Assembly (NCBI RefSeq): GCF_011064545.1
Contig: NZ_JAAMFG010000036.1
Location: forward strand, 186,001-250,000
From: Wenzhouxiangella sp. XN24
GTDB taxonomy: Bacteria > Pseudomonadota > Gammaproteobacteria > Steroidobacterales > XN24
Direction of reading: 5' to 3'
Length of the DNA: 64,000 nt
The notes below the pieces were generated by a model. The model ran no database searches and was not told where the DNA came from. It saw nothing but the letters and a program-made list of their open reading frames with translations. This document shows positions 1 through 64,000 of this stretch, one piece after another (position 1 is the first letter of the stretch; every line of letters starts with the position of its first letter). The translations under genes were made by a program, and so were the position numbers.

Positions 1-603
1 CTCGAACGGGTGTCCGGTGACAGCCGCACGGTCTTCGAGCTGACGGCGGCCGAACTCGCACGACTGTCGGTCGGCGAGCCGGGCCGTTTCGGCACGCGCT
101 ACGCGGACGCCCGCATCCCGACCCTGGCGGGCTTCGCCGCCTGGCTGTCCAGGCAGCCGGCGATCAACGCCTTTGTCGAACTCAAGCCGGAGAGCATCGA
201 GCGCTTCGGCGCCGCGACCGTCGTCTCGGCCTGCATGGCCGCACTCGCTCCGGCCACGGGGCGCTGGGCGCCGATCTCCTTCGACATCGACACCTTGCGC
301 CTCGCGCGGGACGCCGGCTGTCCGGCCCTGGGGTGGATCGTGCGGGTTTTCGACCCTGCCATCGCCGCCGCGGCCCGGGCCCTGCCGGCGCGCTGGCTGT
401 TCTGCAATCACGAGCGGCTGCCCGCCGGGCCGCTGCCGCCCGGTCCCTGGGACTGGGTGCTCTACGAGATCGGCGATGTCGCCACCGGGCGCGCGATGCT
501 GGCCCGCGGCGCGCGCTGGCTGGAAACCATGGCGGTGACCGAGCTGCAGAAAGGACTCGAGGGCGCCGCATCGCAACACGGCTCCGCGGAAGAAACAGGA
601 TAG
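1..603 (+). CDS. Glycerophosphodiester phosphodiesterase, 3' part (5' end outside window)
   Basis: This is the C-terminal part of a GDPD-family TIM-barrel enzyme, which hydrolyses glycerophosphodiesters from phospholipid turnover to glycerol-3-phosphate and an alcohol. The reading frame is open from base 1, so the true start lies upstream. Visible family features are a segment ending RFGTRYADARIPTL (the usual ...IPTLxE region), the FVELKPE strand carrying the catalytic-side Glu and Lys, and a late strand with LGWIVRVFDP followed by a conserved W. The HR...PENT N-terminal motif is off the window. It sits about 45 bases before the ABC exporter on the same strand, with a separate -10 element between them, so co-transcription is possible but not required. 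Family assignment is confident; substrate is not. Confidence 0.8.
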   Translation, partial: LERVSGDSRTVFELTAAELARLSVGEPGRFGTRYADARIPTLAGFAAWLSRQPAINAFVELKPESIERFGAATVVSACMAALAPATGRWAPISFDIDTLRLARDAGCPALGWIVRVFDPAIAAAARALPARWLFCNHERLPAGPLPPGPWDWVLYEIGDVATGRAMLARGARWLETMAVTELQKGLEGAASQHGSAEETG

Positions 604-629
604 GCGGATGCGGCGGCGCCGGAACCCCG

Positions 630-635
630 TATAAT
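630..635 (+). promoter_or_regulatory. Consensus -10 element upstream of the ABC exporter
   Basis: A perfect TATAAT stands 14 bases before the ATG at 650. No convincing -35 hexamer is seen 16-18 bases upstream. If used, transcription would start around 641-643 and the leader would be under 10 bases, close to a leaderless message. Confidence 0.35.
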
Positions 636-649
636 CCGCGCCCCACGAC

Positions 650-2482
650 ATGGCTACTACACGCAACCCCGATGGTAGCGAGACCGTCACGGACGGCGCA
701 GAGCGCGCCCGCAGCCGCACGCTGCGGCCGCTGCGCGACCTGCTGCCCTTTTTGAAGCCCTATCGCGGCATGTTGGCGGCGGCGCTGGGCGCGCTGCTGC
801 TCGCCGCCGGCGCGACGCTGAGCCTGCCGGTGGCGGTGCGCTTCATGATCGACCAGGGCTTCTCCGCCGAGAACACCGCGCAGGTGGACCGCTATTTCCT
901 CGCGATGTTCGGCATCGCCAGCCTGCTGGCGATCTCCACGTCGCTGCGGTACTACTTCGTCAGCTGGCTCGGCGAACGGGTGGTGGCGGACGTGCGCGAG
1001 GCCGTGTTCCGCCACATCCTGCGCCTCAGCCAGTCTTTCTACGAGACCACGCGCACCGGCGAAGTGTTGTCCCGTCTCACCACCGACACCACGATCCTGC
1101 AGTCGGTGGTCGGCTCGAGCGCATCCGTCGCCCTGCGCAACGTGCTGCTGCTCGCCGGCGGCCTCGTCATGCTGGCGATCACGAGCCCCAAGCTGACGGG
1201 GCTCATCGTCGTGCTCGTCCCGGTGATGCTGTTGCCACTGATCCTGTTCGGCCGCCGCGTACGCATGCTGTCGCGGCGCAACCAGGACCGGGTGGCGGAC
1301 TCGAGCGCGCTGGCCGAGGAGATCCTGACGGCGATGCGGATCGTCCAGGCCTACGTGCGCGAGACCTGGGAGGCGGCGCGTTTTCGCGACGTCGTCGAGG
1401 ACTCGTTCATCGCCGCCCTGGCGCGCATCCGCGCACGGGCCCTGCTGACGGCCGTCGTGATCCTGTTCGTCTTCGGCGCCATCGTGCTCGTCCTGTGGTT
1501 CGGCGCGAAGGCGGTGCTTGCCGGCACGATGACCGGCGGGCAACTCGGCCAGTTCGTGCTTTACGCGGTCCTGGTGGCCGGTTCGTTCGCCGCGCTCGCC
1601 GAGGTCTGGGGCGAGGTGCAGCGCGCGGCCGGCGCGATGGAGCGCATCATGGAACTGCTCACGACCACCCCCGAGATCCGCGATCCGGCCCGTCCCGCCG
1701 CGGCCGCCGTGCCCGCCCGCGGGGAAGTGCGCGTCGAGAACCTCGACTTCTGGTACCCGGCGAGGCCGGACCGCAAGGCGCTCGACAATGTCAGCTTCAC
1801 CGTGCCGGCCGGGAAGACCGTGGCGCTGGTCGGGCCCTCGGGCGCCGGCAAGACCACCGTGTTCCAGCTGCTGCTGCGCTTCTACGACCCGCAGTCGGGC
1901 TGCATACGCCTCGACGGCGTGGACATCGGCACGCTCAGCCTCGCCGACCTGCGCGGGGCGATGGCGATGGTGCCGCAGGAAACCGTGATCTTTTCGACCA
2001 GCGCCCGCGAGAACATTCGCTACGGGCGACCGGAGGCGGACGATGCGGAAGTCGAGGCGGCGGCACGCGCCGCCCTGGCCCATGAATTCATCTGCGACAT
2101 GCCCGAGGGATACGACACCTACCTCGGCGAACGCGGCGTGCGCCTCTCCGGCGGCCAGCGCCAGCGCATCGCGATCGCCCGCGCGATCCTGAAGAATCCC
2201 CCGCTGTTGCTGCTCGACGAGGCGACCAGCGCCCTGGATGCCGAGAGCGAGCAGCAGGTGCAGCAGGCGCTCGACCGACTGATGACCGACCGCACCACCA
2301 TCGTCATCGCTCACCGGCTCGCCACCGTGCTCAAGGCCGACCGTATCGTGGTGCTGGAAGGCGGCCGACTCGTGGCCACCGGCAGCCACGATGAGCTGGT
2401 CGCACAGGAAGGCCTTTATGCGCGCCTCGCCCGCCTGCAGTTCGCCGAGCCGCCGCTGGCGCAGGTATCGGGAGCCCGCTAG
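650..2482 (+). CDS. MsbA-type ABC exporter (fused membrane and ATPase domains)
   Basis: This 610-residue half-transporter has an N-terminal type-I exporter membrane domain (about residues 35-330, six predicted helices) and a C-terminal nucleotide-binding domain. ATPase motifs are complete: Walker A GPSGAGKTT near residue 395, signature LSGGQRQR near 498, Walker B LLLLDEATSALD near 520, and an IAHR H-loop near 553. Such proteins homodimerise in the inner membrane and flip lipids or export hydrophobic substrates. The family is close to MsbA and to the widespread proteobacterial subfamily-B exporters, but the substrate cannot be read from sequence. The start at 650 fits the length of the family and leaves about 30 polar residues before the first helix. 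Downstream, the next genes run in the opposite direction. Confidence 0.88.
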   Translation: MATTRNPDGSETVTDGAERARSRTLRPLRDLLPFLKPYRGMLAAALGALLLAAGATLSLPVAVRFMIDQGFSAENTAQVDRYFLAMFGIASLLAISTSLRYYFVSWLGERVVADVREAVFRHILRLSQSFYETTRTGEVLSRLTTDTTILQSVVGSSASVALRNVLLLAGGLVMLAITSPKLTGLIVVLVPVMLLPLILFGRRVRMLSRRNQDRVADSSALAEEILTAMRIVQAYVRETWEAARFRDVVEDSFIAALARIRARALLTAVVILFVFGAIVLVLWFGAKAVLAGTMTGGQLGQFVLYAVLVAGSFAALAEVWGEVQRAAGAMERIMELLTTTPEIRDPARPAAAAVPARGEVRVENLDFWYPARPDRKALDNVSFTVPAGKTVALVGPSGAGKTTVFQLLLRFYDPQSGCIRLDGVDIGTLSLADLRGAMAMVPQETVIFSTSARENIRYGRPEADDAEVEAAARAALAHEFICDMPEGYDTYLGERGVRLSGGQRQRIAIARAILKNPPLLLLDEATSALDAESEQQVQQALDRLMTDRTTIVIAHRLATVLKADRIVVLEGGRLVATGSHDELVAQEGLYARLARLQFAEPPLAQVSGAR

Positions 2483-2550
2483 CGACCCCGCGACCCGGCC
2501 GGCTGATCCGCCCGCGCCTCCCTACTCGCCGCGCATGCGCCCGCGTCTAC

Positions 2551-2907
2551 CTACCCGCCGTGCGTGCGCCCGCGCCAGCGCAACGCCGCGAGGATGAACA
2601 GCGCGATCATGAACCAGGCCATGTCCAGCCCGGCTGCGGGCGCGTCCGCCCGCACGTAAACCGCAACGAATGCGCCGGTCACCCCTGCCAGCACGACGGC
2701 TCCGGGGAAGAAGGTCGCGGGCCGGAGCAGCAGCACGGCGCCGCCCAGCTCGGCGAGCGAGATCGCCCATACCGCCCACGGCGGCCAGCCGAGCACGGCG
2801 AAATGCAGGACATGGAAATCCGCCTGGAACACCCGCAGCAGCGCGCGGGCGGCAAAAGCGGCGGCGAGCGCCAGCGTCGCCCACTGCACGGCGGGCAGGC
2901 GGATCAT
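2551..2907 (-). CDS. Small DoxX-like four-helix membrane protein
   Basis: This 118-residue protein is almost entirely hydrophobic, with four predicted membrane helices and a basic C-terminal end (RWRGRTHGG). The spacing of helices and the LAELGGAVLLL segment resemble the DoxX/DUF4149-like family of small inner-membrane proteins of uncertain role. The start was placed at the ATG at 2907 because it overlaps the stop of the upstream hydrolase gene (ATGA, 2904-2907); an in-frame ATG at 2985 would run deep into that gene. It is the last gene of a four-gene minus-strand operon (SDR, reductase, hydrolase, this gene). Function unknown. Confidence 0.65.
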   Translation of the reverse strand: MIRLPAVQWATLALAAAFAARALLRVFQADFHVLHFAVLGWPPWAVWAISLAELGGAVLLLRPATFFPGAVVLAGVTGAFVAVYVRADAPAAGLDMAWFMIALFILAALRWRGRTHGG

Positions 2908-3905
2908 GCGGCGACCGCCGCGAACCAGCGGGCCATCTGCTCGTCCACCCAGCTGCTGCCGGCGAGTGACGGCAGGAAACCGCAATGCCCGCCGCGGCGC
3001 GTGGCCACGACCTGCAGTGTGGCGGGGGCGGCGAGACGCGCCAGGTCTTTCGCGGGAATCACCGGGTCGTCCCTGGCCGCCACCAGCAGCGCGGGGATCT
3101 CGAGCCCGGCCAGGGCCTCCCCGACGATCGCGTAACCGGCGAGATAGCTCTGCAGGTCCGGGTATTCACTGAAGTCGCGCACGAAGTAGTCCGTCATGTC
3201 GCGCAGGCCGCGGAAGCGACGCAGACGCTCGAAGTCGTACAGCTCGGGAAAAAAGCCCGCCTTGATTTCCAGCGAGCGGCGCCACTTGGCCATGAAATAA
3301 CGTTCATAAGGCCAGGCCTGCTCCATCGCGTCGAGGGTGCTGGCCGGATCGAGCACGGGGCACACGGCCATGACCCGCGCGAGGGGAATGCCGGCCTCGG
3401 GCGCACGCGCCGCCACGCGCAACGCGAAATTGCCGCCCAGCGAAAAGCCCCCGAGACACAACGGCCGGTCGGGAAACAGCGCCGCGATCCGCGCCACGGC
3501 GCCGACGACCTCGGGCAGCCGGTTCGAATGGAACAGCTCCCGGTTGAGGTGGTGGCTCGGGCCGTGGTCGCGCAAATGCAGGCGCACCACGTCCCAGCCC
3601 TCCTGGCGCAGGCGCACGGCGGCTGAGAGCAGGTAGCTGGAATCCGCCGTGCCTTCCCAGCCATGGATCAGCACGGCGACGCCACGCGACGGTCCGGCCG
3701 GCGTCGCGGGCGCCGGCGCATACCAGCTGTGCAGCCGCACCCCGTCGCCGCAGTCGAGCAGCAACGGCTCGCTGGCGGCGATCAGGGACGCAGCGCGACG
3801 CAGCAGGAGGCGGCGCCGGAAGACGGAACTGGGCAATATCGACTGCAGATGGCGGTTCGAGATCGGACCCTGCGGCGCGAACTCGAGAGCGGTCTCAGTC
3901 GCCAC
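2904..3905 (-). CDS. YheT-family alpha/beta hydrolase
   Basis: This 333-residue hydrolase belongs to the YheT/COG0429 esterase group. It shows the family N-terminal motif NRHLQSILPS, the oxyanion region LIHGWEG, the nucleophile elbow GFSLGG (Ser155), an acid in AARDDPVIP (Asp279 or Asp280) and His307 in GGHCGF, which form a plausible catalytic triad. Members hydrolyse short-chain esters in vitro, but the physiological substrate is unknown. The start codon is GTG at 3905, giving an 11-base overlap with the preceding reductase gene and a 4-base overlap with the following DoxX-like gene, so translational coupling is likely. Confidence 0.85.
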   Translation of the reverse strand: MATETALEFAPQGPISNRHLQSILPSSVFRRRLLLRRAASLIAASEPLLLDCGDGVRLHSWYAPAPATPAGPSRGVAVLIHGWEGTADSSYLLSAAVRLRQEGWDVVRLHLRDHGPSHHLNRELFHSNRLPEVVGAVARIAALFPDRPLCLGGFSLGGNFALRVAARAPEAGIPLARVMAVCPVLDPASTLDAMEQAWPYERYFMAKWRRSLEIKAGFFPELYDFERLRRFRGLRDMTDYFVRDFSEYPDLQSYLAGYAIVGEALAGLEIPALLVAARDDPVIPAKDLARLAAPATLQVVATRRGGHCGFLPSLAGSSWVDEQMARWFAAVAA

Positions 3906-4965
3906 CGGCCGACTCGACCCGGATCGGCTCCGAGCCGGGCAGTTCCTCGACGAAGGCCTCGCCGACCAGGCCGGCCGGCGTGAGATGGCCCGCCACGCCG
4001 CTCATGGCGAGCACGCGCTCGACGATGCGCAGCGAGGCATGCACCGTGACGTCGTAACCGTTCGCCACGCGCACGCGCCCCCGGACCGTGCGTCCGGCCG
4101 CGTTGCTCGCCTCGCCCCAGACGAAGGTCGGCGTGCGCGCCCGCTGCGCCTCGCCCGGGCCGCGCACCGTCCTGCCGATCCGGCGCTTCAGCCAGCCCTG
4201 CACGGGGCCCAGCCCCAGCAGAGGCCGGACCAGGTTCATCCGCTTGAGGCGCGCCACGAGCTTGGGCGACGCGGGGATGTAGACCTCGATATTGGGGATG
4301 CCCGTGGCGTGGTACGCGGTGGAGACATCCCCCCAGGGAATCGTCATCGCCAGCTTCTCGCCGTCGCCGAAGTCGATCCGCCGTGTCTTGTAAGCCAGCG
4401 GCACGGACACCAGGCGCCCGTCACGGCGTACCTTGCCGCCCTGCGCGAGGCCTTCCACGGAGGTCCGTGCGGTGCCAGGGCTCATGCCGCCGCGGGAATC
4501 GAAGCCGAGCGCGAGCCGCGTGGCATCGGGCAAGGCCGCCTTGAGGGCGGCGGCCAGGCAATCGGTCGGCACGACATCGAAGCCCACGCCCGGGCACAGC
4601 ACGACGCCGGCGGCCCGCGCCTCGTCATCGAGCGTGTGCGCGAGCTCGAAAACGGCGACCTCGCCCGTGATGTCGAGATAATGTGCGCCGCGTGCGATGC
4701 ACGCCTGCATCATCGGTCGCGCGGTGGCAGAGAAAGGTCCGGCGCAATGCAGCACCAGGGCCATGCCGGAGATGCCTTCCCCTACCTCGTCCTGCGTCTC
4801 GAGGCCGAAGCTGCGGTGTTCGAGCCCGAGTTCGCGTGCCAGGGCGCCGACCTTCTCATCGCTGCGCCCGGCCAGCACGGGCGCGAGACCGCGGCGCACG
4901 GCCTCGCGCGCGATCAGCTCGCCGGTGTAACCGTTCGCGCCGTAGATCATCCATGCGGAATTCAC
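3895..4965 (-). CDS. Saccharopine-dehydrogenase-like NAD(P)-binding reductase
   Basis: This 356-residue protein begins with a Rossmann fold (YGANGYTG near residues 8-15, then a GRS second strand) typical of the saccharopine dehydrogenase NADP-binding family. The family also includes trans-acting enoyl reductases of lipid synthesis, and LVLHCAGPFS and YLDITGE are characteristic of that branch. The start is GTG at 4965, overlapping the TGA of the upstream SDR gene (GTGA, 4962-4965); an internal ATG five codons on is a less likely alternative. Grouping with an SDR and an alpha/beta hydrolase suggests a lipid or hydrophobic-compound redox role, which is inference. Confidence 0.8.
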   Translation of the reverse strand: MNSAWMIYGANGYTGELIAREAVRRGLAPVLAGRSDEKVGALARELGLEHRSFGLETQDEVGEGISGMALVLHCAGPFSATARPMMQACIARGAHYLDITGEVAVFELAHTLDDEARAAGVVLCPGVGFDVVPTDCLAAALKAALPDATRLALGFDSRGGMSPGTARTSVEGLAQGGKVRRDGRLVSVPLAYKTRRIDFGDGEKLAMTIPWGDVSTAYHATGIPNIEVYIPASPKLVARLKRMNLVRPLLGLGPVQGWLKRRIGRTVRGPGEAQRARTPTFVWGEASNAAGRTVRGRVRVANGYDVTVHASLRIVERVLAMSGVAGHLTPAGLVGEAFVEELPGSEPIRVESAGGD

Positions 4966-5852
4966 GCGACTTTGCTCCCGCGCCGGCGTGGCGCCTTGCC
5001 CGCATTCCTGCCGTCATCCGTCGCCGGCTGCGCCGCGCCTGCCGGTGCCGCCGAGCCGCCCAGGAAGGCATTGGCCTTCTTCTTCAGGGTCGCGAAGAAC
5101 ATGTCGGGGGCGGCGCGCTTGAGCAACAGTCCGACGCGCGCCTCCGCGTGCGGCAGGATCATGAAGTCCTTCTTGCGGGCGCCGCGGCGGATCAGGCGGG
5201 CCACGTCCGCGGCGTCCAGCGACGACTTCTCCATCAGCTTCAGTGCCACGCGCCGGGATTCCTCGCTGCCGCGGAAGTCGTCCAGGAGGTTCGTCTTGAA
5301 GAAGGACGGACAGGCCACGCTGACCTCCACGCCGTGCGGCGACAACTCGAGGCGCAGGGTCTCGGAGAGCGAGATCACGCCGGCCTTAGAGACGTTGTAG
5401 GCCGCCACGCCCGGCGGCGAGGCGAAGCCGGCGGCCGAAGCGATGTTGATGACATGGCCCGCGCCGGCGCGGATCATGGCGGGGACGAAAGCGCGCGTCA
5501 CGGCGACCACGCCGAACAGGTTCACCTCGAGAATCCGGCGCCAGTCCGCATCGCTGGTGTCCACTACGGTGCCCGAGCCCGCGATTCCCGCGTTGTTCAC
5601 CAGGATATCGAGGCCATGCCAGCCGCGACCGATGGCGGTCGCCGCTGCCGTCACAGAGGCGTTGTCCGTGACGTCGCATTCCAGCACCAGCGCCTTGCCG
5701 CCGGCCGCCTCGACCTCGACGCCCACCGCCGCCGCGGTCTCCCCGTCGCGATCCAGCACGGCGACCCGCGCGCCGGCGCGGGCGTATTCGAGGGCCAGGG
5801 CGCGCCCAAGGCCGCTGCCTGCACCGGTAATGACAACCCGTTCTTTTTTCAT
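4962..5852 (-). CDS. Short-chain dehydrogenase/reductase
   Basis: This 296-residue classical SDR has the cofactor motif TGAGSGLG (residues 9-16), the NNAG structural motif near residue 86, a catalytic Ser near 139 and YNVSK (Tyr152, Lys156). A C-terminal extension of about 40 residues ends in a basic tail (RRRGSK), longer than minimal SDRs of about 250 residues. It is the first gene of the minus-strand operon; the ATG at 5852 follows an ACGAGGC ribosome binding site. Direct repeats upstream (5866-5895) are candidate regulatory sites. Substrate unknown; relatives oxidise or reduce hydroxyacyl, steroid or alcohol substrates. Confidence 0.85.
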   Translation of the reverse strand: MKKERVVITGAGSGLGRALALEYARAGARVAVLDRDGETAAAVGVEVEAAGGKALVLECDVTDNASVTAAATAIGRGWHGLDILVNNAGIAGSGTVVDTSDADWRRILEVNLFGVVAVTRAFVPAMIRAGAGHVINIASAAGFASPPGVAAYNVSKAGVISLSETLRLELSPHGVEVSVACPSFFKTNLLDDFRGSEESRRVALKLMEKSSLDAADVARLIRRGARKKDFMILPHAEARVGLLLKRAAPDMFFATLKKKANAFLGGSAAPAGAAQPATDDGRNAGKAPRRRGSKVA

Positions 5853-5865
5853 GGTGCCTCGTCTG

Positions 5866-5895
5866 ACATGATGTCTGCGGAAAACGTACATGATG
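5866..5895. repeat. Direct repeat ACATGATG x2, two helical turns apart
   Basis: The 8-mer ACATGATG occurs at 5866-5873 and again at 5888-5895, 22 bases apart start to start, in the intergenic region between the divergent SDR and phosphatase genes. Spacing of about two helical turns fits a dimeric or cooperative regulator, but nothing else identifies one. Confidence 0.35.
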
Positions 5896-5990
5896 CACGA
5901 CCCAGCGACCTTTGTTGACCTCCGCCCGGCCGCCGCGCCACTCCGGCCCGCCGCGCCGCCCGATTCCCCCCGATGCGAGCCCGGCCCGTC

Positions 5991-6707
5991 ATGGCGGTGA
6001 TTTACCTGATTCGTCACGGCCAGGCCTCCTTCGGCAGCGAGGATTACGACTGCCTGTCCGAGCTCGGCCGCCGCCAGGCCGGGCTGCTCGGCGCGTACCT
6101 GCGAGCGCGCGCGCCGTTCGACACGCTGCTCAGCGGGGCGCTGCTGCGCCAGCAGGACACCGCGACGGAGATCGCAGGAAGCTTCGGCGCCCGCGCCCCG
6201 GCGGTGCATGTCGCCGAGGCCTTCAACGAGTACGACCACGAGGGCGTCATCCGCGCCTACCTGCCGCACTTCATGGCCGAAGTCGGCGCGCCCCGACAGC
6301 TCGCGGAAGCCGACGTGTTCCGCGACCACAAGCTGTTCGAGTTCGCATTCCGTTTCATGATCAAGGCGTGGATGGACAACACGGCCCACGACCATGCGCC
6401 CCTCGAAACCTGGCGGGAGTTCTGCCACCGGGTCAGCACCGGACTCGAGGACGTACTCGCCCTGCACGGCCCCAAGGCCCGGGTGGCGATCGTCACGTCG
6501 GGCGGCACGATCGCCGCGGCGTTGCGTGCGGTCCTCGGCCTCTCGAACAAGCGCACCCTGTCGATCAACTGGAGCATCTACAACGCCTCGCTGACGCAGC
6601 TGTATTACGGTCGCTCGGCGCGCCACGAAGACGCTCTGCTGCTCGGCTTCAACAGCGTCTCCCACCTCGAATCCGAAGGCGGCCGCGAGCTGATCACGTT
6701 CCGCTAG
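5991..6707 (+). CDS. Histidine phosphatase (phosphoglycerate-mutase-like) family protein
   Basis: This protein of about 238 residues has the branch-1 histidine phosphatase signature IYLIRHGQ at its N-terminus (catalytic His9 within RHG) and a second-half IVTSGGTI strand where the family's second conserved His region is expected; the residue there is Ser, not the usual His (usual form VSHGG). The acid region SGALLRQQDTA is present. An in-frame ATG at 5973 adds six residues (MRARPV); 5991 was chosen because family members typically begin two to four residues before the first strand. Likely a phosphatase of small molecules or phosphopeptides; substrate unknown. It precedes a ZIP transporter by 33 bases. 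Confidence 0.8.
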   Translation: MAVIYLIRHGQASFGSEDYDCLSELGRRQAGLLGAYLRARAPFDTLLSGALLRQQDTATEIAGSFGARAPAVHVAEAFNEYDHEGVIRAYLPHFMAEVGAPRQLAEADVFRDHKLFEFAFRFMIKAWMDNTAHDHAPLETWREFCHRVSTGLEDVLALHGPKARVAIVTSGGTIAAALRAVLGLSNKRTLSINWSIYNASLTQLYYGRSARHEDALLLGFNSVSHLESEGGRELITFR

Positions 6708-6740
6708 CCTAAGCTTGCAGGAAAGCCGGAAAGTCGCTCC

Positions 6741-7487
6741 ATGCTCGAAGTCAATGTCTGGACCGTCCTGCTGGCCGCGGCCATCACGGCCGTCGCGACC
6801 GGCTGCGGCGCGTTACCCTTCTTCTTCGTCCGCCGCATCCCCGAGCGGGCCCTGGGCCTGGCGAACGCCGCTGCGGCCGGCCTGATGCTGGCCGCCAGCC
6901 ACGGCCTGATCGCCGAAGGCTTTGCCGCCGAACCGGACCGCACCCTCGGCGGCATCCTGCTCGGACTCGTCCTGATCGTGGCCGCGAACCGCCTGTTACG
7001 ACGACACCAGGACCTGGACGTGGCCGAGCTGAGCGGAGCCGACGCGCGCAAAGCCGTGCTCATCCTCGGCGTCATGACCGCGCACTCTTTCGCGGAGGGC
7101 GTCGGCGTCGGCGTGGCGTTCGGCGACAGCGACCGGCTGGGCCTGTTCATCGCCGTGGCCATCGCGATCCACAACATCCCGGAGGGGCTGGCGATCAGCC
7201 TCGTCCTCGTGCCCCGCGGCACGCCGCCCTGGAAGGCCGCCGGGTGGAGCATATTCAGCAGCCTGCCGCAGCCGCTGATGGCCATCCCCGCGTTTCTTTT
7301 CGTACTCGCCTTCCAGCCGTTCCTGCCCGTCGGGCTCGGCCTGGCCGCGGGCGCCATGCTCTGGATGATCTTCGCCGAGCTGGTGCCGGACGCCCTGAAG
7401 CACGCCTCGGGCGCCGCCGTAGGCGCCACCGTGGCGCTGGCATTCACCGCCCTGCTGGCATTCCAGCACTACGTCCTGCACCTCTGA
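6741..7487 (+). CDS. ZIP-family divalent metal transporter
   Basis: This 248-residue integral membrane protein has about eight predicted helices. Two metal-binding helices are recognisable: HSFAEG (residues 115-120) and HNIPEG (144-149), the hallmark of ZIP transporters that bring Zn(II), Fe(II) or related ions into the cytoplasm. Between helices 3 and 4 is a short charged loop (RRHQDLDVAELSGAD) instead of the long His-rich loop of eukaryotic ZIPs. GGAAAG upstream of the ATG at 6741 serves as ribosome binding site. It may be co-transcribed with the upstream phosphatase. Metal specificity cannot be read from sequence. Confidence 0.87.
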   Translation: MLEVNVWTVLLAAAITAVATGCGALPFFFVRRIPERALGLANAAAAGLMLAASHGLIAEGFAAEPDRTLGGILLGLVLIVAANRLLRRHQDLDVAELSGADARKAVLILGVMTAHSFAEGVGVGVAFGDSDRLGLFIAVAIAIHNIPEGLAISLVLVPRGTPPWKAAGWSIFSSLPQPLMAIPAFLFVLAFQPFLPVGLGLAAGAMLWMIFAELVPDALKHASGAAVGATVALAFTALLAFQHYVLHL

Positions 7488-7563
7488 GAACGGCGGGTTC
7501 GCTCCCGGTTCACCGGAGCATTTACAATGCGCGGTCAACGCCTTCCCAGCCCGGGTGACCACC

Positions 7564-8760
7564 ATGGATTTCCACGTAGACGCCGACCTCGCCGCGAGAC
7601 TCGAGCGCATCCGCAGCTTCGTGATCGACGAGGTCCAACCGCTCGAAGCGCATCTCCTCGCCGGCGAATGGACCGAGGTGGAGACCGGCGTCGCGGCCTG
7701 CCGGAAGCGGGTCAAGGCGGAAGGCTGGTGGGCGCCGAACCTGTCGCCCGAGGAAGGCGGCAGCGGCCGCGGGCTCGTGGCGCTCGGACTCATCTCCGAA
7801 GTGCTGGGCCGCAGCCCCCTGGGGCATGTCGTGTTCGGCTGCCAGGCGCCCGATGCGGGGAACGCCGAGCTGCTCGTCACGCACGGCACCGAAGCGCAGC
7901 GCGAGCGCTGGCTCGCGCCGCTGGCCGCGGGCGACATCCGCAGCTGCTTCCTGATGACGGAACCGGAGTTCCCGGGCTCCAACCCGACCCGGATGGGCAC
8001 GACCGCCGCACGGGACGGCGACGAGTTCGTGCTCAACGGCCACAAGTGGTTCGCCACCGCGGCCGACGGCGCGAGTTTCGGCATCTGCATGGCCGTCACC
8101 GATCCCGAGGCCGACAAGTATCGGCGCGCCAGCATGATCCTCGTCGAGACCGACCGGCCGGGTTTCCAGCTGGTGCGCAACATCCAGATCATGGGCCACG
8201 CGGGACACGGCTTCTTCAGCCACGGCGAGGTCCGCCTGGAGAACGTGCGCGTGCCGGCGGCCAACCTGCTGGGCCAGGCGGGGGCCGGCTTCGCCATGGC
8301 CCAGGAGCGTCTCGGCCCGGGCCGGGTGCACCACTGCATGCGCTGGCTGGGCATCTGCCGGCGCGCCATGGACGAGATGATGTCCCACGTCCTCAGGCGC
8401 GAGATCAAGCCGGGCATGCCGCTGGCTGCGATGGGTACGGTGCAGGACTGGATCGCGGAATCCGCGGCGGAGATCGAGGCGGCACGCGCGCTGGTCCTCA
8501 TGACCGCCTGGACGATCGAGCAGGAAGGCTTCAGCGCCGCACGCGAGCGCGTCTCGATGATCAAGTACTACACCGCCAACGTCATGCAGCGGGTGGTGGA
8601 TCGCGCCGTGCAGGCCCACGGCGGCCTGGGCGTCACCGACGACCGTATCCTCGCGTTCTTCTTCCGCGAGGAGCGCGCCGCGCGCATCTACGACGGCCCG
8701 GACGAGGTACATCGCATGGCGGTCTCGCGCCGGCTGCTGAAATCGGCGGCCGGCCGGTGA
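7564..8760 (+). CDS. Acyl-CoA dehydrogenase, ACAD10/11 type
   Basis: This FAD-dependent acyl-CoA dehydrogenase (398 residues from the ATG at 7564) carries the conserved FAD/substrate segments CFLMTEPEFPGSNP and NGHKWF, and the C-terminal VQAHGGLG motif. An in-frame GTG at 7555 adds three residues and is an alternative start; a TACAAT -10-like element lies at 7523-7528. The gene ends in a GTGA overlap with an aminoglycoside-phosphotransferase-fold kinase, the same two domains that are fused in animal ACAD10 and ACAD11. From knowledge of those proteins the pair is expected to handle hydroxyacyl-CoAs: the kinase phosphorylates the hydroxyl and the dehydrogenase-fold enzyme eliminates phosphate. 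That role is inference here. Confidence 0.87.
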   Translation: MDFHVDADLAARLERIRSFVIDEVQPLEAHLLAGEWTEVETGVAACRKRVKAEGWWAPNLSPEEGGSGRGLVALGLISEVLGRSPLGHVVFGCQAPDAGNAELLVTHGTEAQRERWLAPLAAGDIRSCFLMTEPEFPGSNPTRMGTTAARDGDEFVLNGHKWFATAADGASFGICMAVTDPEADKYRRASMILVETDRPGFQLVRNIQIMGHAGHGFFSHGEVRLENVRVPAANLLGQAGAGFAMAQERLGPGRVHHCMRWLGICRRAMDEMMSHVLRREIKPGMPLAAMGTVQDWIAESAAEIEAARALVLMTAWTIEQEGFSAARERVSMIKYYTANVMQRVVDRAVQAHGGLGVTDDRILAFFFREERAARIYDGPDEVHRMAVSRRLLKSAAGR

Positions 8761-9839
8761 GTCATGTGGCGCCGGTCGAGGAGGCGCACGCGCCGCGCAA
8801 GGGCGAGGAACTCGACCCGGTCGCCGTGGCGGCTTTCCTCGCGAAAACGCTGCCCGGTGTCGCCGGCCCGGTCGAGATCGGACAGTTCCCCGGCGGCGCT
8901 TCCAACCTGACTTATCTCGTGCGCGCAGCGGGGCGCGAATGGGTGTTGCGGCGTCCGCCCTTCGGTACCAAGGCGCGCAGCGCACACGACATGGGCCGCG
9001 AATACCGGATCCTGTCGCGCATCCACGAGGCCTTCCCCTATGCGCCCCGCCCCGTGCTGTTCTGCGCTGATCCGGGCGTGCTCGGCGGCGATTTCTACCT
9101 CATGGAACGACTGCGCGGCGTCATCCTGCGACGCGACCTGCCGGCCGGTCTCGAGCTCTCACCCGCAGAGGCGGAGGCGTTGTGCCGCAACCTCGTGGAC
9201 GTGCATGTCGAGTTGCATGCCGTCGAGCCGGCCGCGGCCGGCCTCGAGGAGCTGGGCCGCCCGGAGGGCTACATCGCCCGCCAGGTCAGCGGCTGGTCGG
9301 GCCGTTACCGGGCCGCGCGCACCGACGACGTGCCGGATAACGAGGCGCTGATGGCCTGGCTGGAAGCGAACCGCCCTGCGGAAGCGGCGCGCAGCGCGAT
9401 CATCCATAACGATTACAAGTTCGACAACGTGGTGCTCGAGCGTCGCGACGGGCAGCTGCGCATCAGCGGCGTGCTGGACTGGGAGATGGCCACGCTCGGT
9501 GACCCCCTCATGGACCTCGGCGCCTCGCTGGCCTACTGGGTCGAGGCGGGCGATCCCGCGCCGCTGCAGCAGATCCGCATGCTGCCTACCCACCTGCCGG
9601 GCATGATGACCCGCCGGGCCCTCGTCGACTACTATTGCGCGCGCAGCGGGCTCGCCCCGGCGCGCTTCGATTTTTACTATGTCTATGGCCTGTTCCGCCT
9701 GGCGGTGATCGTGCAGCAGATCTATTACCGCTTCGTGCTCGGCCAGACGCAGAATCCCGCCTTCGCCCCCTTCGGCCGTTTCTGCACCGTGCTGTCCCGC
9801 ACGGCGGAATCGGTGGCGGGCGGCCGGCACCAGCCCTGA
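8757..9839 (+). CDS. APH-fold kinase, ACAD11 kinase-domain type
   Basis: This 360-residue phosphotransferase has the APH/choline-kinase fold: GGASNLTYLV near the N-terminus as nucleotide loop, VLRRPPFG, a Brenner-type catalytic loop HNDYKFDN (near residue 216, with Asp as base) and the metal-binding LDWEMATLGDP (near 240). These variants match the kinase half of ACAD11 and bacterial partners in hydroxyacid catabolism more than antibiotic kinases. The start is GTG at 8757, inside the stop of the acyl-CoA dehydrogenase gene, implying coupled translation and a likely complex or sequential reaction. The following SDR starts ten bases after its stop. Confidence 0.85.
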   Translation: MSHVAPVEEAHAPRKGEELDPVAVAAFLAKTLPGVAGPVEIGQFPGGASNLTYLVRAAGREWVLRRPPFGTKARSAHDMGREYRILSRIHEAFPYAPRPVLFCADPGVLGGDFYLMERLRGVILRRDLPAGLELSPAEAEALCRNLVDVHVELHAVEPAAAGLEELGRPEGYIARQVSGWSGRYRAARTDDVPDNEALMAWLEANRPAEAARSAIIHNDYKFDNVVLERRDGQLRISGVLDWEMATLGDPLMDLGASLAYWVEAGDPAPLQQIRMLPTHLPGMMTRRALVDYYCARSGLAPARFDFYYVYGLFRLAVIVQQIYYRFVLGQTQNPAFAPFGRFCTVLSRTAESVAGGRHQP

Positions 9840-9849
9840 GGAGACCCGC

Positions 9850-10614
9850 ATGAGCGATTCCCTGTTCAATCTCGACGGCCGCGTCGCGCTCGTCACCGGC
9901 GCATCGCGCGGCATCGGCGAGGCCACCGCTCACCTGCTCGCCCGGCACGGCGCCCACGTGATCGTGAGCTCCCGCAAACAGGACAGCGTGGATGCCGTCG
10001 CGGAGGCCATCCGGGCTGCCGGCGGCCAGGCCTCGGCGCTGGCCTGCCACGTCGGCGAGCCCGAGTCGATCGACGCGGCCTTCAAGCAGATCGCGGCGCA
10101 GCACGGACGGCTGGATATCCTGGTCAACAACGCGGCCACCAATCCGCATTTCGGCCATATCACCTCGACGCCCGCATCGATGATCGAGAAGACCGTGGAC
10201 GTCAACGTGCGCGGCTACTTCCTCATGTCGCAGCAGGCGGCGCTGATGATGAAAAACCAGGGCGGCGGCTCGATCGTCAACACCTCTTCGATCAACGGGG
10301 TGCGTCCGGGCCCCGGCCAGGGTATCTATTCCGTGACCAAGGCCGCCGTGATCTCCATGACGCAAGCCTTCGCGAAGGAGTGCGCGCCGTGGAAAGTGCG
10401 GGTCAACGCCGTATTGCCGGGACTCACCGAGACGCGCTTCGCCGCGGCCCTGCTGGAGAACGAGCGGATGCTGAACATGATCCTGCCGCTGATCCCGATG
10501 GGCCGTGTCGCGCAGCCCGCGGAAATCGCCCCGGCGATCCTGTTCTTCGCCTCCGATGCCGCCTCCTACGTCACCGGCACCTGCCTGCCGGTGGATGGCG
10601 GCTTCCTCGCGTGA
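9850..10614 (+). CDS. Short-chain dehydrogenase/reductase of the fatty-acid type
   Basis: This 254-residue classical SDR has TGASRGIG (residues 17-24), NNAA near 94, Ser147, YSVTK (Tyr160, Lys164) and the typical C-terminal SYVTGTCLPVDGG. It resembles 3-oxoacyl or hydroxyacyl dehydrogenases. A GAGGAGA ribosome binding site precedes the ATG. It is the third gene of the acyl-CoA dehydrogenase-kinase operon and could oxidise a hydroxyl before or after the kinase/dehydrogenase steps, which is inference from position. Confidence 0.87.
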   Translation: MSDSLFNLDGRVALVTGASRGIGEATAHLLARHGAHVIVSSRKQDSVDAVAEAIRAAGGQASALACHVGEPESIDAAFKQIAAQHGRLDILVNNAATNPHFGHITSTPASMIEKTVDVNVRGYFLMSQQAALMMKNQGGGSIVNTSSINGVRPGPGQGIYSVTKAAVISMTQAFAKECAPWKVRVNAVLPGLTETRFAAALLENERMLNMILPLIPMGRVAQPAEIAPAILFFASDAASYVTGTCLPVDGGFLA

Positions 10615-10639
10615 CGACCGACCACGCCCGCAAGGCATC

Positions 10640-10930
10640 GTGATCCTGGACCTGTTCATCGCGCTCGGCCTGGTGTGTGCCGCCAACCTGCCGTTCGGCT
10701 ATTGGCGCGCGGGACTCGCCAAGCTGTCGCCGACCTGGTTCGTCGCCGTGCATGCGCCGGTGCCGCTGGTCTTTCTCATCCGGCACTGGCTCGGGCTGGA
10801 GTGGCGGCTCGCGTCGCTGCCCCTGTTCCTCGGCGCCTATTTCGCAGGGCAGTTCTTCGGCGGGCGCCTGCGCCAGGCCCGCGCCGCACGGACGGGGGCC
10901 GCCGACACGGCCCGCCCGGAGCGCCGCTAG
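10640..10930 (+). CDS. Small two-helix membrane protein, hypothetical
   Basis: This 96-residue protein starts at GTG 10640 (AAGG six bases upstream), 25 bases after the SDR stop. It has a hydrophobic N-terminal helix (LDLFIALGLVCAANLPFGYW), a hydrophobic middle segment (VHAPVPLVFLIRHW), a third hydrophobic stretch (ASLPLFLGAYFAGQFFGG) and a basic C-terminus. The family was not recognised. Codon composition matches its neighbours, and the frame ends four bases into the convergent DUF3108 gene. Likely an inner-membrane protein; no function is proposed. Confidence 0.6.
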   Translation: MILDLFIALGLVCAANLPFGYWRAGLAKLSPTWFVAVHAPVPLVFLIRHWLGLEWRLASLPLFLGAYFAGQFFGGRLRQARAARTGAADTARPERR

Positions 10931-11772
10931 CGGCGCTCGTACTCGACGATCTCCAGGCTGCCCCTGAGCTTGCCTTCCTCGTGCTGCTCGAAGCGGACCA
11001 GGGCCGCATCCATCTCCGGCGCGATCCAGAGCGTGAAACGGCGGTCCTTGCGCTCGCTGCGGTACGTCAACCGCACCGTATCGAGTTTACCCAGGGGTGT
11101 CGACAGGGTCTCGCGGCAAGCGACGGTGACATCGACGGCCTCGATCCGGCTCCGGTCGTCGATGTAGCGGTAGGTCTCCTGCAGTGCGCCCCGGGCCAGG
11201 TCGTTGGCGAGCACCAGGCGCAGGCTCATGAGGTCATAGATGCCCGGTTGCCACTCGCTGACCGATTTTCGGTCGCGATACTCGACATGCACACGGCCCT
11301 CGCCCAGGTCGAAGCGCATGTCGGTATCGCGCCCGCCAAACTCGTCGTGCTTGCGATAGGACAGGGGCAGGATGGTCCCGTCTGCGCCGACCATCACCAG
11401 GCTCGTCTCCGAGATCCCGCGGTTGATGAAGCCGAGCAGGCCGCGGGGTTCGGCGCGGAAACGATAGATGTAGAGTTCGTCGCCCTGCGCCTCGAGACTC
11501 AGCCTGGCCCGGATCGGGATGCCGCGCGCCGTGGCATGGTAGACCGCCTCGTGAGGCGGTACGGCCAGTTCGTCCGTGGCCGGCGGGGTCGTGACCTGTT
11601 CCTGCTGCTCCGCTTGATGCGCCTGCTCGGGCTGCTCCGCCGGCGCGGGCTGCTCCGCCGGCGCGGGCGGGCCCGCCAGCACGGGAGCCGCCAGCACCGC
11701 CGCCAGGGTGAACCCCGCGAGCCCCGCCACGATCAAGGCGCCGAGCGGCCTGCTGCGGACGCCTTCAGCCAC
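10927..11772 (-). CDS. DUF3108 periplasmic protein
   Basis: This 281-residue protein has a signal peptide (GALIVAGLAGFTLAAVLAAPVLA), then a low-complexity Pro/Glu/Gln/Ala linker (APAEQPAPAEQPEQAHQ), then a beta-rich domain with Y.....G.p..a, an internal SYRKHDEFGG and a YDLMSLRL segment typical of DUF3108. The start is GTG at 11772, overlapping the last eight bases of fadD; a longer frame from 11883 lies wholly inside fadD and was rejected. DUF3108 proteins are exported and of unknown function, with a fold thought to resemble lipid-binding barrels. The linker suggests a tether from the inner membrane into the periplasm. Confidence 0.75.
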   Translation of the reverse strand: MAEGVRSRPLGALIVAGLAGFTLAAVLAAPVLAGPPAPAEQPAPAEQPEQAHQAEQQEQVTTPPATDELAVPPHEAVYHATARGIPIRARLSLEAQGDELYIYRFRAEPRGLLGFINRGISETSLVMVGADGTILPLSYRKHDEFGGRDTDMRFDLGEGRVHVEYRDRKSVSEWQPGIYDLMSLRLVLANDLARGALQETYRYIDDRSRIEAVDVTVACRETLSTPLGKLDTVRLTYRSERKDRRFTLWIAPEMDAALVRFEQHEEGKLRGSLEIVEYERR

Positions 11773-13453
11773 CCGCAGCCTCGTCGCGCAGCGCCCGGCG
11801 CAGGATCTTGCCGACGTTGGTCTTCGGCAACTCCGCGCGGAACTCGACATGCTTGGGCACCTTGTAGGCAGTAAGGCTTTCACGGCACCACGCTATCACG
11901 CCTGCGGCATCGAGGCTGGAGCCTTCCTGGCGCACGACGAAAATCTTCACCGCCTCGGTGGACTTGGGATCCGCCACGCCGATGCAGGCGGCTTCGATCA
12001 CCTCCGGATGCAGTGCGACGACATTCTCCACCTCGTTGGGGAACACGTTGAAACCGGATACCAGGATCATGTCCTTCTTCCGGTCCACGATGCGGAAGAA
12101 GCCTTGCGCATCCATCGTCGCGATGTCACCCGTTCGCAGGAAGCCGTCGGGATACATGACCTGCTCCGTGGCCTCGGGTCGCTGCCAGTAGCCTTTCATG
12201 ACCTGGGGGCCGCGCACGCAGAGCTCCCCCGGTTCCCCCGGAGCGACGTCCTGGCCGTCATCGTTGCGAATCGCGACCTCGGTGGACGGCAGCGGCAAGC
12301 CGATCGTGCCGCTGAACACCTCGTCGGAAGAAGTGGGCTGCATGGTGACGACCGGCGAAGTCTCGGTGAGGCCATAACCCTCCTGCACGGTCTTGCCCGT
12401 GATCTCGTGCCAGCGCTGGGCGGTCGCCGCCTGCAGCGCCATGCCGCCGGCGCCCGCCCACTTGAGGTGGGAGAAATCCAGGCTGCGGAAGCCGGGGTCA
12501 TGCACCAGGGCGTTGAACAAGGTGTTGACCCCGGTGATGATCGTGAACGGCAGCCGGGAAAGTTCCTTCACGAACGCGGGGATGTCGCGCGGATTGGTGA
12601 TCAGGACATTCACGCCGCCGACCGACATGAACAGCAGGCAGTTACAGACCAGGCTGAAGACGTGGTACAGCGGCAGCGCCGTGATGACGACTTCCCGGCC
12701 CTCGTCGACCAGGCCGCCGATCCAGGCATGCATCTGGCGCAGGTTGGCGACCATGTTCCGGTGCGTCAGCATCGCCCCCTTGGACACGCCGGTGGTGCCG
12801 CCGGTGTACTGCAGGAACGCCAGGTCTTCCTGGTTGACGACCACGGGCTCGAAGCCGTGCCTGCGGCCGCGTTCCAGCGCCTCGGACAGGCGCAGGTGGC
12901 CCGGGAGCCGGTAGGCCGGGACCATCTTCTTGACCCTGCGGATGACGAAATTGACCACCTGGCGCTTCGGTGCCGGCAACAGGTCGCCGACGGCCGTCAC
13001 CACCACGTGTTTTACCGGCGTCTCGCCAATGACTTTCTCGAGCGTCGCGGCGAAATTCTCGAGGATCAGGATGGCCTCGGCGCCGGAATCCTCGAGCTGG
13101 TGCTTGAGCTCCCGGGCGGTGTAGAGCGGATTGACGTTCACCACCGTCATTCCGGCGCGCAGGATGCCGAACAACGCCACGGGGTACTGCAGCAGGTTGG
13201 GCAACATGATCGCGACCCGCGTGCCGCGCGCCAGCCCGAGATCGCTGGTCAGCCAGGCTGCGAACTCGGCCGACATTCGTTCCAGCTCGCCGTAGTTCAG
13301 CGTTCGCCCCATGCAGGAAAACGCCGGCCGCGCGGCGAAGCGCGCCGCACTGGCTTCGAAGATACTGACCAGGGTGGCACCGTCGCCGAGGTCGATATCG
13401 GCCGGCGTGCCGGCGGGATAACTTGCAATCCATGGCCTTTCCACTTTCGTCAT
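11765..13453 (-). CDS. fadD: Long-chain fatty acid-CoA ligase
   Basis: This 562-residue AMP-forming acyl-CoA synthetase activates fatty acids to acyl-CoA for beta-oxidation or lipid synthesis. The P-loop-like YTGGTTGVSKGA is at residues 216-227, the adenylation region GYGLTETSPV further on, then YPDGFLRTGD and the C-terminal hinge/lysine region DRKKDMILVSGFNVFPNEVE. Length equals the FadD norm. The family-typical opening W..SYPAG supports the ATG at 13453. It is transcribed away from the bactofilin gene, and the DUF3108 gene follows with an 8-base overlap. Other fatty-acid genes (fadE, the ACAD11-like module) are elsewhere in the window. Confidence 0.92.
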   Translation of the reverse strand: MTKVERPWIASYPAGTPADIDLGDGATLVSIFEASAARFAARPAFSCMGRTLNYGELERMSAEFAAWLTSDLGLARGTRVAIMLPNLLQYPVALFGILRAGMTVVNVNPLYTARELKHQLEDSGAEAILILENFAATLEKVIGETPVKHVVVTAVGDLLPAPKRQVVNFVIRRVKKMVPAYRLPGHLRLSEALERGRRHGFEPVVVNQEDLAFLQYTGGTTGVSKGAMLTHRNMVANLRQMHAWIGGLVDEGREVVITALPLYHVFSLVCNCLLFMSVGGVNVLITNPRDIPAFVKELSRLPFTIITGVNTLFNALVHDPGFRSLDFSHLKWAGAGGMALQAATAQRWHEITGKTVQEGYGLTETSPVVTMQPTSSDEVFSGTIGLPLPSTEVAIRNDDGQDVAPGEPGELCVRGPQVMKGYWQRPEATEQVMYPDGFLRTGDIATMDAQGFFRIVDRKKDMILVSGFNVFPNEVENVVALHPEVIEAACIGVADPKSTEAVKIFVVRQEGSSLDAAGVIAWCRESLTAYKVPKHVEFRAELPKTNVGKILRRALRDEAAGG

Positions 13454-13611
13454 CTCCAGCGAGTCGAGGGAAAAGCATTAAATCAGCAGCGGAGTCCGGC
13501 AGCTATATGCGCCGCAACATGACGCGGCGGAAACATCGCATTCCATGACAGATAGGTTACCCTTGGTCCACGGCGCACCTGCGGGTCGCGCTTTTCGCGG
13601 AGAGTTGTTGC

Positions 13612-13998
13612 ATGCGCAAGCGAAGAATGCGGGATCGCGTCGGCCCACCCGCGACCATTCTCGGCCCCGGCGCCGAACTGAATGGGTCCTTGCAGGGCGA
13701 AGGCCACTTCCTCATCGCCGGACGCGTCATCGGCGATGCGGACATCGAGGGTGCGCTGACGCTGGCGGCGGGCGGGCACTGGCGTGGCGCGATCCGGGCC
13801 GACGACGTGATCCTGGCCGGTGAACTGGACGGCGAACTGCTCGCACGGGGCCGGGTCGAGATCACCGCCTCGGCGCATATCCGCGGGCGCGTGGTCGCCG
13901 GAGGCATCTCGATTTCCGCCGGGGCCGTGGTCGAAGCGGAACTGCAATCGACCGGCGAGGGCGAGATCGTCAGCTTCGACGAGCGGCGCGGCGACTGA
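13612..13998 (+). CDS. Bactofilin
   Basis: This 128-residue protein consists of a short basic N-terminus (MRKRRMRDR) and a bactofilin beta-helix domain (about residues 15-118) with the expected periodic GxxxxGxI pattern (GSLQGEGHFLIAGRVIGD, GRVEITASAHIRGRVVAG). Bactofilins polymerise without nucleotide into membrane-associated filaments and act in cell shape, stalk formation, motility or envelope positioning. It overlaps the following GGDEF-EAL gene by one base (TGATG), so the scaffold and the c-di-GMP enzyme are probably co-expressed. Confidence 0.85.
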   Translation: MRKRRMRDRVGPPATILGPGAELNGSLQGEGHFLIAGRVIGDADIEGALTLAAGGHWRGAIRADDVILAGELDGELLARGRVEITASAHIRGRVVAGGISISAGAVVEAELQSTGEGEIVSFDERRGD

Positions 13999-15881
13999 TG
14001 GAGGGCACGGGCATCGCGCTGGTGATCGCAGGGCTGCTGATGCTGGCGGCAGGCATGGCGCTCGCATGGCTGGGGACGCGGCGCATGCGGCAGGCGCGTC
14101 CTGCGCCGCCGCCCCCGGAAAAGGCCGACGCCGAAAAATCGCTCGACGCTGCGCGGTGGACCTACCAGTTCCTCGAGCAGGTGCTCGACCGCGTGCAGGA
14201 CGGCGTGATCGTCAGCGACGAGCAGGGCCGCATCCTGGAGGCCAACGAGGCCGCTGCGACGATCCTGGGGCGCAAGGCCGAGGAACTGGGCGGCGACGAC
14301 CTGCACACCCTGGCGTCCCCGAGCGTGTTCGACGACACCGATATCCTGCTGCCCCAGGGCAGCACCCGGCTGAAGACCGCGGCCGACCCCGCACTCGCCG
14401 TGTCTTTCACGAGCTGTCCGCTGGTCGAGGCCGACGGCGTGCGTCGCTGGGTGCTGGTGTTCCGCAACCTCAGCGGCGAGCACCGCAGCCAGAAACGCAT
14501 CCGCTACCTGGCCCGCTACGACGCGCTCACGAGGGTGCCGAACCGCATGGAATTCCAGCATCGCCTGCAGCAGGCGATCGCGCGGGCGAGACGGTCCACG
14601 ACCCGCGCCGCCCTTCTCTATCTCGACGTCGACGGCTTCAAGGACGTCAACGACCGGCTCGGCCATCCCATCGGCGACCGCGCCCTGGAAATCCTGTCCC
14701 GCCGCCTCGTCGAGGCCACCGAGTCCGGCACCCTGATCGGCCGGCTCGGCGGTGACGAGTTCGCCATCGTGATCGAGGGCCTGCGGCCCGACGAGGATCC
14801 GCGCGCCACGGTCGCCGCGACCGTCCGGATGCTGCTCGATCGGCTCGGACAAAAATTTCATGTCGAGGGCCACGAGGTCGTGCTCACCGCGAGCATCGGC
14901 GTGGCGCTGTTCCCCGACAACGCCGACAACGTCATCGACATGATCCGTAATGCCGACGCCGCGATGTATCACGCCAAGCACAACGGCGGGAATACCTACG
15001 GCTTCTATTCGCCGGAGATGAACCGGGATGCCGTCGACCGGCTGCTGCTCAAGAGCGAGCTGCGCAGCGCCATCCGGCGGAACGAGTTCCAGGTGGTCTA
15101 CCAGCCGAAAGTGGACCTGCGCAACGGCCGGATCGCCGGATGCGAGGCGCTGCTGCGCTGGCGCCATTCCCGGCGCGGCGACGTGCCGCCGGCCATTTTC
15201 ATCCCGCTTGCGGAAGAAAACACGCTGATTTTCGAGATCGGCGACTGGGTGCTCGACCGGGTCTGCACGGACTTCTCCCTCTGGCAGAAACGGGTCCCAT
15301 GGCCCGGCCGCGTGGCGGTGAACCTGTCCCTCCGGCAGCTGCGCCAACGCAATTTCGTCGCCGGGGTCGAAGAGATTTTCCGCCGCCACGAACTGGCGCC
15401 CTCCTGCGTGGAACTCGAGATCACGGAATCGACCCTGATCGATCACGGCGAGAAGACCCTGCGCATGCTCGATCGCCTTTACCAGCTCGGGCTGCATCTC
15501 TCGATCGATGACTTCGGCACCGGCTACTCGTCGCTCTCGAGCCTGCAGCATTTTCCCATCGGCACGCTGAAGATCGACCAGAGCTTCGTCTGCGACGCCG
15601 ACCAGGAACGCAACAGCGCAGCCATCGTCGGGGCCATCGTCGGCCTCGGACGCAGTCTCGGCATGGACGTCGTCGCGGAAGGCATCGAGACGACGGCCCA
15701 GCTGGCGCTGCTGCAGCGCGTGAGCTGCACCTTCGGCCAGGGACACCTGTTCGGCGAGCCGGTCACGGGCGAACGCTACCTCGAGATGCTCGTGGCCCAG
15801 CAGGAGGGCCCCCCACCGCATGCCGCGCTGCTGAACCGCGTCGAGGATCACGGCCAGAGCGAGGGATACGGCCGCCGCTGA
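13998..15881 (+). CDS. Membrane-anchored PAS-GGDEF-EAL protein
   Basis: This 627-residue bifunctional c-di-GMP protein has an N-terminal membrane helix (residues about 4-28), a PAS domain (about 52-165), a GGDEF domain with intact GGDEF (near 251-255) and an EAL domain starting with EALLRW (near 383). EAL landmarks are present: NLSLRQL, ELEITES, DDFGTGYSSL, KIDQSF, VAEGIET and a GQGHLF loop. Both synthesis and hydrolysis of c-di-GMP therefore look chemically possible, although in such hybrids one activity commonly dominates. The start overlaps the bactofilin stop (TGATG), suggesting localisation or scaffolding of c-di-GMP signalling by a bactofilin filament. It ends six bases before the convergent permease gene. 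Confidence 0.88.
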   Translation: MEGTGIALVIAGLLMLAAGMALAWLGTRRMRQARPAPPPPEKADAEKSLDAARWTYQFLEQVLDRVQDGVIVSDEQGRILEANEAAATILGRKAEELGGDDLHTLASPSVFDDTDILLPQGSTRLKTAADPALAVSFTSCPLVEADGVRRWVLVFRNLSGEHRSQKRIRYLARYDALTRVPNRMEFQHRLQQAIARARRSTTRAALLYLDVDGFKDVNDRLGHPIGDRALEILSRRLVEATESGTLIGRLGGDEFAIVIEGLRPDEDPRATVAATVRMLLDRLGQKFHVEGHEVVLTASIGVALFPDNADNVIDMIRNADAAMYHAKHNGGNTYGFYSPEMNRDAVDRLLLKSELRSAIRRNEFQVVYQPKVDLRNGRIAGCEALLRWRHSRRGDVPPAIFIPLAEENTLIFEIGDWVLDRVCTDFSLWQKRVPWPGRVAVNLSLRQLRQRNFVAGVEEIFRRHELAPSCVELEITESTLIDHGEKTLRMLDRLYQLGLHLSIDDFGTGYSSLSSLQHFPIGTLKIDQSFVCDADQERNSAAIVGAIVGLGRSLGMDVVAEGIETTAQLALLQRVSCTFGQGHLFGEPVTGERYLEMLVAQQEGPPPHAALLNRVEDHGQSEGYGRR

Positions 15882-15887
15882 CGGCCC

Positions 15888-18416
15888 TCACTCCTCCCGC
15901 AGATCCTGCGCCACCGGACGGCGGCCGGTGCGCCACGCCGGATAGAGACCGGCGAGCAGGGCGGCCCCCATGGCCAGCAACAGGCCCTGTCCCAGTTCCC
16001 CCGCGCTGACCTCGAAACTCATCGTCCAGCCGAAGGCGCGCCGGTTGATGACGAACACCAACAGGCCGGCGAGCGCGATCCCGAGCGGCATCGCGAACAG
16101 CCCGGCGGCGAAACCCAGCAGTCCCGTCTGCGCGACGACCAGCGCGCGCAGCTGGCGCGGCAGCCAGCCCACGGCGCGCAGCACCGCGGTCTCTCGCAGG
16201 CGCTCGAGCTGCAATGCCTGCAGGGCCGAGAGAATGCCCAGGAAAGCCACCAGCCCGACCAGCACCTGCAAGACACGGGTGATCGTGAAGGTCCGGTCGA
16301 AGACCGCCAGCGAAGCGGCGCGCAGCTCGGCGTTGTTCGACAGCCAGATCGAGCTGCCGGACGGCAGGACGCTCTCGATGGCGGCCCGCGCCTCCTCGGG
16401 TGGCGTGTCCGCCGTGAAACTTATCCCGATTCCCTCGGCGCACTCGTCCCCCCAGAGCTGCCGATAGCGCTCGCGGTGCAGCGCGATGATGCCGCGGTCC
16501 GTCGTGTAGTCGCGGAACACGCCGGCGACCGGGAAGGTTTTTTCCCCGGCGGGCGTCGGCAGGGTGATCTCGTCGCCGACCCGTGTGCCACGGCGCAAGG
16601 CCCACGGCTCCGACACGAGCACCGCTTCGCCCGTCCTGAATCTCGCCCGGGCCGTCTCGGGATCCCCTTGCAGGATTTCCGAGCCCAGGCCCACCCTGCC
16701 TGCATCCACGGCCCACAGGCGCCACTCCTCGCCCCCGACCTGCAGCCGCCGCCGTTGCGAGAAGCCGACGTCCGTCACCCCGGGCAAGGCGGCCAGGTCG
16801 TCCGTGAGCTCCCCGATTCCGCCGGCGCCGCGGCACCAGGCGTCATCGACAGCCAGGTAGAAGTCCGCAATCAGGGTCTGGCGCAACCAGTCGTCCACGC
16901 TCAGGCGAAAGCTGCTGACCATCAGGCCCACCCCGATCACCGTGGCCACCGCGACGGTGAGCGCTGCCACGGAGACGCCCGTGCGACTCAACGAGGCGCT
17001 CGTGCCGCGGATGGCCATTCTCATCGGTACGGGCGCGCGGCGCGGCAGCAACCGGTCGAAGAGCATCATCAAGCCCGCGGTCGCCGGCGGCGTGGCGAAG
17101 GCGAAGGCAAGAAACACGCCGAACAGGCCGGCAAACGATATGAACAGGGAATTCCGGCCCGCGGCCAGCAGCATGACGGCAAGCACCAGGGCCACCCCGC
17201 CGGCCGCGAGCAGCCAGGGCAGGCGCCGGCGCGTGCGGCGTTCCATCGACGCGCGGGACAGGACGGCGCGCGGCGGAATGCTGGCCGCTTCCAGTGCGGG
17301 GCCGAGTGCAGCGAGCAGCGTCACTCCCAGGCCCAGCGCCGCGGCCTTGACGAAAGGCCAGCCGGCCAGCGCAAGCGCATCGACCCGCAGCCTGAAGTAG
17401 AGATCGTCGATGGTGCGCACGACCAGCCCGGTCAGGCCGGAGCCCAGCAATGCCCCGACGATCAGTCCCAGCAATACGCCCGGTACGCCCACCGTCAGGG
17501 CCTCGACGAGGATGCTCCGCACGAGGCCGCGCCTGTCCACGCCCACGCTGCGCAGGATGCCGATGGTCCGGGTGCGCCGCACGACCAGGAAATTCATGGT
17601 GCTGTAAATGAGGAATGCGCCGACCAGCAAGGCGAGCAGGGACAGCGCCGTGAGGTTGAGCCGGAAGGCCCGTGTCATGCCGAAGGTCGCTTGCGAACGC
17701 GCCGCCGAGGCGACCAGCTCGACCTCCGGAGGCAGGCTCCGCGCCAGGGCCGCCGCCGCCTCGTCGGACGCGATCAGGTCGATGCGGCTCAGGGCACCGA
17801 CCATGCCGAGCAGCTCCTGGGCCGTCGCGATATCGGCGAAGACATAACCTGACGAGGCGGCGGCCCGGTCGGGGTCGGGGACCAGGCGCCCCGCGATGCG
17901 CAACGCACGCTCGCCCTCGGCCGTCGTGACCGTCACGGTGTCGCCGCGCGCGAGACCCAGTTCGTCGGCGAGCGGAGCGGGAAGCGCGACGGTTCCGGGC
18001 TCCGTGAGCAACGCCAGCAGGTCCACGTCGCCGGTCGCGACATCGAGGTCGTCGCGGAACGGCGCCTCGACGAAGGGATCCAGTCCAAGCAGCACGACAC
18101 GGCGCCCGCCGGGGAACGTCACTGCGCCCTCCACGCTCGGCGCCGCGGCGACCGGTTCGGGCTGTTCGTGGATCGCCGCGCGCAACTCGGCGTAGAGCAT
18201 CTCGTCGAGGCGCCCGGAGCGCGGCAGCACCTGGTGCGTGGCGCGGCCCATGACCATGTCCATGCTCGCGTCGAAAGCACGCTTGGCGCTTGCGCCGGCG
18301 AGGTCGACGCCCAGCACCACCGCCACGCCCAGTGCGACGCCGGCGACCGCAAGCGCGTACTGCCAGGGATGGCGAGCGAAGAATCGCCTTCCGGAGCGCG
18401 ACAGCAGCCGGCTCAC
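15888..18416 (-). CDS. FtsX-type ABC transporter permease (large, two FtsX domains)
   Basis: This 842-residue membrane protein begins with one transmembrane helix (YALAVAGVALGVAVVLGVDL), a large periplasmic domain, three helices (FtsX domain 1, near LSLLALLVGAFLIYSTMNFLVVRR), further helices, a second periplasmic domain and three terminal helices (domain 2). This is the ten-helix type VII arrangement used by large LolE/MacB-like and lysophospholipid-handling systems. The GTG start at 18416 overlaps the stop of the LolD-like ATPase gene (GTGA); a longer frame to 18527 lies inside that gene and was rejected. The pair lies just downstream of the psp operon on the same strand, so an envelope lipid or lipoprotein role is plausible. 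Confidence 0.83.
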   Translation of the reverse strand: MSRLLSRSGRRFFARHPWQYALAVAGVALGVAVVLGVDLAGASAKRAFDASMDMVMGRATHQVLPRSGRLDEMLYAELRAAIHEQPEPVAAAPSVEGAVTFPGGRRVVLLGLDPFVEAPFRDDLDVATGDVDLLALLTEPGTVALPAPLADELGLARGDTVTVTTAEGERALRIAGRLVPDPDRAAASSGYVFADIATAQELLGMVGALSRIDLIASDEAAAALARSLPPEVELVASAARSQATFGMTRAFRLNLTALSLLALLVGAFLIYSTMNFLVVRRTRTIGILRSVGVDRRGLVRSILVEALTVGVPGVLLGLIVGALLGSGLTGLVVRTIDDLYFRLRVDALALAGWPFVKAAALGLGVTLLAALGPALEAASIPPRAVLSRASMERRTRRRLPWLLAAGGVALVLAVMLLAAGRNSLFISFAGLFGVFLAFAFATPPATAGLMMLFDRLLPRRAPVPMRMAIRGTSASLSRTGVSVAALTVAVATVIGVGLMVSSFRLSVDDWLRQTLIADFYLAVDDAWCRGAGGIGELTDDLAALPGVTDVGFSQRRRLQVGGEEWRLWAVDAGRVGLGSEILQGDPETARARFRTGEAVLVSEPWALRRGTRVGDEITLPTPAGEKTFPVAGVFRDYTTDRGIIALHRERYRQLWGDECAEGIGISFTADTPPEEARAAIESVLPSGSSIWLSNNAELRAASLAVFDRTFTITRVLQVLVGLVAFLGILSALQALQLERLRETAVLRAVGWLPRQLRALVVAQTGLLGFAAGLFAMPLGIALAGLLVFVINRRAFGWTMSFEVSAGELGQGLLLAMGAALLAGLYPAWRTGRRPVAQDLREE

Positions 18417-19129
18417 GGCGTGGAGATCTCGAGCCGGCCCTCGTGGATGGTGAACACGCGATCCGCCACGCCGATCACTTCGGGGCTGTGCGTGGCCATG
18501 ACCAGCGTGGTCCCCTCGCGGCGGCAAAGATCGTCAAGCAGGCCGAGCACCTGGCGGGCGGTCTCGAGGTCCAGGTTCCCGGTGGGCTCGTCGGCGATCA
18601 CCAGGCCCGGACGGTGGATCAGGGCTCTCGCCAGGGCGATCCGCTGCTGCTCGCCGCCGGACATCTCCTCCGGGAAGGAATCGCCCCGCCCGGGCAGCCC
18701 GACCGTCTCCAGCCACTGCCGCGCGCGCGCGTCGGCTTCATCGCGCGGCACCCCGAGCAGGTCCAGCGGCAACAAGAGGTTCTCGAGCGCAGTGAGGGTG
18801 GGCACGAGATTGAAAAACTGGAATACGAAGCCGACCCCCCGGCGCCTGAGCCGCGCGAGACGGTCCTCGGAGAGCGTCGTGAGCGCCTCGCCGCCGATGC
18901 GGACTTCGCCGCGGCTGGGGCGATCGAGGCCGCCGATGATGTTCAGCAGGGTGCTTTTGCCCGAGCCGGAACGGCCCACGAGGACGATCAGCTCGCCGCG
19001 GGCGATGCGAGCGGTGACGCCGTCGAGCACCTGGTGTGGCTGGCCGTGCTCGTCATAGTCCTTGCAGACGCCGTCGAGCTCGACGTGAATGGCCTGGTCC
19101 TGGTGAATTACTGGGTCTTGCGCCGGCAT
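18413..19129 (-). CDS. LolD/MacB-type ABC ATPase
   Basis: This 238-residue ATPase has Walker A GRSGSGKST (near residue 52), Q-loop FVFQFFNLVPTLTA, signature MSGGEQQR, Walker B LVIADEPTGNLD and H-loop ATHSPE, all characteristic of the LolD/FtsE/MacB branch that drives mechanotransmission permeases. It overlaps the permease gene by four bases. Upstream, 74 bases separate it from the last psp gene. Expected to act at the inner membrane with the FtsX-type partner; substrate unknown. Confidence 0.88.
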   Translation of the reverse strand: MPAQDPVIHQDQAIHVELDGVCKDYDEHGQPHQVLDGVTARIARGELIVLVGRSGSGKSTLLNIIGGLDRPSRGEVRIGGEALTTLSEDRLARLRRRGVGFVFQFFNLVPTLTALENLLLPLDLLGVPRDEADARARQWLETVGLPGRGDSFPEEMSGGEQQRIALARALIHRPGLVIADEPTGNLDLETARQVLGLLDDLCRREGTTLVMATHSPEVIGVADRVFTIHEGRLEISTP

Positions 19130-19203
19130 GGCGGGCTTCCTTGCGGGTGTGACCGCGTGTTCGCCCCGAGCCGGAAACTGGTTCCAGTGCGCCTGCGGCG
19201 CCG

Positions 19204-19419
19204 TCAGGCATCCCTTTCGAGGTCACGAAACTGTCGGCGCACATCGTACCCCGAATCCGTGACGATGCGCTCCAGCACGCGGATGCGCTCTTCGAGATCG
19301 ACGAGGCGCCGATCGTCGGCCGGCGCACTCGTCTTCGCGCGGTGTTTAAGCCAGCTCGAGAACATCGAGCTGGCGATGGCGAGGAACACGATGACGACGA
19401 CCATTTCGAAAGGATTCAC
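19204..19419 (-). CDS. Small PspB-like protein with a PspC-type tail
   Basis: This 71-residue protein has one N-terminal membrane helix (FEMVVVIVFLAIASSMFSSWL) and a charged helical C-terminus (RRLVDLEERIRVLERIVTD...). The topology is that of PspB, but its last part (LERIVTDSGYDVRRQF RDLE) matches the end of the neighbouring PspC protein (MERYVTSRSFGLDREF KDLE) and the tail of Escherichia coli PspC. The start is GTG at 19419 with a strong GAGGAGAG site upstream. It is the last of five psp genes, 82 bases after the second pspC gene. Probable psp component at the inner membrane; exact role unknown. Confidence 0.65.
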   Translation of the reverse strand: MNPFEMVVVIVFLAIASSMFSSWLKHRAKTSAPADDRRLVDLEERIRVLERIVTDSGYDVRRQFRDLERDA

Positions 19420-19501
19420 GGCGAACTCTCCTCAATTCCATCCAGCGACACCGCGACACGCGGCGGCGCGTAGCCGGCCCGCGGGACCGGAGTCGATGAT
19501 T

Positions 19502-19897
19502 CTAGCGTCCCTCGCTTCGCTCGAGGTCCTTGAACTCCCGGTCCAGGCCGAAGCTGCGCGACGTGACGTAACGCTCCATGCGTTGCAGCTTGGCGTCGGC
19601 GGCCCGAAACCGGTGCCGCACCTCGGAGAGGGTTTCCGCCGGGGAAACCCGCAAGCCCCGCCAGAACTCGCGGTCGTCCTCGTCGCGGTAGAGCGTCACC
19701 GGCTTGGTCGGCAACACCATCCAGAGCGCCAGGTAGACCAGGAAGATCGCCGGGAAGAAGAACATCGCGACGACCGTCAGGATGCGGGTCAACGCCAGGT
19801 CGAAGCCGAAATACTCGGCGAGGCCCGCGCACACTCCGCCGAACTTGCCGTTCACCGGATCGCGATAGAACCTGACCGGATTGGGTTCGCGCTTCAT
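19502..19897 (-). CDS. pspC: PspC-domain protein 2
   Basis: This 131-residue protein contains a PspC domain: FYRDPVNGKFGGVCAGLAEYFG, then a hydrophobic hairpin (ILTVVAMFFFPAIFLVYLALWMVLP). A long cytoplasmic or periplasmic tail ends in LQRMERYVTSRSFGLDREF, equivalent to the E. coli PspC tail. In the enterobacterial system PspC acts with PspB at the membrane to release PspA from PspF under envelope stress. The ATG at 19897 overlaps the stop of the first pspC gene (ATGA). Of the two PspC proteins here this is the more complete one by comparison with E. coli (119 residues). Confidence 0.82.
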   Translation of the reverse strand: MKREPNPVRFYRDPVNGKFGGVCAGLAEYFGFDLALTRILTVVAMFFFPAIFLVYLALWMVLPTKPVTLYRDEDDREFWRGLRVSPAETLSEVRHRFRAADAKLQRMERYVTSRSFGLDREFKDLERSEGR

Positions 19898-20181
19898 GCC
19901 TTCATCTCCCCGCGATCGCCGCGACGCGAACGCCACAGCTCACGTTCGTCCCGTCCACCGTAATAACGCAGGGGCTTGCCGGGCAGCAGCAGGCCGGCCA
20001 CGACATACACCAGCAGGGTCGGCATGGTGAACAGGAGGAGCGACAGCGCGGCGACGATGCGCAGGGCGCCGAGACGGAAACCGAACTGGTCGGCAAGCCC
20101 GGCGCAGACGCCTAGGATCATCCCGTTCGCAGGATCGCGGTAAAACACGGTGCCGGCGGGGGCGTGGCGATGCCGCCTCAT
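19894..20181 (-). CDS. PspC-domain protein 1 (short, no tail)
   Basis: This 95-residue protein has the same PspC core as its neighbour (FYRDPANGMILGVCAGLADQFG followed by a two-segment hydrophobic hairpin ending LLLPGKP) but stops after a short basic stretch, without the MERYVTS-type tail. The ATG at 20181 overlaps the pspB stop (ATGA, 20178-20181) and its own stop overlaps the next pspC start. It appears to be a tandem duplicate of the PspC core. Likely an accessory psp membrane subunit. Confidence 0.78.
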   Translation of the reverse strand: MRRHRHAPAGTVFYRDPANGMILGVCAGLADQFGFRLGALRIVAALSLLLFTMPTLLVYVVAGLLLPGKPLRYYGGRDERELWRSRRGDRGEMKA

Positions 20182-20405
20182 GTCCTTCTCCTCCAGTCGG
20201 GGACCTGGTCGTCCAGGATCGTTTCCAGCGCGTTGATGCGACTCTCCATCCGCTGCGCGTCCTGCCACAGCTCCTCCAGCATCCTCTGCTCGTCGCCGGA
20301 CAGCGTGCGCGAGGACTTCCACTTGGTCACGTAGTGAAGAATCAGCATCAGCGGCAGCACGACGGCGGCCAGGATGATCATAAAGACACCGAAGATCTCG
20401 CTCAT
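20178..20405 (-). CDS. pspB: Phage shock protein B
   Basis: This 75-residue protein closely follows E. coli PspB (74 residues): one N-terminal membrane helix (FMIILAAVVLPLMLILHY) and a cytoplasmic helix with LSGDEQRMLEELWQDAQRM and ALETILDDQVPDWR. PspB and PspC sense inner-membrane stress and bind PspA, freeing PspF. It lies 48 bases after pspA and overlaps the first pspC gene. Assignment is confident from length, topology and the DDQVPDWR ending. Confidence 0.88.
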   Translation of the reverse strand: MSEIFGVFMIILAAVVLPLMLILHYVTKWKSSRTLSGDEQRMLEELWQDAQRMESRINALETILDDQVPDWRRRT

Positions 20406-20453
20406 GGCCGTGGCCTCGGGTCGCGTGTTTCATGATCGGTCATGACATTTACC

Positions 20454-21131
20454 TCAGGCTTCACCGCGCGAATCTTCGCCGACGCGGCGCTTCAGCGCCG
20501 CCAGCTCGGCCTCGACCGATTCCGCCGACTCCAGGCTGGCGAACTCGCGGCCGAGATCCTTTCGCTGGCCGAGATCATAGGCCTCCACACGGCCCTCGGC
20601 ATCCTCGAGCTTGCGCTCGAACTGCTCGAACCTGACCAGCGCGTCGTCGATCTTCGTCTCGTGGATCTGGCGGCGCATCTCGAGGCGGTGGCCGGCGGTG
20701 CGATGCCGCAGGATCATGGCCTTCTGCCGGGTCTTGGCGTCCGCCAGTTTCTCCTGCAGGCGCGCCATGTCTTCGTTCAGCTGGGCCAGCACCGTCTCGA
20801 CCTGCTGTCCTTGCGCCTCGAGGCCGGTGATGCGTTCCTCGGCATGCGCTTTCTCGGCGAGCGCCGCACGCGCGAGATCGTCGCGCCCCTTGCGCACCGC
20901 CAGTTCGGCCTTGCGCGCCCAGTCGTCTCCCTCGCGGCGCGCATCGCCCAGGCGGCGATCCAGCTGCTTGCGATCCGCGATGGCCCGCGCAGCCGCAGAG
21001 CGGACCTCGACGAGCGTGTCTTCCATCTCCTGGATGATCAGCCGGACCATCTTCTCCGGGTCTTCGGCCTTCTCCAGCAGAGCGTTGATGTTCGAGTTCA
21101 CGATGTCAGAAAAGCGGGAAAAAATGCCCAT
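20454..21131 (-). CDS. pspA: Phage shock protein A
   Basis: This 225-residue PspA/IM30 (ESCRT-III-like) protein has an amphipathic N-terminal helix (MGIFSRFSDIVNSNINALL), the family motif AEDPEKMVRLIIQEMEDTLVEVR in the first long helix and then nearly continuous coiled coil. PspA binds stressed inner membrane to limit proton leakage and inhibits PspF in the unstressed cell. A GGAGG site precedes the ATG at 21131, and a sigma-54 promoter lies 32-47 bases upstream. It heads the operon pspA-pspB-pspC-pspC-pspB-like. Confidence 0.93.
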   Translation of the reverse strand: MGIFSRFSDIVNSNINALLEKAEDPEKMVRLIIQEMEDTLVEVRSAAARAIADRKQLDRRLGDARREGDDWARKAELAVRKGRDDLARAALAEKAHAEERITGLEAQGQQVETVLAQLNEDMARLQEKLADAKTRQKAMILRHRTAGHRLEMRRQIHETKIDDALVRFEQFERKLEDAEGRVEAYDLGQRKDLGREFASLESAESVEAELAALKRRVGEDSRGEA

Positions 21132-21162
21132 AGCGGTTCCTCCGGTGTCTTGAACACCTCGT

Positions 21163-21178
21163 TGCAGAAACCGTGCCA
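21163..21178 (-). promoter_or_regulatory. Sigma-54 promoter of the psp operon
   Basis: Read on the minus strand, TGGCAC (21178-21173) is followed by five bases and CTGCA (21167-21163). This matches the -24/-12 sigma-54 consensus TGGCAC-N5-TTGCA except for one T to C, and keeps the invariant GG and GC. It lies 32 bases upstream of pspA, and the divergent gene encodes the sigma-54 activator PspF, so the assignment is well supported by context. The AT-rich stretch 21180-21290 is where PspF upstream sites would be expected. Confidence 0.85.
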
Positions 21179-21297
21179 GTTTTGCCTGGCTGGTAAGTGC
21201 CTGTTTTCGTTGATAACTCCTTCAGCCTCAAAAAATACCTGGCGTTAATAACCATTTTTATTTGGCCTGTTACACCATTAACCGGTATAAACGACCA

Positions 21298-22305
21298 ATG
21301 GAAATGGACCACAACACGCCGATGCTCGGCGCCTCGCCTGCATTCGGCGCGATGCTGGAACAGGTCTCGCGTCTCGCTCCGCTGGACCGGCCGGCGCTGA
21401 TCATCGGCGAGCGCGGCACCGGCAAGGAACTCGTGGCCGCACGCCTGCATTACCTGTCGCCGCGCTGGGAACAGCCCCTCGTCAAGCTCAACTGTGCGGC
21501 GCTGACCGAGAGCCTGCTCGAGTCCGAGCTGTTCGGTCACGAGGCCGGCGCATTCACCGGCGCGACCCGGCGCCACATCGGCCGCTTCGAGCGCGCGGAC
21601 GGGGGCAGCCTGTTCCTCGACGAACTGGGCACTCTTCCGGCCCGCATGCAGGAGAAGATCCTGCGTGTCATCGAGTACGGCGAGTTCGAGCGCGTCGGCG
21701 GCAGCGAGACGCTGCAGTGCGACGTGCGCATCGTCGGCGCGACGAACGAGAACCTGCCCCTGCTCGCGCATGAGGGACGGTTTCGCGCGGACCTGCTGGA
21801 CCGGCTGGCGTTCGACGTGATCAACGTGCCGCCGCTGCGGGCCCGTCCCGAGGACATTCTCGAACTCGCGCAGCATTTCGCAGTGGGGTTCACCGCCGAG
21901 CTCAAGCGACCGTTCTTCCCCGGTTTCAGCGACCGGGCCCTCGATGCATTGCTGGCCTGGCCCTGGCCGGGCAACGTGCGTGAGTTGAAGAACGCCGTCG
22001 AGCGCTCGATCTATCGCGCGGCCGAGCCCGAGGCACCCGTCGACGAAATCCACTTCGATCCCTTCGCGCAAGCGCAGCGGCCCGCCGGCGCCACGCCACC
22101 GCCGGCTGCACTGCCGCTGGACTTTCGTGAAGTCGTCGGCGAATTCGAACGACGGCTGCTGACCCGGGCCCTCTCTGCCAGCGACGGCAACCGGCGCCGC
22201 GCCGCAGAATCGCTCGGGCTGAGTTACGACCAGCTGCGGGGACTGCTGCGCAAGCACGGGATCGGCGGCAATGGGCGGGCCGGCCGGCCGCCGGCCCGGT
22301 CCTGA
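21298..22305 (+). CDS. pspF: Sigma-54 activator PspF
   Basis: This 335-residue enhancer-binding protein lacks a receiver domain, as PspF does. The AAA+ domain has Walker A GERGTGKE (near 38), the sigma-54 contact loop GAFTGA (near 84-89), Walker B GGSLFLDELG and an arginine-finger region FRADLLDRL. A Fis-type helix-turn-helix lies at the C-terminus (GNRRRAAESLGLSYDQLRGLLRKHGI). It is divergent from pspA with the sigma-54 promoter between them. The start at 21298 (MEMDHN) follows a TATAAA -10 at 21286-21291 very closely, implying a short or absent leader; the in-frame ATG at 21262 would add 12 residues. PspA inhibition of PspF is the expected control. Confidence 0.92.
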   Translation: MEMDHNTPMLGASPAFGAMLEQVSRLAPLDRPALIIGERGTGKELVAARLHYLSPRWEQPLVKLNCAALTESLLESELFGHEAGAFTGATRRHIGRFERADGGSLFLDELGTLPARMQEKILRVIEYGEFERVGGSETLQCDVRIVGATNENLPLLAHEGRFRADLLDRLAFDVINVPPLRARPEDILELAQHFAVGFTAELKRPFFPGFSDRALDALLAWPWPGNVRELKNAVERSIYRAAEPEAPVDEIHFDPFAQAQRPAGATPPPAALPLDFREVVGEFERRLLTRALSASDGNRRRAAESLGLSYDQLRGLLRKHGIGGNGRAGRPPARS

Positions 22306-22314
22306 GAAGTGTCT

Positions 22315-25104
22315 TCAGGCCTGCCCGGCGACCGACGCCTTGTGCCAGCCCCCGTCGGAACCGGCTTCCTCCCGCAACAACAGCGCAGCAAATTCCTTCG
22401 GCGGCAGCGGACGACTGAACAGGTAGCCCTGCATCAGGTCGCAGCCGAGCTCACCCAACAGCACCCGTTGCGCGTCGTCCTCCACGCCTTCGGCGACGAT
22501 CGCCATGTCCAGTCGTTTGCCGAGGGAAATGATCGCGCCGACCATTGCCGCCTGTCGGACGTCCGTGGCCAGCGTACGAATGAACGCCCTGTCCAGCTTG
22601 AGTATGTTGGCCGGCAGCTGGGTGAGGTACACCAGCGAAGAATATCCCGTGCCGAAATCGTCGAGCGCGATCTGCACACCGATCTCCCTGAGACGGGCGA
22701 GCGCCTGGACCGTGAGCTGCGACCTGTCCACCGCGGTCTGCTCGAGGATCTCCAGCTCCAGGCGTCGCGGGTCGAGGTCGCTGGCCGCCAATACGCGGGA
22801 GACCGAGTCCACGAATCCCGGCCCGCTGAATTGCGCCGGTGCGACGTTCACTGACATTGCGATCGGGGGGAGACCCGCGCGATCCCACGCGGCGAGCTGC
22901 GCGCAAGCGGTCCGCATCACCCAGTCACCAAGACGATCCGACATGCCGATCTCGTCCGCCAGGCCGAGGAAATCCCCCGGCATGAGCAGCTTGCCACCGG
23001 ACGGCAGCTAGCGGATCAGGGCTTCGGCACCCGTGATCCGCCCTGTCGCAATCTCGACCTTGGGCTGGAAGTGAAGCAGGAACTCGTTGCGATCCAGCGC
23101 CGAGCGAAGACGCTGGACGTTGCCGAAACGCTCCCTGGCCCGGGTATTGGTTTCCTCCGAGTAGAAACGGTAGCTGCCGCGACTCTTCACCTTGGCCTCG
23201 TGCATGGCGGAATCCGCACCCTTCAGCAGATCCTCGAAGGTCGCGCCATTGTCCGGAAAGAGTGCGATACCGATGCTGGCCGCGGAGCTCACCGAATGCC
23301 CCTGCAGTGAGACAGGCTGAGCAAGGGCCGCGAGCAGTTCCTCCGCGCGGTTGCTCGCGACCGTGGTTCTTGCGTCATACGAAACATCTGGCACGAGGAC
23401 GACGAATGCATCGCCGTTCAGCCGCGCCAGGGATTCGCCTTCCTTCAGGTGTTGCAACATCCGGCCCGCAAGCTGCACCAGCAACTCGTCGCCCAGCGCA
23501 TGCCCCAGGCCGTCGTTGACGGCCTTCAAATCATCCAGGTCCAGCAGCAGCACCGCCGCGGCCGAAGCGCTCTTGCCGGCCCTGTCGATCGCTTGCTCGA
23601 CCCGGTCGCGCAACACCACCTGGTTAGGCAACTGCGTCAGGCCGTCGAAATGCGTATTACGGTAGAGCTTTTCTTCCCAGGCCAGCCCGGTCTGCGCTAC
23701 CGCGAGGCGGTCGGCGATGCTGCGTCCTGCCTGCTGCAGGTCGCCTCGCTGGGCGGGAGATTCCCGGTAGCCTGCGATCAGCGCCACCTGCCGCTCACCG
23801 GCCGGCGGGGTCGAGAACACCCAGGCACAAGACAAACCCTGTGCGAAAAGATGGCCCATCATCTCGCCCCGAGCGTGCTCGGTCCCGACCTCGAGCCAGC
23901 GCGTCGCGCCCGAAAGCAGTTCGCGCATAGCCGTGTCCACCGGGGCTTTCGCACCTGACACTTGCTGGCGGCCTTGGGCCAGCCGCCAACGCAGTTCCCA
24001 CGATGGGTCGGATGCCAGGCCGTCGAATCGAACTACCGCGACGAGATCGCAATCGAGCGCTGCCGGCGTGTCCTCCATCACGGTCTTCAACAGCGTATCG
24101 ATGGGTGCGCCGGACAGGACTGCGCGATCCAGTTCCGCGAGCAGTCGCAGCAGGCTGAACTTGTTCTTGAGGCGACGCCGCATCACGTCGAAGGCGCGCC
24201 CCACGTCGTCGAACTCGTCGCCACCGGACACCTTCACCACCTGGTGGAAACGGCCGTCCGCGAGCCGGTCTGCGGCCAGGACCAGGTCGTCGAGCGGCTG
24301 AAACTGCCGGCGAATCTGCCGCATGGCCAGCCAGATGGCGACGGCCAATGCCAGTGCCAGGACAACCGGAAAAACGCGGTGAAACCGGCCCAGCGCGGCG
24401 AGCACCTCGGCTTGCGGCTGCATCGTGACGGCGTAAAAGCCGGGGCTGGCGTAAGCCGCAGGCAAAAGGGCACGCCAATAGGCGACCAGGTACTCCTGCC
24501 CACCCATTCGCCGGCCGATCACGCCAGCGTGTTCATCCGATTTCAGGGCCAGGCCGAGCGGTACCTGCGGAGCCTCCTCGGAGCAGAACAAGACCGTCCC
24601 GTCCAGGCTGAGTGCACAGTAGGGCCGTGCCATCACTTCGTTCCGCCACAGGGCGAGCGGACGCAACTCGGCATGGACGATGCGCGACCCGGGTGGGCGC
24701 AGCATGAACATGGCGAGCTGCCCACCGGACGTGATCCGCAGCACGAAACCGCCTTGTTCCAGGTGCTGCCGCTCCGCGGCATCGAGCGTGACTCCTTCCT
24801 CGCTATCCGTCAGCCAGCCGACGCGGGAGAAGCCTTGGCTGAACAATGCGCCGGCCGAGCCGGCATCGATCATCTCTGTCTCGAGCGCCGCGAGCGTTTG
24901 CGCATAGCTCGCCAGTCGGCCGACCACCAGCATTCCGTAATTCTTGCTTTCGGCGCGCAACTGCGCCTCGCCCACCTCGACCAGGTGGCCGCGCATGTGG
25001 AGATAGGAGAACGCGCCGAAGAACAGCAAGGGACCCAGCGCCACAACCAGGAACAGCACGAACAGTCGTCGCGCGACGCGGCTTTGCAGGTAAGCGCCCA
25101 GCAT
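22315..25104 (-). pseudogene. GGDEF-EAL protein interrupted by an in-frame amber codon
   Basis: Read through, this is one 929-residue sensor. It has a membrane helix (about residues 8-30), a periplasmic domain, a second helix (FPVVLALALAVAIWLAM), a HAMP-like linker, a GAF-like region, a GGDEF domain with the degenerate site LNGDAF (near 563), and an EAL domain. A TAG at 23010-23008 (codon 699) replaces the Trp of EALIRW; downstream residues LPSGGKLLMPGDF continue in the same frame and register, so a single TGG to TAG change explains it. The two pieces are 23008-25104 (stopped after EALIR) and 22315-23007, where an internal ATG at 22983 could restart. The remaining EAL residues (NVAPAQF, DDFGTGYSSL, KLDRAF, AEGVE, QGYLF) are intact, so it may be a recent mutation, a suppressed stop or a sequencing error. 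The start lies one base after the pseudopilin stop. Confidence 0.8.
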
Positions 25105-25105
25105 G

Positions 25106-25579
25106 TCAGTGATCCGCGGCCAACCCGATAAACGCTCCGTTTCCGGCACGCAGGATGTCATCCCGCGCGGCGCGCGCGGTGAGCGCCAGGCTGCTGACAC
25201 CATCCGGCCCCAAGCTGTAGAGATCGAAATCGCTGTTGAGCGGATTGAGATTACGATCCTTGCGCACCATGCCCCGGGGCACGCCGATCGCGATGTTCAG
25301 ATAAACGTACGGGTTGCCCCAAGGGTCCGACGGAATCGTGCGCCCCAGCGCAGCAAGGTCCGGCGGGAACGCGAAATTGTCCGAGCGATAGCGCTCTATG
25401 AAGGCACTCAACTCGGTCAGCGTGGCGACGGCCTGCGCGGTCCTGGCGCGGTTCACCGCCCCCTGGTAAGCAGGTATCGCGATCGCCGCAATCAGGCTGA
25501 CGACGACCAGCGCCATCATCAATTCCAGCAACGTGAAGCCGCCGGCCGCACGAACGCTTCCTCTGTTCGAATCAGCCAT
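25106..25579 (-). CDS. Type II secretion/type IV pilus pseudopilin (GspG-like)
   Basis: This 157-residue protein has the prepilin signature [24 protein letters not shown], with cleavage expected after the second Gly and Glu at mature position 5. It continues with a long N-terminal helix and a small C-terminal domain with [10 protein letters not shown] and [12 protein letters not shown], the pattern of GspG-type major pseudopilins. An AAAGGA site precedes the ATG at 25579. No other gsp core genes adjoin it; the next gene is the GGDEF-EAL sensor, one base away. It may be an orphan secretion or pilus subunit whose use is linked to c-di-GMP. Confidence 0.82.
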
Positions 25580-25745
25580 CGACGATCCTTTGACCCATTA
25601 CGACTCACCGTGTATCGGCCGTACCGGCCAAAAGTTGAATAAGGCTCTACAACATTGCCTTTGGAGTACGATATGGGCGGCTGAAACAAGGTCGGCCGCG
25701 CTCCGGCGCGCCGGAATTTCACCTACGGACGTGTTGCGAGGCACC

Positions 25746-26927
25746 ATGACGATCATCGGCACCCCTTCAACCGACACTGCCACTCGTCTGCTGCTGCTGG
25801 GCGCCGGGGAACTCGGCAAGGAAGTCGCCATCGAGGCGCAGCGCCTGGGCGTCGAGGTCATCGCGGTCGATCGTTATGCCGGCGCGCCGGCCATGCAGGT
25901 CGCGCACCGCAGCCACGTCGTCGACATGCTCGACCGCGCGGCGCTGCGCACCCTGATCGAACTCGAGAAACCTGCCTTGATCGTTCCCGAGATCGAGGCG
26001 ATCGCCACGGCGGAACTGGTGGCGCTGGAGGCCGAAGGCTATCGCGTGATCCCGACGGCCGGCGCCGCGCGCCTGACCATGGATCGCGAGGGCATCCGGC
26101 GGCTGGCGGCGGAAACGCTCGGCCTGGCCACATCTCCTTTCCGCTTCGCCGACGACGAGGCGGGCTACCGTGACGCGATCGCCGCGATCGGCCTGCCGTG
26201 CGTCGTCAAGCCGGTGATGAGCTCGTCGGGCAAAGGGCAATCCACGGTGCGCAACGAGGCGGACGTGGCTCGCGCCTGGCAATACTCGCAGCAGGGCGGC
26301 CGGACAGGGGCCGGACGCGTCATCGTCGAGGGGTTCGTCGAGTTCGATTACGAGATCACGCTGCTGACGGTGCGCCACGGCGGCGAGACCAGTTTCTGCG
26401 CGCCGATCGGCCACCTGCAGGTCGATGGCGACTATCGCGAATCCTGGCAGCCGCAGCCGATGAGCGCGCTGGCCCTGGAGCGCGCGCGCGAGATCGCGGC
26501 GGCCGTGACCGGGCACTTGGGCGGCAGCGGCATTTTCGGCGTCGAGTTGTTCGTGCGCGGCGACGAAGTGCTGTTCAGCGAGGTCTCGCCACGGCCGCAC
26601 GACACGGGCCTCGTGACTCTAGCGTCCCAGGCGCTGTCACAGTTCGCCCTGCATGTGCGCGCAATTCTCGGCCTGCCGATTCCCGAGATTCGCCAGTGGG
26701 GACCCGCTGCATCCTGCGCCATCCTCGGGGAGGGCGAGTCGGCCCGTATCTCCTATGCCGCGGTGGACGACGTTCTCGCGGAACCCGAGACCGAGTTGCG
26801 CCTGTTCGGCAAGCCCCAGATCCACGGCCGGCGACGCCTCGGCGTCGCGCTGGCGCGTGCTGCGAGCGTGGACGAGGCGCGCGCCAAGGCGCGCCGGGCT
26901 GCCGGCCGGCTGCAGATCCGCTACTGA
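25746..26927 (+). CDS. purT: Formate-dependent phosphoribosylglycinamide formyltransferase
   Basis: PurT (393 residues, the usual length) is an ATP-grasp enzyme making formyl-GAR from GAR, formate and ATP in purine synthesis. The N-terminal preATP-grasp domain begins [24 protein letters not shown]-grasp residues include [40 protein letters not shown] and [12 protein letters not shown]. The start is the ATG at 25746; the frame stays open upstream to 25533, but that stretch overlaps the divergent pseudopilin gene and shows no homology. It stands alone between two minus-strand genes. Confidence 0.93.
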
Positions 26928-26987
26928 GCGCGGGATGCGCGGGACGTGGCGCCCCGAGGGATGCCGCGTTCCACGCCTGCCGTTCGC

Positions 26988-28130
26988 TCAGGGGGCAGTG
27001 ATCTTGATGCCGCCGCTGCCGGTGGACACCGTGGCGCTGCCCTCGCCCGCGCCGATCACGCCGCGAAAACGGTTACGGCTGGTCTCGACGTTGCTGATGG
27101 CCGGGACATCCACGCGGATGCCGCCGCTGCCGCTGGCCAGCGCAAGCTGCAGCGAAAGCGGCGCATTGCTGCGCAGCTCGACGCCGCCGCTGCCGGTGTC
27201 GATCTCCAGGTCGCGCACGGCGCCGAGGTCGCCCTCGAGCTTGACGCTGCCGGAGCCCGTGTCCACGAGCAGGCCGGGGCCGAGGACGATACCCTCGCCG
27301 CGCACCGAACCCGAGCCCGTATCGACATGCAGGGAGCCGGCGACATCCACCAGGCGCACCCCGCCCGACCCGGTATCCACCATGACCCGCCGGCTCCGGG
27401 CATCCGTGATCGCGACGCCGCCGCTGCCGGTATCTGCAACGATCTCGCCGTCGATACCGCGCAACTCGATTTTCCCGGAGCCCGTGTCCGCCGTGACGTC
27501 GCCGAGGACGTTCTCGATGTTCACGTTGCCACTGCCCGTGTCGGCCAGGACGCCACCGCGGAAACTGGCGACGGTGACGTGACCGGAGCCCGTGTCGGCC
27601 ACCAGCCTGCCGGCGCCGTCGCTAACGTTGACATGACCGTAGCGCGTCGCCAGGGTGAGATCGGCCGCCACGTCGGCCGCATGGACCGGGCCGACGGCCT
27701 GGCGAACGCCGAGACGACTGTCGGCCGGCACCGCGATCTCGAGGTCCACGCGCACCAGGTCGCCGCCGGAGGTCGTCACCCGGATCTTGCGATCCTGGTA
27801 CTCGATCCGTGCATCGAGCCGCCGGATCTCGTCGCCCGCGTAGCGAATACGCGAGAGATCGTCGGGATATTCCACGACCACCTCGAGTACGCCGCGCCGT
27901 TCACGCGTCGTGAGGCGGACCGCGTCGGCGATCGCCAGGTCGTCGGCGGAGACGCTCGCACGGATCACCAACTCGTCCTCGCCCGGCGCCAGGCGCACGG
28001 CACCGACCAGGTTGTGCACCTCGATCGGGACGGCCTCTGAGAGGCGCAGTTCCAGCATGCGTTCGGCGGCCAGCGCAGGGGCACTCATCGCCAGCGCGAG
28101 CATCACCAGGATCGTCTTGCGCGTATTCAC
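26988..28130 (-). CDS. Exported DUF4097 beta-strand protein with DTGSG repeats
   Basis: This 380-residue exported protein has a signal peptide (ILVMLALAMSAPALA) and an N-terminal beta-rich region. From about residue 180 a regular repeat follows: the pentamer DTGSG occurs eight times at intervals of 18-21 residues, with degenerate copies ASGSG and STGSG at the end. Each unit is DTGSGxVxIxxxxGxVxA, as expected for one turn of a right-handed beta-solenoid of the DUF4097/putative auto-transporter adhesin head type. It starts one base after the BON lipoprotein stop, in an operon led by a YtrA-type regulator and an ABC pair. Probably periplasmic or surface-exposed; function unknown. Confidence 0.82.
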   Translation of the reverse strand: MNTRKTILVMLALAMSAPALAAERMLELRLSEAVPIEVHNLVGAVRLAPGEDELVIRASVSADDLAIADAVRLTTRERRGVLEVVVEYPDDLSRIRYAGDEIRRLDARIEYQDRKIRVTTSGGDLVRVDLEIAVPADSRLGVRQAVGPVHAADVAADLTLATRYGHVNVSDGAGRLVADTGSGHVTVASFRGGVLADTGSGNVNIENVLGDVTADTGSGKIELRGIDGEIVADTGSGGVAITDARSRRVMVDTGSGGVRLVDVAGSLHVDTGSGSVRGEGIVLGPGLLVDTGSGSVKLEGDLGAVRDLEIDTGSGGVELRSNAPLSLQLALASGSGGIRVDVPAISNVETSRNRFRGVIGAGEGSATVSTGSGGIKITAP

Positions 28131-28131
28131 C

Positions 28132-28542
28132 TCAGTTCACCTCCATTTCAACCGTGACCCGCGAGACGACGCGTGCGACGCCCGGCGTCTCGGACGCGAT
28201 CCGCAGCGCGTTTTCGAGTCGCAACAAGTCGCTCACGCGACCGTGGAGGGTCACCACGTCGCCACTCGAGGCAACCGTGATGTCCTCGCCGGCCAGCGCC
28301 GAATCGGCCTCGAAGCGTGCCGCAACCTCACCAGCCAGCGTTGAATCGACGCGGCTCGGCTCTACCACGGCAGCTTCATCCGTCCGGGGCGACCACTCCA
28401 CGTTGCCGCGCCCCGGCGTGGCCTCGTTACCGATCACCAGCACGCAACCGCTGCTCATCGCCAGCGCGGTCAGCGTCGCGACCACGGTGCTGCGGCGCAG
28501 GGATCTCTTGTCGTACATACGGTTCATCCTCTGGGTCTTCAT
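28132..28542 (-). CDS. BON-domain lipoprotein
   Basis: This protein of about 136 residues has a basic N-terminus, a hydrophobic segment ending in the lipobox-like AMSSGC, and a C-terminal BON domain (LAGEDITVASSGDVVTLHGRVSDLLRLENALRIAS...GVARVVSRVTVE). BON domains bind membranes or other ligands in the periplasm, as in OsmY and DolP. The ATG at 28542 was chosen because a duplicated AGGA ribosome binding site lies eight bases upstream; ATGs at residues 6 and 9 are alternatives. It lies between the ABC permease and the DTGSG-repeat gene and probably acts in the envelope with the latter. Confidence 0.75.
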   Translation of the reverse strand: MKTQRMNRMYDKRSLRRSTVVATLTALAMSSGCVLVIGNEATPGRGNVEWSPRTDEAAVVEPSRVDSTLAGEVAARFEADSALAGEDITVASSGDVVTLHGRVSDLLRLENALRIASETPGVARVVSRVTVEMEVN

Positions 28543-28570
28543 TGATAAATTCCTGCTGATAAATTCCTGC
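28543..28570 (-). repeat. Perfect 14-bp tandem duplication carrying the ribosome binding site
   Basis: On the plus strand TGATAAATTCCTGC is present twice, head to tail (28543-28556 and 28557-28570). Read on the coding strand each copy is GCAGGAATTTATCA, so the AGGA Shine-Dalgarno element is duplicated directly in front of the BON-lipoprotein ATG at 28542. Only the copy next to the start has usable spacing (eight bases). Confidence 0.9.
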
Positions 28571-28606
28571 TCGCCGGGAGACCGGACAGTCCGGGCGATC
28601 TCTATC

Positions 28607-29530
28607 TCAGGACTCGTCGCGCCAGCGCCGCAGCCAGACGGCGCCCGCCAGGAGCGCAAGGCCCAGGGCGATGCCCACCCACAGGGACGGCGCGGCCAGC
28701 AGGCGCCCCGGCGTCAGCATTTCGCCCAGCGCGGGGACCATGACCTCGGCGGCCTGGCCGCCTTCGATGTTGATCATCATGCCTTGCCCGTCGCCCTGGA
28801 ACGCCAGCTCGAAACCGCCGCTGAAGCGATGTCCGAGCCATTTCGCGAAATGGGTGCTGCCCAGCAGCGTACGCTCCGCGACCACCACCAGGATCGGCGG
28901 CAGCAAGGCCCAGCCCAGCACGGCACGCTTCGCGAACGCGGACACCAGCAGCAACCAACCGTGCAGCGGGACGAACCAGAGGGCCTGGACCAGCAGCAGG
29001 TAGGCCAGCATGCCCGTGACGTGCGCCAGCGCGCCGGGGCCGCTGGTGAACCCCGCCCCCGTGCCGGCCCACAGCAGGGTCATGCTGCCGATCAGCCAGA
29101 CGAGGATGGCGGTGACCAGGAACACGAGGATGGTCAGCAACGGGATCGCGGCGACGCCCGTCAGGTACTTGGAAGCCACCGTCCGGAGATCGGACACCGG
29201 CAGGGATTTCCAGAACAGGATGCTGCGGTCCTTGCGTTCCGCATAGAGCGCGTCGAGCAAGTAGAAGAACACGACGAAAGCGGTCACGGAGGCCATGACC
29301 GCGGCCATCGGCATGAACAATACCTTCAGGGCGGCCGAGATCTCGACGGCGTCGGCTCCCTGGCCGAAATCGAAGACGGTCATGCCGTCGCCGATCCCGC
29401 CGACGCGCACCAGGCCGACGACCGCCAGCAGGGCCGCCACGACGAACAGCGCGCCGAAGACTGAGTTCACGGCCCAGCTCGCGCGGTGCTCGATCAGTTC
29501 GCGGCGAACCAGGGTCATCATCGCGTTCAT
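28607..29530 (-). CDS. ABC-2 type transporter permease (YtrA-regulated type)
   Basis: This 307-residue integral membrane protein begins MNAMMTLVRRELIEHRASW, typical of ABC-2 permeases, and has about six predicted helices including NSVFGALFVVAALLAVVGLV, AVMASVTAFVVFFYLLDALY and VGIALGLALLAGAVWL. The segment LYAERKDRSILFWKSLPVS is the cytoplasmic loop expected in this family. It overlaps the ATPase gene by four bases (ATGA). The pair, under a YtrA-type repressor, resembles peptide-antibiotic-responsive or envelope-active exporters; substrate unknown. Confidence 0.85.
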   Translation of the reverse strand: MNAMMTLVRRELIEHRASWAVNSVFGALFVVAALLAVVGLVRVGGIGDGMTVFDFGQGADAVEISAALKVLFMPMAAVMASVTAFVVFFYLLDALYAERKDRSILFWKSLPVSDLRTVASKYLTGVAAIPLLTILVFLVTAILVWLIGSMTLLWAGTGAGFTSGPGALAHVTGMLAYLLLVQALWFVPLHGWLLLVSAFAKRAVLGWALLPPILVVVAERTLLGSTHFAKWLGHRFSGGFELAFQGDGQGMMINIEGGQAAEVMVPALGEMLTPGRLLAAPSLWVGIALGLALLAGAVWLRRWRDES

Positions 29531-30384
29531 GGCGCAGCCCTCCGGACCTTGGCGACGAACAGGTCGGCGACGCCCGGCAGGCGGATTTCGCCGAGCGGCT
29601 CCAGCTCGCTGCGTGCGCGGCCTTCGAAAATGAAATGGTGCCGCCCGAGGCCCTGTCGTTCGTACAAGGGCCCGAGACGGCGCGCCGCCTCGGCCCCATC
29701 CGGCCGGGTCGCCACTTCCAGGTACTTCTCGCCCAGCGTGTCCATGCTCTCGTCGAGCACGATGCGGCCCTGGCTGATGAACATCAGGTCGGTGAGAATG
29801 TGTTCGACCTCCTCGACCTGGTGTGTCGTGAGCAGGATGGTGCGCTCTTCGTCGAAATAATCGTTCAGCAGCGCCGCGTAAAATTCCTTCCGGTAGATGA
29901 TGTCGAGCCCGAGCGTCGGCTCGTCCAGCACCAGCAAACGTGCATCGATGGCCATGACCAGCGCCAGGTGCAACTGCGTGACCATGCCTTTCGACAGGGC
30001 GCTGATCTTGCTGTCGCGCTTGATCTCGGTGCGGGCCAGGAACGCCTCGGCCCGCTCGCGGCTGAAGCGGGGATGCAGGCCCGCCGTGATGTCGAGCGCC
30101 TGGCGGACCCGCAGCCACCGGGGCAATACCGCGACATCCGCGATGAAAGAAACCTGGCGCATCAGCTCGGCGCGCTGGCGGCGCGGATCCAGGCCGAGCA
30201 CCTCGAGCTGGCCCTCGAAGGGCCCGAGCCCGAGGATGGCTTTCAATGCCGTGGTCTTGCCGGCGCCGTTGGGGCCGATCAGGCCGACGATGCGTCCGGC
30301 GGGAATCTCGAAATCGACGCCGTCCAGCGCCACGGTGCTGCCGTAGCGCCGCGCAAGTCCCTTGGCTCGTATCACGGGTGTCAC
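29527..30384 (-). CDS. ABC transporter ATP-binding protein
   Basis: This 285-residue ATPase has Walker A GPNGAGKTT (near residue 37), the signature-region variant LSKGMVTQLHLALVMA in place of LSGGQ, Walker B LLVLDEPTLGLD and H-loop TTHQVEEVE, followed by a C-terminal extension common in this subfamily. LSKGM is typical of YtrB/EcsA-like ATPases and is not a sign of decay. It overlaps both the GntR regulator (ATGA, 30381-30384) and the permease. It energises the permease encoded next to it. Confidence 0.88.
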   Translation of the reverse strand: MTPVIRAKGLARRYGSTVALDGVDFEIPAGRIVGLIGPNGAGKTTALKAILGLGPFEGQLEVLGLDPRRQRAELMRQVSFIADVAVLPRWLRVRQALDITAGLHPRFSRERAEAFLARTEIKRDSKISALSKGMVTQLHLALVMAIDARLLVLDEPTLGLDIIYRKEFYAALLNDYFDEERTILLTTHQVEEVEHILTDLMFISQGRIVLDESMDTLGEKYLEVATRPDGAEAARRLGPLYERQGLGRHHFIFEGRARSELEPLGEIRLPGVADLFVAKVRRAAP

Positions 30385-30764
30385 CGGGAATTCTCCTTTT
30401 CGTCCAGCTGTTCGCGGGCCAGCGCCAGCAATTCATCGATATCCAGCTCGAGGCGGGCGATCGTCGCGACCACCTCGGGCCACTGCTCGGTCACGAAGGC
30501 CTGCCGCTCGTCCTTCATCAGCGCGGCGCCGGCGCCCTCGCGGACATACATGCCCCGCCCGCGCCGTTTTTCCACGAGACCTTCGTCCACGAGTTCCTGG
30601 TAACCCTTCAGTACCGTCAGCGGGTTCAGCCGGTATTCGGCCGCGACATTTCGTACGGAGGGCAGCGCATCCCCGTCGGTGAGCACACCTTCGAGAATCA
30701 TCGTCACCACGCGATCGCGCAGCTGCCGATAGATGGGCTGGGCGTCATTCCATTCGCCGTCCAT
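30381..30764 (-). CDS. GntR-family regulator, YtrA type
   Basis: This 127-residue repressor has the N-terminal GntR winged helix (PIYRQLRDRVVTMILEG..., LPSVRNVAAEYRLNPLTVLKGYQELVDEGLVEKRRGRGMYV) and only a short helical C-terminal part, which is the YtrA architecture. YtrA regulators typically repress the ABC operon in which they reside and are relieved by cell-envelope stress. A near-perfect palindrome over the promoter (30910-30931) is the likely operator. AGGAGA precedes the ATG at 30764. Confidence 0.88.
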   Translation of the reverse strand: MDGEWNDAQPIYRQLRDRVVTMILEGVLTDGDALPSVRNVAAEYRLNPLTVLKGYQELVDEGLVEKRRGRGMYVREGAGAALMKDERQAFVTEQWPEVVATIARLELDIDELLALAREQLDEKENSR

Positions 30765-30781
30765 GGACAGTCTCCTGAACC

Positions 30782-30871
30782 TCAGGCCATCATCGCGGCG
30801 AGGGTCAGGCAGGCGATGGCGAGAATGCTCAGCATCCGCATCGTCTGTTCGCTGTTTCTCGGTGCTTTCAT
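30782..30871 (-). CDS. Predicted 29-residue membrane peptide leading the YtrA operon
   Basis: A short frame with ATG at 30871 and a GAGG site about six to nine bases upstream encodes MKAPRNSEQTMRM followed by a hydrophobic run (LSILAIACLTLAAMMA) and a stop at 30784-30782. It lies downstream of the operon promoter and 17 bases before the GntR start. A basic N-terminus and one short hydrophobic helix are typical of small membrane peptides or leader peptides. No homologue is recognised, and its small size limits confidence. Confidence 0.45.
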   Translation of the reverse strand: MKAPRNSEQTMRMLSILAIACLTLAAMMA

Positions 30872-30909
30872 CTCGAACCTCGCTGGCGGAATTTCACCTG
30901 ACTGAACCG

Positions 30910-30931
30910 GTGTTGTAGTTGACTATAACAC
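30910..30931 (-). promoter_or_regulatory. Candidate YtrA operator over the operon promoter
   Basis: A 22-base palindrome reads GTGTTGTAGTT then GACTATAACAC; 18 of 22 positions are symmetric. On the minus strand a -10 TATAGT (plus-strand 30922-30927) lies inside it, with TTGCAA (30944-30949) as -35 at 16-base spacing. Repressor binding would block polymerase, as expected for a GntR autoregulated operon. Confidence 0.65.
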
Positions 30932-30987
30932 TACCGAAATAATTTGCAACCCCCTGTATAGCAATCGCCGCGAGCCGTGTGCCGCGC

Positions 30988-30996
30988 TGCTAAAAT
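30988..30996 (+). promoter_or_regulatory. Extended -10 element upstream of mdh
   Basis: TGCTAAAAT is an extended -10 (TGnTAAAAT) about 85 bases before the mdh ATG. No good -35 is seen, which is acceptable for extended -10 promoters. The leader would be about 80 bases; no riboswitch fold was recognised in it. Confidence 0.45.
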
Positions 30997-31080
30997 GCCG
31001 CGTACGCGCCGTCTTTCGCCCCGGGCCCTGCGCCGGGCGAGACGGCCGGCCCCCAGAACACCCAGAACAGGAAGTCACCC

Positions 31081-32058
31081 ATGACCCAACCCACACGAGT
31101 CGCCATCACGGGCGCCGCCGGCCAGATCGGCTACCAGCTCGCCTTCCGCATCGCCTCCGGCCAGCTGCTCGGCCCGGACACCCCCGTCATCCTGCAGCTG
31201 CTCGAAATCCCTCCGGCGCTGGGTGCGCTCAAGGGCGTCGAGATGGAATTGCTCGACTGCGCTTTCCCGACGCTCGCCGGCGTGGTCGCCACCGACCAGC
31301 CGGCCGAGGCTTTCGGTGATGCGAACTACGCCCTGCTGGTCGGCGCGAAACCGCGCGGTCCGGGGATGGAGCGCAAGGACCTGCTGATGGAGAACGCGAA
31401 GATCTTCTCCGCCCAGGGCAAGGCGCTGAACGACCACGCCGACCGCAAGGTGCGCGTACTGGTCGTGGGCAACCCGGCCAACACCAATGCGCTGATCGCC
31501 TATTCGAACGCACCCGACCTGGACCATGCGCGCTTCACCGCCATGACCCGGCTCGACCACAACCGCGCGCTCGCCCAGCTGGCCGGGAAAACCGGCACGC
31601 CGGTGAAAGACATCCGCCAGATGACCATCTGGGGCAACCATTCCGCCACCCAGTACCCGGACATCAGCCACTGTACCGTGGCCGGCAAGCCGGCGCCTTC
31701 GCTGGTGGACGAGGCCTGGGTGAAAGACGACTTCATTCCCACCGTGCAGCAGCGCGGCGCGGCCATCATCAAGGCGCGCGGACTCTCGTCGGCGGCCTCC
31801 GCCGCGTCCTCGGCCATCGACCACGTGCACGACTGGGCGCTGGGCAGTCCGGAGGACGACTGGGTCAGCATGGCGGTCCCGTCGGACGGCAGCTATGGCG
31901 TGGCCGAGGGGATCGTGTATTCCTTCCCGGTGCGCTGCAAGAACGGCCGCTGGGAGATCGTGCAGGGGCTGGAGATCAGCGACTTCAGCCGCGAGCGCAT
32001 GAAGGCCACGGAGGCCGAGCTGCTCGAAGAGCGCGACGGGGTGAAGGACCTCCTGTAA
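31081..32058 (+). CDS. mdh: Malate dehydrogenase
   Basis: This 325-residue enzyme interconverts malate and oxaloacetate with NAD in the TCA cycle. Visible features are the N-terminal nucleotide motif [18 protein letters not shown], the dinucleotide-binding [18 protein letters not shown] loop (substrate Arg region), the [10 protein letters not shown] strand, [13 protein letters not shown] (catalytic Asp and Arg) and [12 protein letters not shown] (catalytic His). This is the long MDH type found in many beta- and gammaproteobacteria, related to cytosolic MDH. AGGAAG precedes the ATG. A strong hairpin follows the stop, so it is probably monocistronic. Confidence 0.94.
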
Positions 32059-32065
32059 CCGATTC

Positions 32066-32094
32066 GCGGGCGCCGCCCTCCAGGCGGCGCCCGC
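32066..32094 (+). terminator. GC-rich terminator-like hairpin after mdh
   Basis: Beginning eight bases after the mdh stop, a perfect 12-bp stem (GCGGGCGCCGCC pairing with GGCGGCGCCCGC) closes a 5-base loop CTCCA. The following bases (CTCGTTCC) have only a weak U-run, so termination strength is uncertain. Confidence 0.6.
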
Positions 32095-32241
32095 CTCGTT
32101 CCCCTGCCGCTCGCCGCGGCGCAACCGGAGCGCCTCCCCCGCCGAAATCTTTGCGGCCCCCCGGCGTGGGGGTTATATTCAAACGCTTGTATGGCTTCAT
32201 GACCTAGAAGCCACAGGCCCGCAATCTCGAGGGGATGCATC

Positions 32242-34755
32242 GTGGCGACTCTGTTCTGGTTCCTCCTGTTCGTCGGCGGCGCGATCGCGCTGGCCTATCG
32301 TCGCGTCAGCCTGGGCGTGTTCACCGCCTCCGCCGGCGCCGCCCTGCTCGCCTACACCATTTTCGGCAGCGGCGGCGTGTTGTGGACGCTGTTGTTGTGG
32401 GTGCTGTTCGCGGGCCTGGTGGCGCTGAACGTCGAGGACTTCCGGCGCGAGCGGCTGACCCGCCCGATGCTCAAGATGTACCGCAAGATGCTGCCCTCGA
32501 TGTCGCGTACCGAGCGCGAGGCGCTGGAAGCCGGCACGGTGTGGTGGGAGGGCGAGCTGTTCGCCGGCGTGCCGCGCTGGAACAAGCTGCTCGGCGCCCC
32601 CGCCCCGCAGCTCTCGGAAGAAGAGCAGGCCTTCCTCGACGGCCCGTGCGAAGAGCTGTGCCGCATGAACGACGAGTGGCAGGTGACGCACTCGCTGCAG
32701 GACCTCGCGCCGGAGACCTGGAAGTTCCTGCGCGAGAACGGCTTTTTCGCCATGATCATCCCCAAGCACTACGGCGGGCTCGAGTTCTCGGCCTATGCCC
32801 ACAGCCAGGTGCTGACGAAAGTCGCCAGCCGCAGCGCCACGCTGGCCTCGACGGTCGCCGTGCCCAACTCCCTCGGCCCCGCCGAGCTGCTGCACAAGTA
32901 CGGCACCGAAGAGCAGAAGAACCGCTGGTTGCCCGGCCTGGCCGACGGCACCGAGATTCCCTGCTTCGGCCTCACCAGTCCGCGCGCCGGCTCGGACGCC
33001 GCCTCCATCCCCGATACCGGCGTCGTATGCAAGAAAACTGTCGATGGCGAGGAAGTCCTCGGCCTCCGCATGAACTTCTCCAAGCGCTACATCACCCTCG
33101 CGCCGGTCGCTACCGTGGTCGGCGTGGCGTTCCGCCTGTTCGATCCCGAAGGGCTGCTGGGCGATGAGAAGGACCTCGGCATCACCCTGGCGCTGGTCCC
33201 CGCAGGGACGCCCGGCATGGAGATCGGCCGCCGCCACCTGCCGCTGTCCGTGCCGTTCATGAACGGCCCGATCGAGGGCAAGGACGTGTTCGTGCCGCTG
33301 GACGCCATCATCGGCGGACCGAAGATGGCCGGCCAGGGCTGGCGCATGCTCATGGAGTGCCTGTCGGTGGGCCGCTGCATCTCCCTGCCATCCAACGCCA
33401 ACGGCGGCGCCAAGGCCGGCGTGTTCGCGACCGGGGCCTACGGACGCATCCGCAAGCAGTTCGGCATGCCGATCGGCCGCTTCGAGGGCGTGCAGGAAGC
33501 GCTTGCACGCATGGCCGGCCTCGCCTACATCGTCGACGCGGCCCGCAGCGTGACCATCGCGGCCGTGGATGCCGGCGAGAAGCCGGCGGTGCCCGCCGCG
33601 ATTCTGAAGTACCACTGCACGGAAATGGCCCGCGTGGTCGCCAACGACGCCATGGACATTCATGGCGGCAAGGCGATTTGCATGGGGCCGGGCAACTATC
33701 TCGGCACCGGTTACGACTCGATCCCGGTCATGATCACGGTCGAAGGCGCGAACATCCTGACGCGCAGCCTGATGATCTTCGGCCAGGGTGCGATCCGTTG
33801 CCATCCCTTCGTGCTGAAGGAAATCCATGCCGCCCAGGACCCGGACCGGGAAGCCGGGCTCGAGGCCTTCGACCAGGCGCTGTTCGGCCACATCGGCTAC
33901 GCCTTCTCCAATGCGGCGCGCGCCTTCGTGCTCGGCCTGACGGGGGCGCGTGGCGCCGACAGCCCGACGCGCGGCCCGACGCGGCGTTATTACCAGCACA
34001 TCGGCCGCTTCAGCGCCGCCTTCGCGCTGGTCTCCGATACCGCCATGCTGACGCTCGGCGGGGCGCTGAAGAAAAAAGAGATGCTCTCCGCGCGGCTGGG
34101 GGACATCCTGTCGAACCTGTACCTCGCCTCGATGGTGCTCAAGCATTTCGAGAACCAGGGACGTCGCGAGGCGGACCTGCCGCTGGTCGAGTGGGCCAGC
34201 CGCTTCCTGCTGTACCGTGCCCAGGAACAGTTGCACGGTTTCCTGCGGAATTTCCCGGTGCGTTCCGTGTCCTGGCTGCTGCGCTTCATCGTGTTCCCGC
34301 GGGGGCGCGGCTTCAGCGCGCCGCGCGACCGGCTCTCGCGGCGCATCGTCGAGGGCGTCATCAACCCCGGCGAGATGCGCGACCGTCTCTGCGAGGGCGT
34401 CTACCGCACAGTGGAGCCGGGCAACCCGCTCGGCCTGCTGCAGGAGGCGATGGAGCTGTCGATCGAGGTGGCGCCGCTGGAGAAGCGGGTCCGCAAGGGC
34501 GTCAAGGAAGGCGCCATCACCGCGCTCGATTTCGCCGGCCAGCTGGACGAGGCGGTCGCCGCGGAGATCCTGACGACCGAAGAGGCCGCACGGCTGCGCG
34601 AGGCCGACGAGAAAGTCATGGCCCTGATCCATGTCGATGATTTCGCGCCGGAAGATTTGAAGCCCTTGGTGCAGCCGCCCAAGCCCGCTGCGAAACGCCG
34701 TCGCACGACGACACGGCGCAAGGAACCCGCGTCAACCGTGTCGGACGACGTGTAG
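32242..34755 (+). CDS. fadE: Acyl-CoA dehydrogenase FadE type with DUF1974 tail
   Basis: This 837-residue enzyme catalyses the first step of beta-oxidation. It has two N-terminal membrane helices (LFWFLLFVGGAIALAY, VLWTLLLWVLFAGLVAL), a central acyl-CoA dehydrogenase domain (about residues 130-500; PCFGLTSPRAGSDA, MNFSKRYITLAPVA, IHGGKAICMGPGNY) and a C-terminal DUF1974 domain, the E. coli FadE layout. The start is GTG at 32242 with GAGGGG upstream. A TATATT element lies at 32174-32179, followed by CAAACGCTTG, a weak half-palindrome that might bind a fatty-acid repressor. The C-terminal tail is Lys/Arg-rich (KRRRTTTRRK). The gene starts after the mdh hairpin. Confidence 0.92.
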   Translation: MATLFWFLLFVGGAIALAYRRVSLGVFTASAGAALLAYTIFGSGGVLWTLLLWVLFAGLVALNVEDFRRERLTRPMLKMYRKMLPSMSRTEREALEAGTVWWEGELFAGVPRWNKLLGAPAPQLSEEEQAFLDGPCEELCRMNDEWQVTHSLQDLAPETWKFLRENGFFAMIIPKHYGGLEFSAYAHSQVLTKVASRSATLASTVAVPNSLGPAELLHKYGTEEQKNRWLPGLADGTEIPCFGLTSPRAGSDAASIPDTGVVCKKTVDGEEVLGLRMNFSKRYITLAPVATVVGVAFRLFDPEGLLGDEKDLGITLALVPAGTPGMEIGRRHLPLSVPFMNGPIEGKDVFVPLDAIIGGPKMAGQGWRMLMECLSVGRCISLPSNANGGAKAGVFATGAYGRIRKQFGMPIGRFEGVQEALARMAGLAYIVDAARSVTIAAVDAGEKPAVPAAILKYHCTEMARVVANDAMDIHGGKAICMGPGNYLGTGYDSIPVMITVEGANILTRSLMIFGQGAIRCHPFVLKEIHAAQDPDREAGLEAFDQALFGHIGYAFSNAARAFVLGLTGARGADSPTRGPTRRYYQHIGRFSAAFALVSDTAMLTLGGALKKKEMLSARLGDILSNLYLASMVLKHFENQGRREADLPLVEWASRFLLYRAQEQLHGFLRNFPVRSVSWLLRFIVFPRGRGFSAPRDRLSRRIVEGVINPGEMRDRLCEGVYRTVEPGNPLGLLQEAMELSIEVAPLEKRVRKGVKEGAITALDFAGQLDEAVAAEILTTEEAARLREADEKVMALIHVDDFAPEDLKPLVQPPKPAAKRRRTTTRRKEPASTVSDDV

Positions 34756-34779
34756 CCCGGGCCAAAAAACCGGGGCGCC

Positions 34780-36096
34780 GTGCAAGACAGCAGCCTCATC
34801 TACGAGGTCACGCTCGAGCCGGACCCCGAGATCCTGGGGGACTTCGAGGCGTGGCTCGAATACCACGTCGATGAGATGCTCGAACTGCCGGGCTTTACCG
34901 GCGCGACCATTCACAAGGCGGAAAACCCGGACACGGGCGCCCCGTTGCGCGTCGTCCGTTACGAGTTGCTCGACCGGCCGGCGCTGCAGCGTTACCTGGA
35001 GGAACACGCCGCCCGGATGCGCGCGCAGGGTATCGAGCGCTTCGGCGGACGGTTCCGCGCCAGCCGGCGAATAGTGTTCGAGGGCCGCGACGCGGCGCTG
35101 ACCGATGCGCGGCCCTGCCCGAATTGCAGCGAGCTCCTCTGGGGCCAGTACTGCGCGAACTGTGGCCAGCGTGCACGCACGCGCATGATCACCTTCTGGG
35201 AACTGGTCAAGGACGCCGGCGACCTGGTGGCGTCGCTCGACTCGCGTCTCTGGCGCACCCTCGGCCTCCTGATGTTCCGTCCGGGCCGCCTGACGCTGAA
35301 CTATCTCCAGGGCCGGCGGGCCAGTTACGTGCCGCCCGCCCGCCTCTTCATCGCGACCAGCATCGTGTTCTTCTTCGTCGCATCGCTGAACACCCAGGTC
35401 GAGTTCGGTCCGGGGGACGTGGTCTACGAGGCACAGGACGGTTTCGGCGAGGTCGAGGCGCCGGACGCGGATGGTCCCGATACGCCCGCGACACCGGAGG
35501 CAACCGAAGCACCGGACACCGAATCCGACAAAGGCACCGATATCGAGGGAGAAGTCGGCGGCATCCATTTCGACGGCGACTGCAACGTCGACTACTCGGA
35601 TGTGCCGGACTGGCTCGTGCGGCTCGTGCCCGAGCAGCGCGCCGAGGACATATGCGAACGCATCACGGCGGATCGCGGCCGCTCATTCTCCCAGGCGTTG
35701 CTGAGCAACGTGCCCGCGATGATGTTCCTGTTCCTGCCGCTCATGGCGCTGGTCATGAAACTGGCCTATCCGCTGTCCGGGCGGTATTACGCCGAGCACC
35801 TGCTGTTCCTGGTGCATTACCACTCGTTTTTCTACCTCCTGAATCTTTCGGTGATGCTGCTGCGCCGGGTCAGCGAACGGGACTTCTTCCCGGCCTTCCT
35901 CGAGATGCCGATCGGGCTGCTGATCGCCGGCGCGTTCGTCTACATCCCGATCTACCTGTTCCGCGCCATGCGCGTGGTCTACGGCCAGGGATTCTGGCTG
36001 ACGGCGTTCAAGTACACATTGCTGGCCATCGCCTACTTCCTGGCGTTGCTGACGACCTTCCTGGGCCTGCTGCTCTACACGGCCGTGACGCTGTAG
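34780..36096 (+). CDS. DUF4286-DUF3667 fusion membrane protein with zinc ribbon
   Basis: This 438-residue protein joins two families. Residues 1-105 match DUF4286 (YEVTLEPDPEILGDFEAWLEYHVDEML...), a ferredoxin-like domain usually found as a separate small protein. A zinc ribbon follows (CPNC...CANC, residues about 112-128), then a membrane domain of the DUF3667 type with about five helices, interrupted by an acidic linker (residues about 225-265, rich in Asp, Glu, Pro and Thr). GTG at 34780 is the start, 24 bases after fadE. It may sense or recruit a cytoplasmic partner at the membrane; function unknown. Confidence 0.7.
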   Translation: MQDSSLIYEVTLEPDPEILGDFEAWLEYHVDEMLELPGFTGATIHKAENPDTGAPLRVVRYELLDRPALQRYLEEHAARMRAQGIERFGGRFRASRRIVFEGRDAALTDARPCPNCSELLWGQYCANCGQRARTRMITFWELVKDAGDLVASLDSRLWRTLGLLMFRPGRLTLNYLQGRRASYVPPARLFIATSIVFFFVASLNTQVEFGPGDVVYEAQDGFGEVEAPDADGPDTPATPEATEAPDTESDKGTDIEGEVGGIHFDGDCNVDYSDVPDWLVRLVPEQRAEDICERITADRGRSFSQALLSNVPAMMFLFLPLMALVMKLAYPLSGRYYAEHLLFLVHYHSFFYLLNLSVMLLRRVSERDFFPAFLEMPIGLLIAGAFVYIPIYLFRAMRVVYGQGFWLTAFKYTLLAIAYFLALLTTFLGLLLYTAVTL

Positions 36097-36170
36097 CGGA
36101 TTGCCCCGGGCCGGTCACCGGTGCATCATCGTCCACCCTGCGGCGGAAACGCACGCGCGACCACGTTGCC

Positions 36171-37970
36171 ATGTACGCAAGCTTCTTCGGCCTCAACGAG
36201 AAACCGTTCTCCATCACGCCCGATCCGCGGTACCTGTACCTCGGGCGCCGGCATGCGGAGGCGCTCGCGCATCTCCTGTACGGCATCACCGAGAGCGGCG
36301 GCTTCATCCAGTTGACCGGCGAGGTCGGGACCGGCAAGACGACCGTGGTCCGCAGCCTGCTCGAGCAACTGCCCGAACACGCGGAAGTGGCGCTGGTGCT
36401 CAACCCGCGCCTGTCGCCGGCGGAGTTCCTGCTCACGATCTGCGAAGAGCTGCATGTCGAGGTGCCGGACCGTTCCAGCCCGAAGGCCGTGGTAGACGCC
36501 CTCAACCGGCACCTTCTCGAGGCCCATGCCGCGGGGCGCCGCGTCGTGCTGATCGTCGACGAGGCGCAGAATCTATCCGCGGACGTGCTGGAACAGATCC
36601 GGCTGTTGACCAACCTGGAAACGGCCAAGCAGAAGTTGCTGCAGATCATCCTGATCGGGCAACCCGAGCTGCGCGAGGTGCTGGCGCGCAGCGACCTGCG
36701 CCAGCTGGCGCAGCGCATCACCGGCCGTTACCACCTCGAGCCGCTGGAGGCGGACGAGCTGCGCGCCTACGTGCGCCATCGCCTCGAAGTCGCGGGCAGC
36801 CGCGCCGAGCTGTTCACGCCGGGTGCGGTCAAGGCCCTGCACCATCATTCCGGCGGCGTCCCGCGGCTGGTGAACGTGATCGCGGACCGGGCGTTGCTCG
36901 GCGCCTGGGCCAGGGAGGAGACCGTCGTCTCTCCCGCCATGGCGCGCAAGGCGGCCAGCGAAGTCTTCGGCGAACCCCGACGGCGAAGCCGCCGGCGGGT
37001 GCCGCTCGCGGCGTTGTTGATGCTCGGCATCGCCCTCGCCATTCTCGCCGGGGTCGGGACCGCGCTGCTGCGCGAGCATTTCGCGAGCCCTGCCGGCATA
37101 TCGACCGTGCAATCCACCGGGGTGCCGGAGGCGGCGAACAGCCGTGCCATGGTCCCGGCGAGCGGCGCGGCGCCGGTTCCGGCGCTCGGCCTTGCCGAGC
37201 CGGCCCGGGACGATGAGCCCGGCGGCGCATCCGCTGCCGGGATCGCTCCCGTCAGCGCCGACGATGCCGGCCCCGCCACGCCCGATCCCGCCGCCATGGC
37301 GCATCAAAACCCCGCGGCGGAAAGCGTTCCGGTACGCGAGTCCGCCCCTCCCCTGGCGGAACGCCTGGCGCTCGGCGAGCTGGCGACCGGGACGGACCAG
37401 GCCTTCACCGCCCTGCTGGGCCGCTGGCAGCTGACGTACCGGCCGACCGCGGGCCCGGCCTGCGAGCAGGTGGCGGCCCAGGGACTGCAGTGCCTGCTGC
37501 AACGCGGCACCTGGGGAGAACTGGCGGCGCTCAACCGGCCGGCCATCCTGGTGCTCAGCGATCGCGACGGTCGCGAACACCAGCTGGTGCTCAACCGGGT
37601 CAGCGACGGCATGGCGGAACTCGTCGCCGGACAGCAGGCGATCACCGTGCCCCTCGGCGAACTGCTCACGTTGTGGTTCGGCGAGTATCTGCTGCTGTGG
37701 CGGGCCGAGGCCGGGGACGGCCGAGTCCTGGCGCGCGGCGCCACCGGCACCGACGTGTTGTGGCTGCGAAGGGTCCTCGGCGAATTGCGCGGTGCGCCGG
37801 TACTGCCGGCAGACTCCCGGACTTACGACCCCGGCCTCGAGGCGGCAGTGCGGGAGTTCCAGCGCAGCCGGCGGCTCGCAGCAGACGGCATCGCGGGGGC
37901 GATGACCCTGATCTCGGTGAACGAAGCGCTCGACCTCCCCGGCCGGGAGCGCCTGCAGGACGACACCTGA
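36171..37970 (+). CDS. exeA: ExeA-like AAA ATPase of type II secretion assembly
   Basis: This 599-residue protein opens with the ExeA/GspA hallmark MYASFFGLNEKPFSITPDPR. Walker A GEVGTGKTT is at residues 50-58 and Walker B VVLIVDEAQ near 124-132, followed by the arginine-finger region RLLTNLE. A membrane helix lies near 277-300, then a periplasmic Ala/Pro-rich linker and a C-terminal peptidoglycan-binding domain (about 520-590, YDPGLEAAVREFQRSRRLAADGIAG). With GspB it inserts the secretin through peptidoglycan. The start was set at the ATG 36171 by the family motif; the frame is open further upstream, inside the previous gene. It is one base before gspB. Confidence 0.9.
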   Translation: MYASFFGLNEKPFSITPDPRYLYLGRRHAEALAHLLYGITESGGFIQLTGEVGTGKTTVVRSLLEQLPEHAEVALVLNPRLSPAEFLLTICEELHVEVPDRSSPKAVVDALNRHLLEAHAAGRRVVLIVDEAQNLSADVLEQIRLLTNLETAKQKLLQIILIGQPELREVLARSDLRQLAQRITGRYHLEPLEADELRAYVRHRLEVAGSRAELFTPGAVKALHHHSGGVPRLVNVIADRALLGAWAREETVVSPAMARKAASEVFGEPRRRSRRRVPLAALLMLGIALAILAGVGTALLREHFASPAGISTVQSTGVPEAANSRAMVPASGAAPVPALGLAEPARDDEPGGASAAGIAPVSADDAGPATPDPAAMAHQNPAAESVPVRESAPPLAERLALGELATGTDQAFTALLGRWQLTYRPTAGPACEQVAAQGLQCLLQRGTWGELAALNRPAILVLSDRDGREHQLVLNRVSDGMAELVAGQQAITVPLGELLTLWFGEYLLLWRAEAGDGRVLARGATGTDVLWLRRVLGELRGAPVLPADSRTYDPGLEAAVREFQRSRRLAADGIAGAMTLISVNEALDLPGRERLQDDT

Positions 37971-37971
37971 C

Positions 37972-38775
37972 ATGTCGCTGATCCTCGATGCACTGCGGAA
38001 ATCGGAGCACCAGCGGCAGCGCGAAGGCGGGCCCGGGCTCGCGATCGTGCCGGAAAGCACGTCCCCCCGAAGGCCGGGTCCCTGGACGCTGCTGCTCGGC
38101 GGCCTGCTGCTGCTCAACCTCGTGGTCATCGCGGCGGTTTTTCTTTTCGACGGCGACGAGGCGGGACCCGTGGTCGCGGATCCGCCGGCGGCTCCCGCCC
38201 AAGGTGTCACGCGTGCCGCTCCCACGGCATCGACCGGGCCGCGCACGGTTTCACCTGTCGGCGCGAACTCACTGCCGCCGGCGGGCGAGTCGACGCTGCG
38301 CAGCGCCCCGGTAACGCTGCCGACACGGCCACCCCGCAACGAGGTGCGCTCACTGACGACCGAGACCGCCCCGCGCAGCAGCGCCGCTTCCGCGGAGCCC
38401 CGCCGCCCGGAAGCGTCGTCGACTCCGCAGTCCGGCTCGGTGGCCCGCGGACCGGACACGACCGAGACGTCCGGCTCCGGCTCGACCGCGTCAGGCCCGG
38501 CGAGGACTTCGCCAGGCACGGACCGCCAGGCCGGCGAGGACGCCCGGCTGCCGCGTTTCGCCGATCTCGTCGTGCGCGGGGAACTGGCGGTCCCCAATAT
38601 GCATATCGACATCCACGTCTACAGCGCCGTGGCCGATGAGCGATTCGTGTTCATCAACATGCGTCGTTACAACGAGGGGCAGAAAACGCAGGAAGGCCCC
38701 GTCGTCGAGCGCATCGTGACCGACGGCGTGGTCATGGAACACCAGGGCCAGCGTTTCTTCATGCCCCGGGACTGA
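37972..38775 (+). CDS. gspB: General secretion pathway protein B
   Basis: This 267-residue protein starts with the GspB/ExeB signature MSLILDALRKSEHQRQREG, has one membrane helix (about residues 36-58), a long Pro/Thr/Ser/Ala periplasmic linker and a conserved C-terminal domain (about 195-265; LAVPNMHIDIHVYSAVADERFVFINMRRY, FFMPRD). GspA/ExeA and GspB/ExeB form an inner-membrane complex guiding secretin assembly. It starts one base after the exeA stop. Core type II secretion genes are not in this window. Confidence 0.9.
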   Translation: MSLILDALRKSEHQRQREGGPGLAIVPESTSPRRPGPWTLLLGGLLLLNLVVIAAVFLFDGDEAGPVVADPPAAPAQGVTRAAPTASTGPRTVSPVGANSLPPAGESTLRSAPVTLPTRPPRNEVRSLTTETAPRSSAASAEPRRPEASSTPQSGSVARGPDTTETSGSGSTASGPARTSPGTDRQAGEDARLPRFADLVVRGELAVPNMHIDIHVYSAVADERFVFINMRRYNEGQKTQEGPVVERIVTDGVVMEHQGQRFFMPRD

Positions 38776-38779
38776 CCGG

Positions 38780-39481
38780 CTATTCCGGGGGGACCGGCTC
38801 GAGCAACGCCGCGTCGTCATTCGCGGGACGGTTCACGCGCCGGCTCACGGGCCAGGCCTCCAGTGCGTCGTCCGGCGCGGGCGCGAGCACGGCCTGCAGC
38901 ACGTCCGAAGACGCCGCACGGTCGAGCCAGGTCTCGCGGCCCGCGGCATCCAGGATCACCGGCATCCGGTCGTGCAGCGGCCGCATGAAGCCATTCGCGG
39001 CGGTCGTGATGATCGTGCAGGTGTGCAAGGGTTCGCCCCCGTCCGGCGACCACGTCTCCCACAGCCCGGCGAGGGCCAGCGGCTGTTCGTCCGCTGCGCG
39101 GATGAACCACGGCTGCTTTCCGGAGCCGCTTTTCCGCCATTCGAAAAAGCCGTCGGCGGGCACCAGGCAACGGCGCCGGCGGAACGCCGCACGAAAGGCC
39201 GGCTTGTCGCTGACGGTCTCGCCGCGGGCATTGATCATGCGGTTGCCGATGGCCGGATCCTTCGCCCAGAAGGGTACGAGGCCCCAGCGGGCCGTCGACA
39301 ACATCCGTAGCGGCGACGCCGACGTGTCGCCTTCCTCCGGCGCGGACCAGCGCACGATGGGCACCCGTTGCGTGGGGGCGATGTTATAGCGTGGTGCGAA
39401 GTCACCCGCCGTGGACTCGACGGCACCGAACAGGCGGGCTACGGCCTGGGTCGGCGTGAAGAATGCGTAGCGGCCGCACAT
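38780..39481 (-). CDS. yedK: HMCES/YedK-type abasic-site processing protein
   Basis: This 233-residue SRAP-domain protein forms a thiazolidine crosslink to abasic sites in single-stranded DNA through its N-terminal cysteine. The family features are MCGRY (Cys2 nucleophile after Met removal), NIAPTQ, WGLVPFWA, INARGE, FRRRRCLVPADGFFEW (active-site Glu) and LHDRMPVIL (active-site His). No SOS box is recognised upstream. It follows the ABC-2 permease by one base on the same strand, so it is likely co-transcribed with an exporter operon, an unusual neighbourhood. The older name is SOS response-associated peptidase. Confidence 0.92.
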   Translation of the reverse strand: MCGRYAFFTPTQAVARLFGAVESTAGDFAPRYNIAPTQRVPIVRWSAPEEGDTSASPLRMLSTARWGLVPFWAKDPAIGNRMINARGETVSDKPAFRAAFRRRRCLVPADGFFEWRKSGSGKQPWFIRAADEQPLALAGLWETWSPDGGEPLHTCTIITTAANGFMRPLHDRMPVILDAAGRETWLDRAASSDVLQAVLAPAPDDALEAWPVSRRVNRPANDDAALLEPVPPE

Positions 39482-39482
39482 G

Positions 39483-40256
39483 TCACTCGCGGGTGCCCGT
39501 GCCCCTGTTCAACAGGTACAGCGAAAAACCGTACAAGAGGGCGATGGCGACGAAGATGATGCCGTAGGCGGTGCCGATCGGGATGTCGGACGTGCCGAGC
39601 ACACCGTAGCGAAAGGCGTTGACCATGTAGAGGATCGGGTTGGCTCGCGACACCCCCTGCCAGAACTCGGGCAACAGGGAGATCGAATAGAACACGCCGC
39701 CAAGGTAGGTCAACGGCGTGAGCACGAAAGTCGGGACGATGCTGATGTCGTCGAACTTCTTGGCGAACACGGCGTTGATGAAACCGCCCAGCGAGAACAC
39801 GATGGACGTCAATACGACGGTCGAAAGCACCACCCACGGATGCTGCACCTGCAGGCGCGTGAAAAACAGCGCGACGATGGTGACGATGGCGCCGACCATC
39901 AGGCCGCGGATCACGCCGCCCGCCACGTGGCCTATCAGGATCAGGGAGTTCGGCATCGGCGAGACGAGCATCTCCTCGATGTGGCGGCCGAACTTCGCGC
40001 CGAAGAAACTGCTGACGACGTTGCCGTAGGAGTGTGTGATCACCGCCAGCATGATCAGGCCGGGGGCGATGAACTCCATGTAGTTGAAGCCGTCCATCTG
40101 GCCGATGCGCCGCCCGATCAGGCTGCCGAAGATGATGAAATACAGCGTCATCGTGATCGCGGGCGGGACGATGGTCTGGACCCAGATCCGCACGATGCGG
40201 TTGTACTCCTTGATGATCAGCGTCGAGAGCGCGTACCACTGTTCGCGGAATTTCAT
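39483..40256 (-). CDS. ABC-2 type permease, YadH type
   Basis: This 257-residue permease has six predicted helices and YadH-like motifs: REQWYALSTLIIKEYNRIVRIWVQTIVPPAITMTLYF at the N-terminus, SSFFGAKFGRHIEEMLVSPMPNS in the first cytoplasmic loop, and a C-terminal NAFRYGVLGTSDI. With the ATPase encoded 12 bases upstream it forms a YadGH-type exporter of unknown substrate. The abc permease stop is one base from the yedK start. Confidence 0.87.
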   Translation of the reverse strand: MKFREQWYALSTLIIKEYNRIVRIWVQTIVPPAITMTLYFIIFGSLIGRRIGQMDGFNYMEFIAPGLIMLAVITHSYGNVVSSFFGAKFGRHIEEMLVSPMPNSLILIGHVAGGVIRGLMVGAIVTIVALFFTRLQVQHPWVVLSTVVLTSIVFSLGGFINAVFAKKFDDISIVPTFVLTPLTYLGGVFYSISLLPEFWQGVSRANPILYMVNAFRYGVLGTSDIPIGTAYGIIFVAIALLYGFSLYLLNRGTGTRE

Positions 40257-40268
40257 CGCCGGGTCACC

Positions 40269-41198
40269 TCAGGCCGCCCGGCCGTCGGTCTTCTGGTCCA
40301 CCAGGCGCATGAACAGTTCCTCGAGGCGATTGGTCTTGTTACGCATCGAGGCGATCCGGAGCCCGGCCGCGCTGAGTTCGGCAAACAGCGTGTTGATGTC
40401 CTGCCCGGCGGCCACGTCGACCTCCAGCGTGTTGGCATCGCGGAGTCGTGCCGCATATCCGTCGAGCTCCGGCGCCGCAGCAAGCTCCGTCTCCAGCGTC
40501 AGGACAAAAGTCTCGACCTGCAGCTTGCGCAGTACGCGGCTCATGCGGTCGTTCTCGATGATGCGTCCCTGGTCGATGATGGCGACATTGCGGCAGAGGT
40601 TCTCGGCTTCTTCCAGGTAATGGGTCGTGAGGATGATCGTGACGCCCTCGCCGTTGACCTTGCGCAGGTAGTCCCACATGGAACGGCGGATCTCGATATC
40701 CACGCCGGCCGTCGGCTCGTCGAGAATCAGCAGCTGCGGCTCGTGGACGAGGGCGCGTGCGATCATCAGGCGCCGTTTCATGCCCCCGGACAGCGAACGC
40801 GCGATGTCATGGCGACGATCCCACAGCTGCAGTTCGCGCAGGTATTTCTCCGTGCGCTCGAGGGCCACGCGGCGCGGCATGCCGTAATAGCCGCCCTGGG
40901 TCGCGACGATGCTCTCGACCTTCTCGAACTGGTTGAGGTTCAGTTCCTGCGGCACCAGCCCGATGCACGCCTTGGCGGCCGAAAAATCGCGGTCGATATC
41001 ATGACCGAAGACCGTCGCCTGCCCGCCGGTCTTCGTGACGAGGGAGGTAATGATGCCGATGGTGGTGCTCTTGCCGGCGCCGTTCGGACCGAGCAGGGCG
41101 AAGAAATCCCCCTGCTCGACGCTCAGGTCGATGCCTTTCAGGGCCTGTACGCCGTTCGGATAGGTCTTCGCGAGTTGCTTGAGTTCGAGGGCTTTCAT
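40269..41198 (-). CDS. ABC transporter ATPase, YadG type
   Basis: This 309-residue ATPase has Walker A GPNGAGKST (near residue 40), Q-loop VPQELNLNQFE, signature LSGGMKRR, Walker B LLILDEPTAGVD and H-loop TTHYLEEAE, plus a roughly 80-residue C-terminal domain typical of YadG. The start was placed at the ATG 41198 (MKALELKQLAKTY), which fits the family; an upstream in-frame ATG at 41237 adds 13 residues without similarity. First gene of the operon ABC ATPase, permease, yedK. Confidence 0.88.
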   Translation of the reverse strand: MKALELKQLAKTYPNGVQALKGIDLSVEQGDFFALLGPNGAGKSTTIGIITSLVTKTGGQATVFGHDIDRDFSAAKACIGLVPQELNLNQFEKVESIVATQGGYYGMPRRVALERTEKYLRELQLWDRRHDIARSLSGGMKRRLMIARALVHEPQLLILDEPTAGVDIEIRRSMWDYLRKVNGEGVTIILTTHYLEEAENLCRNVAIIDQGRIIENDRMSRVLRKLQVETFVLTLETELAAAPELDGYAARLRDANTLEVDVAAGQDINTLFAELSAAGLRIASMRNKTNRLEELFMRLVDQKTDGRAA

Positions 41199-41304
41199 CG
41201 TGTGCCTGGTCATCGGGCGGCATGGCGCGCGGAACACGCGACCGGAGAGTCCGACCTAAACCGCTATTCTAGCAACCTTGGGCGAGGCGCGATGGGATCC
41301 GCCG

Positions 41305-41910
41305 TCAGCGCCGGAATCCGCGGGGCGCCGCCGTCGGGTTCTCGATGCCGAGGCAACGGCGGATCGTCCACTGCTTGCCGAGCGCCGCGAGCATGGCCAG
41401 CAGGCGCTCGTCCCCATGGCGGGCGGCATCGATCAGGCGCTTCCACAGCACATCGCGTCCCGCGAGCCGGCCTTTCAGCCGAGGTGTCGCGAGGGCGGCC
41501 ACCGTGGCGAGTTGACCGATCTCCACGCCGGCCAGGCGCGAGCGGGTGCGTGCCGGCAGGCCGATCCACGCCGAGACGCTTTGCGGGTGCGCGCGGGCAA
41601 AGGCACGCAGGGCCGTGAGGGCCAGCAGGGTGAAGCGCTCGGCGCCGGGCTCGCGCGACACGTAACCCGGATCGAGGTCACGAACGCCTGGAGACAGCAG
41701 GCGCGCCCAGGTCGCTTCGTCCTGGAAACCGAAACCGAAGAGCGCGAACGGTACTGCGGCCAGCCGATGGCGGGCGTGGTGATCGAGCGAACGCAGGCGC
41801 GCGGTCACTTCACTGGAGAAGCCGGCATCCACTTCGGCAGCCATGAGCACCAGAAATCCCTCGTTCAGTTCAGCCAGGTCACGACCCAGAATAGTAGCTT
41901 CCCTTGTCAT
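41305..41910 (-). CDS. Unrecognised protein with two FlhD-like repeats
   Basis: This 201-residue, mostly helical protein fits no family that I can name. Two segments look like copies of one another: about residues 13-72 (LNEGFLVLMAAEVDAG...RLAAVPFALFGFGFQD) and about 91-151 (FTLLALTALRAFARAH...RLAGVEIGQLATVAAL). Both have the layout of the FlhD core in E. coli (INLSYLLLAQRL...[24 protein letters not shown]): a hydrophobic helix, a polar turn, then LA..p...L... This is an eye-made comparison. The gene is divergent from a FlhC-family gene, which is the expected partner of a FlhD-like protein. GGGGGAGAG precedes the ATG at 41910. Confidence 0.6.
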   Translation of the reverse strand: MTREATILGRDLAELNEGFLVLMAAEVDAGFSSEVTARLRSLDHHARHRLAAVPFALFGFGFQDEATWARLLSPGVRDLDPGYVSREPGAERFTLLALTALRAFARAHPQSVSAWIGLPARTRSRLAGVEIGQLATVAALATPRLKGRLAGRDVLWKRLIDAARHGDERLLAMLAALGKQWTIRRCLGIENPTAAPRGFRR

Positions 41911-42006
41911 CTCTCCCCCCTGTGCCTGAGCAGCATAAGCGCTTCAGCGGTGGAGTTGAGCGGCCAATAATCACCGTCTCCGAGCAAAAATACCCACACG
42001 CCTGCC

Positions 42007-42032
42007 ATATATGGTATTTTTAGACCAAATAT
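42007..42032. promoter_or_regulatory. AT-rich inverted repeat between the divergent FlhD-like and FlhC-like genes
   Basis: ATATATGGT (42007-42015) and ACCAAATAT (42024-42032) form an inverted repeat with eight of nine positions matched and an 8-base spacer. The left arm also lies in a perfect CCATATATGG palindrome (42005-42014). It sits in a locally AT-rich 147-183 base gap and upstream of a TATACT -10-like element (42043-42048), so it is a candidate operator controlling one or both genes. Confidence 0.45.
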
Positions 42033-42080
42033 AGCACCTGTTTATACTTTACTCATCATGGAGACTGTCGGTCCGCGAAA

Positions 42081-42087
42081 AAGGAGG
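42081..42087 (+). promoter_or_regulatory. Strong ribosome binding site fixing the FlhC-like start
   Basis: AAGGAGG lies six bases before an in-frame GTG at 42094. The alternative ATG at 42058 has no recognisable site upstream. The GTG start gives 199 residues, close to FlhC (192 in E. coli). Confidence 0.75.
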
Positions 42088-42093
42088 CCGCCC

Positions 42094-42693
42094 GTGAGAA
42101 CCACCGACGACCGTTACGCCGGCGAACAGGCCCGCTTCGAACTCGCACTTCGGCTGCTCGGGCATCAGGCGAGAACGCACATCATCACCGAGTGCACGGG
42201 CTTCAGCCAGGACCGCATCCGCAAGCTTTACGCCACCTACTTCAAGCACCGCGAAGGCAAGCGAATCAAGCGTCACCGGGGCAAATCGCCGTCCAGCGTC
42301 GAGTTCTTCGTTCGCAATCCGTGGGTCCAGGCCGAAGCATCGCTGCTGACCCACGTATTCGCGGCCTGGGGATTGCTACGCATCCTCCCGGATCTCGCCA
42401 CGGCGGCCGTGACGCCGGCCGACCGCCAGGCCTTCGGAGAATCCTTCTGCGCCGCCTACGAAGCCTTCCGCGCCGAAAACCCGGATTCCGCCATCACTTT
42501 CGAGCATGCCTGGGGACTGCTGAACGCCCTGACCGCCGGCGACGAACTGCTGCTGCTGGATTGCGCGGACTGCAGAAGCTTCTATATCCATGATGCGCTG
42601 GCGCTCGACGGCCGACGCTGCCCCGCCTGCCGCGTGCCCACACGCCGTCCTGACGGCCACCGTCGCGTGGCGGCGGAACGCGGCGCGGATTGA
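42094..42693 (+). CDS. FlhC-family transcriptional regulator (orphan)
   Basis: This 199-residue protein follows FlhC in length and layout. It has an N-terminal helical DNA-binding part with FSQDRIRKLYATYF (FlhC: LSRGRLIKLYKEL), a middle SSVEFFVRNPWVQAEASLLTHVFAAWGLL (FlhC: [24 protein letters not shown]), FEHAWGLLNAL, and a C-terminal four-cysteine zinc site C157xxC160 and C176xxC179 (spacing almost as in FlhC). FlhC works with FlhD as a heteromeric activator of flagellar class II genes, but no flagellar gene is in view and the divergent neighbour is only FlhD-like by repeat. The product probably pairs with that neighbour. Basic linker KHREGKRIKRHRGK may contact DNA. Confidence 0.75.
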   Translation: MRTTDDRYAGEQARFELALRLLGHQARTHIITECTGFSQDRIRKLYATYFKHREGKRIKRHRGKSPSSVEFFVRNPWVQAEASLLTHVFAAWGLLRILPDLATAAVTPADRQAFGESFCAAYEAFRAENPDSAITFEHAWGLLNALTAGDELLLLDCADCRSFYIHDALALDGRRCPACRVPTRRPDGHRRVAAERGAD

Positions 42694-42750
42694 CCCTGCC
42701 GGGATGCGGGCAGCGTAGAATAACCGCCTGGTATGGCATCCGGAGCAGAC

Positions 42751-43242
42751 ATGGCGCACAACACCGCGGACCTTTGCGACGCCCACGAGTCCAGCCTGCA
42801 CGTGCTCGAATCGATTTTTCAGCGCTACGGAAAGCTGCCCGCTTTCGACGGGCCGATCGCCACCGTCAAATGCTACGAGGACAACTCGAAGGTGCGCGAG
42901 GCGCTGTCCGAAGCGGGCGACGGCCGGATCCTGGTGGTGGACGGCGGCGGATCGCAGCGCCGCGCGCTGCTGGGCGACCAGCTGGCGGAACTGGCCGTGA
43001 AGAACGGCTGGAAGGGCATCGTCATCAACGGCGCGATCCGCGACTCGGCCACCATCGATACGCTCGAGATCGGCGTCCGCGCCCTCGGCACGATTCCCCT
43101 GAAGACCCACAAGCGTGGTGACGGCCAGCGCGACGTTTCCCTGAGCTTCGCGGGGGTGACGTTCCGCCCGGGGGAGCATCTCTATGCGGATGAGGACGGG
43201 ATCGTCGTCGCGGCCAGGCCGCTCGACCACGGCGCCGGATGA
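42751..43242 (+). CDS. rraA: Regulator of RNase E activity A
   Basis: This 163-residue protein matches RraA (161 residues in E. coli), a trimeric inhibitor that binds the C-terminal scaffold of RNase E and lowers its activity. Recognisable segments are TADLCDAH at the N-terminus, FQRYGKLPAFDGPIATVKCYEDNS, LVVDGGGSQRRALLGDQLAELA and the KGIVINGAIRDSATI region (this fold also occurs in HMG aldolases). The ATG at 42751 has GGAG upstream; an ATG at 42733 in frame adds six residues. It overlaps nudC by four bases. Confidence 0.9.
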   Translation: MAHNTADLCDAHESSLHVLESIFQRYGKLPAFDGPIATVKCYEDNSKVREALSEAGDGRILVVDGGGSQRRALLGDQLAELAVKNGWKGIVINGAIRDSATIDTLEIGVRALGTIPLKTHKRGDGQRDVSLSFAGVTFRPGEHLYADEDGIVVAARPLDHGAG

Positions 43243-44174
43243 TCGCGACGGAAGCCAATTTTTTCGCCGCCTCGCCGCTCGAGCGGCTCGGCCATCTCCG
43301 CAGGGATACGGACTGGCTGCAGGCGGCCCGCGCGAGGGGGCAGTACCTCGCGATATGGCGCGGCAAGGTGCTGTTGCACAATGGCGGCCCGCCGGTCCCG
43401 GCCTGGCTGACCGCGGAAGTGCTGGCGGACCTGGGGGAGGTCGCGGAGAGCGTGCTGCTCGGCGAGCGCAACGGGACGCCGTGTTTCGTGGTCGGCCTGG
43501 CAGGCGACCGGCCGCCCCCCCTGCCCGGCGCCTTCGCGGAGCTCCGCGGAGCGGCCGGCACGCTTTCTCCGGCCGATGCGGCGCTGCTCGCCTATGGGCG
43601 CGCGATGGTGCTCTGGCACACCCGCCACGGTCACTGCAGCGCCTGCGGCACGCCGACCGGGATCATCGAGGCGGGCCACGCGCGCCAGTGCCCGACATGC
43701 GCCGCCAAGCACTTCCCGCGGGTCGATCCGGCGATCATCGTGCTGGTCGGCGATGCGGACCGTTGCCTGCTCGGCCGGCAAGCGGCCTGGCCGCCCGGCC
43801 GATACTCCACGATCGCCGGCTTCGTGGAACCCGGCGAGAGCCTGGAGGATGCGGTGCGGCGCGAGGTGCTGGAAGAAACGGGGGTCCGGATCGATGAAGT
43901 CGTTTATCACAGTTCCCAGCCGTGGCCGTTCCCGGCCTCGTTGATGCTCGGCTTCAGCGCGACCCCCGGGGAGGACGCCATCACGCTGCGGGACGGCGAA
44001 CTGGAAGATGCGCGCTGGTTCAGCCGCGAGGACATTGCGACCGGCCGGGTCCTGTTGCCGCCGCGCGAGTCGATCGCTTACCGCCTGATCGGGACATGGT
44101 TCGATCGCGCACCCGGTCGCTGCCTCGTCCGCGAGGTCGAGCCCGCCTCGTGGCCGCCGCGGCCCGAAGCCTGA
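43239..44174 (+). CDS. nudC: NAD(+) diphosphatase / RNA NAD-decapping hydrolase
   Basis: This 311-residue Nudix enzyme hydrolyses NADH or NAD and removes NAD caps from RNA. It has an N-terminal domain (Nudix-like), a four-cysteine zinc ribbon (HCSACGTP and QCPTC, near residues 130-155), then the Nudix box near residues 194-216 (GFVEPGES...REVLEETG, with the REVLEETG core), and the NudC-specific SQPWPFPASLMLGF motif that recognises NAD. It overlaps rraA by four bases (ATGA), which couples two RNA-decay factors. Confidence 0.93.
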   Translation: MIATEANFFAASPLERLGHLRRDTDWLQAARARGQYLAIWRGKVLLHNGGPPVPAWLTAEVLADLGEVAESVLLGERNGTPCFVVGLAGDRPPPLPGAFAELRGAAGTLSPADAALLAYGRAMVLWHTRHGHCSACGTPTGIIEAGHARQCPTCAAKHFPRVDPAIIVLVGDADRCLLGRQAAWPPGRYSTIAGFVEPGESLEDAVRREVLEETGVRIDEVVYHSSQPWPFPASLMLGFSATPGEDAITLRDGELEDARWFSREDIATGRVLLPPRESIAYRLIGTWFDRAPGRCLVREVEPASWPPRPEA

Positions 44175-44193
44175 TCACCGGGGACTGAATCCT

Positions 44194-45015
44194 TTGTGCC
44201 TCCTGGTCTTCAGCTGGCAACCCGGCGCCGCCGAGACGCTCGTGCTGGCCGGCAACCGCGACGAGTTTCATGAACGGCCGGCGGCACCCGCCGGCTGGTG
44301 GCGAAACGGTACCCTGGGCGGGCGCGACCTGCGCGCCGGCGGCACCTGGCTGGCGGCGCACGCCAGCGGCCGCTTCGCGGTGGTGACCAACTTCCGCGAG
44401 GCGATCGAGGAAGGACGCGGCCCGCGTTCCCGCGGCGAACTCGTCACCCGCTACCTGGACGCGTCCGAGGGCCCGATGGCTTTCGCCGCCGAACTGGCCG
44501 GCCGGGGGAATGCGTACGCCGGCTTCAACCTGTTGCTCGGCGACCCCGGCGAACTGGTCTACGTCTCCAATCGCGGGCGCGGGCCCGAACGGCTGTCGGC
44601 CGGCCTTTACGGCTTGTCGAACCACCTGCTCGATACGCCCTGGCCGAAGCTCAAGCGCACCCGCGAGCGCTTCGCACGGCTGCTCGCCCCCGCAACCCGT
44701 GCCGGTGCCGGTGCCGGTGCCGGTGCCGCTGCCGCTGCCGGCCAGGAGACAGACACCGGCGCCCTGCTGAAAATGCTCGCCGACCGCACGCCGACGTGTG
44801 ACGACGAGCTGCCGGACACCGGTATCGGAGTCGAGCGTGAGCGATTGCTGTCTTCGCCCTTCATCGTCAGTCCGTGGTACGGCACGCGCTGCTCGACCGT
44901 CTTGAAAATCCTGCAGGAGAATGTCATGGAATTCACTGAACGCCGCTTCGATCCGACGGGCGCCGCCTGCGGCGAATCGCAGTTCCGTTTCAGGCACTCC
45001 GGCGGTGTCTCTTGA
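44194..45015 (+). CDS. NRDE-family protein (TANGO2-like)
   Basis: This 273-residue protein has the NRDE hallmarks: an N-terminal MCLLVFSW with Cys2, LAGNRDEFHERPA, LGGRDLRAGGTWLA, VTNFRE and SNHLLDTPWPK. The family includes human TANGO2 and bacterial heme-chaperone-like proteins; its biochemical role is debated, and a heme-trafficking function has been proposed. The start codon is TTG at 44194, chosen because the family requires the MC start and no ATG fits. An Ala-Gly repeat encoded by hexanucleotide units lies at residues about 170-183. The end overlaps the peptidase start (TTGA). Confidence 0.82.
   Translation: MCLLVFSWQPGAAETLVLAGNRDEFHERPAAPAGWWRNGTLGGRDLRAGGTWLAAHASGRFAVVTNFREAIEEGRGPRSRGELVTRYLDASEGPMAFAAELAGRGNAYAGFNLLLGDPGELVYVSNRGRGPERLSAGLYGLSNHLLDTPWPKLKRTRERFARLLAPATRAGAGAGAGAAAAAGQETDTGALLKMLADRTPTCDDELPDTGIGVERERLLSSPFIVSPWYGTRCSTVLKILQENVMEFTERRFDPTGAACGESQFRFRHSGGVS
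44701..44742 (+). repeat. Coding hexanucleotide repeat (GCCGGT/GCCGCT)
   Basis: Seven hexamers in tandem: GCCGGT four times, GCCGCT twice, then GCCGGC. They encode (Ala-Gly)4(Ala-Ala)2-Ala-Gly inside the NRDE protein without breaking the frame. Unit gain or loss by slippage would change length by two residues at a time. Confidence 0.95.
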
Positions 45016-46943
45016 AGCCGCGTCGCGCGCCCTTCGGCACCTGGGTATCGCCCCTCGACGCAGCGGAAGTCGCGTCGGCCGGCGTACGGATCTTCCAGCC
45101 GCGCCGGGCCGGCGATGCCATCACCTGGCTCGAAGTGCGCCCGGCTGAGGGTGGGCGCACCGTGCTGATGCAGGACCTGAGAGGGAAGCGGACCGAGCTG
45201 ACGCCGGCGCCGTTCAGCGCGCGCAGCCGGGTGCACGAATACGGCGGCGGCAGCTACTGTGTCGCCGGCGCCGACACCTGGTTCGTCAACGACGAAGACC
45301 AGGCGGTCTGGCACCGCGACAGGGATGGATCGATCCAGCGGCTCACCCCGGCCGATGAGCGCCGCTATGCCGACCTCGCCTGGGATCCCGTCCGGTCGCG
45401 CCTGCTGGCCGTCTGCGAGGACCACGCCGCCGCGGCCGAACCCGAGAACACGGTCGTGGCCATCGACCGCGAGGGCCGTGTCACGACGCTGCTCTCGGGC
45501 AACGACTTCTATGCCTCCCTGCGGCTCGACCGTGACTGTGCCCGACTCGCCTGGCTCACCTGGAACCACCCGAACCTGCCGTGGGACGGCACGGAACTCT
45601 GGAGCGCGGAGATCGATGCAGACGGCCGCCTGCGGGAACCGCAGCAGATCGCAGGCGGCGAACGCATCGCCGTGTTCCAGCCGGAATGGCTGCGCGACGG
45701 GCGGCTCGGCTTCGTCGCCGACCCCGACGGCTGGTGGAACCACTATGCCTGGCGGGCAGGGGCCGAAGTCGAGCGGCTCACCGAGATGGACGCCGAGGCC
45801 GCCCTGCCCCAGTGGGTGTTCGGCCAGTCCACCTGGGGCGAAATCGCGGGCGGGATGATTGGCGCGCTGAGCCGCGACGGCGGCTGGACGCTCTGGCAGT
45901 TCGGCGACGGCCTGCCCGCGAGCCTGCCGTGGCGGCTCGACGCCATCGAGCATGTCGCGACCGACGGCAAGGAGGCGGTGGTGCTGGCCGGCGCCGGGAA
46001 TCGCCCCACGGCGGTCTACGCGCTCGACCTGCCGGCGCTGCGGCCGCGGTGCGTGGCCGACTCCGGCGAACTGCCTCTGGACGAGGCGTGGATATCCCAG
46101 CCGCAGCCGCTGTCGTTCCCGACAGCCGACGGCAGCGAAGCCTATGCGAACTACTACCCGCCGATGAACCCGATGTTCGAGGGGCCGGAAGGCGCGGCGC
46201 CGCCGGTGATCGTGAAATGCCATGGCGGGCCGACCGCGGCCGCCTCCACGGCGTTCGAGGCCAAGCTCCAGTATTGGACGACGCGGGGTTTCGCCGTGCT
46301 CGACGTGAACTACCGCGGCAGCACAGGCTTCGGCCGGGCCTACCGGGAAAAGCTCTACGGCAACTGGGGCGTCGCGGATGTCGAGGACTGCGTGGCGGGC
46401 GTCCGCTACCTGGCTTCCCGCGGACTCGCCGACGCGAATGCCGCCTTCATCAGCGGCGGCAGCGCCGGGGGTTACACGGTGCTCTGCGCCCTGGCCTTCA
46501 CCGATGCATTCCGCGCGGGCGCGAGCTACTTCGGCATCGGCGATCTCGCGGGCATGTTCGAGACGACCCACAAGTTCGAGGCGCGCTACGACCACTGGCT
46601 GGTCGGGCCGCCTCACGATCCGGCCACGCAACGCCTGATCGAGGAACGCTCCCCGCTGCGTCACGCCCACCAGATCACCTGCCCGGTGATCTTCTTCCAG
46701 GGCGGCGAAGATCGCGTCGTCCCGCCCGAACAGAGCCGGCAGATGCATGCGGCATTGCAGGCTGCCGGCCTGCCCACGGCCTACCTGGAATTTCCCGAGG
46801 AGCGACACGGCTTTCGCCGCGCGGAAAACATTCTCGCGGCACTCGAAGCCGAACTGGCGTTTTTCTGCCGGGTGCTCGGCGTCAGCCCGGCCGACGAGGT
46901 GCCGCCGCTGGGGATCGACAACGACAAGGCCGGTCTGCACTGA
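45012..46943 (+). CDS. S9-family serine peptidase (prolyl oligopeptidase type)
   Basis: This 643-residue protein has an N-terminal beta-propeller (GVRIFQPRRAGDAITWLE... repeated strand-rich blocks) and a C-terminal alpha/beta hydrolase domain. The latter has the oxyanion/substrate region VIVKCHGGPTAAAST, GFAVLDVNYRGSTGFG, catalytic Ser in SGGSAGGY (near 483), Asp in GGEDRVVPP (near 567) and His in ERHGF (near 599). No signal peptide is seen, so it is likely cytoplasmic and processes short peptides. The start is TTG at 45012, overlapping the NRDE stop (TTGA). Exact specificity (S9C acylaminoacyl or dipeptidyl type) is uncertain. Confidence 0.88.
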   Translation: MKPRRAPFGTWVSPLDAAEVASAGVRIFQPRRAGDAITWLEVRPAEGGRTVLMQDLRGKRTELTPAPFSARSRVHEYGGGSYCVAGADTWFVNDEDQAVWHRDRDGSIQRLTPADERRYADLAWDPVRSRLLAVCEDHAAAAEPENTVVAIDREGRVTTLLSGNDFYASLRLDRDCARLAWLTWNHPNLPWDGTELWSAEIDADGRLREPQQIAGGERIAVFQPEWLRDGRLGFVADPDGWWNHYAWRAGAEVERLTEMDAEAALPQWVFGQSTWGEIAGGMIGALSRDGGWTLWQFGDGLPASLPWRLDAIEHVATDGKEAVVLAGAGNRPTAVYALDLPALRPRCVADSGELPLDEAWISQPQPLSFPTADGSEAYANYYPPMNPMFEGPEGAAPPVIVKCHGGPTAAASTAFEAKLQYWTTRGFAVLDVNYRGSTGFGRAYREKLYGNWGVADVEDCVAGVRYLASRGLADANAAFISGGSAGGYTVLCALAFTDAFRAGASYFGIGDLAGMFETTHKFEARYDHWLVGPPHDPATQRLIEERSPLRHAHQITCPVIFFQGGEDRVVPPEQSRQMHAALQAAGLPTAYLEFPEERHGFRRAENILAALEAELAFFCRVLGVSPADEVPPLGIDNDKAGLH

Positions 46944-47019
46944 AGTCGTGACCGGACGAGTGGCGTCACGCCGGCGATGGTCGCGACGGTGTCCGTCGGG
47001 CCGTAGGCTGGACCCTCTG

Positions 47020-47697
47020 CTAGGGGGCCGACGGGCCGGGGAGCACGCGGCTCAGCCAGCCGCGAATGTCTTCCACTTCCTCGGGACACACGGAATGCGG
47101 CATCACGTATTGCTTGAACTCGACCCCGTAGCCGAGGCTCGAAAGGAGTTTGGCGCTTTCCTCGCCCAGCATCGGCGGCACCACCGGATCGAGGCTGCCG
47201 TGCGCCATGAAGAGCGGCGTTTCGTGGTTGGCGGTATGAAACTCCAGCGTGGCGGCGCGCAACGGCAGGTAGGTCGAGAGGGCCATGATCCCCGCCAGCC
47301 GCTCCGGATAGCGCAGGCCCGCGTGGAGCGCCACCGCGCCGCCCTGTGAGAATCCCGCCAGCACGATGCGCTCGGCCGGGATGCCGCGTTCGCCTTCGCG
47401 CCGGATGAGGGCCTCGACGGCGGCGGCGCTGTCGCGGATCCCTGCCTCGTCCTCGCGGGCGCCGCGCTCGATGGCGACGATGTCGTACCAGGCCCGCATG
47501 GGCATGCCACCGTTGATCGTCACGGGACGCACCGGCGCGTGCGGAAACACGTAGCGCACTTCAGGTCCCCCCGGCAATCTCAGGGCCGGCACGATCGGCG
47601 CGAAATCGTTCCCGTCTGCGCCCAGGCCATGCAACCAGATGACGCTCGCCCGGGGTGTCGGCCCGGTTTCATGTTCCACGGTTTCAAGCAGGTTCAT
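47020..47697 (-). CDS. Carboxylesterase/lysophospholipase-like hydrolase (YtpA/EstB type)
   Basis: This 225-residue alpha/beta hydrolase belongs to the bacterial carboxylesterase/acyl-protein-thioesterase-like group: SVIWLHGLGADGNDF (oxyanion region), FPHAPVRPVTINGGMPMRAWYDI, catalytic Ser117 in AGFSQGG, Asp170 in HGSLDPVVPP and His201 in MPHSVC. The ATG at 47697 was chosen by alignment with this family; a longer frame to 47802 lacks similarity and would enter the argR promoter. Probably hydrolyses short acyl esters or deacylates proteins or lipids. Divergent from argR. Confidence 0.87.
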   Translation of the reverse strand: MNLLETVEHETGPTPRASVIWLHGLGADGNDFAPIVPALRLPGGPEVRYVFPHAPVRPVTINGGMPMRAWYDIVAIERGAREDEAGIRDSAAAVEALIRREGERGIPAERIVLAGFSQGGAVALHAGLRYPERLAGIMALSTYLPLRAATLEFHTANHETPLFMAHGSLDPVVPPMLGEESAKLLSSLGYGVEFKQYVMPHSVCPEEVEDIRGWLSRVLPGPSAP

Positions 47698-47774
47698 TCG
47701 AATCAGGCCCCGTCCGATGACGCGCGCAGTGTACAGGGCGTCCGGCGGGAGCACGAAGCCCGGCTCGAAAGCGC

Positions 47775-47812
47775 TTGACAACACATGCGCATGAAGTTCC
47801 AATAATGCGCAT
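47775..47812 (+). promoter_or_regulatory. argR promoter region with two ATGCGCAT palindromes
   Basis: A consensus -35 TTGACA is at 47775-47780. The 8-bp palindrome ATGCGCAT occurs at 47785-47792 and 47805-47812, 20 bases apart, overlapping the promoter. AATAAT (47801-47806) is a possible -10 but its spacing from the -35 is 20 bases. ArgR boxes usually come in pairs about 21 bases centre to centre, so these could be a variant ArgR site, though they do not match the usual TGAAT/ATTCA arms. Confidence 0.4.
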
Positions 47813-47842
47813 CTTTAATCATCCGCCCTGCTCCGGAAACCC

Positions 47843-48295
47843 ATGCCTACCGTCAACGCCCAGCAAAACGAGCGCCGCGAAGCCGTGCTCGGCCTCCTGC
47901 GACAGCATCGCGTGACGCGGCAGTCCGAACTGGTGGACCTGCTGGCGGATCTCGGCTTCGCGGCGACCCAGTCGAGCGTCAGCCGGGACCTGCGCGACCT
48001 CGGCGTTGCGAAGGTCGGGGAACGCTACCTCGCACCGCAGAACCTGGGCGGGCCACCGAGCAGCTTCGGGCCGCTGGCGGGCTTCGTCACCGGCTGGTCC
48101 ACCGCGGGACCGCATCTCACCGTCGTGCGCACCTCGGTGGGCGCTGCACAGAGCGTCGCGGTCGCGGTCGACCGCGCCGGCTGGAACGAGGTCGCCGGCA
48201 CCATCTCCGGAGACGATACAATATTCGTCGCGACCGCAAACGCCCGTGGCCAGCAGGCGTTGCTGGCCCGTCTCAACAAGATATTTCCGAGGTAA
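47843..48295 (+). CDS. argR: Arginine repressor
   Basis: This 150-residue protein has the N-terminal winged helix (RREAVLGLLRQHRVTRQSELVDLLADLGF, then ATQSSVSRDLRDLGV as recognition helix) and the C-terminal arginine-binding, hexamer-forming domain ending GTISGDDTIFVATA, close to E. coli ArgR GTIAGDDTIF. It binds arginine and represses arg genes, and may also feel its own operon here. It is the first gene of the arginine cluster, seven bases before argG. Confidence 0.9.
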   Translation: MPTVNAQQNERREAVLGLLRQHRVTRQSELVDLLADLGFAATQSSVSRDLRDLGVAKVGERYLAPQNLGGPPSSFGPLAGFVTGWSTAGPHLTVVRTSVGAAQSVAVAVDRAGWNEVAGTISGDDTIFVATANARGQQALLARLNKIFPR

Positions 48296-48301
48296 CACGC
48301 G

Positions 48302-49519
48302 ATGAACGCCTCTCCCACGACGGGCGGCAGTCCCGTACTGCTCGCTTTTTCCGGTGGCCTCGACACCTCTTTCTGCGTGGCCTGGCTGAAAGAAACCCTG
48401 GGCCGCCCGGTCATCACGGTGACCGTAGACACCGGCGGCGGCGTGGATGCGGCGGCACTGGAGGCGCGTGCGCTGGCGCTGGGCGCCGAACGTCACATCA
48501 CGGTGGACGCACGCCGCGAGTTTTTCGACTCCGTGCTCAAGTACCTGGTGTTCGGCAACGTGCGCCGGGGACAGCTGTACCCGCTGTGCGTCGGCGCCGA
48601 ACGCGGCCTGCAGGCCAGGCTGGTGGCCGCGCAGGCCGCCGAACTCGGCAGCGAAACGGTCGCCCACGGCAGCACGGCGGCGGGCAACGACCAGGTGCGC
48701 TTCGAAGTGGCGCTGCGCACCTTGCGGCCCGGGCTCGAAGTGCTGGCCCCGGTGCGTGACCACGACTGGCAGCGCGCGGACCAGGTGGCCTGGCTCGAAG
48801 CGCGCGGCCTTCCGGCACCGGCCGGCGGCGGCGCCTATTCGATCAACCGCGGCCTGTGGGGCACGACGATCGGCGGCAAGGAAACGCTCGACTCCCGCGA
48901 ACCGCTGCCCGAGAGTGCCTGGGTGGTCACCGCCGGCGCATTCGACGCGCCGTGTGCGCCCGAGCGACACCGCATCGGATTCGAGCGCGGCGTGCCGGTC
49001 GCGCTGGACGGCGAAGCGCTCGATCCCGTCGCGCTGATCGAGCGCCTCGAGGTGCTGGCGGGTGGCTTCGGCATCGGCCGCGGCATTCATCTCGGCGAAA
49101 CCATTCTCGGCTCGAAGGGCCGGGTCGCCTTCGAGGCGCCCGCGGCGGAAACGCTGCTCACGGCGCACCGTGAACTGGAAAAGCTCACCCTCACCGGCAT
49201 GCAGCAGAAGATCAAGGAGCCGCTCGCGCTGACTTACGGCGACCTGGTGCACGAGGGGCAGCACATGGAACCCGCCGCCCGCGACATCGAGGCCCTGCTG
49301 GCCTCCTCGCAGGCCCGCGTGACGGGCGAAGTCCACCTGCTGTTTCGCCCGGGCGTGCTGTTCGTCGAGGGCACGACCTCGCCCCACTCGCTGCTGGCGG
49401 CCACCAAGGGCAAGTACGGCGAGTCGGCGGGAGAATGGAGCGCCGCCGATGCGCTCGGCCTGGCCCGCATGAAGGCCCTCGCAGGCATGCTGCACACGCG
49501 TGCAGGGAGCGGGGCGTGA
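48302..49519 (+). CDS. argG: Argininosuccinate synthase
   Basis: This 405-residue enzyme joins citrulline and aspartate with ATP to argininosuccinate. The N-terminal PP-loop LAFSGGLDTS is at residues 14-23, followed by VDTGGGVD, the AHGSTAAGNDQVRFE region (citrulline/aspartate binding), and the SYNRGLWGTTIGGKET-like YSINRGLWG. It lies between argR and the P-loop gene, overlapping the latter (GTGA, 49516-49519). Confidence 0.92.
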   Translation: MNASPTTGGSPVLLAFSGGLDTSFCVAWLKETLGRPVITVTVDTGGGVDAAALEARALALGAERHITVDARREFFDSVLKYLVFGNVRRGQLYPLCVGAERGLQARLVAAQAAELGSETVAHGSTAAGNDQVRFEVALRTLRPGLEVLAPVRDHDWQRADQVAWLEARGLPAPAGGGAYSINRGLWGTTIGGKETLDSREPLPESAWVVTAGAFDAPCAPERHRIGFERGVPVALDGEALDPVALIERLEVLAGGFGIGRGIHLGETILGSKGRVAFEAPAAETLLTAHRELEKLTLTGMQQKIKEPLALTYGDLVHEGQHMEPAARDIEALLASSQARVTGEVHLLFRPGVLFVEGTTSPHSLLAATKGKYGESAGEWSAADALGLARMKALAGMLHTRAGSGA

Positions 49520-50577
49520 GGCCCCTGATCGTGGACAAGGTGGCTTCCGTGGCCCAGAGCTGCCGCCTGGGGCGCGAGGTCAAGATCGCGGCGGAGATCC
49601 CCTGCGAGGAAGGCATCGTCATCGCCGTCGAAGTGCTGTCCGACAAGTCCACCTACAACACCCTCGAGCTCGTGTCGGGCAGGATGGCGCAGGTGAAGCG
49701 CGGCGACATCATCGTCGGTGCCCTGGGCCACCGGCACGCGCTGTTCGGCTACTCGGGCCACATCCCCGAGAAGCTGGCGCCGGGCGACACGATCAACCTC
49801 TTGAACCTCGGCGGCGTCATGGGCATCTGCGACTCCGTCAACCGCGACCGCGGCCAGCCCTTCGAGTGCCGCGTGCTGGGATCGGTGCTGCACTTCCCGT
49901 ACCTCGGCGAACGCATCGGCACGCCCGCGCGCGTCGGCGCCCTCACGCTGCCGGAGGACCCGGCCGTGAACATCCGCGGCATCCCGGCGATCGCGCTGGC
50001 CGGCACCTGCATGGACGCGGGCAAGACCGCCGCGGCCGCGGCCATCATCAGCCGCTTCTCGCACTACGGCTACCGGGTGGCTGCGTTCAAGGCGACCGGC
50101 GTGTCGTTGCGCCGCGACATCCTCGCGATGGACGACGCCGGGGCCAGCGCGAGCTCGATCTTCACCGACTTCGGCGTGGTCACGACTTCGCCGAAAAACG
50201 GCCCGCGCCTCGCGCGCACCATGCTCACGCGCATGGCGGACACGCGTCCCGACGTGATCGTTTTCGAGCTGGGCGACGGCATCATGGGCGCCTACGGCGT
50301 GGAGGCGATCCTGCACGACCCGGAAGTGCGCAAGGCGCTGTCCGCCGTGGTGTTGTGCGCCAACGATCCGGTCGGGGCTTTCGGCGGGGTGCACCTGCTG
50401 CGCGAGCGTTTCGGCATCGAGCCGGCGCTGGTCACGGGCCGCTCCACCGACAACGAGGTGGGCGTGCGCATCATTCGCGAGCAGATGGGCGTGCCCGCCT
50501 ACAACGCCCTCACGCAGGAGGCCGAACTCGGCGAGCACCTGCGCGGCGTGCTGTTCGGCGCGCAGGTCGGATCATGA
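49516..50577 (+). CDS. P-loop protein resembling DUF1611/DgcN, inside the arg cluster
   Basis: This 353-residue protein does not belong to a classical arginine-synthesis family. The C-terminal two-thirds has a SIMIBI-type P-loop: GTCMDAGKT at residues 163-171, KATG at 192-195, TDFG at 217-220, DVIVFELGDG at 246-255 and AVVLCAND. That order (GTxxxxGKT, F.ATG, DF, vE.G.G, VL) matches my memory of DUF1611 proteins, of which DgcN is a glutamate N-acetyltransferase. The first 150 residues differ from the usual DUF1611 N-terminal domain. Start is GTG at 49516 and it overlaps argC (ATGA). No N-acylglutamate synthase is otherwise present, so it is a candidate for that step, which is inference. Confidence 0.65.
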   Translation: MRPLIVDKVASVAQSCRLGREVKIAAEIPCEEGIVIAVEVLSDKSTYNTLELVSGRMAQVKRGDIIVGALGHRHALFGYSGHIPEKLAPGDTINLLNLGGVMGICDSVNRDRGQPFECRVLGSVLHFPYLGERIGTPARVGALTLPEDPAVNIRGIPAIALAGTCMDAGKTAAAAAIISRFSHYGYRVAAFKATGVSLRRDILAMDDAGASASSIFTDFGVVTTSPKNGPRLARTMLTRMADTRPDVIVFELGDGIMGAYGVEAILHDPEVRKALSAVVLCANDPVGAFGGVHLLRERFGIEPALVTGRSTDNEVGVRIIREQMGVPAYNALTQEAELGEHLRGVLFGAQVGS

Positions 50578-51632
50578 GCGAGCGGCTTCCCGTCGCCGTG
50601 CTCGGCGGCACCGGCTACGTCGCCGGGGAATTCCTGCGCCTGCTCGCGAGCCATCCGCAGCTGGGGCTGGCGGCGGTGTCCTCGGAAAGCCGCGCCGGCC
50701 AGGCCGTGGGCGCGACGTTTCCGAACCTGTCCTCGGCGTGGGCCGACACCCGCTTCTGCGACGAGGCGGAACTCGCGAAGCAGGTTGCCGGGGGACGCGT
50801 TCGCGCACTGTTCTCCGCCCTGCCGCACGGCGCCGCGGCCGCGCGCATCGATTCCTTGCTGAAGACTGCGGAGCAGGCCGGCGCACCCTTGACCGTAGTG
50901 GACGCCTCCGCTGATTTCCGCTTCCGCGCAGCGGCCGACTACGAGCGCGTCTACGGCCATCCGCATCCCTGCCCGGATCGGCTCGCGCAGTTCGCCTCGG
51001 CACTCCCGGAGCACCTGGCCGGCTGCCCGGCGCCGCACGTCGCGCACCCCGGCTGTTTCGTCACCTCGGTGCTGCTCGGCATCGTGCCGCTGCTCAACGC
51101 GGAGCTTGTCGCGCCGGAATTCCATGTCTCCGCGATCACCGGCAGCACGGGGGTAGGCCGCAAGCTCGGTGAGACCACTCATCATCCCGAGCGGCACGGC
51201 AACATGTTCGCGTACCAGCCGCTGGTGCATCGGCACAGGCCCGAGATCGAGCAGCTCGCGACCGAAGCCGCGGCGCCGTGCAAGGTGCACTTCGTCCCCC
51301 ACTCGGGCGCCTGGGCACGCGGCATCCACGCCACGATCCACGGCCGTCTCGCGTCCGGCGCCGATCTCGCCGCGCTGAAGGCGGCGCTGGCCGGCGCCTA
51401 TGCCGGCTCGCCGTTCGTCGAGGTCATCGACACGCCGCCGCGTCTCAAGGACGTCACCGGCTCGAACCGCGCGCGGCTGGCGGTCGCCGCGGATGCGGAG
51501 GCCTTCGTCGTGATGGTGGTGATCGACAATCTCCTGAAGGGGGCGGCCGGCGGCGCCCTCCAGTGGATGAACCGCCTGCTGTCGCTGCCGGAAGACGCCG
51601 GCCTGCGCCTCCCGGGAGCCGGCTGGATATGA
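50574..51632 (+). CDS. argC: N-acyl-gamma-glutamyl-phosphate reductase
   Basis: This 352-residue enzyme reduces N-acyl-glutamyl phosphate to the semialdehyde with NADPH. The N-terminal Rossmann motif VLGGTGYVAGEFLRLL and the catalytic Cys151 in HPGCFVTS are present, followed by the substrate region SAITGSTGVGRK and a catalytic-His segment PHSGAWARGIHATIH. It overlaps the P-loop gene and argD by ATGA. Length is normal for type 1 ArgC. Whether the substrate carries an acetyl or succinyl group is not evident from this sequence. Confidence 0.9.
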   Translation: MSERLPVAVLGGTGYVAGEFLRLLASHPQLGLAAVSSESRAGQAVGATFPNLSSAWADTRFCDEAELAKQVAGGRVRALFSALPHGAAAARIDSLLKTAEQAGAPLTVVDASADFRFRAAADYERVYGHPHPCPDRLAQFASALPEHLAGCPAPHVAHPGCFVTSVLLGIVPLLNAELVAPEFHVSAITGSTGVGRKLGETTHHPERHGNMFAYQPLVHRHRPEIEQLATEAAAPCKVHFVPHSGAWARGIHATIHGRLASGADLAALKAALAGAYAGSPFVEVIDTPPRLKDVTGSNRARLAVAADAEAFVVMVVIDNLLKGAAGGALQWMNRLLSLPEDAGLRLPGAGWI

Positions 51633-52801
51633 GCACGACCCCTGCACCGATCCTCGACACGCCGGACGAGCGCGCCTGGACGCTGCCGGTCTATGCCCAG
51701 CTCGACCTCCATCCGTTGCGCGGCGACGGCGCCTGGCTCGAGATGGATGACGGCCGGCGGGTGCTGGACATGTACGGCGGCCATGCCGTCGCCTCGCTCG
51801 GTTACGCCCACCCGCGCCTCGTCGCCGCCCTGCGCGACCAGGTGGAGCGGCTCACCTTCCAGAGCAACCTGCTGCCGCTGGAACTGAGGGCACGGGCCTG
51901 CGCCGCGCTGGCGCGCTTCGCGCCGCCGGGCCTCGACCGCGTGTTCCTCGTCAACAGCGGCGCCGAGGCGAACGAGAACGCGTTGAAGCTGGCGTTCGGC
52001 CAGCCGGGACGCACCCGCATCGTCGCCGTGGAAGGCGCCTTTCACGGCCGCACCGCGGCGGCGGCGGCGGTCACCTGGGGCAGCGAGAAATGGTACGGCT
52101 TCCCGCAGCAACCGTTCGAAGTCAGCTTCGTCTCGCCACGAGACCTCGCCGCCCTCGATCACCTGGTCGGCGAGGACACCGCCGCGCTGATCGTCGAGCC
52201 CGTCCAGGGCGTGGCAGGCGCGCTCGACCTGCCTGCCGAGTTTCTTGCCGCGGCGCGCCGGGCGACCCGCGATGCCGGCGCCCTGCTGATCTTCGACGAG
52301 GTCCAGTGCGGCATGGGCCGGACCGGGCGACCTTTCGCCGCGGACCACTACGGCATCACGCCGGACATCATCACGACGGCCAAGGGCCTCGCCGGCGGAT
52401 TCCCGGCCGGCGCGGTCATCACCACCGCGCAACTCGCGGCGGAGCTGAAGATCGGCGAACTCGGCACGACCTTCGGCGGCGGCCCGATGGCCTGCGCGGC
52501 GATCGAGACGGTGCTGGCCGTGATCCGCGACGAGAACCTGCTCGAGCGCGTGCGCGTCCTGTCGGCACAGATCCGCGAAAGCTGCCTGGTCGGCCCGGTC
52601 CGATCGATCCAGGGCGCGGGCTTCCTGCTCGGCCTCGTCTGCAGCCGCCCGGCGCGCGAGATCCAGGCCGAACTGCTGGAACACGATATTCTTGCGGGCA
52701 CCAGTGCCGACCCGCGCGTGCTGCGCCTTCTGCCGCCGCTGACCCTCGAAACCGAACACGTCGCCCGACTCGCGGCGGCCCTTGCGGAGATCGCTCCATG
52801 A
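51629..52801 (+). CDS. argD: N-acylornithine aminotransferase
   Basis: This 390-residue class-III PLP aminotransferase converts the N-acyl semialdehyde to N-acylornithine with glutamate. NSGAEANENALKLAF, FHGRT, IFDEVQCGMGRTG and PLP Lys252 in TAKGLAGG are conserved. It starts with ATG 51629 in a 4-base overlap with argC; a longer frame to 51278 overlaps argC and was rejected. It also overlaps the carbamoyltransferase gene (ATGA, 52798-52801). Confidence 0.9.
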   Translation: MSTTPAPILDTPDERAWTLPVYAQLDLHPLRGDGAWLEMDDGRRVLDMYGGHAVASLGYAHPRLVAALRDQVERLTFQSNLLPLELRARACAALARFAPPGLDRVFLVNSGAEANENALKLAFGQPGRTRIVAVEGAFHGRTAAAAAVTWGSEKWYGFPQQPFEVSFVSPRDLAALDHLVGEDTAALIVEPVQGVAGALDLPAEFLAAARRATRDAGALLIFDEVQCGMGRTGRPFAADHYGITPDIITTAKGLAGGFPAGAVITTAQLAAELKIGELGTTFGGGPMACAAIETVLAVIRDENLLERVRVLSAQIRESCLVGPVRSIQGAGFLLGLVCSRPAREIQAELLEHDILAGTSADPRVLRLLPPLTLETEHVARLAAALAEIAP

Positions 52802-53808
52802 AACGCTTCATCGACCTGGCCGAGAACACCCCCGAAGAACTGGCCGAACTGCTCGCGCTGGCGGGGCGCCTCGACCGCCATCCCGAACCGCAGGCCCTCA
52901 CCGGCAAGGTGCTCGGGATGCTGTTCTTCAATCCCTCCCTGCGCACCGTGGCCTCCTTCCAGGCCGCCATGGGCCGGCTCGGCGGCTCGTCCTTCGTCAT
53001 CACGCCGGGCGCGGGCACATGGAAGCTGGAGGCGCGCAACGGCATCGTGATGGACGGCGACGCGGCCGAGCATATCCGCGAGGCCGTGCCGGTGCTGGCG
53101 AGTTATGCCGACGTGCTGGGCATCCGCGCCTTCGCCGGGGGCATCGACCTCGAGGCCGACCTCGAGGAACGCAAGTTCATGGAGATGGCCTCGATCTGCC
53201 CCGCCCCGCTGGTGAACCTCGAGTCCGCGGTCAACCATCCCTGCCAGGCGCTCGGCGACTGGAAGACGATGGACGATCTCGAAGTGCCGGCGAGCGGCGG
53301 GCGTTTCGTGTTGTCGTGGGCCAACCACCCGCACGCGCTGCCGCTGGCGGTGCCCGCCGCCGTGGTGCACATGGCCGCGATGCGGGGCATGGACGTCACG
53401 GTGCTGCGGCCCGAAGGCTATGCGCTCCCGGATCCGATCATGCAGCGGGCGCGGGATGCCGCGGCGCGCTCCGGGGGCTCGGTCCGCGAGACCGACGATC
53501 GCAAGGAAGCGACCGAGGGCGCGCACGTGATCTACGCGAAAAGCTGGGGCTCGACGAGTCACTACGGCCGGCCGGCGGACGACCGCAACCTGCGCAGCAA
53601 CCTGGAGCACTGGACCGTCGACGAATCCTGGTTCGACAACGCGTTGGCCGAGGCGATCTTCATGCACTGCCTGCCGGTGCGTCGCAACGTGGTGGTGGCG
53701 GACGAGGTGCTCGACGGACCGCGCAGCCGCGTGCTGCCCCAGGCCCGCAACCGCATGACCGTGCAGGCGGCGATCCTGCACCGGCTGCTGCTCGGAGGTG
53801 GGCGATGA
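52798..53808 (+). CDS. argF': N-acyl-L-ornithine carbamoyltransferase, succinylornithine-like
   Basis: This 336-residue transcarbamylase has the carbamoyl-phosphate motif FFNPSLRT (43-50, where the family has SxRTR-type segments) and the catalytic HCLPVRRN (near 289). It differs from ordinary ArgF and belongs to the branch that carbamoylates N-acylated ornithine. GTWKLE, IVMDGDAAEH, ASYADVLGIRAF, WANHPHALPLAVP and FMHCLPVRRNVVV match the Bacteroides N-succinylornithine enzyme better than the Xanthomonas N-acetylornithine enzyme. The residue that separates them in published mutants (Glu92 acetyl type, Pro90 succinyl type) is Ala90 here. The gene overlaps argD and argB. Confidence 0.85.
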   Translation: MKRFIDLAENTPEELAELLALAGRLDRHPEPQALTGKVLGMLFFNPSLRTVASFQAAMGRLGGSSFVITPGAGTWKLEARNGIVMDGDAAEHIREAVPVLASYADVLGIRAFAGGIDLEADLEERKFMEMASICPAPLVNLESAVNHPCQALGDWKTMDDLEVPASGGRFVLSWANHPHALPLAVPAAVVHMAAMRGMDVTVLRPEGYALPDPIMQRARDAAARSGGSVRETDDRKEATEGAHVIYAKSWGSTSHYGRPADDRNLRSNLEHWTVDESWFDNALAEAIFMHCLPVRRNVVVADEVLDGPRSRVLPQARNRMTVQAAILHRLLLGGGR

Positions 53809-54761
53809 GCAACCTGCTCGACGGACACGGCGAACGCGCCATCGCGGTGACCGCCCTGAAGGCGGCCGTGCCCTACATCCGGATGTTCAAGCGCAAGGTG
53901 TTCGTCATCAAGGCGGGCGGCGCCGTGTTCAGCGACGAGGAGAGCACGCGCGAACTGATCGAGCAGCTCGGCATCCTCTACGAGGTCGGGATTCACGTCG
54001 TGCTGGTGCATGGCGGCGGCCCCCAGTCCACCGCGCTCGCCAAGGCGCTCGACGTCCCCGCGCAGTTCGTCGAGGGGCGGCGCGTGACTGACGAGCGCTC
54101 GCTCCAGGTCGCCACCATGGTGCTCAACGGCATCATCAACACGCGGGTGTTGGCGATCTGCCGGGACATCGGCCTGCCGGCCATCGGCATGAGCGGCGTG
54201 GATGCCGGCCTGATCAAGGCGCACCGCCGCCCCCCCGTGGCGCTCGAGGGTGACGGCGGCGGGACCGTGGACTACGGTTTCGTCGGCGACATCGACGACG
54301 TGGACAGCGGCGTGCTGCAGCGACAGATCGAGGCCGGTTTCCTGCCGATCATCAGCCCGCTCTCGGCGGACGAGGACGGCATCCTGCTGAACATCAACGC
54401 CGACACCGTGGCGGCGGCGATCGCGGTCGCGCTGAAAGCCGAGAAGCTGATCCTGCTGACGGGCGCCCCCGGCATCCTGGACGACGTCGCCGACCAGAGT
54501 TCCCTGGTCTCGTACCTCGACCTCGCCGACCTGGAGCGCATGCGGGCCGAGGGCCGGCTGGACGCCGGGATGAAGCCCAAGGCCGACGCGATCAAGTTCG
54601 CGGTGCGCGGCGGCGTGCCGCGGGTGCACGTGATCTCCTGGCAGGTGCCGGACAGCCTGTTGCTGGAGGTCTTCACCAACGAGGGCACCGGGACGCTGGT
54701 GGTCCAGGACACCGGCACCCTCACGCCGGAGGAACAGGCGGCGGCGGAGGACGAAGACTGA
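53805..54761 (+). CDS. argB: N-acylglutamate kinase
   Basis: This 318-residue amino-acid kinase phosphorylates N-acylglutamate. Motifs are VIKAGG (34-39, ATP phosphate binding), VLVHGGGPQ, the GRRVTDERSL stretch, MVLNGIIN and the nucleotide region LILLTGAPGIL. The N-terminal helix (RAIAVTALKAAVPYIRMFKRK) is of the kind associated with arginine-inhibitable hexameric kinases, so feedback control is plausible. There is no fused acetyltransferase domain, unlike the Xanthomonas NAGS-K enzyme. The start overlaps the carbamoyltransferase (ATGA) and the stop overlaps argH (TGATG). Confidence 0.9.
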   Translation: MSNLLDGHGERAIAVTALKAAVPYIRMFKRKVFVIKAGGAVFSDEESTRELIEQLGILYEVGIHVVLVHGGGPQSTALAKALDVPAQFVEGRRVTDERSLQVATMVLNGIINTRVLAICRDIGLPAIGMSGVDAGLIKAHRRPPVALEGDGGGTVDYGFVGDIDDVDSGVLQRQIEAGFLPIISPLSADEDGILLNINADTVAAAIAVALKAEKLILLTGAPGILDDVADQSSLVSYLDLADLERMRAEGRLDAGMKPKADAIKFAVRGGVPRVHVISWQVPDSLLLEVFTNEGTGTLVVQDTGTLTPEEQAAAEDED

Positions 54762-55978
54762 TGAGCCGGATGTGGGACAAGGGCGATCCTCTCGACAACC
54801 AGGTGCTGGCCTACACGGCCGGCGAGGACCACGAACTCGACAACCGCCTGGTGCCCTATGACGTGCGGGCGTCGATCGCCCACGCGCGGATGCTGCAGGC
54901 GCAGGGCCTGCTGTCGGCGGATCACTGCAACGCGATCGAGTCGGGCCTGCAGGCCCTCGCCGATGCACATGCCGCAGGCGAGTGGCGCATCGGGCTGGAG
55001 GAGGAAGACGTCCACAACGCGCTGGAGCATCGCCTCTCGCTGGTTTCGCCGGAAGCGGCGGCCCATGTCCATCTCGGCCGCTCGCGCAACGACCAGGTCC
55101 TCACCGCGCTGCGGCTCTACCTCAAAGACGCGGCGCGCATGCTGCACGACGGCGCCGGGCGGGTGGCCGCGGAACTGGACGCACTGGCGGAGCGCGAGAA
55201 CGACACGCCCCTGCCGGGTTACACGCATCTCCAGCCGGCGATGCCCAGCTCGGTCCGCCTGTGGGCCGAAGGCTTCGCCGCCGAGTTGCGCGACGACGCC
55301 GAAGGGCTGCTCGCCGCCAGCCGGCGGGCCGATCGCAATCCACTGGGCTCGGCTGCGGGCTACGGCGCACCCGGCCTGGCGCTGGACCGCGAACACACGC
55401 GCAAGAGTCTCGGCTTCGCCGCGATCCACCAGCCCGTCACCGCCGTCCAGCTGTCGCGCGGCAAGGCCGAGGCGCAGCTGGTGTTCGAGATTCACCTGCT
55501 GATGCAGGACCTGGGGCGCCTCGCCGCAGACCTGATCCTGTTCTGCAGCCAGGAATTCAGCTACGTCGCCCTGCCGACCTCGATGACCACCGGCTCGTCG
55601 ATCATGCCGCAGAAACGCAATCCGGACGTGTTCGAGCTGGTGCGCGGACGCGCAGCGACCACGCTCGGCTGCCTGTCCGAGACGCTGGCGGTGCCGGCGA
55701 AGCTGACCTCTGGCTATCATCGCGACCTGCAGCTGCTCAAGGCGCCGCTGTTCCGGGCCATCGATCTTGCCGAGGCGACGCTCGGAATCATGGGCCATGC
55801 GCTGCCCGAAGTGACCTTCATCGCCGAGAATATCCGCATGGAGCAACAACTCTACGCCACCCAGGATGCCTACCGCCTCGTGACCGAGGAAGGCCTTTCG
55901 TTCCGCGAGGCGTATCGCCGCGTCGGCGCATCGCTGGCGCGCCTGCGCGGCAAGGAGCCGGGGAAGGACGGCGAATGA
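54761..55978 (+). CDS. argH: Argininosuccinate lyase
   Basis: This 405-residue fumarase/aspartase-superfamily enzyme splits argininosuccinate to arginine and fumarate. The signature SSIMPQKRNPD is at about residues 280-290; other segments are EEDVHNALEHRL, GRSRNDQVLTALRLY, and YTHLQPAMPSS. It follows argB with one-base overlap and is followed by the thioesterase gene with ATGA. It ends the arginine-specific part of the train. No deacylase (argE-like) gene lies here. Confidence 0.93.
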   Translation: MSRMWDKGDPLDNQVLAYTAGEDHELDNRLVPYDVRASIAHARMLQAQGLLSADHCNAIESGLQALADAHAAGEWRIGLEEEDVHNALEHRLSLVSPEAAAHVHLGRSRNDQVLTALRLYLKDAARMLHDGAGRVAAELDALAERENDTPLPGYTHLQPAMPSSVRLWAEGFAAELRDDAEGLLAASRRADRNPLGSAAGYGAPGLALDREHTRKSLGFAAIHQPVTAVQLSRGKAEAQLVFEIHLLMQDLGRLAADLILFCSQEFSYVALPTSMTTGSSIMPQKRNPDVFELVRGRAATTLGCLSETLAVPAKLTSGYHRDLQLLKAPLFRAIDLAEATLGIMGHALPEVTFIAENIRMEQQLYATQDAYRLVTEEGLSFREAYRRVGASLARLRGKEPGKDGE

Positions 55979-56406
55979 GCATCTGGCGCCAGCGACCCGA
56001 ACTCGAGGCATTGAACGCGATGGCCGGCGATACCCTGGTCGCGCACCTCGATATCCGCTTCACCGAAGTCGGCGAGGATTACGTCGTCGCCACGATGCCG
56101 GTGGACGCGCGCACTCACCAGCCCTTCGGCCTGTTGCATGGCGGGGCGAGCGCCGTCCTCGCCGAGACGCTCGGCAGCATGGGCGCCAATTATTGTCTCG
56201 ACCAGCAGTCCGAGTACGCCGTCGGCCTCGAGATCAATGCCAATCATCTTCGCCCGGTGCGCAGCGGTCGCGTCACGGGCACCGCGCGCCCGCTGCACGT
56301 CGGCAGGCGCACGCAGGTCTGGGAAACGCGCATCGAGGACGAGGCGGCGAGACTGGTGTGCGTGTCGCGCCTGACGCTGGCGGTCGTGCCGCGGGAGCCG
56401 AAATGA
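55975..56406 (+). CDS. Hotdog-fold thioesterase (YdiI/PaaI type)
   Basis: This 143-residue protein has the hotdog motif of the 4HBT family: HQPFGLLHGGASAVLAETLGSMG (HGG and catalytic acid/Glu region) and AVGLEINANHLRP. It resembles YdiI/MenI-like thioesterases of acyl-CoAs. It overlaps argH (ATGA) and the LptM-like gene, so it is co-translated with the arginine genes. No link to arginine synthesis is known; a housekeeping thioesterase captured in the operon is a simple explanation. Confidence 0.87.
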   Translation: MSIWRQRPELEALNAMAGDTLVAHLDIRFTEVGEDYVVATMPVDARTHQPFGLLHGGASAVLAETLGSMGANYCLDQQSEYAVGLEINANHLRPVRSGRVTGTARPLHVGRRTQVWETRIEDEAARLVCVSRLTLAVVPREPK

Positions 56407-56717
56407 CCCGCGGCGTGCCGCAGTCCCATGGGCGCGCGAAACGGTCGCTGCGCTGGCCGGGGGCGCTCGCGTTCCTGGTGGCGGTGGCGCTCGCATCGGG
56501 CTGCGGCATGTACGGGGACCTCATGCTGGAGGAGCGGCCCGTGCGCACGCCGGAGATCACCGAGTTGGAGCCGATCTCCGTGCCGCCGGGGGGCGCGCCG
56601 GAAGTGCCCGTTCCGCCGGCGGATCCGCCGGTCGTTCCACCGTCGGACGTCGCCGGACCCGGCGATGGCGACGAAGGCAGGAAAAAGAACGAGGACGACC
56701 CGGCGGGCGGCTCGTGA
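56403..56717 (+). CDS. lptM: LptM-like lipoprotein
   Basis: This 104-residue lipoprotein has a basic N-terminus, a hydrophobic segment and lipobox LASGC, followed by GMYGDLMLEE, as in the E. coli YifL/LptM sequence that begins CGLKGPLYFP-like after the lipid cysteine. LptM helps LptD fold by promoting its disulfides at the outer membrane. The remainder is a Pro-rich linker (VPPADPPVVPPSDVAG) with a charged end. Position directly before lysA (overlap GTGA) supports the assignment, since the gene usually precedes lysA or dapF. Confidence 0.7.
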   Translation: MTRGVPQSHGRAKRSLRWPGALAFLVAVALASGCGMYGDLMLEERPVRTPEITELEPISVPPGGAPEVPVPPADPPVVPPSDVAGPGDGDEGRKKNEDDPAGGS

Positions 56718-57982
56718 CCTTGAGCCCGGGTTTCACTTATCGCGACGGGCAGCTGTGCGCCGAGTCGGTGCCGCTCGAGACCCTCGCGGCCCGCTACGGA
56801 ACGCCCTGCTACGTGTACTCCCGCAACGTCCTGGAGGCGCGTTACGACGCCTACGCCGCGGCTTTTTCGGGCCGGCCCGTGCGTCTCTGCTACGCGGTAA
56901 AGGCCAACGGCAATCTCGCCGTGCTGGGCGCTCTCGCGGCGCGCGGAGCCGCCTTCGACATCGTCTCCGGCGGCGAACTCGCACGGGTCATCCGCGCCGG
57001 CGGCGACCCGCGGCGCGTCGTGTTCTCCGGGGCCTGCAAGCTCGACGAGGAACTGCGCTTCGCACTCGCCCAGGACATCGCCTGTTTCAACGTCGAGTCG
57101 GCGCCCGAGCTGCACCGGCTCTCGGCCCTCGCGAACGAAAGCGGCCGCGAGGCGCGCGTCGCCCTGCGCGTCAATCCGGACGTCGAGGCCGGCGGTCACA
57201 GGCACATCTCCACCGGGCGGCGGGAACACAAGTTCGGCGTCGCCATGGAGGACGCCGAGGCGTTGCTGGTCGCTGCGAAAGCACTACCCGGCATCCGCCT
57301 GGAGGGTGTCGCCTGCCACATCGGCTCGCAGATGATGTCGCTCGAGCCGCTGGCGCTGGCGCTCGAGCAGCTGGCCGCGTTCATCAGGCGGCTGCAGGCG
57401 AACGGCTTTCGCCTCGCCCACGTGGACGCCGGCGGCGGGCTGGGGATCGATCACGGCGGCCAGGCGGCGCCGACCCCGGCCGCCTACGCCGACGTCGTGC
57501 TCGCGGCCCTGGGCGGCCTCGGCCTGGAGATCGTGCTCGAGCCCGGGCGCTCGATCGCCGGCCCCGCCGGAGTGCTGCTCACGCGCGTCGCCTACCTGAA
57601 ACAGGGCCATGGGCGGAAATTCGCGCTGGTCGATGCCGCCATGAACGACCTGTTGCGGCCCGCCCTGTACGAGGGCTGGCACGACATCCTCCCGGTACGC
57701 GACGGCGGACTGCCCGATGACGAGCCGATCGACGTGGTCGGCCCGGTGTGCGAGACCGGCGATTTCCTCGGCCGTGACCGGCGCCTGCCGGTGCGCGCCG
57801 GCGACCTGCTGGCCGTAGCCGATGCCGGCGCCTACGGATTCGTCATGAGCTCGAATTACAATGCCCGCCCGAGAATCTGCGAGATCATGGTCGCAGGCGA
57901 CGAAGCGCGGGTCGTACGCCGGCGCGAAGAGGTCGAGGAATTGTGGCGGGGTGAGGCGCTGTTCGAGGATGCGAATCCATGA
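56714..57982 (+). CDS. lysA: Diaminopimelate decarboxylase
   Basis: This 422-residue PLP enzyme of fold type III makes lysine from meso-diaminopimelate. PLP Lys63 is in CYAVKAN, followed by the family DIVSGGEL, SGACKLDEEL, ALRVNPDVEA, HKFGV, CHIGSQ, EPGRSI and the late MNDLLRPALY and CETGDF (active-site Cys and Glu). The start is GTG 56714 overlapping the LptM stop, and the gene overlaps polA (ATGA). Confidence 0.92.
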   Translation: MTLSPGFTYRDGQLCAESVPLETLAARYGTPCYVYSRNVLEARYDAYAAAFSGRPVRLCYAVKANGNLAVLGALAARGAAFDIVSGGELARVIRAGGDPRRVVFSGACKLDEELRFALAQDIACFNVESAPELHRLSALANESGREARVALRVNPDVEAGGHRHISTGRREHKFGVAMEDAEALLVAAKALPGIRLEGVACHIGSQMMSLEPLALALEQLAAFIRRLQANGFRLAHVDAGGGLGIDHGGQAAPTPAAYADVVLAALGGLGLEIVLEPGRSIAGPAGVLLTRVAYLKQGHGRKFALVDAAMNDLLRPALYEGWHDILPVRDGGLPDDEPIDVVGPVCETGDFLGRDRRLPVRAGDLLAVADAGAYGFVMSSNYNARPRICEIMVAGDEARVVRRREEVEELWRGEALFEDANP

Positions 57983-60702
57983 GCGATGAATCGCTGGTGC
58001 TGGTGGACGGCTCGTCCTACCTGTACCGGGCCTTCCACGCGATGCCGCCCCTGACCAACAGCCGCGGTGCGCCGGTCGGCGCGGTGCTGGGCGTGGTGAA
58101 CATGCTGCTGAAGCTTCTCGACGAGCACCAGCCGGCGCATTTCGCCGTGGTCTTCGACGCCAGGGGCAAGACCTTTCGCGACGAGCTGTTCGCCGAGTAC
58201 AAGGCGACGCGCCCGCCCATGCCCGACGAACTCGGGGCGCAGATCGCGCCGTTGCTCGAGGTCGTCGAGGCGCTCGGCCTGCCGATGCTGCAGGTGCCGG
58301 GTGTCGAGGCGGACGACGTGATCGGCACGCTCGCACGCCAGGCAACGGCCGCCGGGATGAAGACGCTGGTCTCGACGGGCGACAAGGACATGGCACAACT
58401 GGTGAACGAGCGGGTGACCCTGGTCAACACGATGACCGGCACCGTGCTCGACCCGGCCGGCGTGGAACAGAAGTTCGGCGTCCCGCCGGCACGCATCGTG
58501 GACTGGCTGGCGCTGGTCGGCGACAGTTCCGACAACATCCCCGGCGTGCCGAAATGCGGCCCCAAGACCGCCACCAAGTGGCTCGGGGAGTTCGGCGATG
58601 TGGACAGCCTCGTGGCGCGGGCCGACGAGGTGCCGGGCAAGGTGGGGGAAAGCCTGCGCGCCCACCTCGAGCAGCTCGAGCTGTCGCGCGAACTCGCAAC
58701 GATCCGCTGCGACGTCGACCTGGAACTCGGCCCGGCGGAACTCGTGCGCCGCTCGCCCGATACCGAGCGGTTGCGCACGCTGTACAAGGAGCTGGAATTC
58801 AATACCCTGCTGCGCAAGCTGCCGGGATCGAACGCGGGAAGCAGCGATAATGGCGATCCGGTGGACGAGACCACGAGCGTCCCGGCGCCCGCCGCCGCGC
58901 TCGACTACGAGACCGTGCTGACGCGCGCGCAACTCGACGGCTGGCTGGCCCGGCTCGAGGCCGCTGACACGTTCGCCTTCGATACCGAGACGGACAGCCT
59001 CGACTACATGCGGGCGCAGATCGTCGGCGTGTCGTTTGCCGTGACCCCCGGCCAGGCCGCCTATGTGCCGCTGGCCCATCACGATCCTGATATCGCTGCA
59101 CAACTCGATCGGGCCGAGACCCTCGAGGCCCTGCGGCCGCTGCTCGAAGACCCGGCCCGCGGCAAGATCGGACACAACCTGAAATACGACCAGCACGTGC
59201 TGGCGAATCACGGCATCGCGCTGGCCGGGATTCGCTACGACACCATGCTCGAGTCCTATGTCGTCGACTCCACTGCGACGCGCCACGACATGGATTCGGT
59301 GGCGCTGAAGTACCTGGGTCACCAGACCATCCGCTACGAGGACGTGGCCGGCAAGGGCGCGCGGCAGATCTGCTTCGACCAGGTGCCCGTGGCCGTCGCG
59401 GCGCCTTATGCGGCGGAGGATGCCGACGTGACCCTGCGGCTGCACGAGACGCTGTGGCCGCGCCTCAGCGAGAACCCCGGACTGGAGCGCGTCTACAGCG
59501 AGATCGAGCGCCCCCTGGTGCCGATCCTGGTGGGGATGGAACGCCACGGGGTGTTGCTGGACACGGACCTCCTCAGGCAACAGAGCCGGGAGCTGGACAA
59601 AGGCATGGCCGAGGCGGCCGCCCTCGCGTTCGCCGCCGCCGGGGGCGCGTTCAACATCGGCTCGGCCAAGCAGCTGCAGGAGATCCTCTTCGGCCGGCTC
59701 GGCCTCACCTCGGTACGCAACACCCCCGGGGGCCAGCCGTCCACCGCGGAGGACGTACTCGAGGAGCTGGCGCTGCTCCACGAGCTGCCGCGCCGCGTGC
59801 TCGAGTACCGGGGCCTGGCGAAGCTGAAATCCACCTATACGGACAAGCTTCCCGAACTCGCGGACGCCCGAAACCGGGTGCACACCTCGTATCACCAGGC
59901 CGTCGCCGCGACCGGCCGGCTGTCCTCCTCCGACCCGAACCTGCAGAACATCCCGATCCGCACCGCCGAGGGCCGCCGCATCCGGCAGGCATTCATCGCC
60001 CCGCCGGGATATCGCCTCGTGGCGGCGGATTACTCCCAGATCGAGCTGCGGATCATGGCGCACCTGTCCGGCGACGAGGGGCTGCTGGCCGCCTTCCGCG
60101 AGGATCGCGACATCCACCAGGCCACGGCCGCCGAGGTCTTCGAAACGCCGCTCGAGCAGGTGACCGCCGAGCAGCGCCGCTCCGCCAAGGCGATCAATTT
60201 CGGCCTCATCTACGGCATGTCGGCCTTCGGTCTCGCGCGCCAGCTGGGCATCGAGCGCGGCGCGGCGCAGGACTACGTGCAGCTTTACTTCGAGCGTTAC
60301 CCCGGCGTGAAGCGCTACATGGACGAAACCCGCCAGCAGGCCCGCGACGACGGCTACGTCACCACGGTGCTGGGGCGGCGGCTCTACCTGCCGGAAATCC
60401 GCTCGCGCAACGGGCAGCGCCGCCAGTACGCGGAGCGCAGCGCCATCAATGCCCCGATGCAGGGCACGGCCGCCGACATCATCAAGCTGGCCATGATCCG
60501 CGTCGCCGACTGGCTGGCGAAGGACCCGGTGGACGCCCGGCTGATCATGCAGGTGCACGACGAGCTGGTCTTCGAGGTCGCCGACGACGACGTCGATGCG
60601 CTCATCGCTGCGCTGGGTCCGCTGATGGGCGAAGCGGTGACCCTGTCGGTGCCCCTCAAGATCGAACCGGCCGCCGGCCTGAACTGGGACGAAGCCCACT
60701 AG
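57979..60702 (+). CDS. polA: DNA polymerase I
   Basis: This 907-residue enzyme has an N-terminal 5'-3' exonuclease (DGSSYLYRAFHAMP, YKATRPPMPD), a proofreading domain with intact DxE (FDTETDSLDYM near 334) and a polymerase domain with motif A DYSQIELR (near 684), motif B region RRSAKAINFGLIYG and motif C HDELVFE (near 860). Full length is close to E. coli PolI (928). It overlaps lysA and ends with a strong terminator about 180 bases later; between them lies a predicted small RNA. Confidence 0.95.
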   Translation: MSDESLVLVDGSSYLYRAFHAMPPLTNSRGAPVGAVLGVVNMLLKLLDEHQPAHFAVVFDARGKTFRDELFAEYKATRPPMPDELGAQIAPLLEVVEALGLPMLQVPGVEADDVIGTLARQATAAGMKTLVSTGDKDMAQLVNERVTLVNTMTGTVLDPAGVEQKFGVPPARIVDWLALVGDSSDNIPGVPKCGPKTATKWLGEFGDVDSLVARADEVPGKVGESLRAHLEQLELSRELATIRCDVDLELGPAELVRRSPDTERLRTLYKELEFNTLLRKLPGSNAGSSDNGDPVDETTSVPAPAAALDYETVLTRAQLDGWLARLEAADTFAFDTETDSLDYMRAQIVGVSFAVTPGQAAYVPLAHHDPDIAAQLDRAETLEALRPLLEDPARGKIGHNLKYDQHVLANHGIALAGIRYDTMLESYVVDSTATRHDMDSVALKYLGHQTIRYEDVAGKGARQICFDQVPVAVAAPYAAEDADVTLRLHETLWPRLSENPGLERVYSEIERPLVPILVGMERHGVLLDTDLLRQQSRELDKGMAEAAALAFAAAGGAFNIGSAKQLQEILFGRLGLTSVRNTPGGQPSTAEDVLEELALLHELPRRVLEYRGLAKLKSTYTDKLPELADARNRVHTSYHQAVAATGRLSSSDPNLQNIPIRTAEGRRIRQAFIAPPGYRLVAADYSQIELRIMAHLSGDEGLLAAFREDRDIHQATAAEVFETPLEQVTAEQRRSAKAINFGLIYGMSAFGLARQLGIERGAAQDYVQLYFERYPGVKRYMDETRQQARDDGYVTTVLGRRLYLPEIRSRNGQRRQYAERSAINAPMQGTAADIIKLAMIRVADWLAKDPVDARLIMQVHDELVFEVADDDVDALIAALGPLMGEAVTLSVPLKIEPAAGLNWDEAH

Positions 60703-60765
60703 CACGGGTCGCGGATCATGCCGCACGGGCGACGGATCACGCCCCGGGCCAATCCTGCGCGTCGC

Positions 60766-60793
60766 GGAACTTTTGCCGCAGTGCAGTGTCTCT
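60766..60793 (+). promoter_or_regulatory. Sigma-E/AlgU-like promoter in the polA-engB gap
   Basis: GGAACTT (60766-60772) matches the -35 of sigma-E/AlgU promoters exactly. After a 16-base spacer, TCTCT (60789-60793, within GTCTCT) resembles the -10 (GTCTGA-type). Transcription would begin near 60799-60801. The promoter lies downstream of polA and points to the predicted small RNA. Confidence 0.55.
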
Positions 60794-60799
60794 ATTCCT

Positions 60800-60913
60800 G
60801 AGCGCCAACGCGACGCTCGCCCGCTGTCCTCCCTGAGCGGGCAAGCTGCCCGGTTTCCCCCAAGCCGGGCCATGCTTTACCCCGGGGCACTTCGTTGCCC
60901 CGGGGTTTTTTTT
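60800..60913 (+). ncRNA. Candidate small RNA at the polA-engB locus
   Basis: A roughly 114-base transcript is predicted between the sigma-E-like promoter and the terminator. Four hairpins can be drawn: GAGCG/CGCTC (60800-60804 and 60814-60818); GCCCGCT/AGCGGGC (60819-60825 and 60836-60842) with loop GTCCTCCCTG; a 9-bp stem (60848-60856 with 60862-60870, including one G-U) closed by the loop CCCCC; and the terminator hairpin. CCTCC and CCCCC loops could pair with Shine-Dalgarno sequences. This gap carries Spot 42 in E. coli and the sigma-22-dependent ErsA in Pseudomonas; sequence homology to either is not evident. Confidence 0.5.
60880..60913 (+). terminator. Rho-independent terminator of polA/small RNA
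   Basis: CCCCGGGGCA (60880-60889), loop CTTCGT, TGCCCCGGGG (60896-60905) forms a perfect 10-bp stem, immediately followed by eight T (60906-60913). The T-run lies against the stop of the convergent engB gene. Confidence 0.92.
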
Positions 60914-61508
60914 ATTCCTTTGGCATGATCCCGAGCAGCGCATCGAGCCGCGCCCGCGCCGTTTCCACCCCGGTGCCCTTGAGCGCCGAGAACAGCTGCA
61001 CCGTCGCGGTGTCGCCGACCTGTTTGCGCACCGAAAGCAGCGCGGCGCTGGCGGCGCCCCGGGACAGCTTGTCGGCCTTGGTCAGCAGGATGTGGACGGG
61101 ACACCCCGCCTCGGCCGCCCAGCCGAGCATCCCCTGGTCGAAGTCGGTCAGCGGACGGCGCACGTCCATGACGATGAACAGGCCCGCGAGCGACTGGCGA
61201 TGGCGGAAATAGGCGTCCATGAGCTTGCCCCAGTGGCGCCGCACCGCCTCCGGTACGCGGGCGTAGCCGTAGCCGGGCAAGTCCGTGACGCGCAGCTGTT
61301 CGCCCACGGAGAAGAAATTCACCAGCTGGGTGCGGCCGGGCGTCTTGCTGGTGCGCGCGAGGCCGCGCCGCGCCAGGATCGCGTTGATCGCGCTGGACTT
61401 GCCCGAGTTCGAGCGGCCCGCGAACGCGACCTCGGCGCCGTCGTCAGGGACGAACTGCGCGACCGTGTTGGCGCTGGTGAGGAATTCGACGTCGGAATAG
61501 GCGGTCAT
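60912..61508 (-). CDS. engB: Ribosome biogenesis GTPase EngB (YihA/YsxC)
   Basis: This 198-residue GTPase has G1 GRSNSGKSS (31-39), the switch-I threonine in [16 protein letters not shown]3 DLPGYGYA, G4 TKAD and a G5 SALKGTG. It helps assemble the 50S subunit. It converges with polA, the terminator lying against its stop. Synteny polA-engB-cytochrome c4-dsbA is common in gammaproteobacteria. Confidence 0.93.
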
Positions 61509-61611
61509 GACGAATGGACTGCACCTTGTGGGTCTGGTGTATCATTTCGGGTTCTACCCGCCGGGCGCCGGACTGGCAAGCCGCCGGGGCCAACACTGGA
61601 GAAAACAAGCC

Positions 61612-62211
61612 ATGAGGAAGCTTCTCGCCGTTGCCATGATGGCCGCGGCCCTGGGGATCGGCAGCGCAGCGCAGGCCGAAGGTTCGGTTGCCGACGGGCA
61701 GGCCAAGTCCGTCGTGTGCGCCGCCTGTCACGGCGCCGATGGTAACAGCGTCAACCCCGAATGGCCTTCACTGGCCGGGCAGCATGCGAGCTACACGGCA
61801 GACCAACTGGCCGCCTTCAAGAACGGCCAGCGCCAGAACGCGCTGATGTCGCCCATGGCCGCGGACCTTTCGGACCAGGACATGCAGGACCTGGCCGCCT
61901 TCTACGAGGCGCAGAAACCCGCCGCCCGCGAGGCGGACCCGGAGCTCGTCGAAGCGGGCGAGCACATCTATCTCGGTGGCGTCGCGGAGCGCGGCGTGCC
62001 CGCCTGCATCGCCTGCCACGGCCCCACCGGCCTGGGCAACCCGCTCGCCCGGTATCCCGTGGTGGCCGCCCAGCACGCCACCTATTCGGCACTTTCGCTG
62101 CGCGCCTATGCCTCCGGTGAACGGCCCAACCAGATCATGCAGGACATCGCCGGCCGCATGACCGAGGAAGATATCGTCGCCGTGAGTTCGTACCTGCAGG
62201 GACTCCGCTAG
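61612..62211 (+). CDS. Diheme cytochrome c4
   Basis: This 199-residue periplasmic protein has a signal peptide (LLAVAMMAAALGIGSAAQA) and two heme-c sites: CAACH (36-40) and CIACH (near 133-137), with ..NP.wPsLAGQH and NPLARYPVVAAQHATY after them and Met-containing axial-ligand regions (LMSPMA, IMQDIA). Cytochrome c4 carries electrons to terminal oxidases. GGAG precedes the ATG at 61612. Divergent from engB, upstream of the DsbA-like gene. Confidence 0.92.
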   Translation: MRKLLAVAMMAAALGIGSAAQAEGSVADGQAKSVVCAACHGADGNSVNPEWPSLAGQHASYTADQLAAFKNGQRQNALMSPMAADLSDQDMQDLAAFYEAQKPAAREADPELVEAGEHIYLGGVAERGVPACIACHGPTGLGNPLARYPVVAAQHATYSALSLRAYASGERPNQIMQDIAGRMTEEDIVAVSSYLQGLR

Positions 62212-62273
62212 CCCGGGGAACTCCACGGCGCCGGCATTGCCTGAACTGACTCAGATACTCCCGAGGAATCCGC

Positions 62274-63071
62274 ATGAAGATGACCCGCACCGCCCTCGCC
62301 GTACTTGCCGTGATCGCGTTCGGCGCCTGCAGCGCCGAGCCTCCGGCCGGATCGGCCGACGCGACGCCACCTGCCGCGCAGCCGGCGACGGAATCCCAGC
62401 CCGTGTCGCGGCCGGCCACCGCGGAGGCGCCCGCCGCGGCAACCACCGCCCCGGCCGAGCAGCCGGTGCGCGTCGCCCAGGCCGATACCGCCGAGAAAGC
62501 GACGAACAGCCGCTTCGTCGCCGGACAGCACTACCAGGTCCTCAACCCGGCCCAGCCCACCAATGTCACGCCGGGCAAGGTCGAAGTCGTCGACGTCTTC
62601 TGGTACGGCTGCGGCGGCTGCTTCGCGCTCGCGCCCTATCTCGAAGCGTGGAAGGCCAACAAACCGGAGGCGGCCGAATACGTGCAGGTGCCCGCGACGC
62701 TGAACACGAGCTGGCAGCCGCATGCCCGCCTGTATTTCGCCACCCGCGCCCTCGGGATCGCGGATCGCACCCACAGCGCCATCTTTCGCGAGTACCACGT
62801 CAACCGGAACCCGCTCAACACCATGGACGCGATGCTCGAGTTCCTCGGCGAATACGGCGTCTCGGCCGAAGACGCCCGGGCGGCGCTGACCAGCTTCGGC
62901 GTGGATGCCGAACTGCGTGCGGCCGATATCCGCGCGCGCCGCTACGGGCTCATGTTCGTGCCGGCGGTGGTGGTCAACGGCAAGTACCTCGTCGGGATCG
63001 AGCAGGCCGGCAGCCCGGAAGCCGCGATCGAGGTCATCAATCACCTGGTGGCGATGGAAGCCGGCACCTGA
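62274..63071 (+). CDS. dsbA: DsbA-like thiol:disulfide oxidoreductase, CGGC active site, lipoprotein-like
   Basis: This 265-residue protein starts with an export signal whose end (AFGACS) may be a lipobox, then a roughly 60-residue Ala/Pro/Thr linker, and a DsbA-type thioredoxin domain. The active site is CGGC (Cys113, Cys116) within FWYGCGGCFALAP, instead of CPHC or the common CGHC, so the dipeptide histidine is missing. A helical insertion, and a cis-Pro loop FVPAVV (Pro near 230), are present. Its place after cytochrome c4 is the conserved dsbA position. The redox potential is likely altered; function as oxidase is inferred. Confidence 0.82.
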   Translation: MKMTRTALAVLAVIAFGACSAEPPAGSADATPPAAQPATESQPVSRPATAEAPAAATTAPAEQPVRVAQADTAEKATNSRFVAGQHYQVLNPAQPTNVTPGKVEVVDVFWYGCGGCFALAPYLEAWKANKPEAAEYVQVPATLNTSWQPHARLYFATRALGIADRTHSAIFREYHVNRNPLNTMDAMLEFLGEYGVSAEDARAALTSFGVDAELRAADIRARRYGLMFVPAVVVNGKYLVGIEQAGSPEAAIEVINHLVAMEAGT

Positions 63072-63156
63072 GGCCGCGAAGCGCCCGGCCTGGCGACATC
63101 GCCAGGCCGGGCGGCACCGCGCGGCGCGGCGCGGTCACATCACTCCAGGGCATGCC

Positions 63157-64000
63157 ATGCGCCTGCTGACCACTTGCCTGCTGCTGTTTACCTCGCTGCT
63201 GGCGCCGCCGCCCGCAACGGCAGCTGATCCTGCACCATTGCGCACGGACCACCTGGATTCCCGCCTCGTCGCGGCCCAGGAGGCCGTGGTGCCGGGTCAG
63301 CCCTTGCAGGTCGGCCTGTGGCTGGAACACGACCCGGAATGGCACACCTACTGGCTTAACCCGGGCGACTCGGGCCTGCCGACCCGGATCCAGTTCGACC
63401 TGCCGCCCGGCTTCGATGCCGGACCCGTCCAGTGGCCGATTCCCGAGCGCCTCCCGGCCGGACCGCTGGTGAATTTCGGCTACGGCGGCACCATCGTGCT
63501 GCCGGTCCTGCTGACGGTGCCGGGGGACCTGCAGGCCGAAAGCGTCACCTTGAATGCGCGCGCGGACTGGCTCGTCTGTCGTGTCGAGTGCATCCCGGGC
63601 GAAGGCGAATACACGTTGACGCTCCCGGTCGCGCCGACGACGGCGCCGGACCCGCGATGGGCCGGCGATTTCGCCCTGGCCGAGCGCCGCCAGCCGCGCC
63701 CGGCCGCCGCCGAGGCGGCCATCAGCTACACGGAAGAGACCGTCGAGATCCGCCTCCCGGCGGGGGATGCACTGGCGCAAGAACCCGACCCGGAATGGGT
63801 GTTCTTTCCGGTGACGCCGCAGATCGTCTCCAACACCGCCACGCCGCGCTGGGTGGAGACGCAGGACGGCCTGGCACTTGTGCTCCCCAAGAGCGACTAC
63901 TTCGTCGCCGAGCCCGAGCGCTTCGAATTCCTGCTCGCGCAAGGCGACACCGGCCTGCTGTTCGGCACGCGCGCGGAGGCGACACCGACCGCGACACCGA
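63157..64000 (+). CDS. DsbD N-terminal-domain protein (5' part; continues past window)
   Basis: The frame starts at the ATG 63157 with a signal peptide (RLLTTCLLLFTSLLAPPPATA) and remains open to the window edge (281 codons). The sequence VVPGQPLQVGLWLEHDPEWHTYWLNPGDSGLPT, the region YGGTIVLPVLLTVP and WLVCRVECIPGE (two cysteines) match the DsbD alpha-like domain found in DsbD and ScsB-type protein-disulfide reductases. The transmembrane and thioredoxin domains would follow outside the window. Located after dsbA, it may form a reductive partner pathway. Confidence 0.75.
   Translation, partial: MRLLTTCLLLFTSLLAPPPATAADPAPLRTDHLDSRLVAAQEAVVPGQPLQVGLWLEHDPEWHTYWLNPGDSGLPTRIQFDLPPGFDAGPVQWPIPERLPAGPLVNFGYGGTIVLPVLLTVPGDLQAESVTLNARADWLVCRVECIPGEGEYTLTLPVAPTTAPDPRWAGDFALAERRQPRPAAAEAAISYTEETVEIRLPAGDALAQEPDPEWVFFPVTPQIVSNTATPRWVETQDGLALVLPKSDYFVAEPERFEFLLAQGDTGLLFGTRAEATPTATP

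Follow-up and report, generated by a model that had tools for sequence, protein, structure and literature searches.

Results

An enlarged psp operon

The window (the whole 64,000-nucleotide stretch of DNA analysed here, from the 3.29 Mb genome of Wenzhouxiangella sp. XN24) carries five psp genes on the minus strand, set between pspF and an ABC transporter in the order pspF<->pspA-pspB-Cs-Cf-B' (Table 1). Here Cs denotes a tail-less PspC, Cf a full-length PspC and B' a 71-residue protein; all five genes lie where the original prediction had put them, and the family scores agree with it. PspA, PspF, PspB and full-length PspC all score above their curated cut-offs, pspF is divergent from pspA, and a candidate sigma-54-type promoter, recognised by sequence match alone, lies between these two genes, features that together place the locus among proteobacterial Psp systems. 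The promoter motif occurs once in the whole window, upstream of pspA and on the correct strand; since about 2 chance matches per window are expected with one mismatch allowed, it is chiefly its position that favours the candidate. No sigma-70-type promoter or operon-strand terminator was found between positions 19000 and 21400. In the window, pspB-Cs and Cs-Cf each overlap by 4 bases, as they do in most loci, and B', whose GTG start is preceded by a GAGGAG site, begins 82 bases past Cf, a gap that is mostly below 60 bases across loci.

Table 1. Positions of the psp features in the window and the evidence for each.
Feature	Position	Strand	Evidence
pspF, divergent sigma-54 activator	21301..22305, start approximate	+	TIGR02974 485.7 bits, cut-off 443.55
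Candidate sigma-54-type -24/-12 promoter for pspA, TGGCACG-N5-TGCA	21163..21178	-	0 mismatches
pspA	20454..21131	-	TIGR02977 289.8 bits, cut-off 242.95
pspB, canonical	20178..20405	-	TIGR02976 87.8 bits, cut-off 51.7
Cs, tail-less PspC	19894..20181	-	PF04024 52.9 bits, cut-off 25
Cf, full-length PspC, core and tail	19502..19897	-	TIGR02978 129.8 bits, cut-off 104
B', single-helix membrane anchor of 71 residues bearing a PspC-type tail	19204..19419	-	hhalign to PspC tail and PspB

The locus resembles the E. coli pspF-pspABC(DE) system in its divergent pspF, the position of its sigma-54-type promoter, the order pspA-pspB-pspC and the possession of a full-length PspC with a tail, but it adds a tail-less PspC ahead of the full-length one and, behind that, B'. 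The latter is distinct from PspD, which in its E. coli form is scored by the B' model at -1.8 bits. An ABC ATPase and an FtsX/MacB-type permease lie directly downstream of B' (15891-19129, minus strand); a tblastn comparison of 45 loci placed this ATPase near psp in L021-L025 and L063 (62-87% identity) and in L028 (52%). Large genes that, judged by eye, seem to encode GGDEF/EAL-like signalling enzymes stand on both sides of psp (13998-15881, plus strand; 22315-25203, minus strand).

Two PspC proteins, one without a tail

Against the full-length PspC model TIGR02978, Cf is covered over positions 3-121, while Cs is covered over positions 3-80 only and reaches 65.1 bits against a cut-off of 104, which sets it apart from full-length PspC with a tail. 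Cs nevertheless belongs to the PspC core family by its PF04024 score, and it stops shortly past the second membrane segment. A decaying or ragged truncation is ruled out by the conserved C-terminal end of the protein, E..[FL]W (a charged residue, then F or L and W), which is present in 49/52 Cs sequences, and by dN/dS values of 0.20-0.31 in within-genus pairs.

Profile comparison pairs Cs with Cf at 99.9% (E 2e-34, 43% identity), which supports the duplication of PspC that the original prediction had proposed. This duplication is judged old because Cs and Cf separate across families in a phylogeny of 74 PspC cores, where one side of a branch holds 35 Cf and 1 Cs and the other 26 Cs and 12 Cf, a split that is weak since the tree was built from 89 columns only. 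The Cs proteins of two loci outside the order (L048 and L050) pair with their own Cf on this tree, which suggests separate origins there; however, neither a single origin of all 27 Cs, these two included (p-AU 0.252), nor one of the 25 Cs of the clade (p-AU 0.449) is rejected.

B' between PspB and PspC

In B', a single hydrophobic helix is followed by a basic stretch and then by a charged helix, with ERIVT-x7-RQFRDLE at its end. For the window protein, Pfam gives no match at E<=1, whether to PF04024, to PF06667 or to any other family; against TIGR02978 it matches the tail, positions 82-121, at E 7.5e-5 but far below the cut-off, and against TIGR02976 it reaches 12.6 bits (E 0.13), short of the PspB cut-off of 51.7. 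As this member scores below the cut-off of every Pfam and NCBIfam model, B' has probably been left unnamed in many genomes. Partial matches recur among its relatives: at E<=0.01, the NCBIfam models of PspC and PspB pick up 25 and 20, respectively, of 26 B' proteins, and the Pfam PspB family PF06667 picks up 10.

In profile-profile comparisons, with profiles built in this study, B' matches PspC at 97.1% (E 7.2e-11) over 41 tail columns and PspB at 97.3% (E 1.8e-11, hhalign) over 69 columns in a full-length alignment; PspB and PspC profiles match each other at 82.7%. The relation of the 71-residue protein to PspC tails, on which the original prediction had staked itself, thus holds. Shuffling the B' columns from 29 on, 100 times freely and 100 times with the heptads preserved, never gave a score as high as either of those observed, so the likeness goes beyond coiled-coil periodicity. 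When the profile is halved, the tail matches the PspC tail at 97.3% and 42% identity and the PspB tail at 94.5% and 36%, while the N-terminal half matches PspB at 80% and the PspC core at 1%. B' therefore bridges the two families, since its tail fits the PspC tail best and its N-terminal half fits PspB rather than the PspC core; to this extent, the proposed joining of a PspC tail to a PspB-like body is supported. With PspB it shares full-length profile similarity and the single N-terminal membrane helix; with PspC it shares the C-terminal tail and lacks the core domain PF04024. The tail has VT...L..EF..L in common with PspC tails, where PspB has ILD...P.WR, and the B' model scores E. coli PspC (E 5e-5) and E. 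coli PspB (E 8e-5) about equally. These relations suggest an old kinship among PspB, B' and the PspC tail, which Ravi et al. 2024 (PMC11237479) had already proposed for the first and the last of the three.

The window B' is 72% and 63% identical to its counterparts in two genomes of the same genus, and dN/dS of B' is 0.15-0.34. Its structure model has two helices at low confidence (pLDDT 69), and the predicted structure models in general show helices only; matches of B' to solved structures (best E 0.013) were taken as chance coiled coils, and no solved structure was found for Cf.

Distribution of the layout

In an order-level sample of 39 genomes, in which the sets with B' and with two PspC were compared by hand, the same 27 genomes have both. 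Of the other 12, 4 have one PspC and 8 have none, and B' occurs in none of them. We examined the operons of 25 of the 27 two-PspC genomes (G024 and G028 were left out): all 25 read A-(B)-Cs-Cf-B', with pspB present in 23 and two B' genes in 4 (L021, L029, L037 and L040). The layout had been called unusual, and it is so outside the clade but not within the order.

A 274-genome class sample yielded 11 strong pspA loci in 10 genomes outside the order. Five are A-B-C only (L041, L043, L044, L047 and L049), three have B' with one PspC (L042, L045 and L046), two have Cs-Cf without B' (L048 and L050, with no B' found anywhere in either genome) and one has pspA with a short PspC only (L051). We also examined named psp loci found via PspA, the best 80 of 576 confirmed, two of which duplicate genomes of the first sample (L063 = L024, L070 = L034). 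Among these best 80 of 576, Cs is present in 25, from Woeseiaceae, other gammaproteobacterial MAGs, Rhodanobacter, Frateuria and Dokdonella, and 24 of the 25 have B'. One of these loci, in a Woeseia MAG, is interrupted by a contig end; its pspA lies in two ORFs (L071, 4327-5037), which could reflect either a sequencing error or a genuine break. The one without B' (L081) has a Cs-Cf operon in a genome with a single weak B' match (E 1.9e-4). Of the 55 loci without Cs in the same 80, 52 are A-B-C with no B' in the operon and three have B' (L082, L084 and L121), that of L121 being a partial match more than 700 bases downstream. Cs and B' are thus separable: Cs occurs without B' in L048, L050 and L081, and B' without Cs in the six loci of this kind just named from the two samples and in the arrays described next.

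At the level of the phylum, B' is found in 43/349 genomes, 14 of which belong to one family of another class (f214). In all five loci of this family that were examined (L159-L163), an A-B-C psp operon continues into a tandem array of five or six B'-like genes, whose final member is weak (12-15 bits) in 4/5 loci; on these matches, the arrays are a strong expansion of the B' family inside the psp operon. Of the non-array loci examined from this sample (L164-L178), 15/15 have B' but no other psp gene within 6.5-7.5 kb, so the family is not confined to psp. In two of these (L166 and L168), the lone B' lies downstream of what by eye look like dUTPase and CoaBC genes.

Loss of pspB

Among the named loci with Cs (from the best 80 of 576), pspB is absent in 9/25; it is absent in 0/55 of the others. 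The losses are phylogenetically clustered, and Cs, Cf and B' are retained in all nine. pspA and Cs are separated by 0-36 bases in eight of these loci and by 223 bases in the ninth (L066, Frateuria sp. STR12), where this stretch past pspA (5182-5404) holds no recognisable pspB. In the same locus, the tail of Cf (5680-6069) is degenerate and B' is intact. No PspB above cut-off was found anywhere in the two pspB-less genomes searched. Because pspB has been lost where Cs, Cf and B' are kept, this pattern suggests that B' may be able to take the place of PspB.

Discussion

The window contains a genuine enlarged form of the phage-shock membrane-stress operon, both old and conserved. The family to which its fifth gene belongs, which has no name, consists of tiny membrane proteins that look PspB-like in one half and PspC-tail-like in the other. 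Several elements of this picture have precedents: the C-terminal part of PspC can be a divergent PspB, PspB has been reported as duplicated within psp operons (Ravi et al. 2024, PMC11237479), and many genomes have several PspC domains, for which stimulus integration has been suggested (Popp et al. 2022, PMC9239133). The main-text account of the former has neither a pair of tail-less and full-length PspC nor a PspB-like protein bearing a PspC tail motif, and the latter, as far as its account goes, counts genome-wide without describing an in-operon Cs-Cf pair. A B-C-C-B' layout was not described in the literature searched, which comprised papers under certain licences. Kinship of PspB and the PspC tail, PspB duplicates and multiple PspC are therefore known, while the Cs-Cf pair with B' and the unnamed bridging family would be new.

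The reading that we favour, with a probability of roughly 0.45, is that B' is a second membrane-anchored tail for docking PspA within a conserved five-gene psp operon and that Cs is a sensor core that does not dock. The profile links of B' to the PspC tail and to PspB, the conserved layout, the tight coupling of the genes and the pattern of pspB loss speak for it. It is also suggested by the resemblance of Cs and B' to fragments of E. coli PspC. PspC1-68 was reported to bind PspB but not PspA and not to induce psp, whereas PspC40-119, the membrane segment plus tail, bound PspA and upon overexpression induced psp without PspB; all fragments bound PspB, and PspA binding required the zipper motif of the tail (PMC3068692). 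Cs corresponds to PspC1-68 plus about 25 residues, and B' is like PspC40-119 in having one membrane helix and a tail, but both are natural and separately encoded and the helix of B' is PspB-like. In Yersinia, PspA is reported to be bound by the C-terminal domain of PspC in the on state (PMC5596341). The PspC-type tail of B', on its PspB-like anchor, could thus dock PspA, with B' kept beside PspB and the PspC cores by contacts between helices within the membrane and between coiled coils on the cytoplasmic side. Under stress, B' would help to remove PspA from PspF or would collect PspA at the damaged membrane, while Cs would pair in the membrane and sense without itself being able to bind PspA. 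An operon built in this way would split sensing cores from docking tails, allowing their ratio to vary, and in the pspB-less Woeseiaceae B' probably doubles as the partner of PspC. What counts against this reading is that at low expression in E. coli only full-length PspC, and none of the fragments, was reported to give pIV-dependent induction (PMC3068692). The separability of Cs and B', the B' genes lying outside psp operons and the low confidence of the B' structure model weigh against it too. The interaction evidence for PspA, PspB and PspC comes from enterobacteria only, and published accounts disagree on the topology of the PspC tail.

Alternatively, B' could be a diverged PspB paralogue that stabilises PspC in the membrane, does not bind PspA and owes its PspC-like tail to shared ancestry. 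The full-length alignment with PspB, the PspB-like N-terminal half, the Pfam PspB matches among its relatives and the restriction of pspB loss to operons with B' would all fit. However, the tail is closer to that of PspC than to that of PspB, and most operons retain both B and B', so that we regard this account as somewhat unlikely. We are more doubtful still that the operon encodes two separate complexes responding to different cues, a classic one of B and Cf and another of B' and Cs acting as a two-piece PspC. Cs lacks exactly what B' has, and the two occur together in 27/27 two-PspC genomes and nearly all named Cs loci, but this co-occurrence comes mostly from one clade and so represents few independent events, Cs-Cf operons without B' exist, and B' without Cs is common.

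It is improbable that B' is a small membrane coiled-coil protein of a general kind that psp operons took up for a role that has nothing to do with docking PspA: its phylum-wide spread and the loci away from psp, two of which adjoin a dUTPase-like gene, are what such a protein would show, but its tail is specifically PspC-like and it is found directly inside psp operons of this clade, of scattered gammaproteobacteria and of the f214 arrays, three settings at the least. Finally, recent domain shuffling or gene conversion placing the Cf tail on a pspB duplicate, as the original prediction held, can be set aside: the predicted motif is indeed present in both B' and Cf of the window, although with seven rather than six residues between VT and R (ERxVT-x7-RxFxDLE), but B' tails show no higher identity to the Cf tail encoded in the same genome (0.325) than to those of other genomes (0.335; p 0.96, 50 loci, leaving out the duplicates L063 and L070 and the degenerate tails of L066 and L082), so the tail was not recently copied from the neighbouring Cf, and B' also occurs in distant lineages and free-standing outside psp operons.

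PspB, B' and the PspC tail may all be docking helices tethered to the membrane and belong to a single family, of which B' would be the living intermediate; PspC in this clade may also exist as two pieces acting in trans (Cs as core, B' as tail) beside the intact protein, and in the B-less Woeseiaceae a Cs-Cf-B' trio may have replaced the PspBC sensor. We offer this as a speculative and, taken whole, unlikely extension.

It is still debated by what means PspB and PspC detect damage to the membrane and pass the signal on to PspA, and on which face of the membrane the PspC tail lies. With core and tail on separate natural genes and PspB dropped in some genomes, these operons would offer ready-made constructs that separate sensing from PspA docking, and they bring to notice, in B', a widespread small membrane protein.

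Follow-up and report, generated by a model that had tools for sequence, protein, structure and literature searches.

Does the gap between polA and engB of Wenzhouxiangella sp. XN24, the position of ErsA and Spot 42 in other bacteria, hold a small RNA (sRNA) gene of its own, how would such a gene be controlled, and is it new? These questions were addressed in a stretch of 64,000 nucleotides of this genome (hereafter, the window, meaning the whole stretch that was analysed). In the reading that we favour, with a probability of roughly 0.8, the gap contains a free-standing sRNA gene that would be transcribed by RpoE polymerase, ended by its own terminator and induced by envelope stress, and its loops would pair with G-rich ribosome binding sites (RBS).

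Organization of the locus

The upstream neighbour, polA (57979-60702, + strand), and the convergent downstream neighbour, engB (also ysxC or yihA; 60912-61508, - strand), are open reading frames and conserved neighbours. The sRNA gene between them (60799-60913, + strand) is supported by matches to models R1, R2 and RF02837 (see below) and by its fold. It begins 97 nt past the stop codon of polA and has the same direction. The predicted start lies at about 60799-60801 and the end at 60913, which gives a transcript of 114-115 nt, the length of about 114 bases given in the original prediction. The terminator announced there is also found (60879-60913, + strand): an 11-bp stem (60879-60906) is followed by a T-run up to 60913. 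Upstream, on the same strand, a -35 element of the sigma-E type, GGAACTT (60766-60772), is followed after 15 nt by the -10 element GTCTCT (60788-60793). The site had been described as GGAACTT, a 16-nt spacer and TCTCT (60789-60793); all these parts are present and, written in the sigma-E form, the same site is GGAACTT-N15-GTCTCT.

The U-tract of the sRNA is touched by the engB stop codon (60907-60914), so that a read-through transcript of engB would be antisense to the sRNA. Genes for a cytochrome c and a DsbA-like thiol-disulfide protein follow engB (61612-63071). Between polA and the sRNA, no terminator separate from that of the sRNA was found; the hairpins of the sRNA are therefore also part of the polA 3' region. 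This arrangement, with the sRNA at a short distance from polA and in the same direction, would also suit a processed polA 3' untranslated region (UTR), i.e. a cleavage product without a promoter of its own, a reading that is weighed below against the promoter and neighbourhood data.

Fold and covariation

The 115-nt RNA was folded into three hairpins and a terminator with an energy of -64.5 kcal/mol, versus -43.1 +/- 3.5 kcal/mol for shuffled sequences (z -6.2); none of the 200 shuffles had so low an energy. Covariation was scored on sequences of 30 relatives aligned by MAFFT, an alignment that was not fitted to the structure. Changes on both sides were present in 18 base pairs (73 such cells), a result given by none of 500 shuffles. 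The covariation score was 0.287, versus 0.156 +/- 0.010 for the shuffles and 0.07-0.12 for controls in which the strands were slid; all the covariation measures dropped when the strands were slid by 1-3 columns. Covariation among relatives had been proposed as a check of the original prediction, and it proved strong in this 30-sequence alignment, above both kinds of control.

All the structural elements are on the + strand. Hairpin 1 (60800-60818, stem GAGCG/CGCTC), missing from the original description, covaries in 3 of its 5 pairs. Hairpin 2 (60819-60842) covaries in 7 of 7 pairs, with 96% of its cells paired in the 30-relative alignment, and hairpin 3 (60848-60870) covaries in 4 of 6. In the terminator, 4 of the 9 counted pairs had changes on both sides. 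The anti-Shine-Dalgarno loops that had been predicted were located in two of these elements: UCCUCCCU in the loop of hairpin 2 (60827-60834) and CCCCC in that of hairpin 3 (60857-60861). The loop motif CUCCCU is invariant in the order-level sequences (30/30). Across class copies, CUCCC is kept in 129 of 143 and the C-run of hairpin 3 in 130 of 143. Since the stem of hairpin 2 covaries in every pair around a constant loop, this element is best understood as belonging to a structured RNA in which the loop is under selection.

Distribution and gene neighbourhood

Model R1 was built from the 30 relatives and model R2 from 86 matches in the class (Gammaproteobacteria, by named records). The window RNA is matched over its full length by both, at 112.8 bits (R1) and at 103.3 bits (R2), the latter score being partly by construction since the window copy is among the R2 training sequences. 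With R1, the RNA was detected in 131 of the 274 genomes by which the class was sampled. With R2, it was detected in 156 of the 196 order-level genomes (123/146 for those of good quality), and matches outside the class were few and weak. A second R1 match in the same genome (28 bits, contig C34) was gone with the broader R2 and was taken as chance. The comparison of sequences thus confirms the predicted sRNA gene as real and widely conserved.

In the relatives, the locus sits between polA and engB wherever both genes were found. Among 134 class loci examined, 107 adjoin polA and/or engB: 102 have a co-directional polA upstream and/or a convergent engB downstream, and 5 have the opposite sense. 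Several of the remaining 27, read by eye, are near cytochrome c and ResB/DsbA-like genes, the kind that follows engB in the window. The window RNA shows the full-length match, the CUCCC loop, the neighbours and the promoter of the R2-defined family of C-rich-loop sRNAs of the polA-engB gap.

In several genomes the sRNA is present in tandem copies, up to five, most of them with a sigma-E-type promoter of their own. In locus L062/L037 (G227:C33, about 13149-13901), four copies lie between polA and engB, and every one of them has GGTCTGACC and a GGAAC-type element of its own; locus L167 (G319:C3, about 217562-218300) has five, with a GAACT/GAAACTT-type element upstream of each. Separately, Rfam matches to the unrelated RNA sX9 (RF02228) were noticed in some class members, with as many as eight per genome (G170, G085 and G316; loci L076, L080 and L078).

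Promoter and sigma-E system

Both models exclude the promoter, so the upstream sequence is an independent test. The last 62 nt upstream of 127 non-redundant class loci were analysed. GAACTT was present in 75 of these 127 regions, versus 1 in one and 2 in another control window farther upstream and 1.9 in shuffles. GAACTT-N14-16-GTC was present in 49 of the 127 loci, versus 0 in the controls, and among the 68 scored loci, 50 have GTC at a distance of 21 nt from the G of GAAC. The family promoter consensus, TGAACTTTT...GTCTTA, agrees with the generally known sigma-E promoter; the -10 element of the window, GTCTCT, falls short of this consensus. By itself the promoter string is not rare (GGAACTTN15-17TCTC has 4 matches genome-wide versus 2 for the reversed pattern), so that the case for the promoter rests on its conservation at a fixed distance in relatives.

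The same genome encodes RpoE (306 bits, versus a cut-off of 236), and rpoE is followed by RseA-like and RseB-like frames, the rpoE-rseA-rseB set being intact. The gene is preceded by GAACTT-N15-GTCA, with the spacing of the sRNA promoter. The claim of an sRNA gene with a sigma-E-type promoter at the ErsA/Spot 42 position is therefore borne out by covariation, by wide conservation and by conservation of the promoter.

These upstream data bear on two other explanations. The RNA could be a C-rich sRNA of the sX13 type, constitutive or responsive to another factor, with GGAACTT not its main promoter. About 40% of the class loci are without an exact GAACTT, and loci of the sX13 type, which belong to the same family, are without a clear GAACTT/sigma-E box. 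Moreover, ncS04 of Burkholderia cenocepacia (the anti-hemB RNA discussed below) showed no significant change of expression in a qPCR table under the tested conditions (PMC5688073), and the stress signal may thus differ between lineages. However, the window does have such a box, exact GGAACTT being present there and in many close relatives, its spacing is identical to that of the rpoE promoter of the genome, and no sigma-70-like promoter was found in 60300-61700 (1.4 kb around the sRNA). We consider this explanation unlikely.

The processed polA 3' UTR introduced above is less probable still, and we give it very little weight. The proximity to polA and the lack of an intervening terminator are countered by a sigma-E-type promoter conserved at fixed spacing and by tandem copies that carry their own promoters. 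In addition, loci passing the anti-hemB gathering score have an outward-facing hemB upstream, and hence no polA transcript to process.

Proposed action and candidate targets

Under the favoured reading of a free-standing, RpoE-dependent sRNA gene, envelope stress would free RpoE from RseA. The sigma-E (RpoE) polymerase would then transcribe the sRNA, transcription would be stopped by the sRNA's own terminator, and the RNA would accumulate. The loops UCCUCCCU and CCCCC would pair with the G-rich RBS (AGGGAGG, GGGGG) of chosen mRNAs, and this pairing would block the entry of the ribosome. We infer pairing and RpoE control from the anti-Shine-Dalgarno character of UCCUCCCU, from the precedent of sX13, which represses translation via C-rich loops and G-rich mRNA motifs and for which Hfq is dispensable (PMC3771888), and from the dependence of ErsA on sigma-22 (AlgU) (PMC5819304). 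Hfq is encoded in the genome and might have a role.

A scan for potential targets, in which genes were called with a home-made gene finder, covered about 1.63 Mb, about half of the genome. The loop of hairpin 2, UCCUCCCU, is complementary to RBS of the form AGGGAGGA. In the scanned half, AGGGAG was found at the RBS of 2.0 per 100 genes, versus 0.02 in coding sequence. This enrichment is expected of any anti-Shine-Dalgarno sequence; it is therefore generic and does not identify targets. The best perfect match is at the start region of a candidate target, katG (catalase-peroxidase with an apparent signal peptide; G000:C36:72599-74815). This region, GCAGGGAGGAGGACTCATG, contains AGGGAGGA and has a perfect 8-nt complement of loop 2. 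Its AGGGAG is kept in only about 4 of the approximately 28 relatives inspected and is not clearly conserved. At the start of hfq, a target of sX13, there is no G-run in this genome.

A sponge, i.e. an RNA that titrates an RNA-binding regulator protein and does not pair with mRNA, would also be consistent with C-rich loops that are repeated and in some cases borne by tandem genes. Such a role appears improbable to us, at about the level of the polA 3' UTR reading: CUCCCU is an exact complement of RBS, and the related sX13 exerts its effect on G-rich motifs through base pairing (PMC3771888). Pairing with RBS remains the preferred mode of action.

Relation to known small RNAs

The whole window was compared with Rfam 15 using cmscan. 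The sole match above a gathering score was anti-hemB (RF02837), at 53.8 bits versus a gathering score of 49.5, over 60817-60913, and the anti-hemB model matches 41 of 59 relatives. The original prediction had described the RNA as lacking sequence homology to either known RNA (ErsA or Spot 42). As a sign of newness this does not hold, given the anti-hemB match and given that the family reaches the sX13 loci of Xanthomonas and has a weaker full-length match to ErsA. Anti-hemB, or ncS04, is a 105-nt transcript of B. cenocepacia that was probed on Northern blots and whose function is not known (PMC5688073). The window RNA resembles it in the order of its hairpins, in the CCUCCCUGAGCGGG loop and stem and in the convergent engB downstream. 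It differs by its 5' hairpin, absent from the anti-hemB Rfam model, and by its upstream neighbour, which is polA in the window and hemB at the anti-hemB loci inspected. Six loci found with R2 pass the anti-hemB gathering score (L189, L191, L192, L194, L198 and L201). In all six, hemB takes the place of polA and faces away upstream, and engB is convergent downstream. There, the start of the sRNA is next to the hemB 5' end; contrary to what its name suggests, the RNA is not antisense to the hemB body. In the genome of the window, hemB is not beside the sRNA; it is located on another contig (C37).

The likeness to sX13 (RF02232) of the Xanthomonadaceae lies in the position directly after polA, the C-rich stem-loops and a similar length. 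Three C-rich hairpin loops are typical of sX13; in the window RNA, the loops of hairpins 2 and 3 are C-rich and those of hairpin 1 and the terminator are not. With the sX13 model, nothing in the window matched, even at E values up to 10. Elsewhere, model scores connect the two RNAs. Against its gathering score of 50, the sX13 model gives 116.7 bits for L197 and 103.2 bits for L200, two loci found with R2 directly after polA. Intermediate loci are L190, with 49.5 bits for this model and 56.6 bits for R2, and L188, with 40.1 and 61.3 bits. The sX13 model also finds several class relatives just under its gathering score. Among the four tandem copies in L062, one scores 48.3 bits with it, and single copies match the Rfam models of anti-hemB, sX13, ErsA and alpha-r14.

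Of these three RNAs (anti-hemB, sX13 and ErsA), ErsA has the weakest link to the window family. Under relaxed thresholds the model of this Pseudomonas RNA (RF01719) scores 12.8 bits on the window, versus a gathering score of 50. It matches 10 of the 274 class genomes, all 10 matches being beside polA and/or engB, and R2 matches the ErsA locus over its full length (27.3 bits, E 4.7e-5). The window shares with ErsA the polA-engB gap and a promoter of the RpoE/AlgU type. A C-rich terminator loop is seen in many class relatives, as in ErsA; the terminator loop of the window RNA has no C-rich motif. For one of its targets, ErsA uses a U-rich single-stranded domain (PMC8575079).

All that Spot 42 (spf) has in common with the window sRNA is its location and direction in the polA-engB (yihA) gap. 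Spot 42 has no CUCCCU loop, and its regulation differs (CRP). Under relaxed thresholds, Spot 42 had no Rfam match in the window. Homology was considered unsupported, R2 scoring 15.7 bits on E. coli spf, mostly on the terminator. As for alpha-r14 (RF02344), its model gave weak, sub-gathering matches to family members, and R2 weakly matches its loci; given the weakness of these alphaproteobacterial matches, homology is not claimed.

Anti-hemB, sX13 and ErsA carry no clan in the Rfam tables consulted, and a family joining them is ungrouped there. No paper naming both sX13 and ErsA was found in the open-access literature. On balance we think it probable, with somewhat less confidence than for the main reading, that they descend from one ancestral sigma-E-driven sRNA beside engB, spread over much of the Gammaproteobacteria, including betaproteobacterial lineages, and named piecemeal as ErsA, sX13 and anti-hemB. 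If this is one family, the envelope stress response would have a conserved site in the polA-engB gap, where the anti-Shine-Dalgarno loop would be the part that does not vary, and the name anti-hemB would be misleading. The question of the sX13 authors about sRNAs at the polA locus of other bacteria would then be largely answered. The target rules worked out in Pseudomonas and Xanthomonas would become testable class-wide, and one conserved sRNA branch of the sigma-E response could be tested in many organisms. The window RNA is a clean, unstudied member of this family, which seems to join ErsA, sX13 and anti-hemB, three RNAs that have been studied apart.
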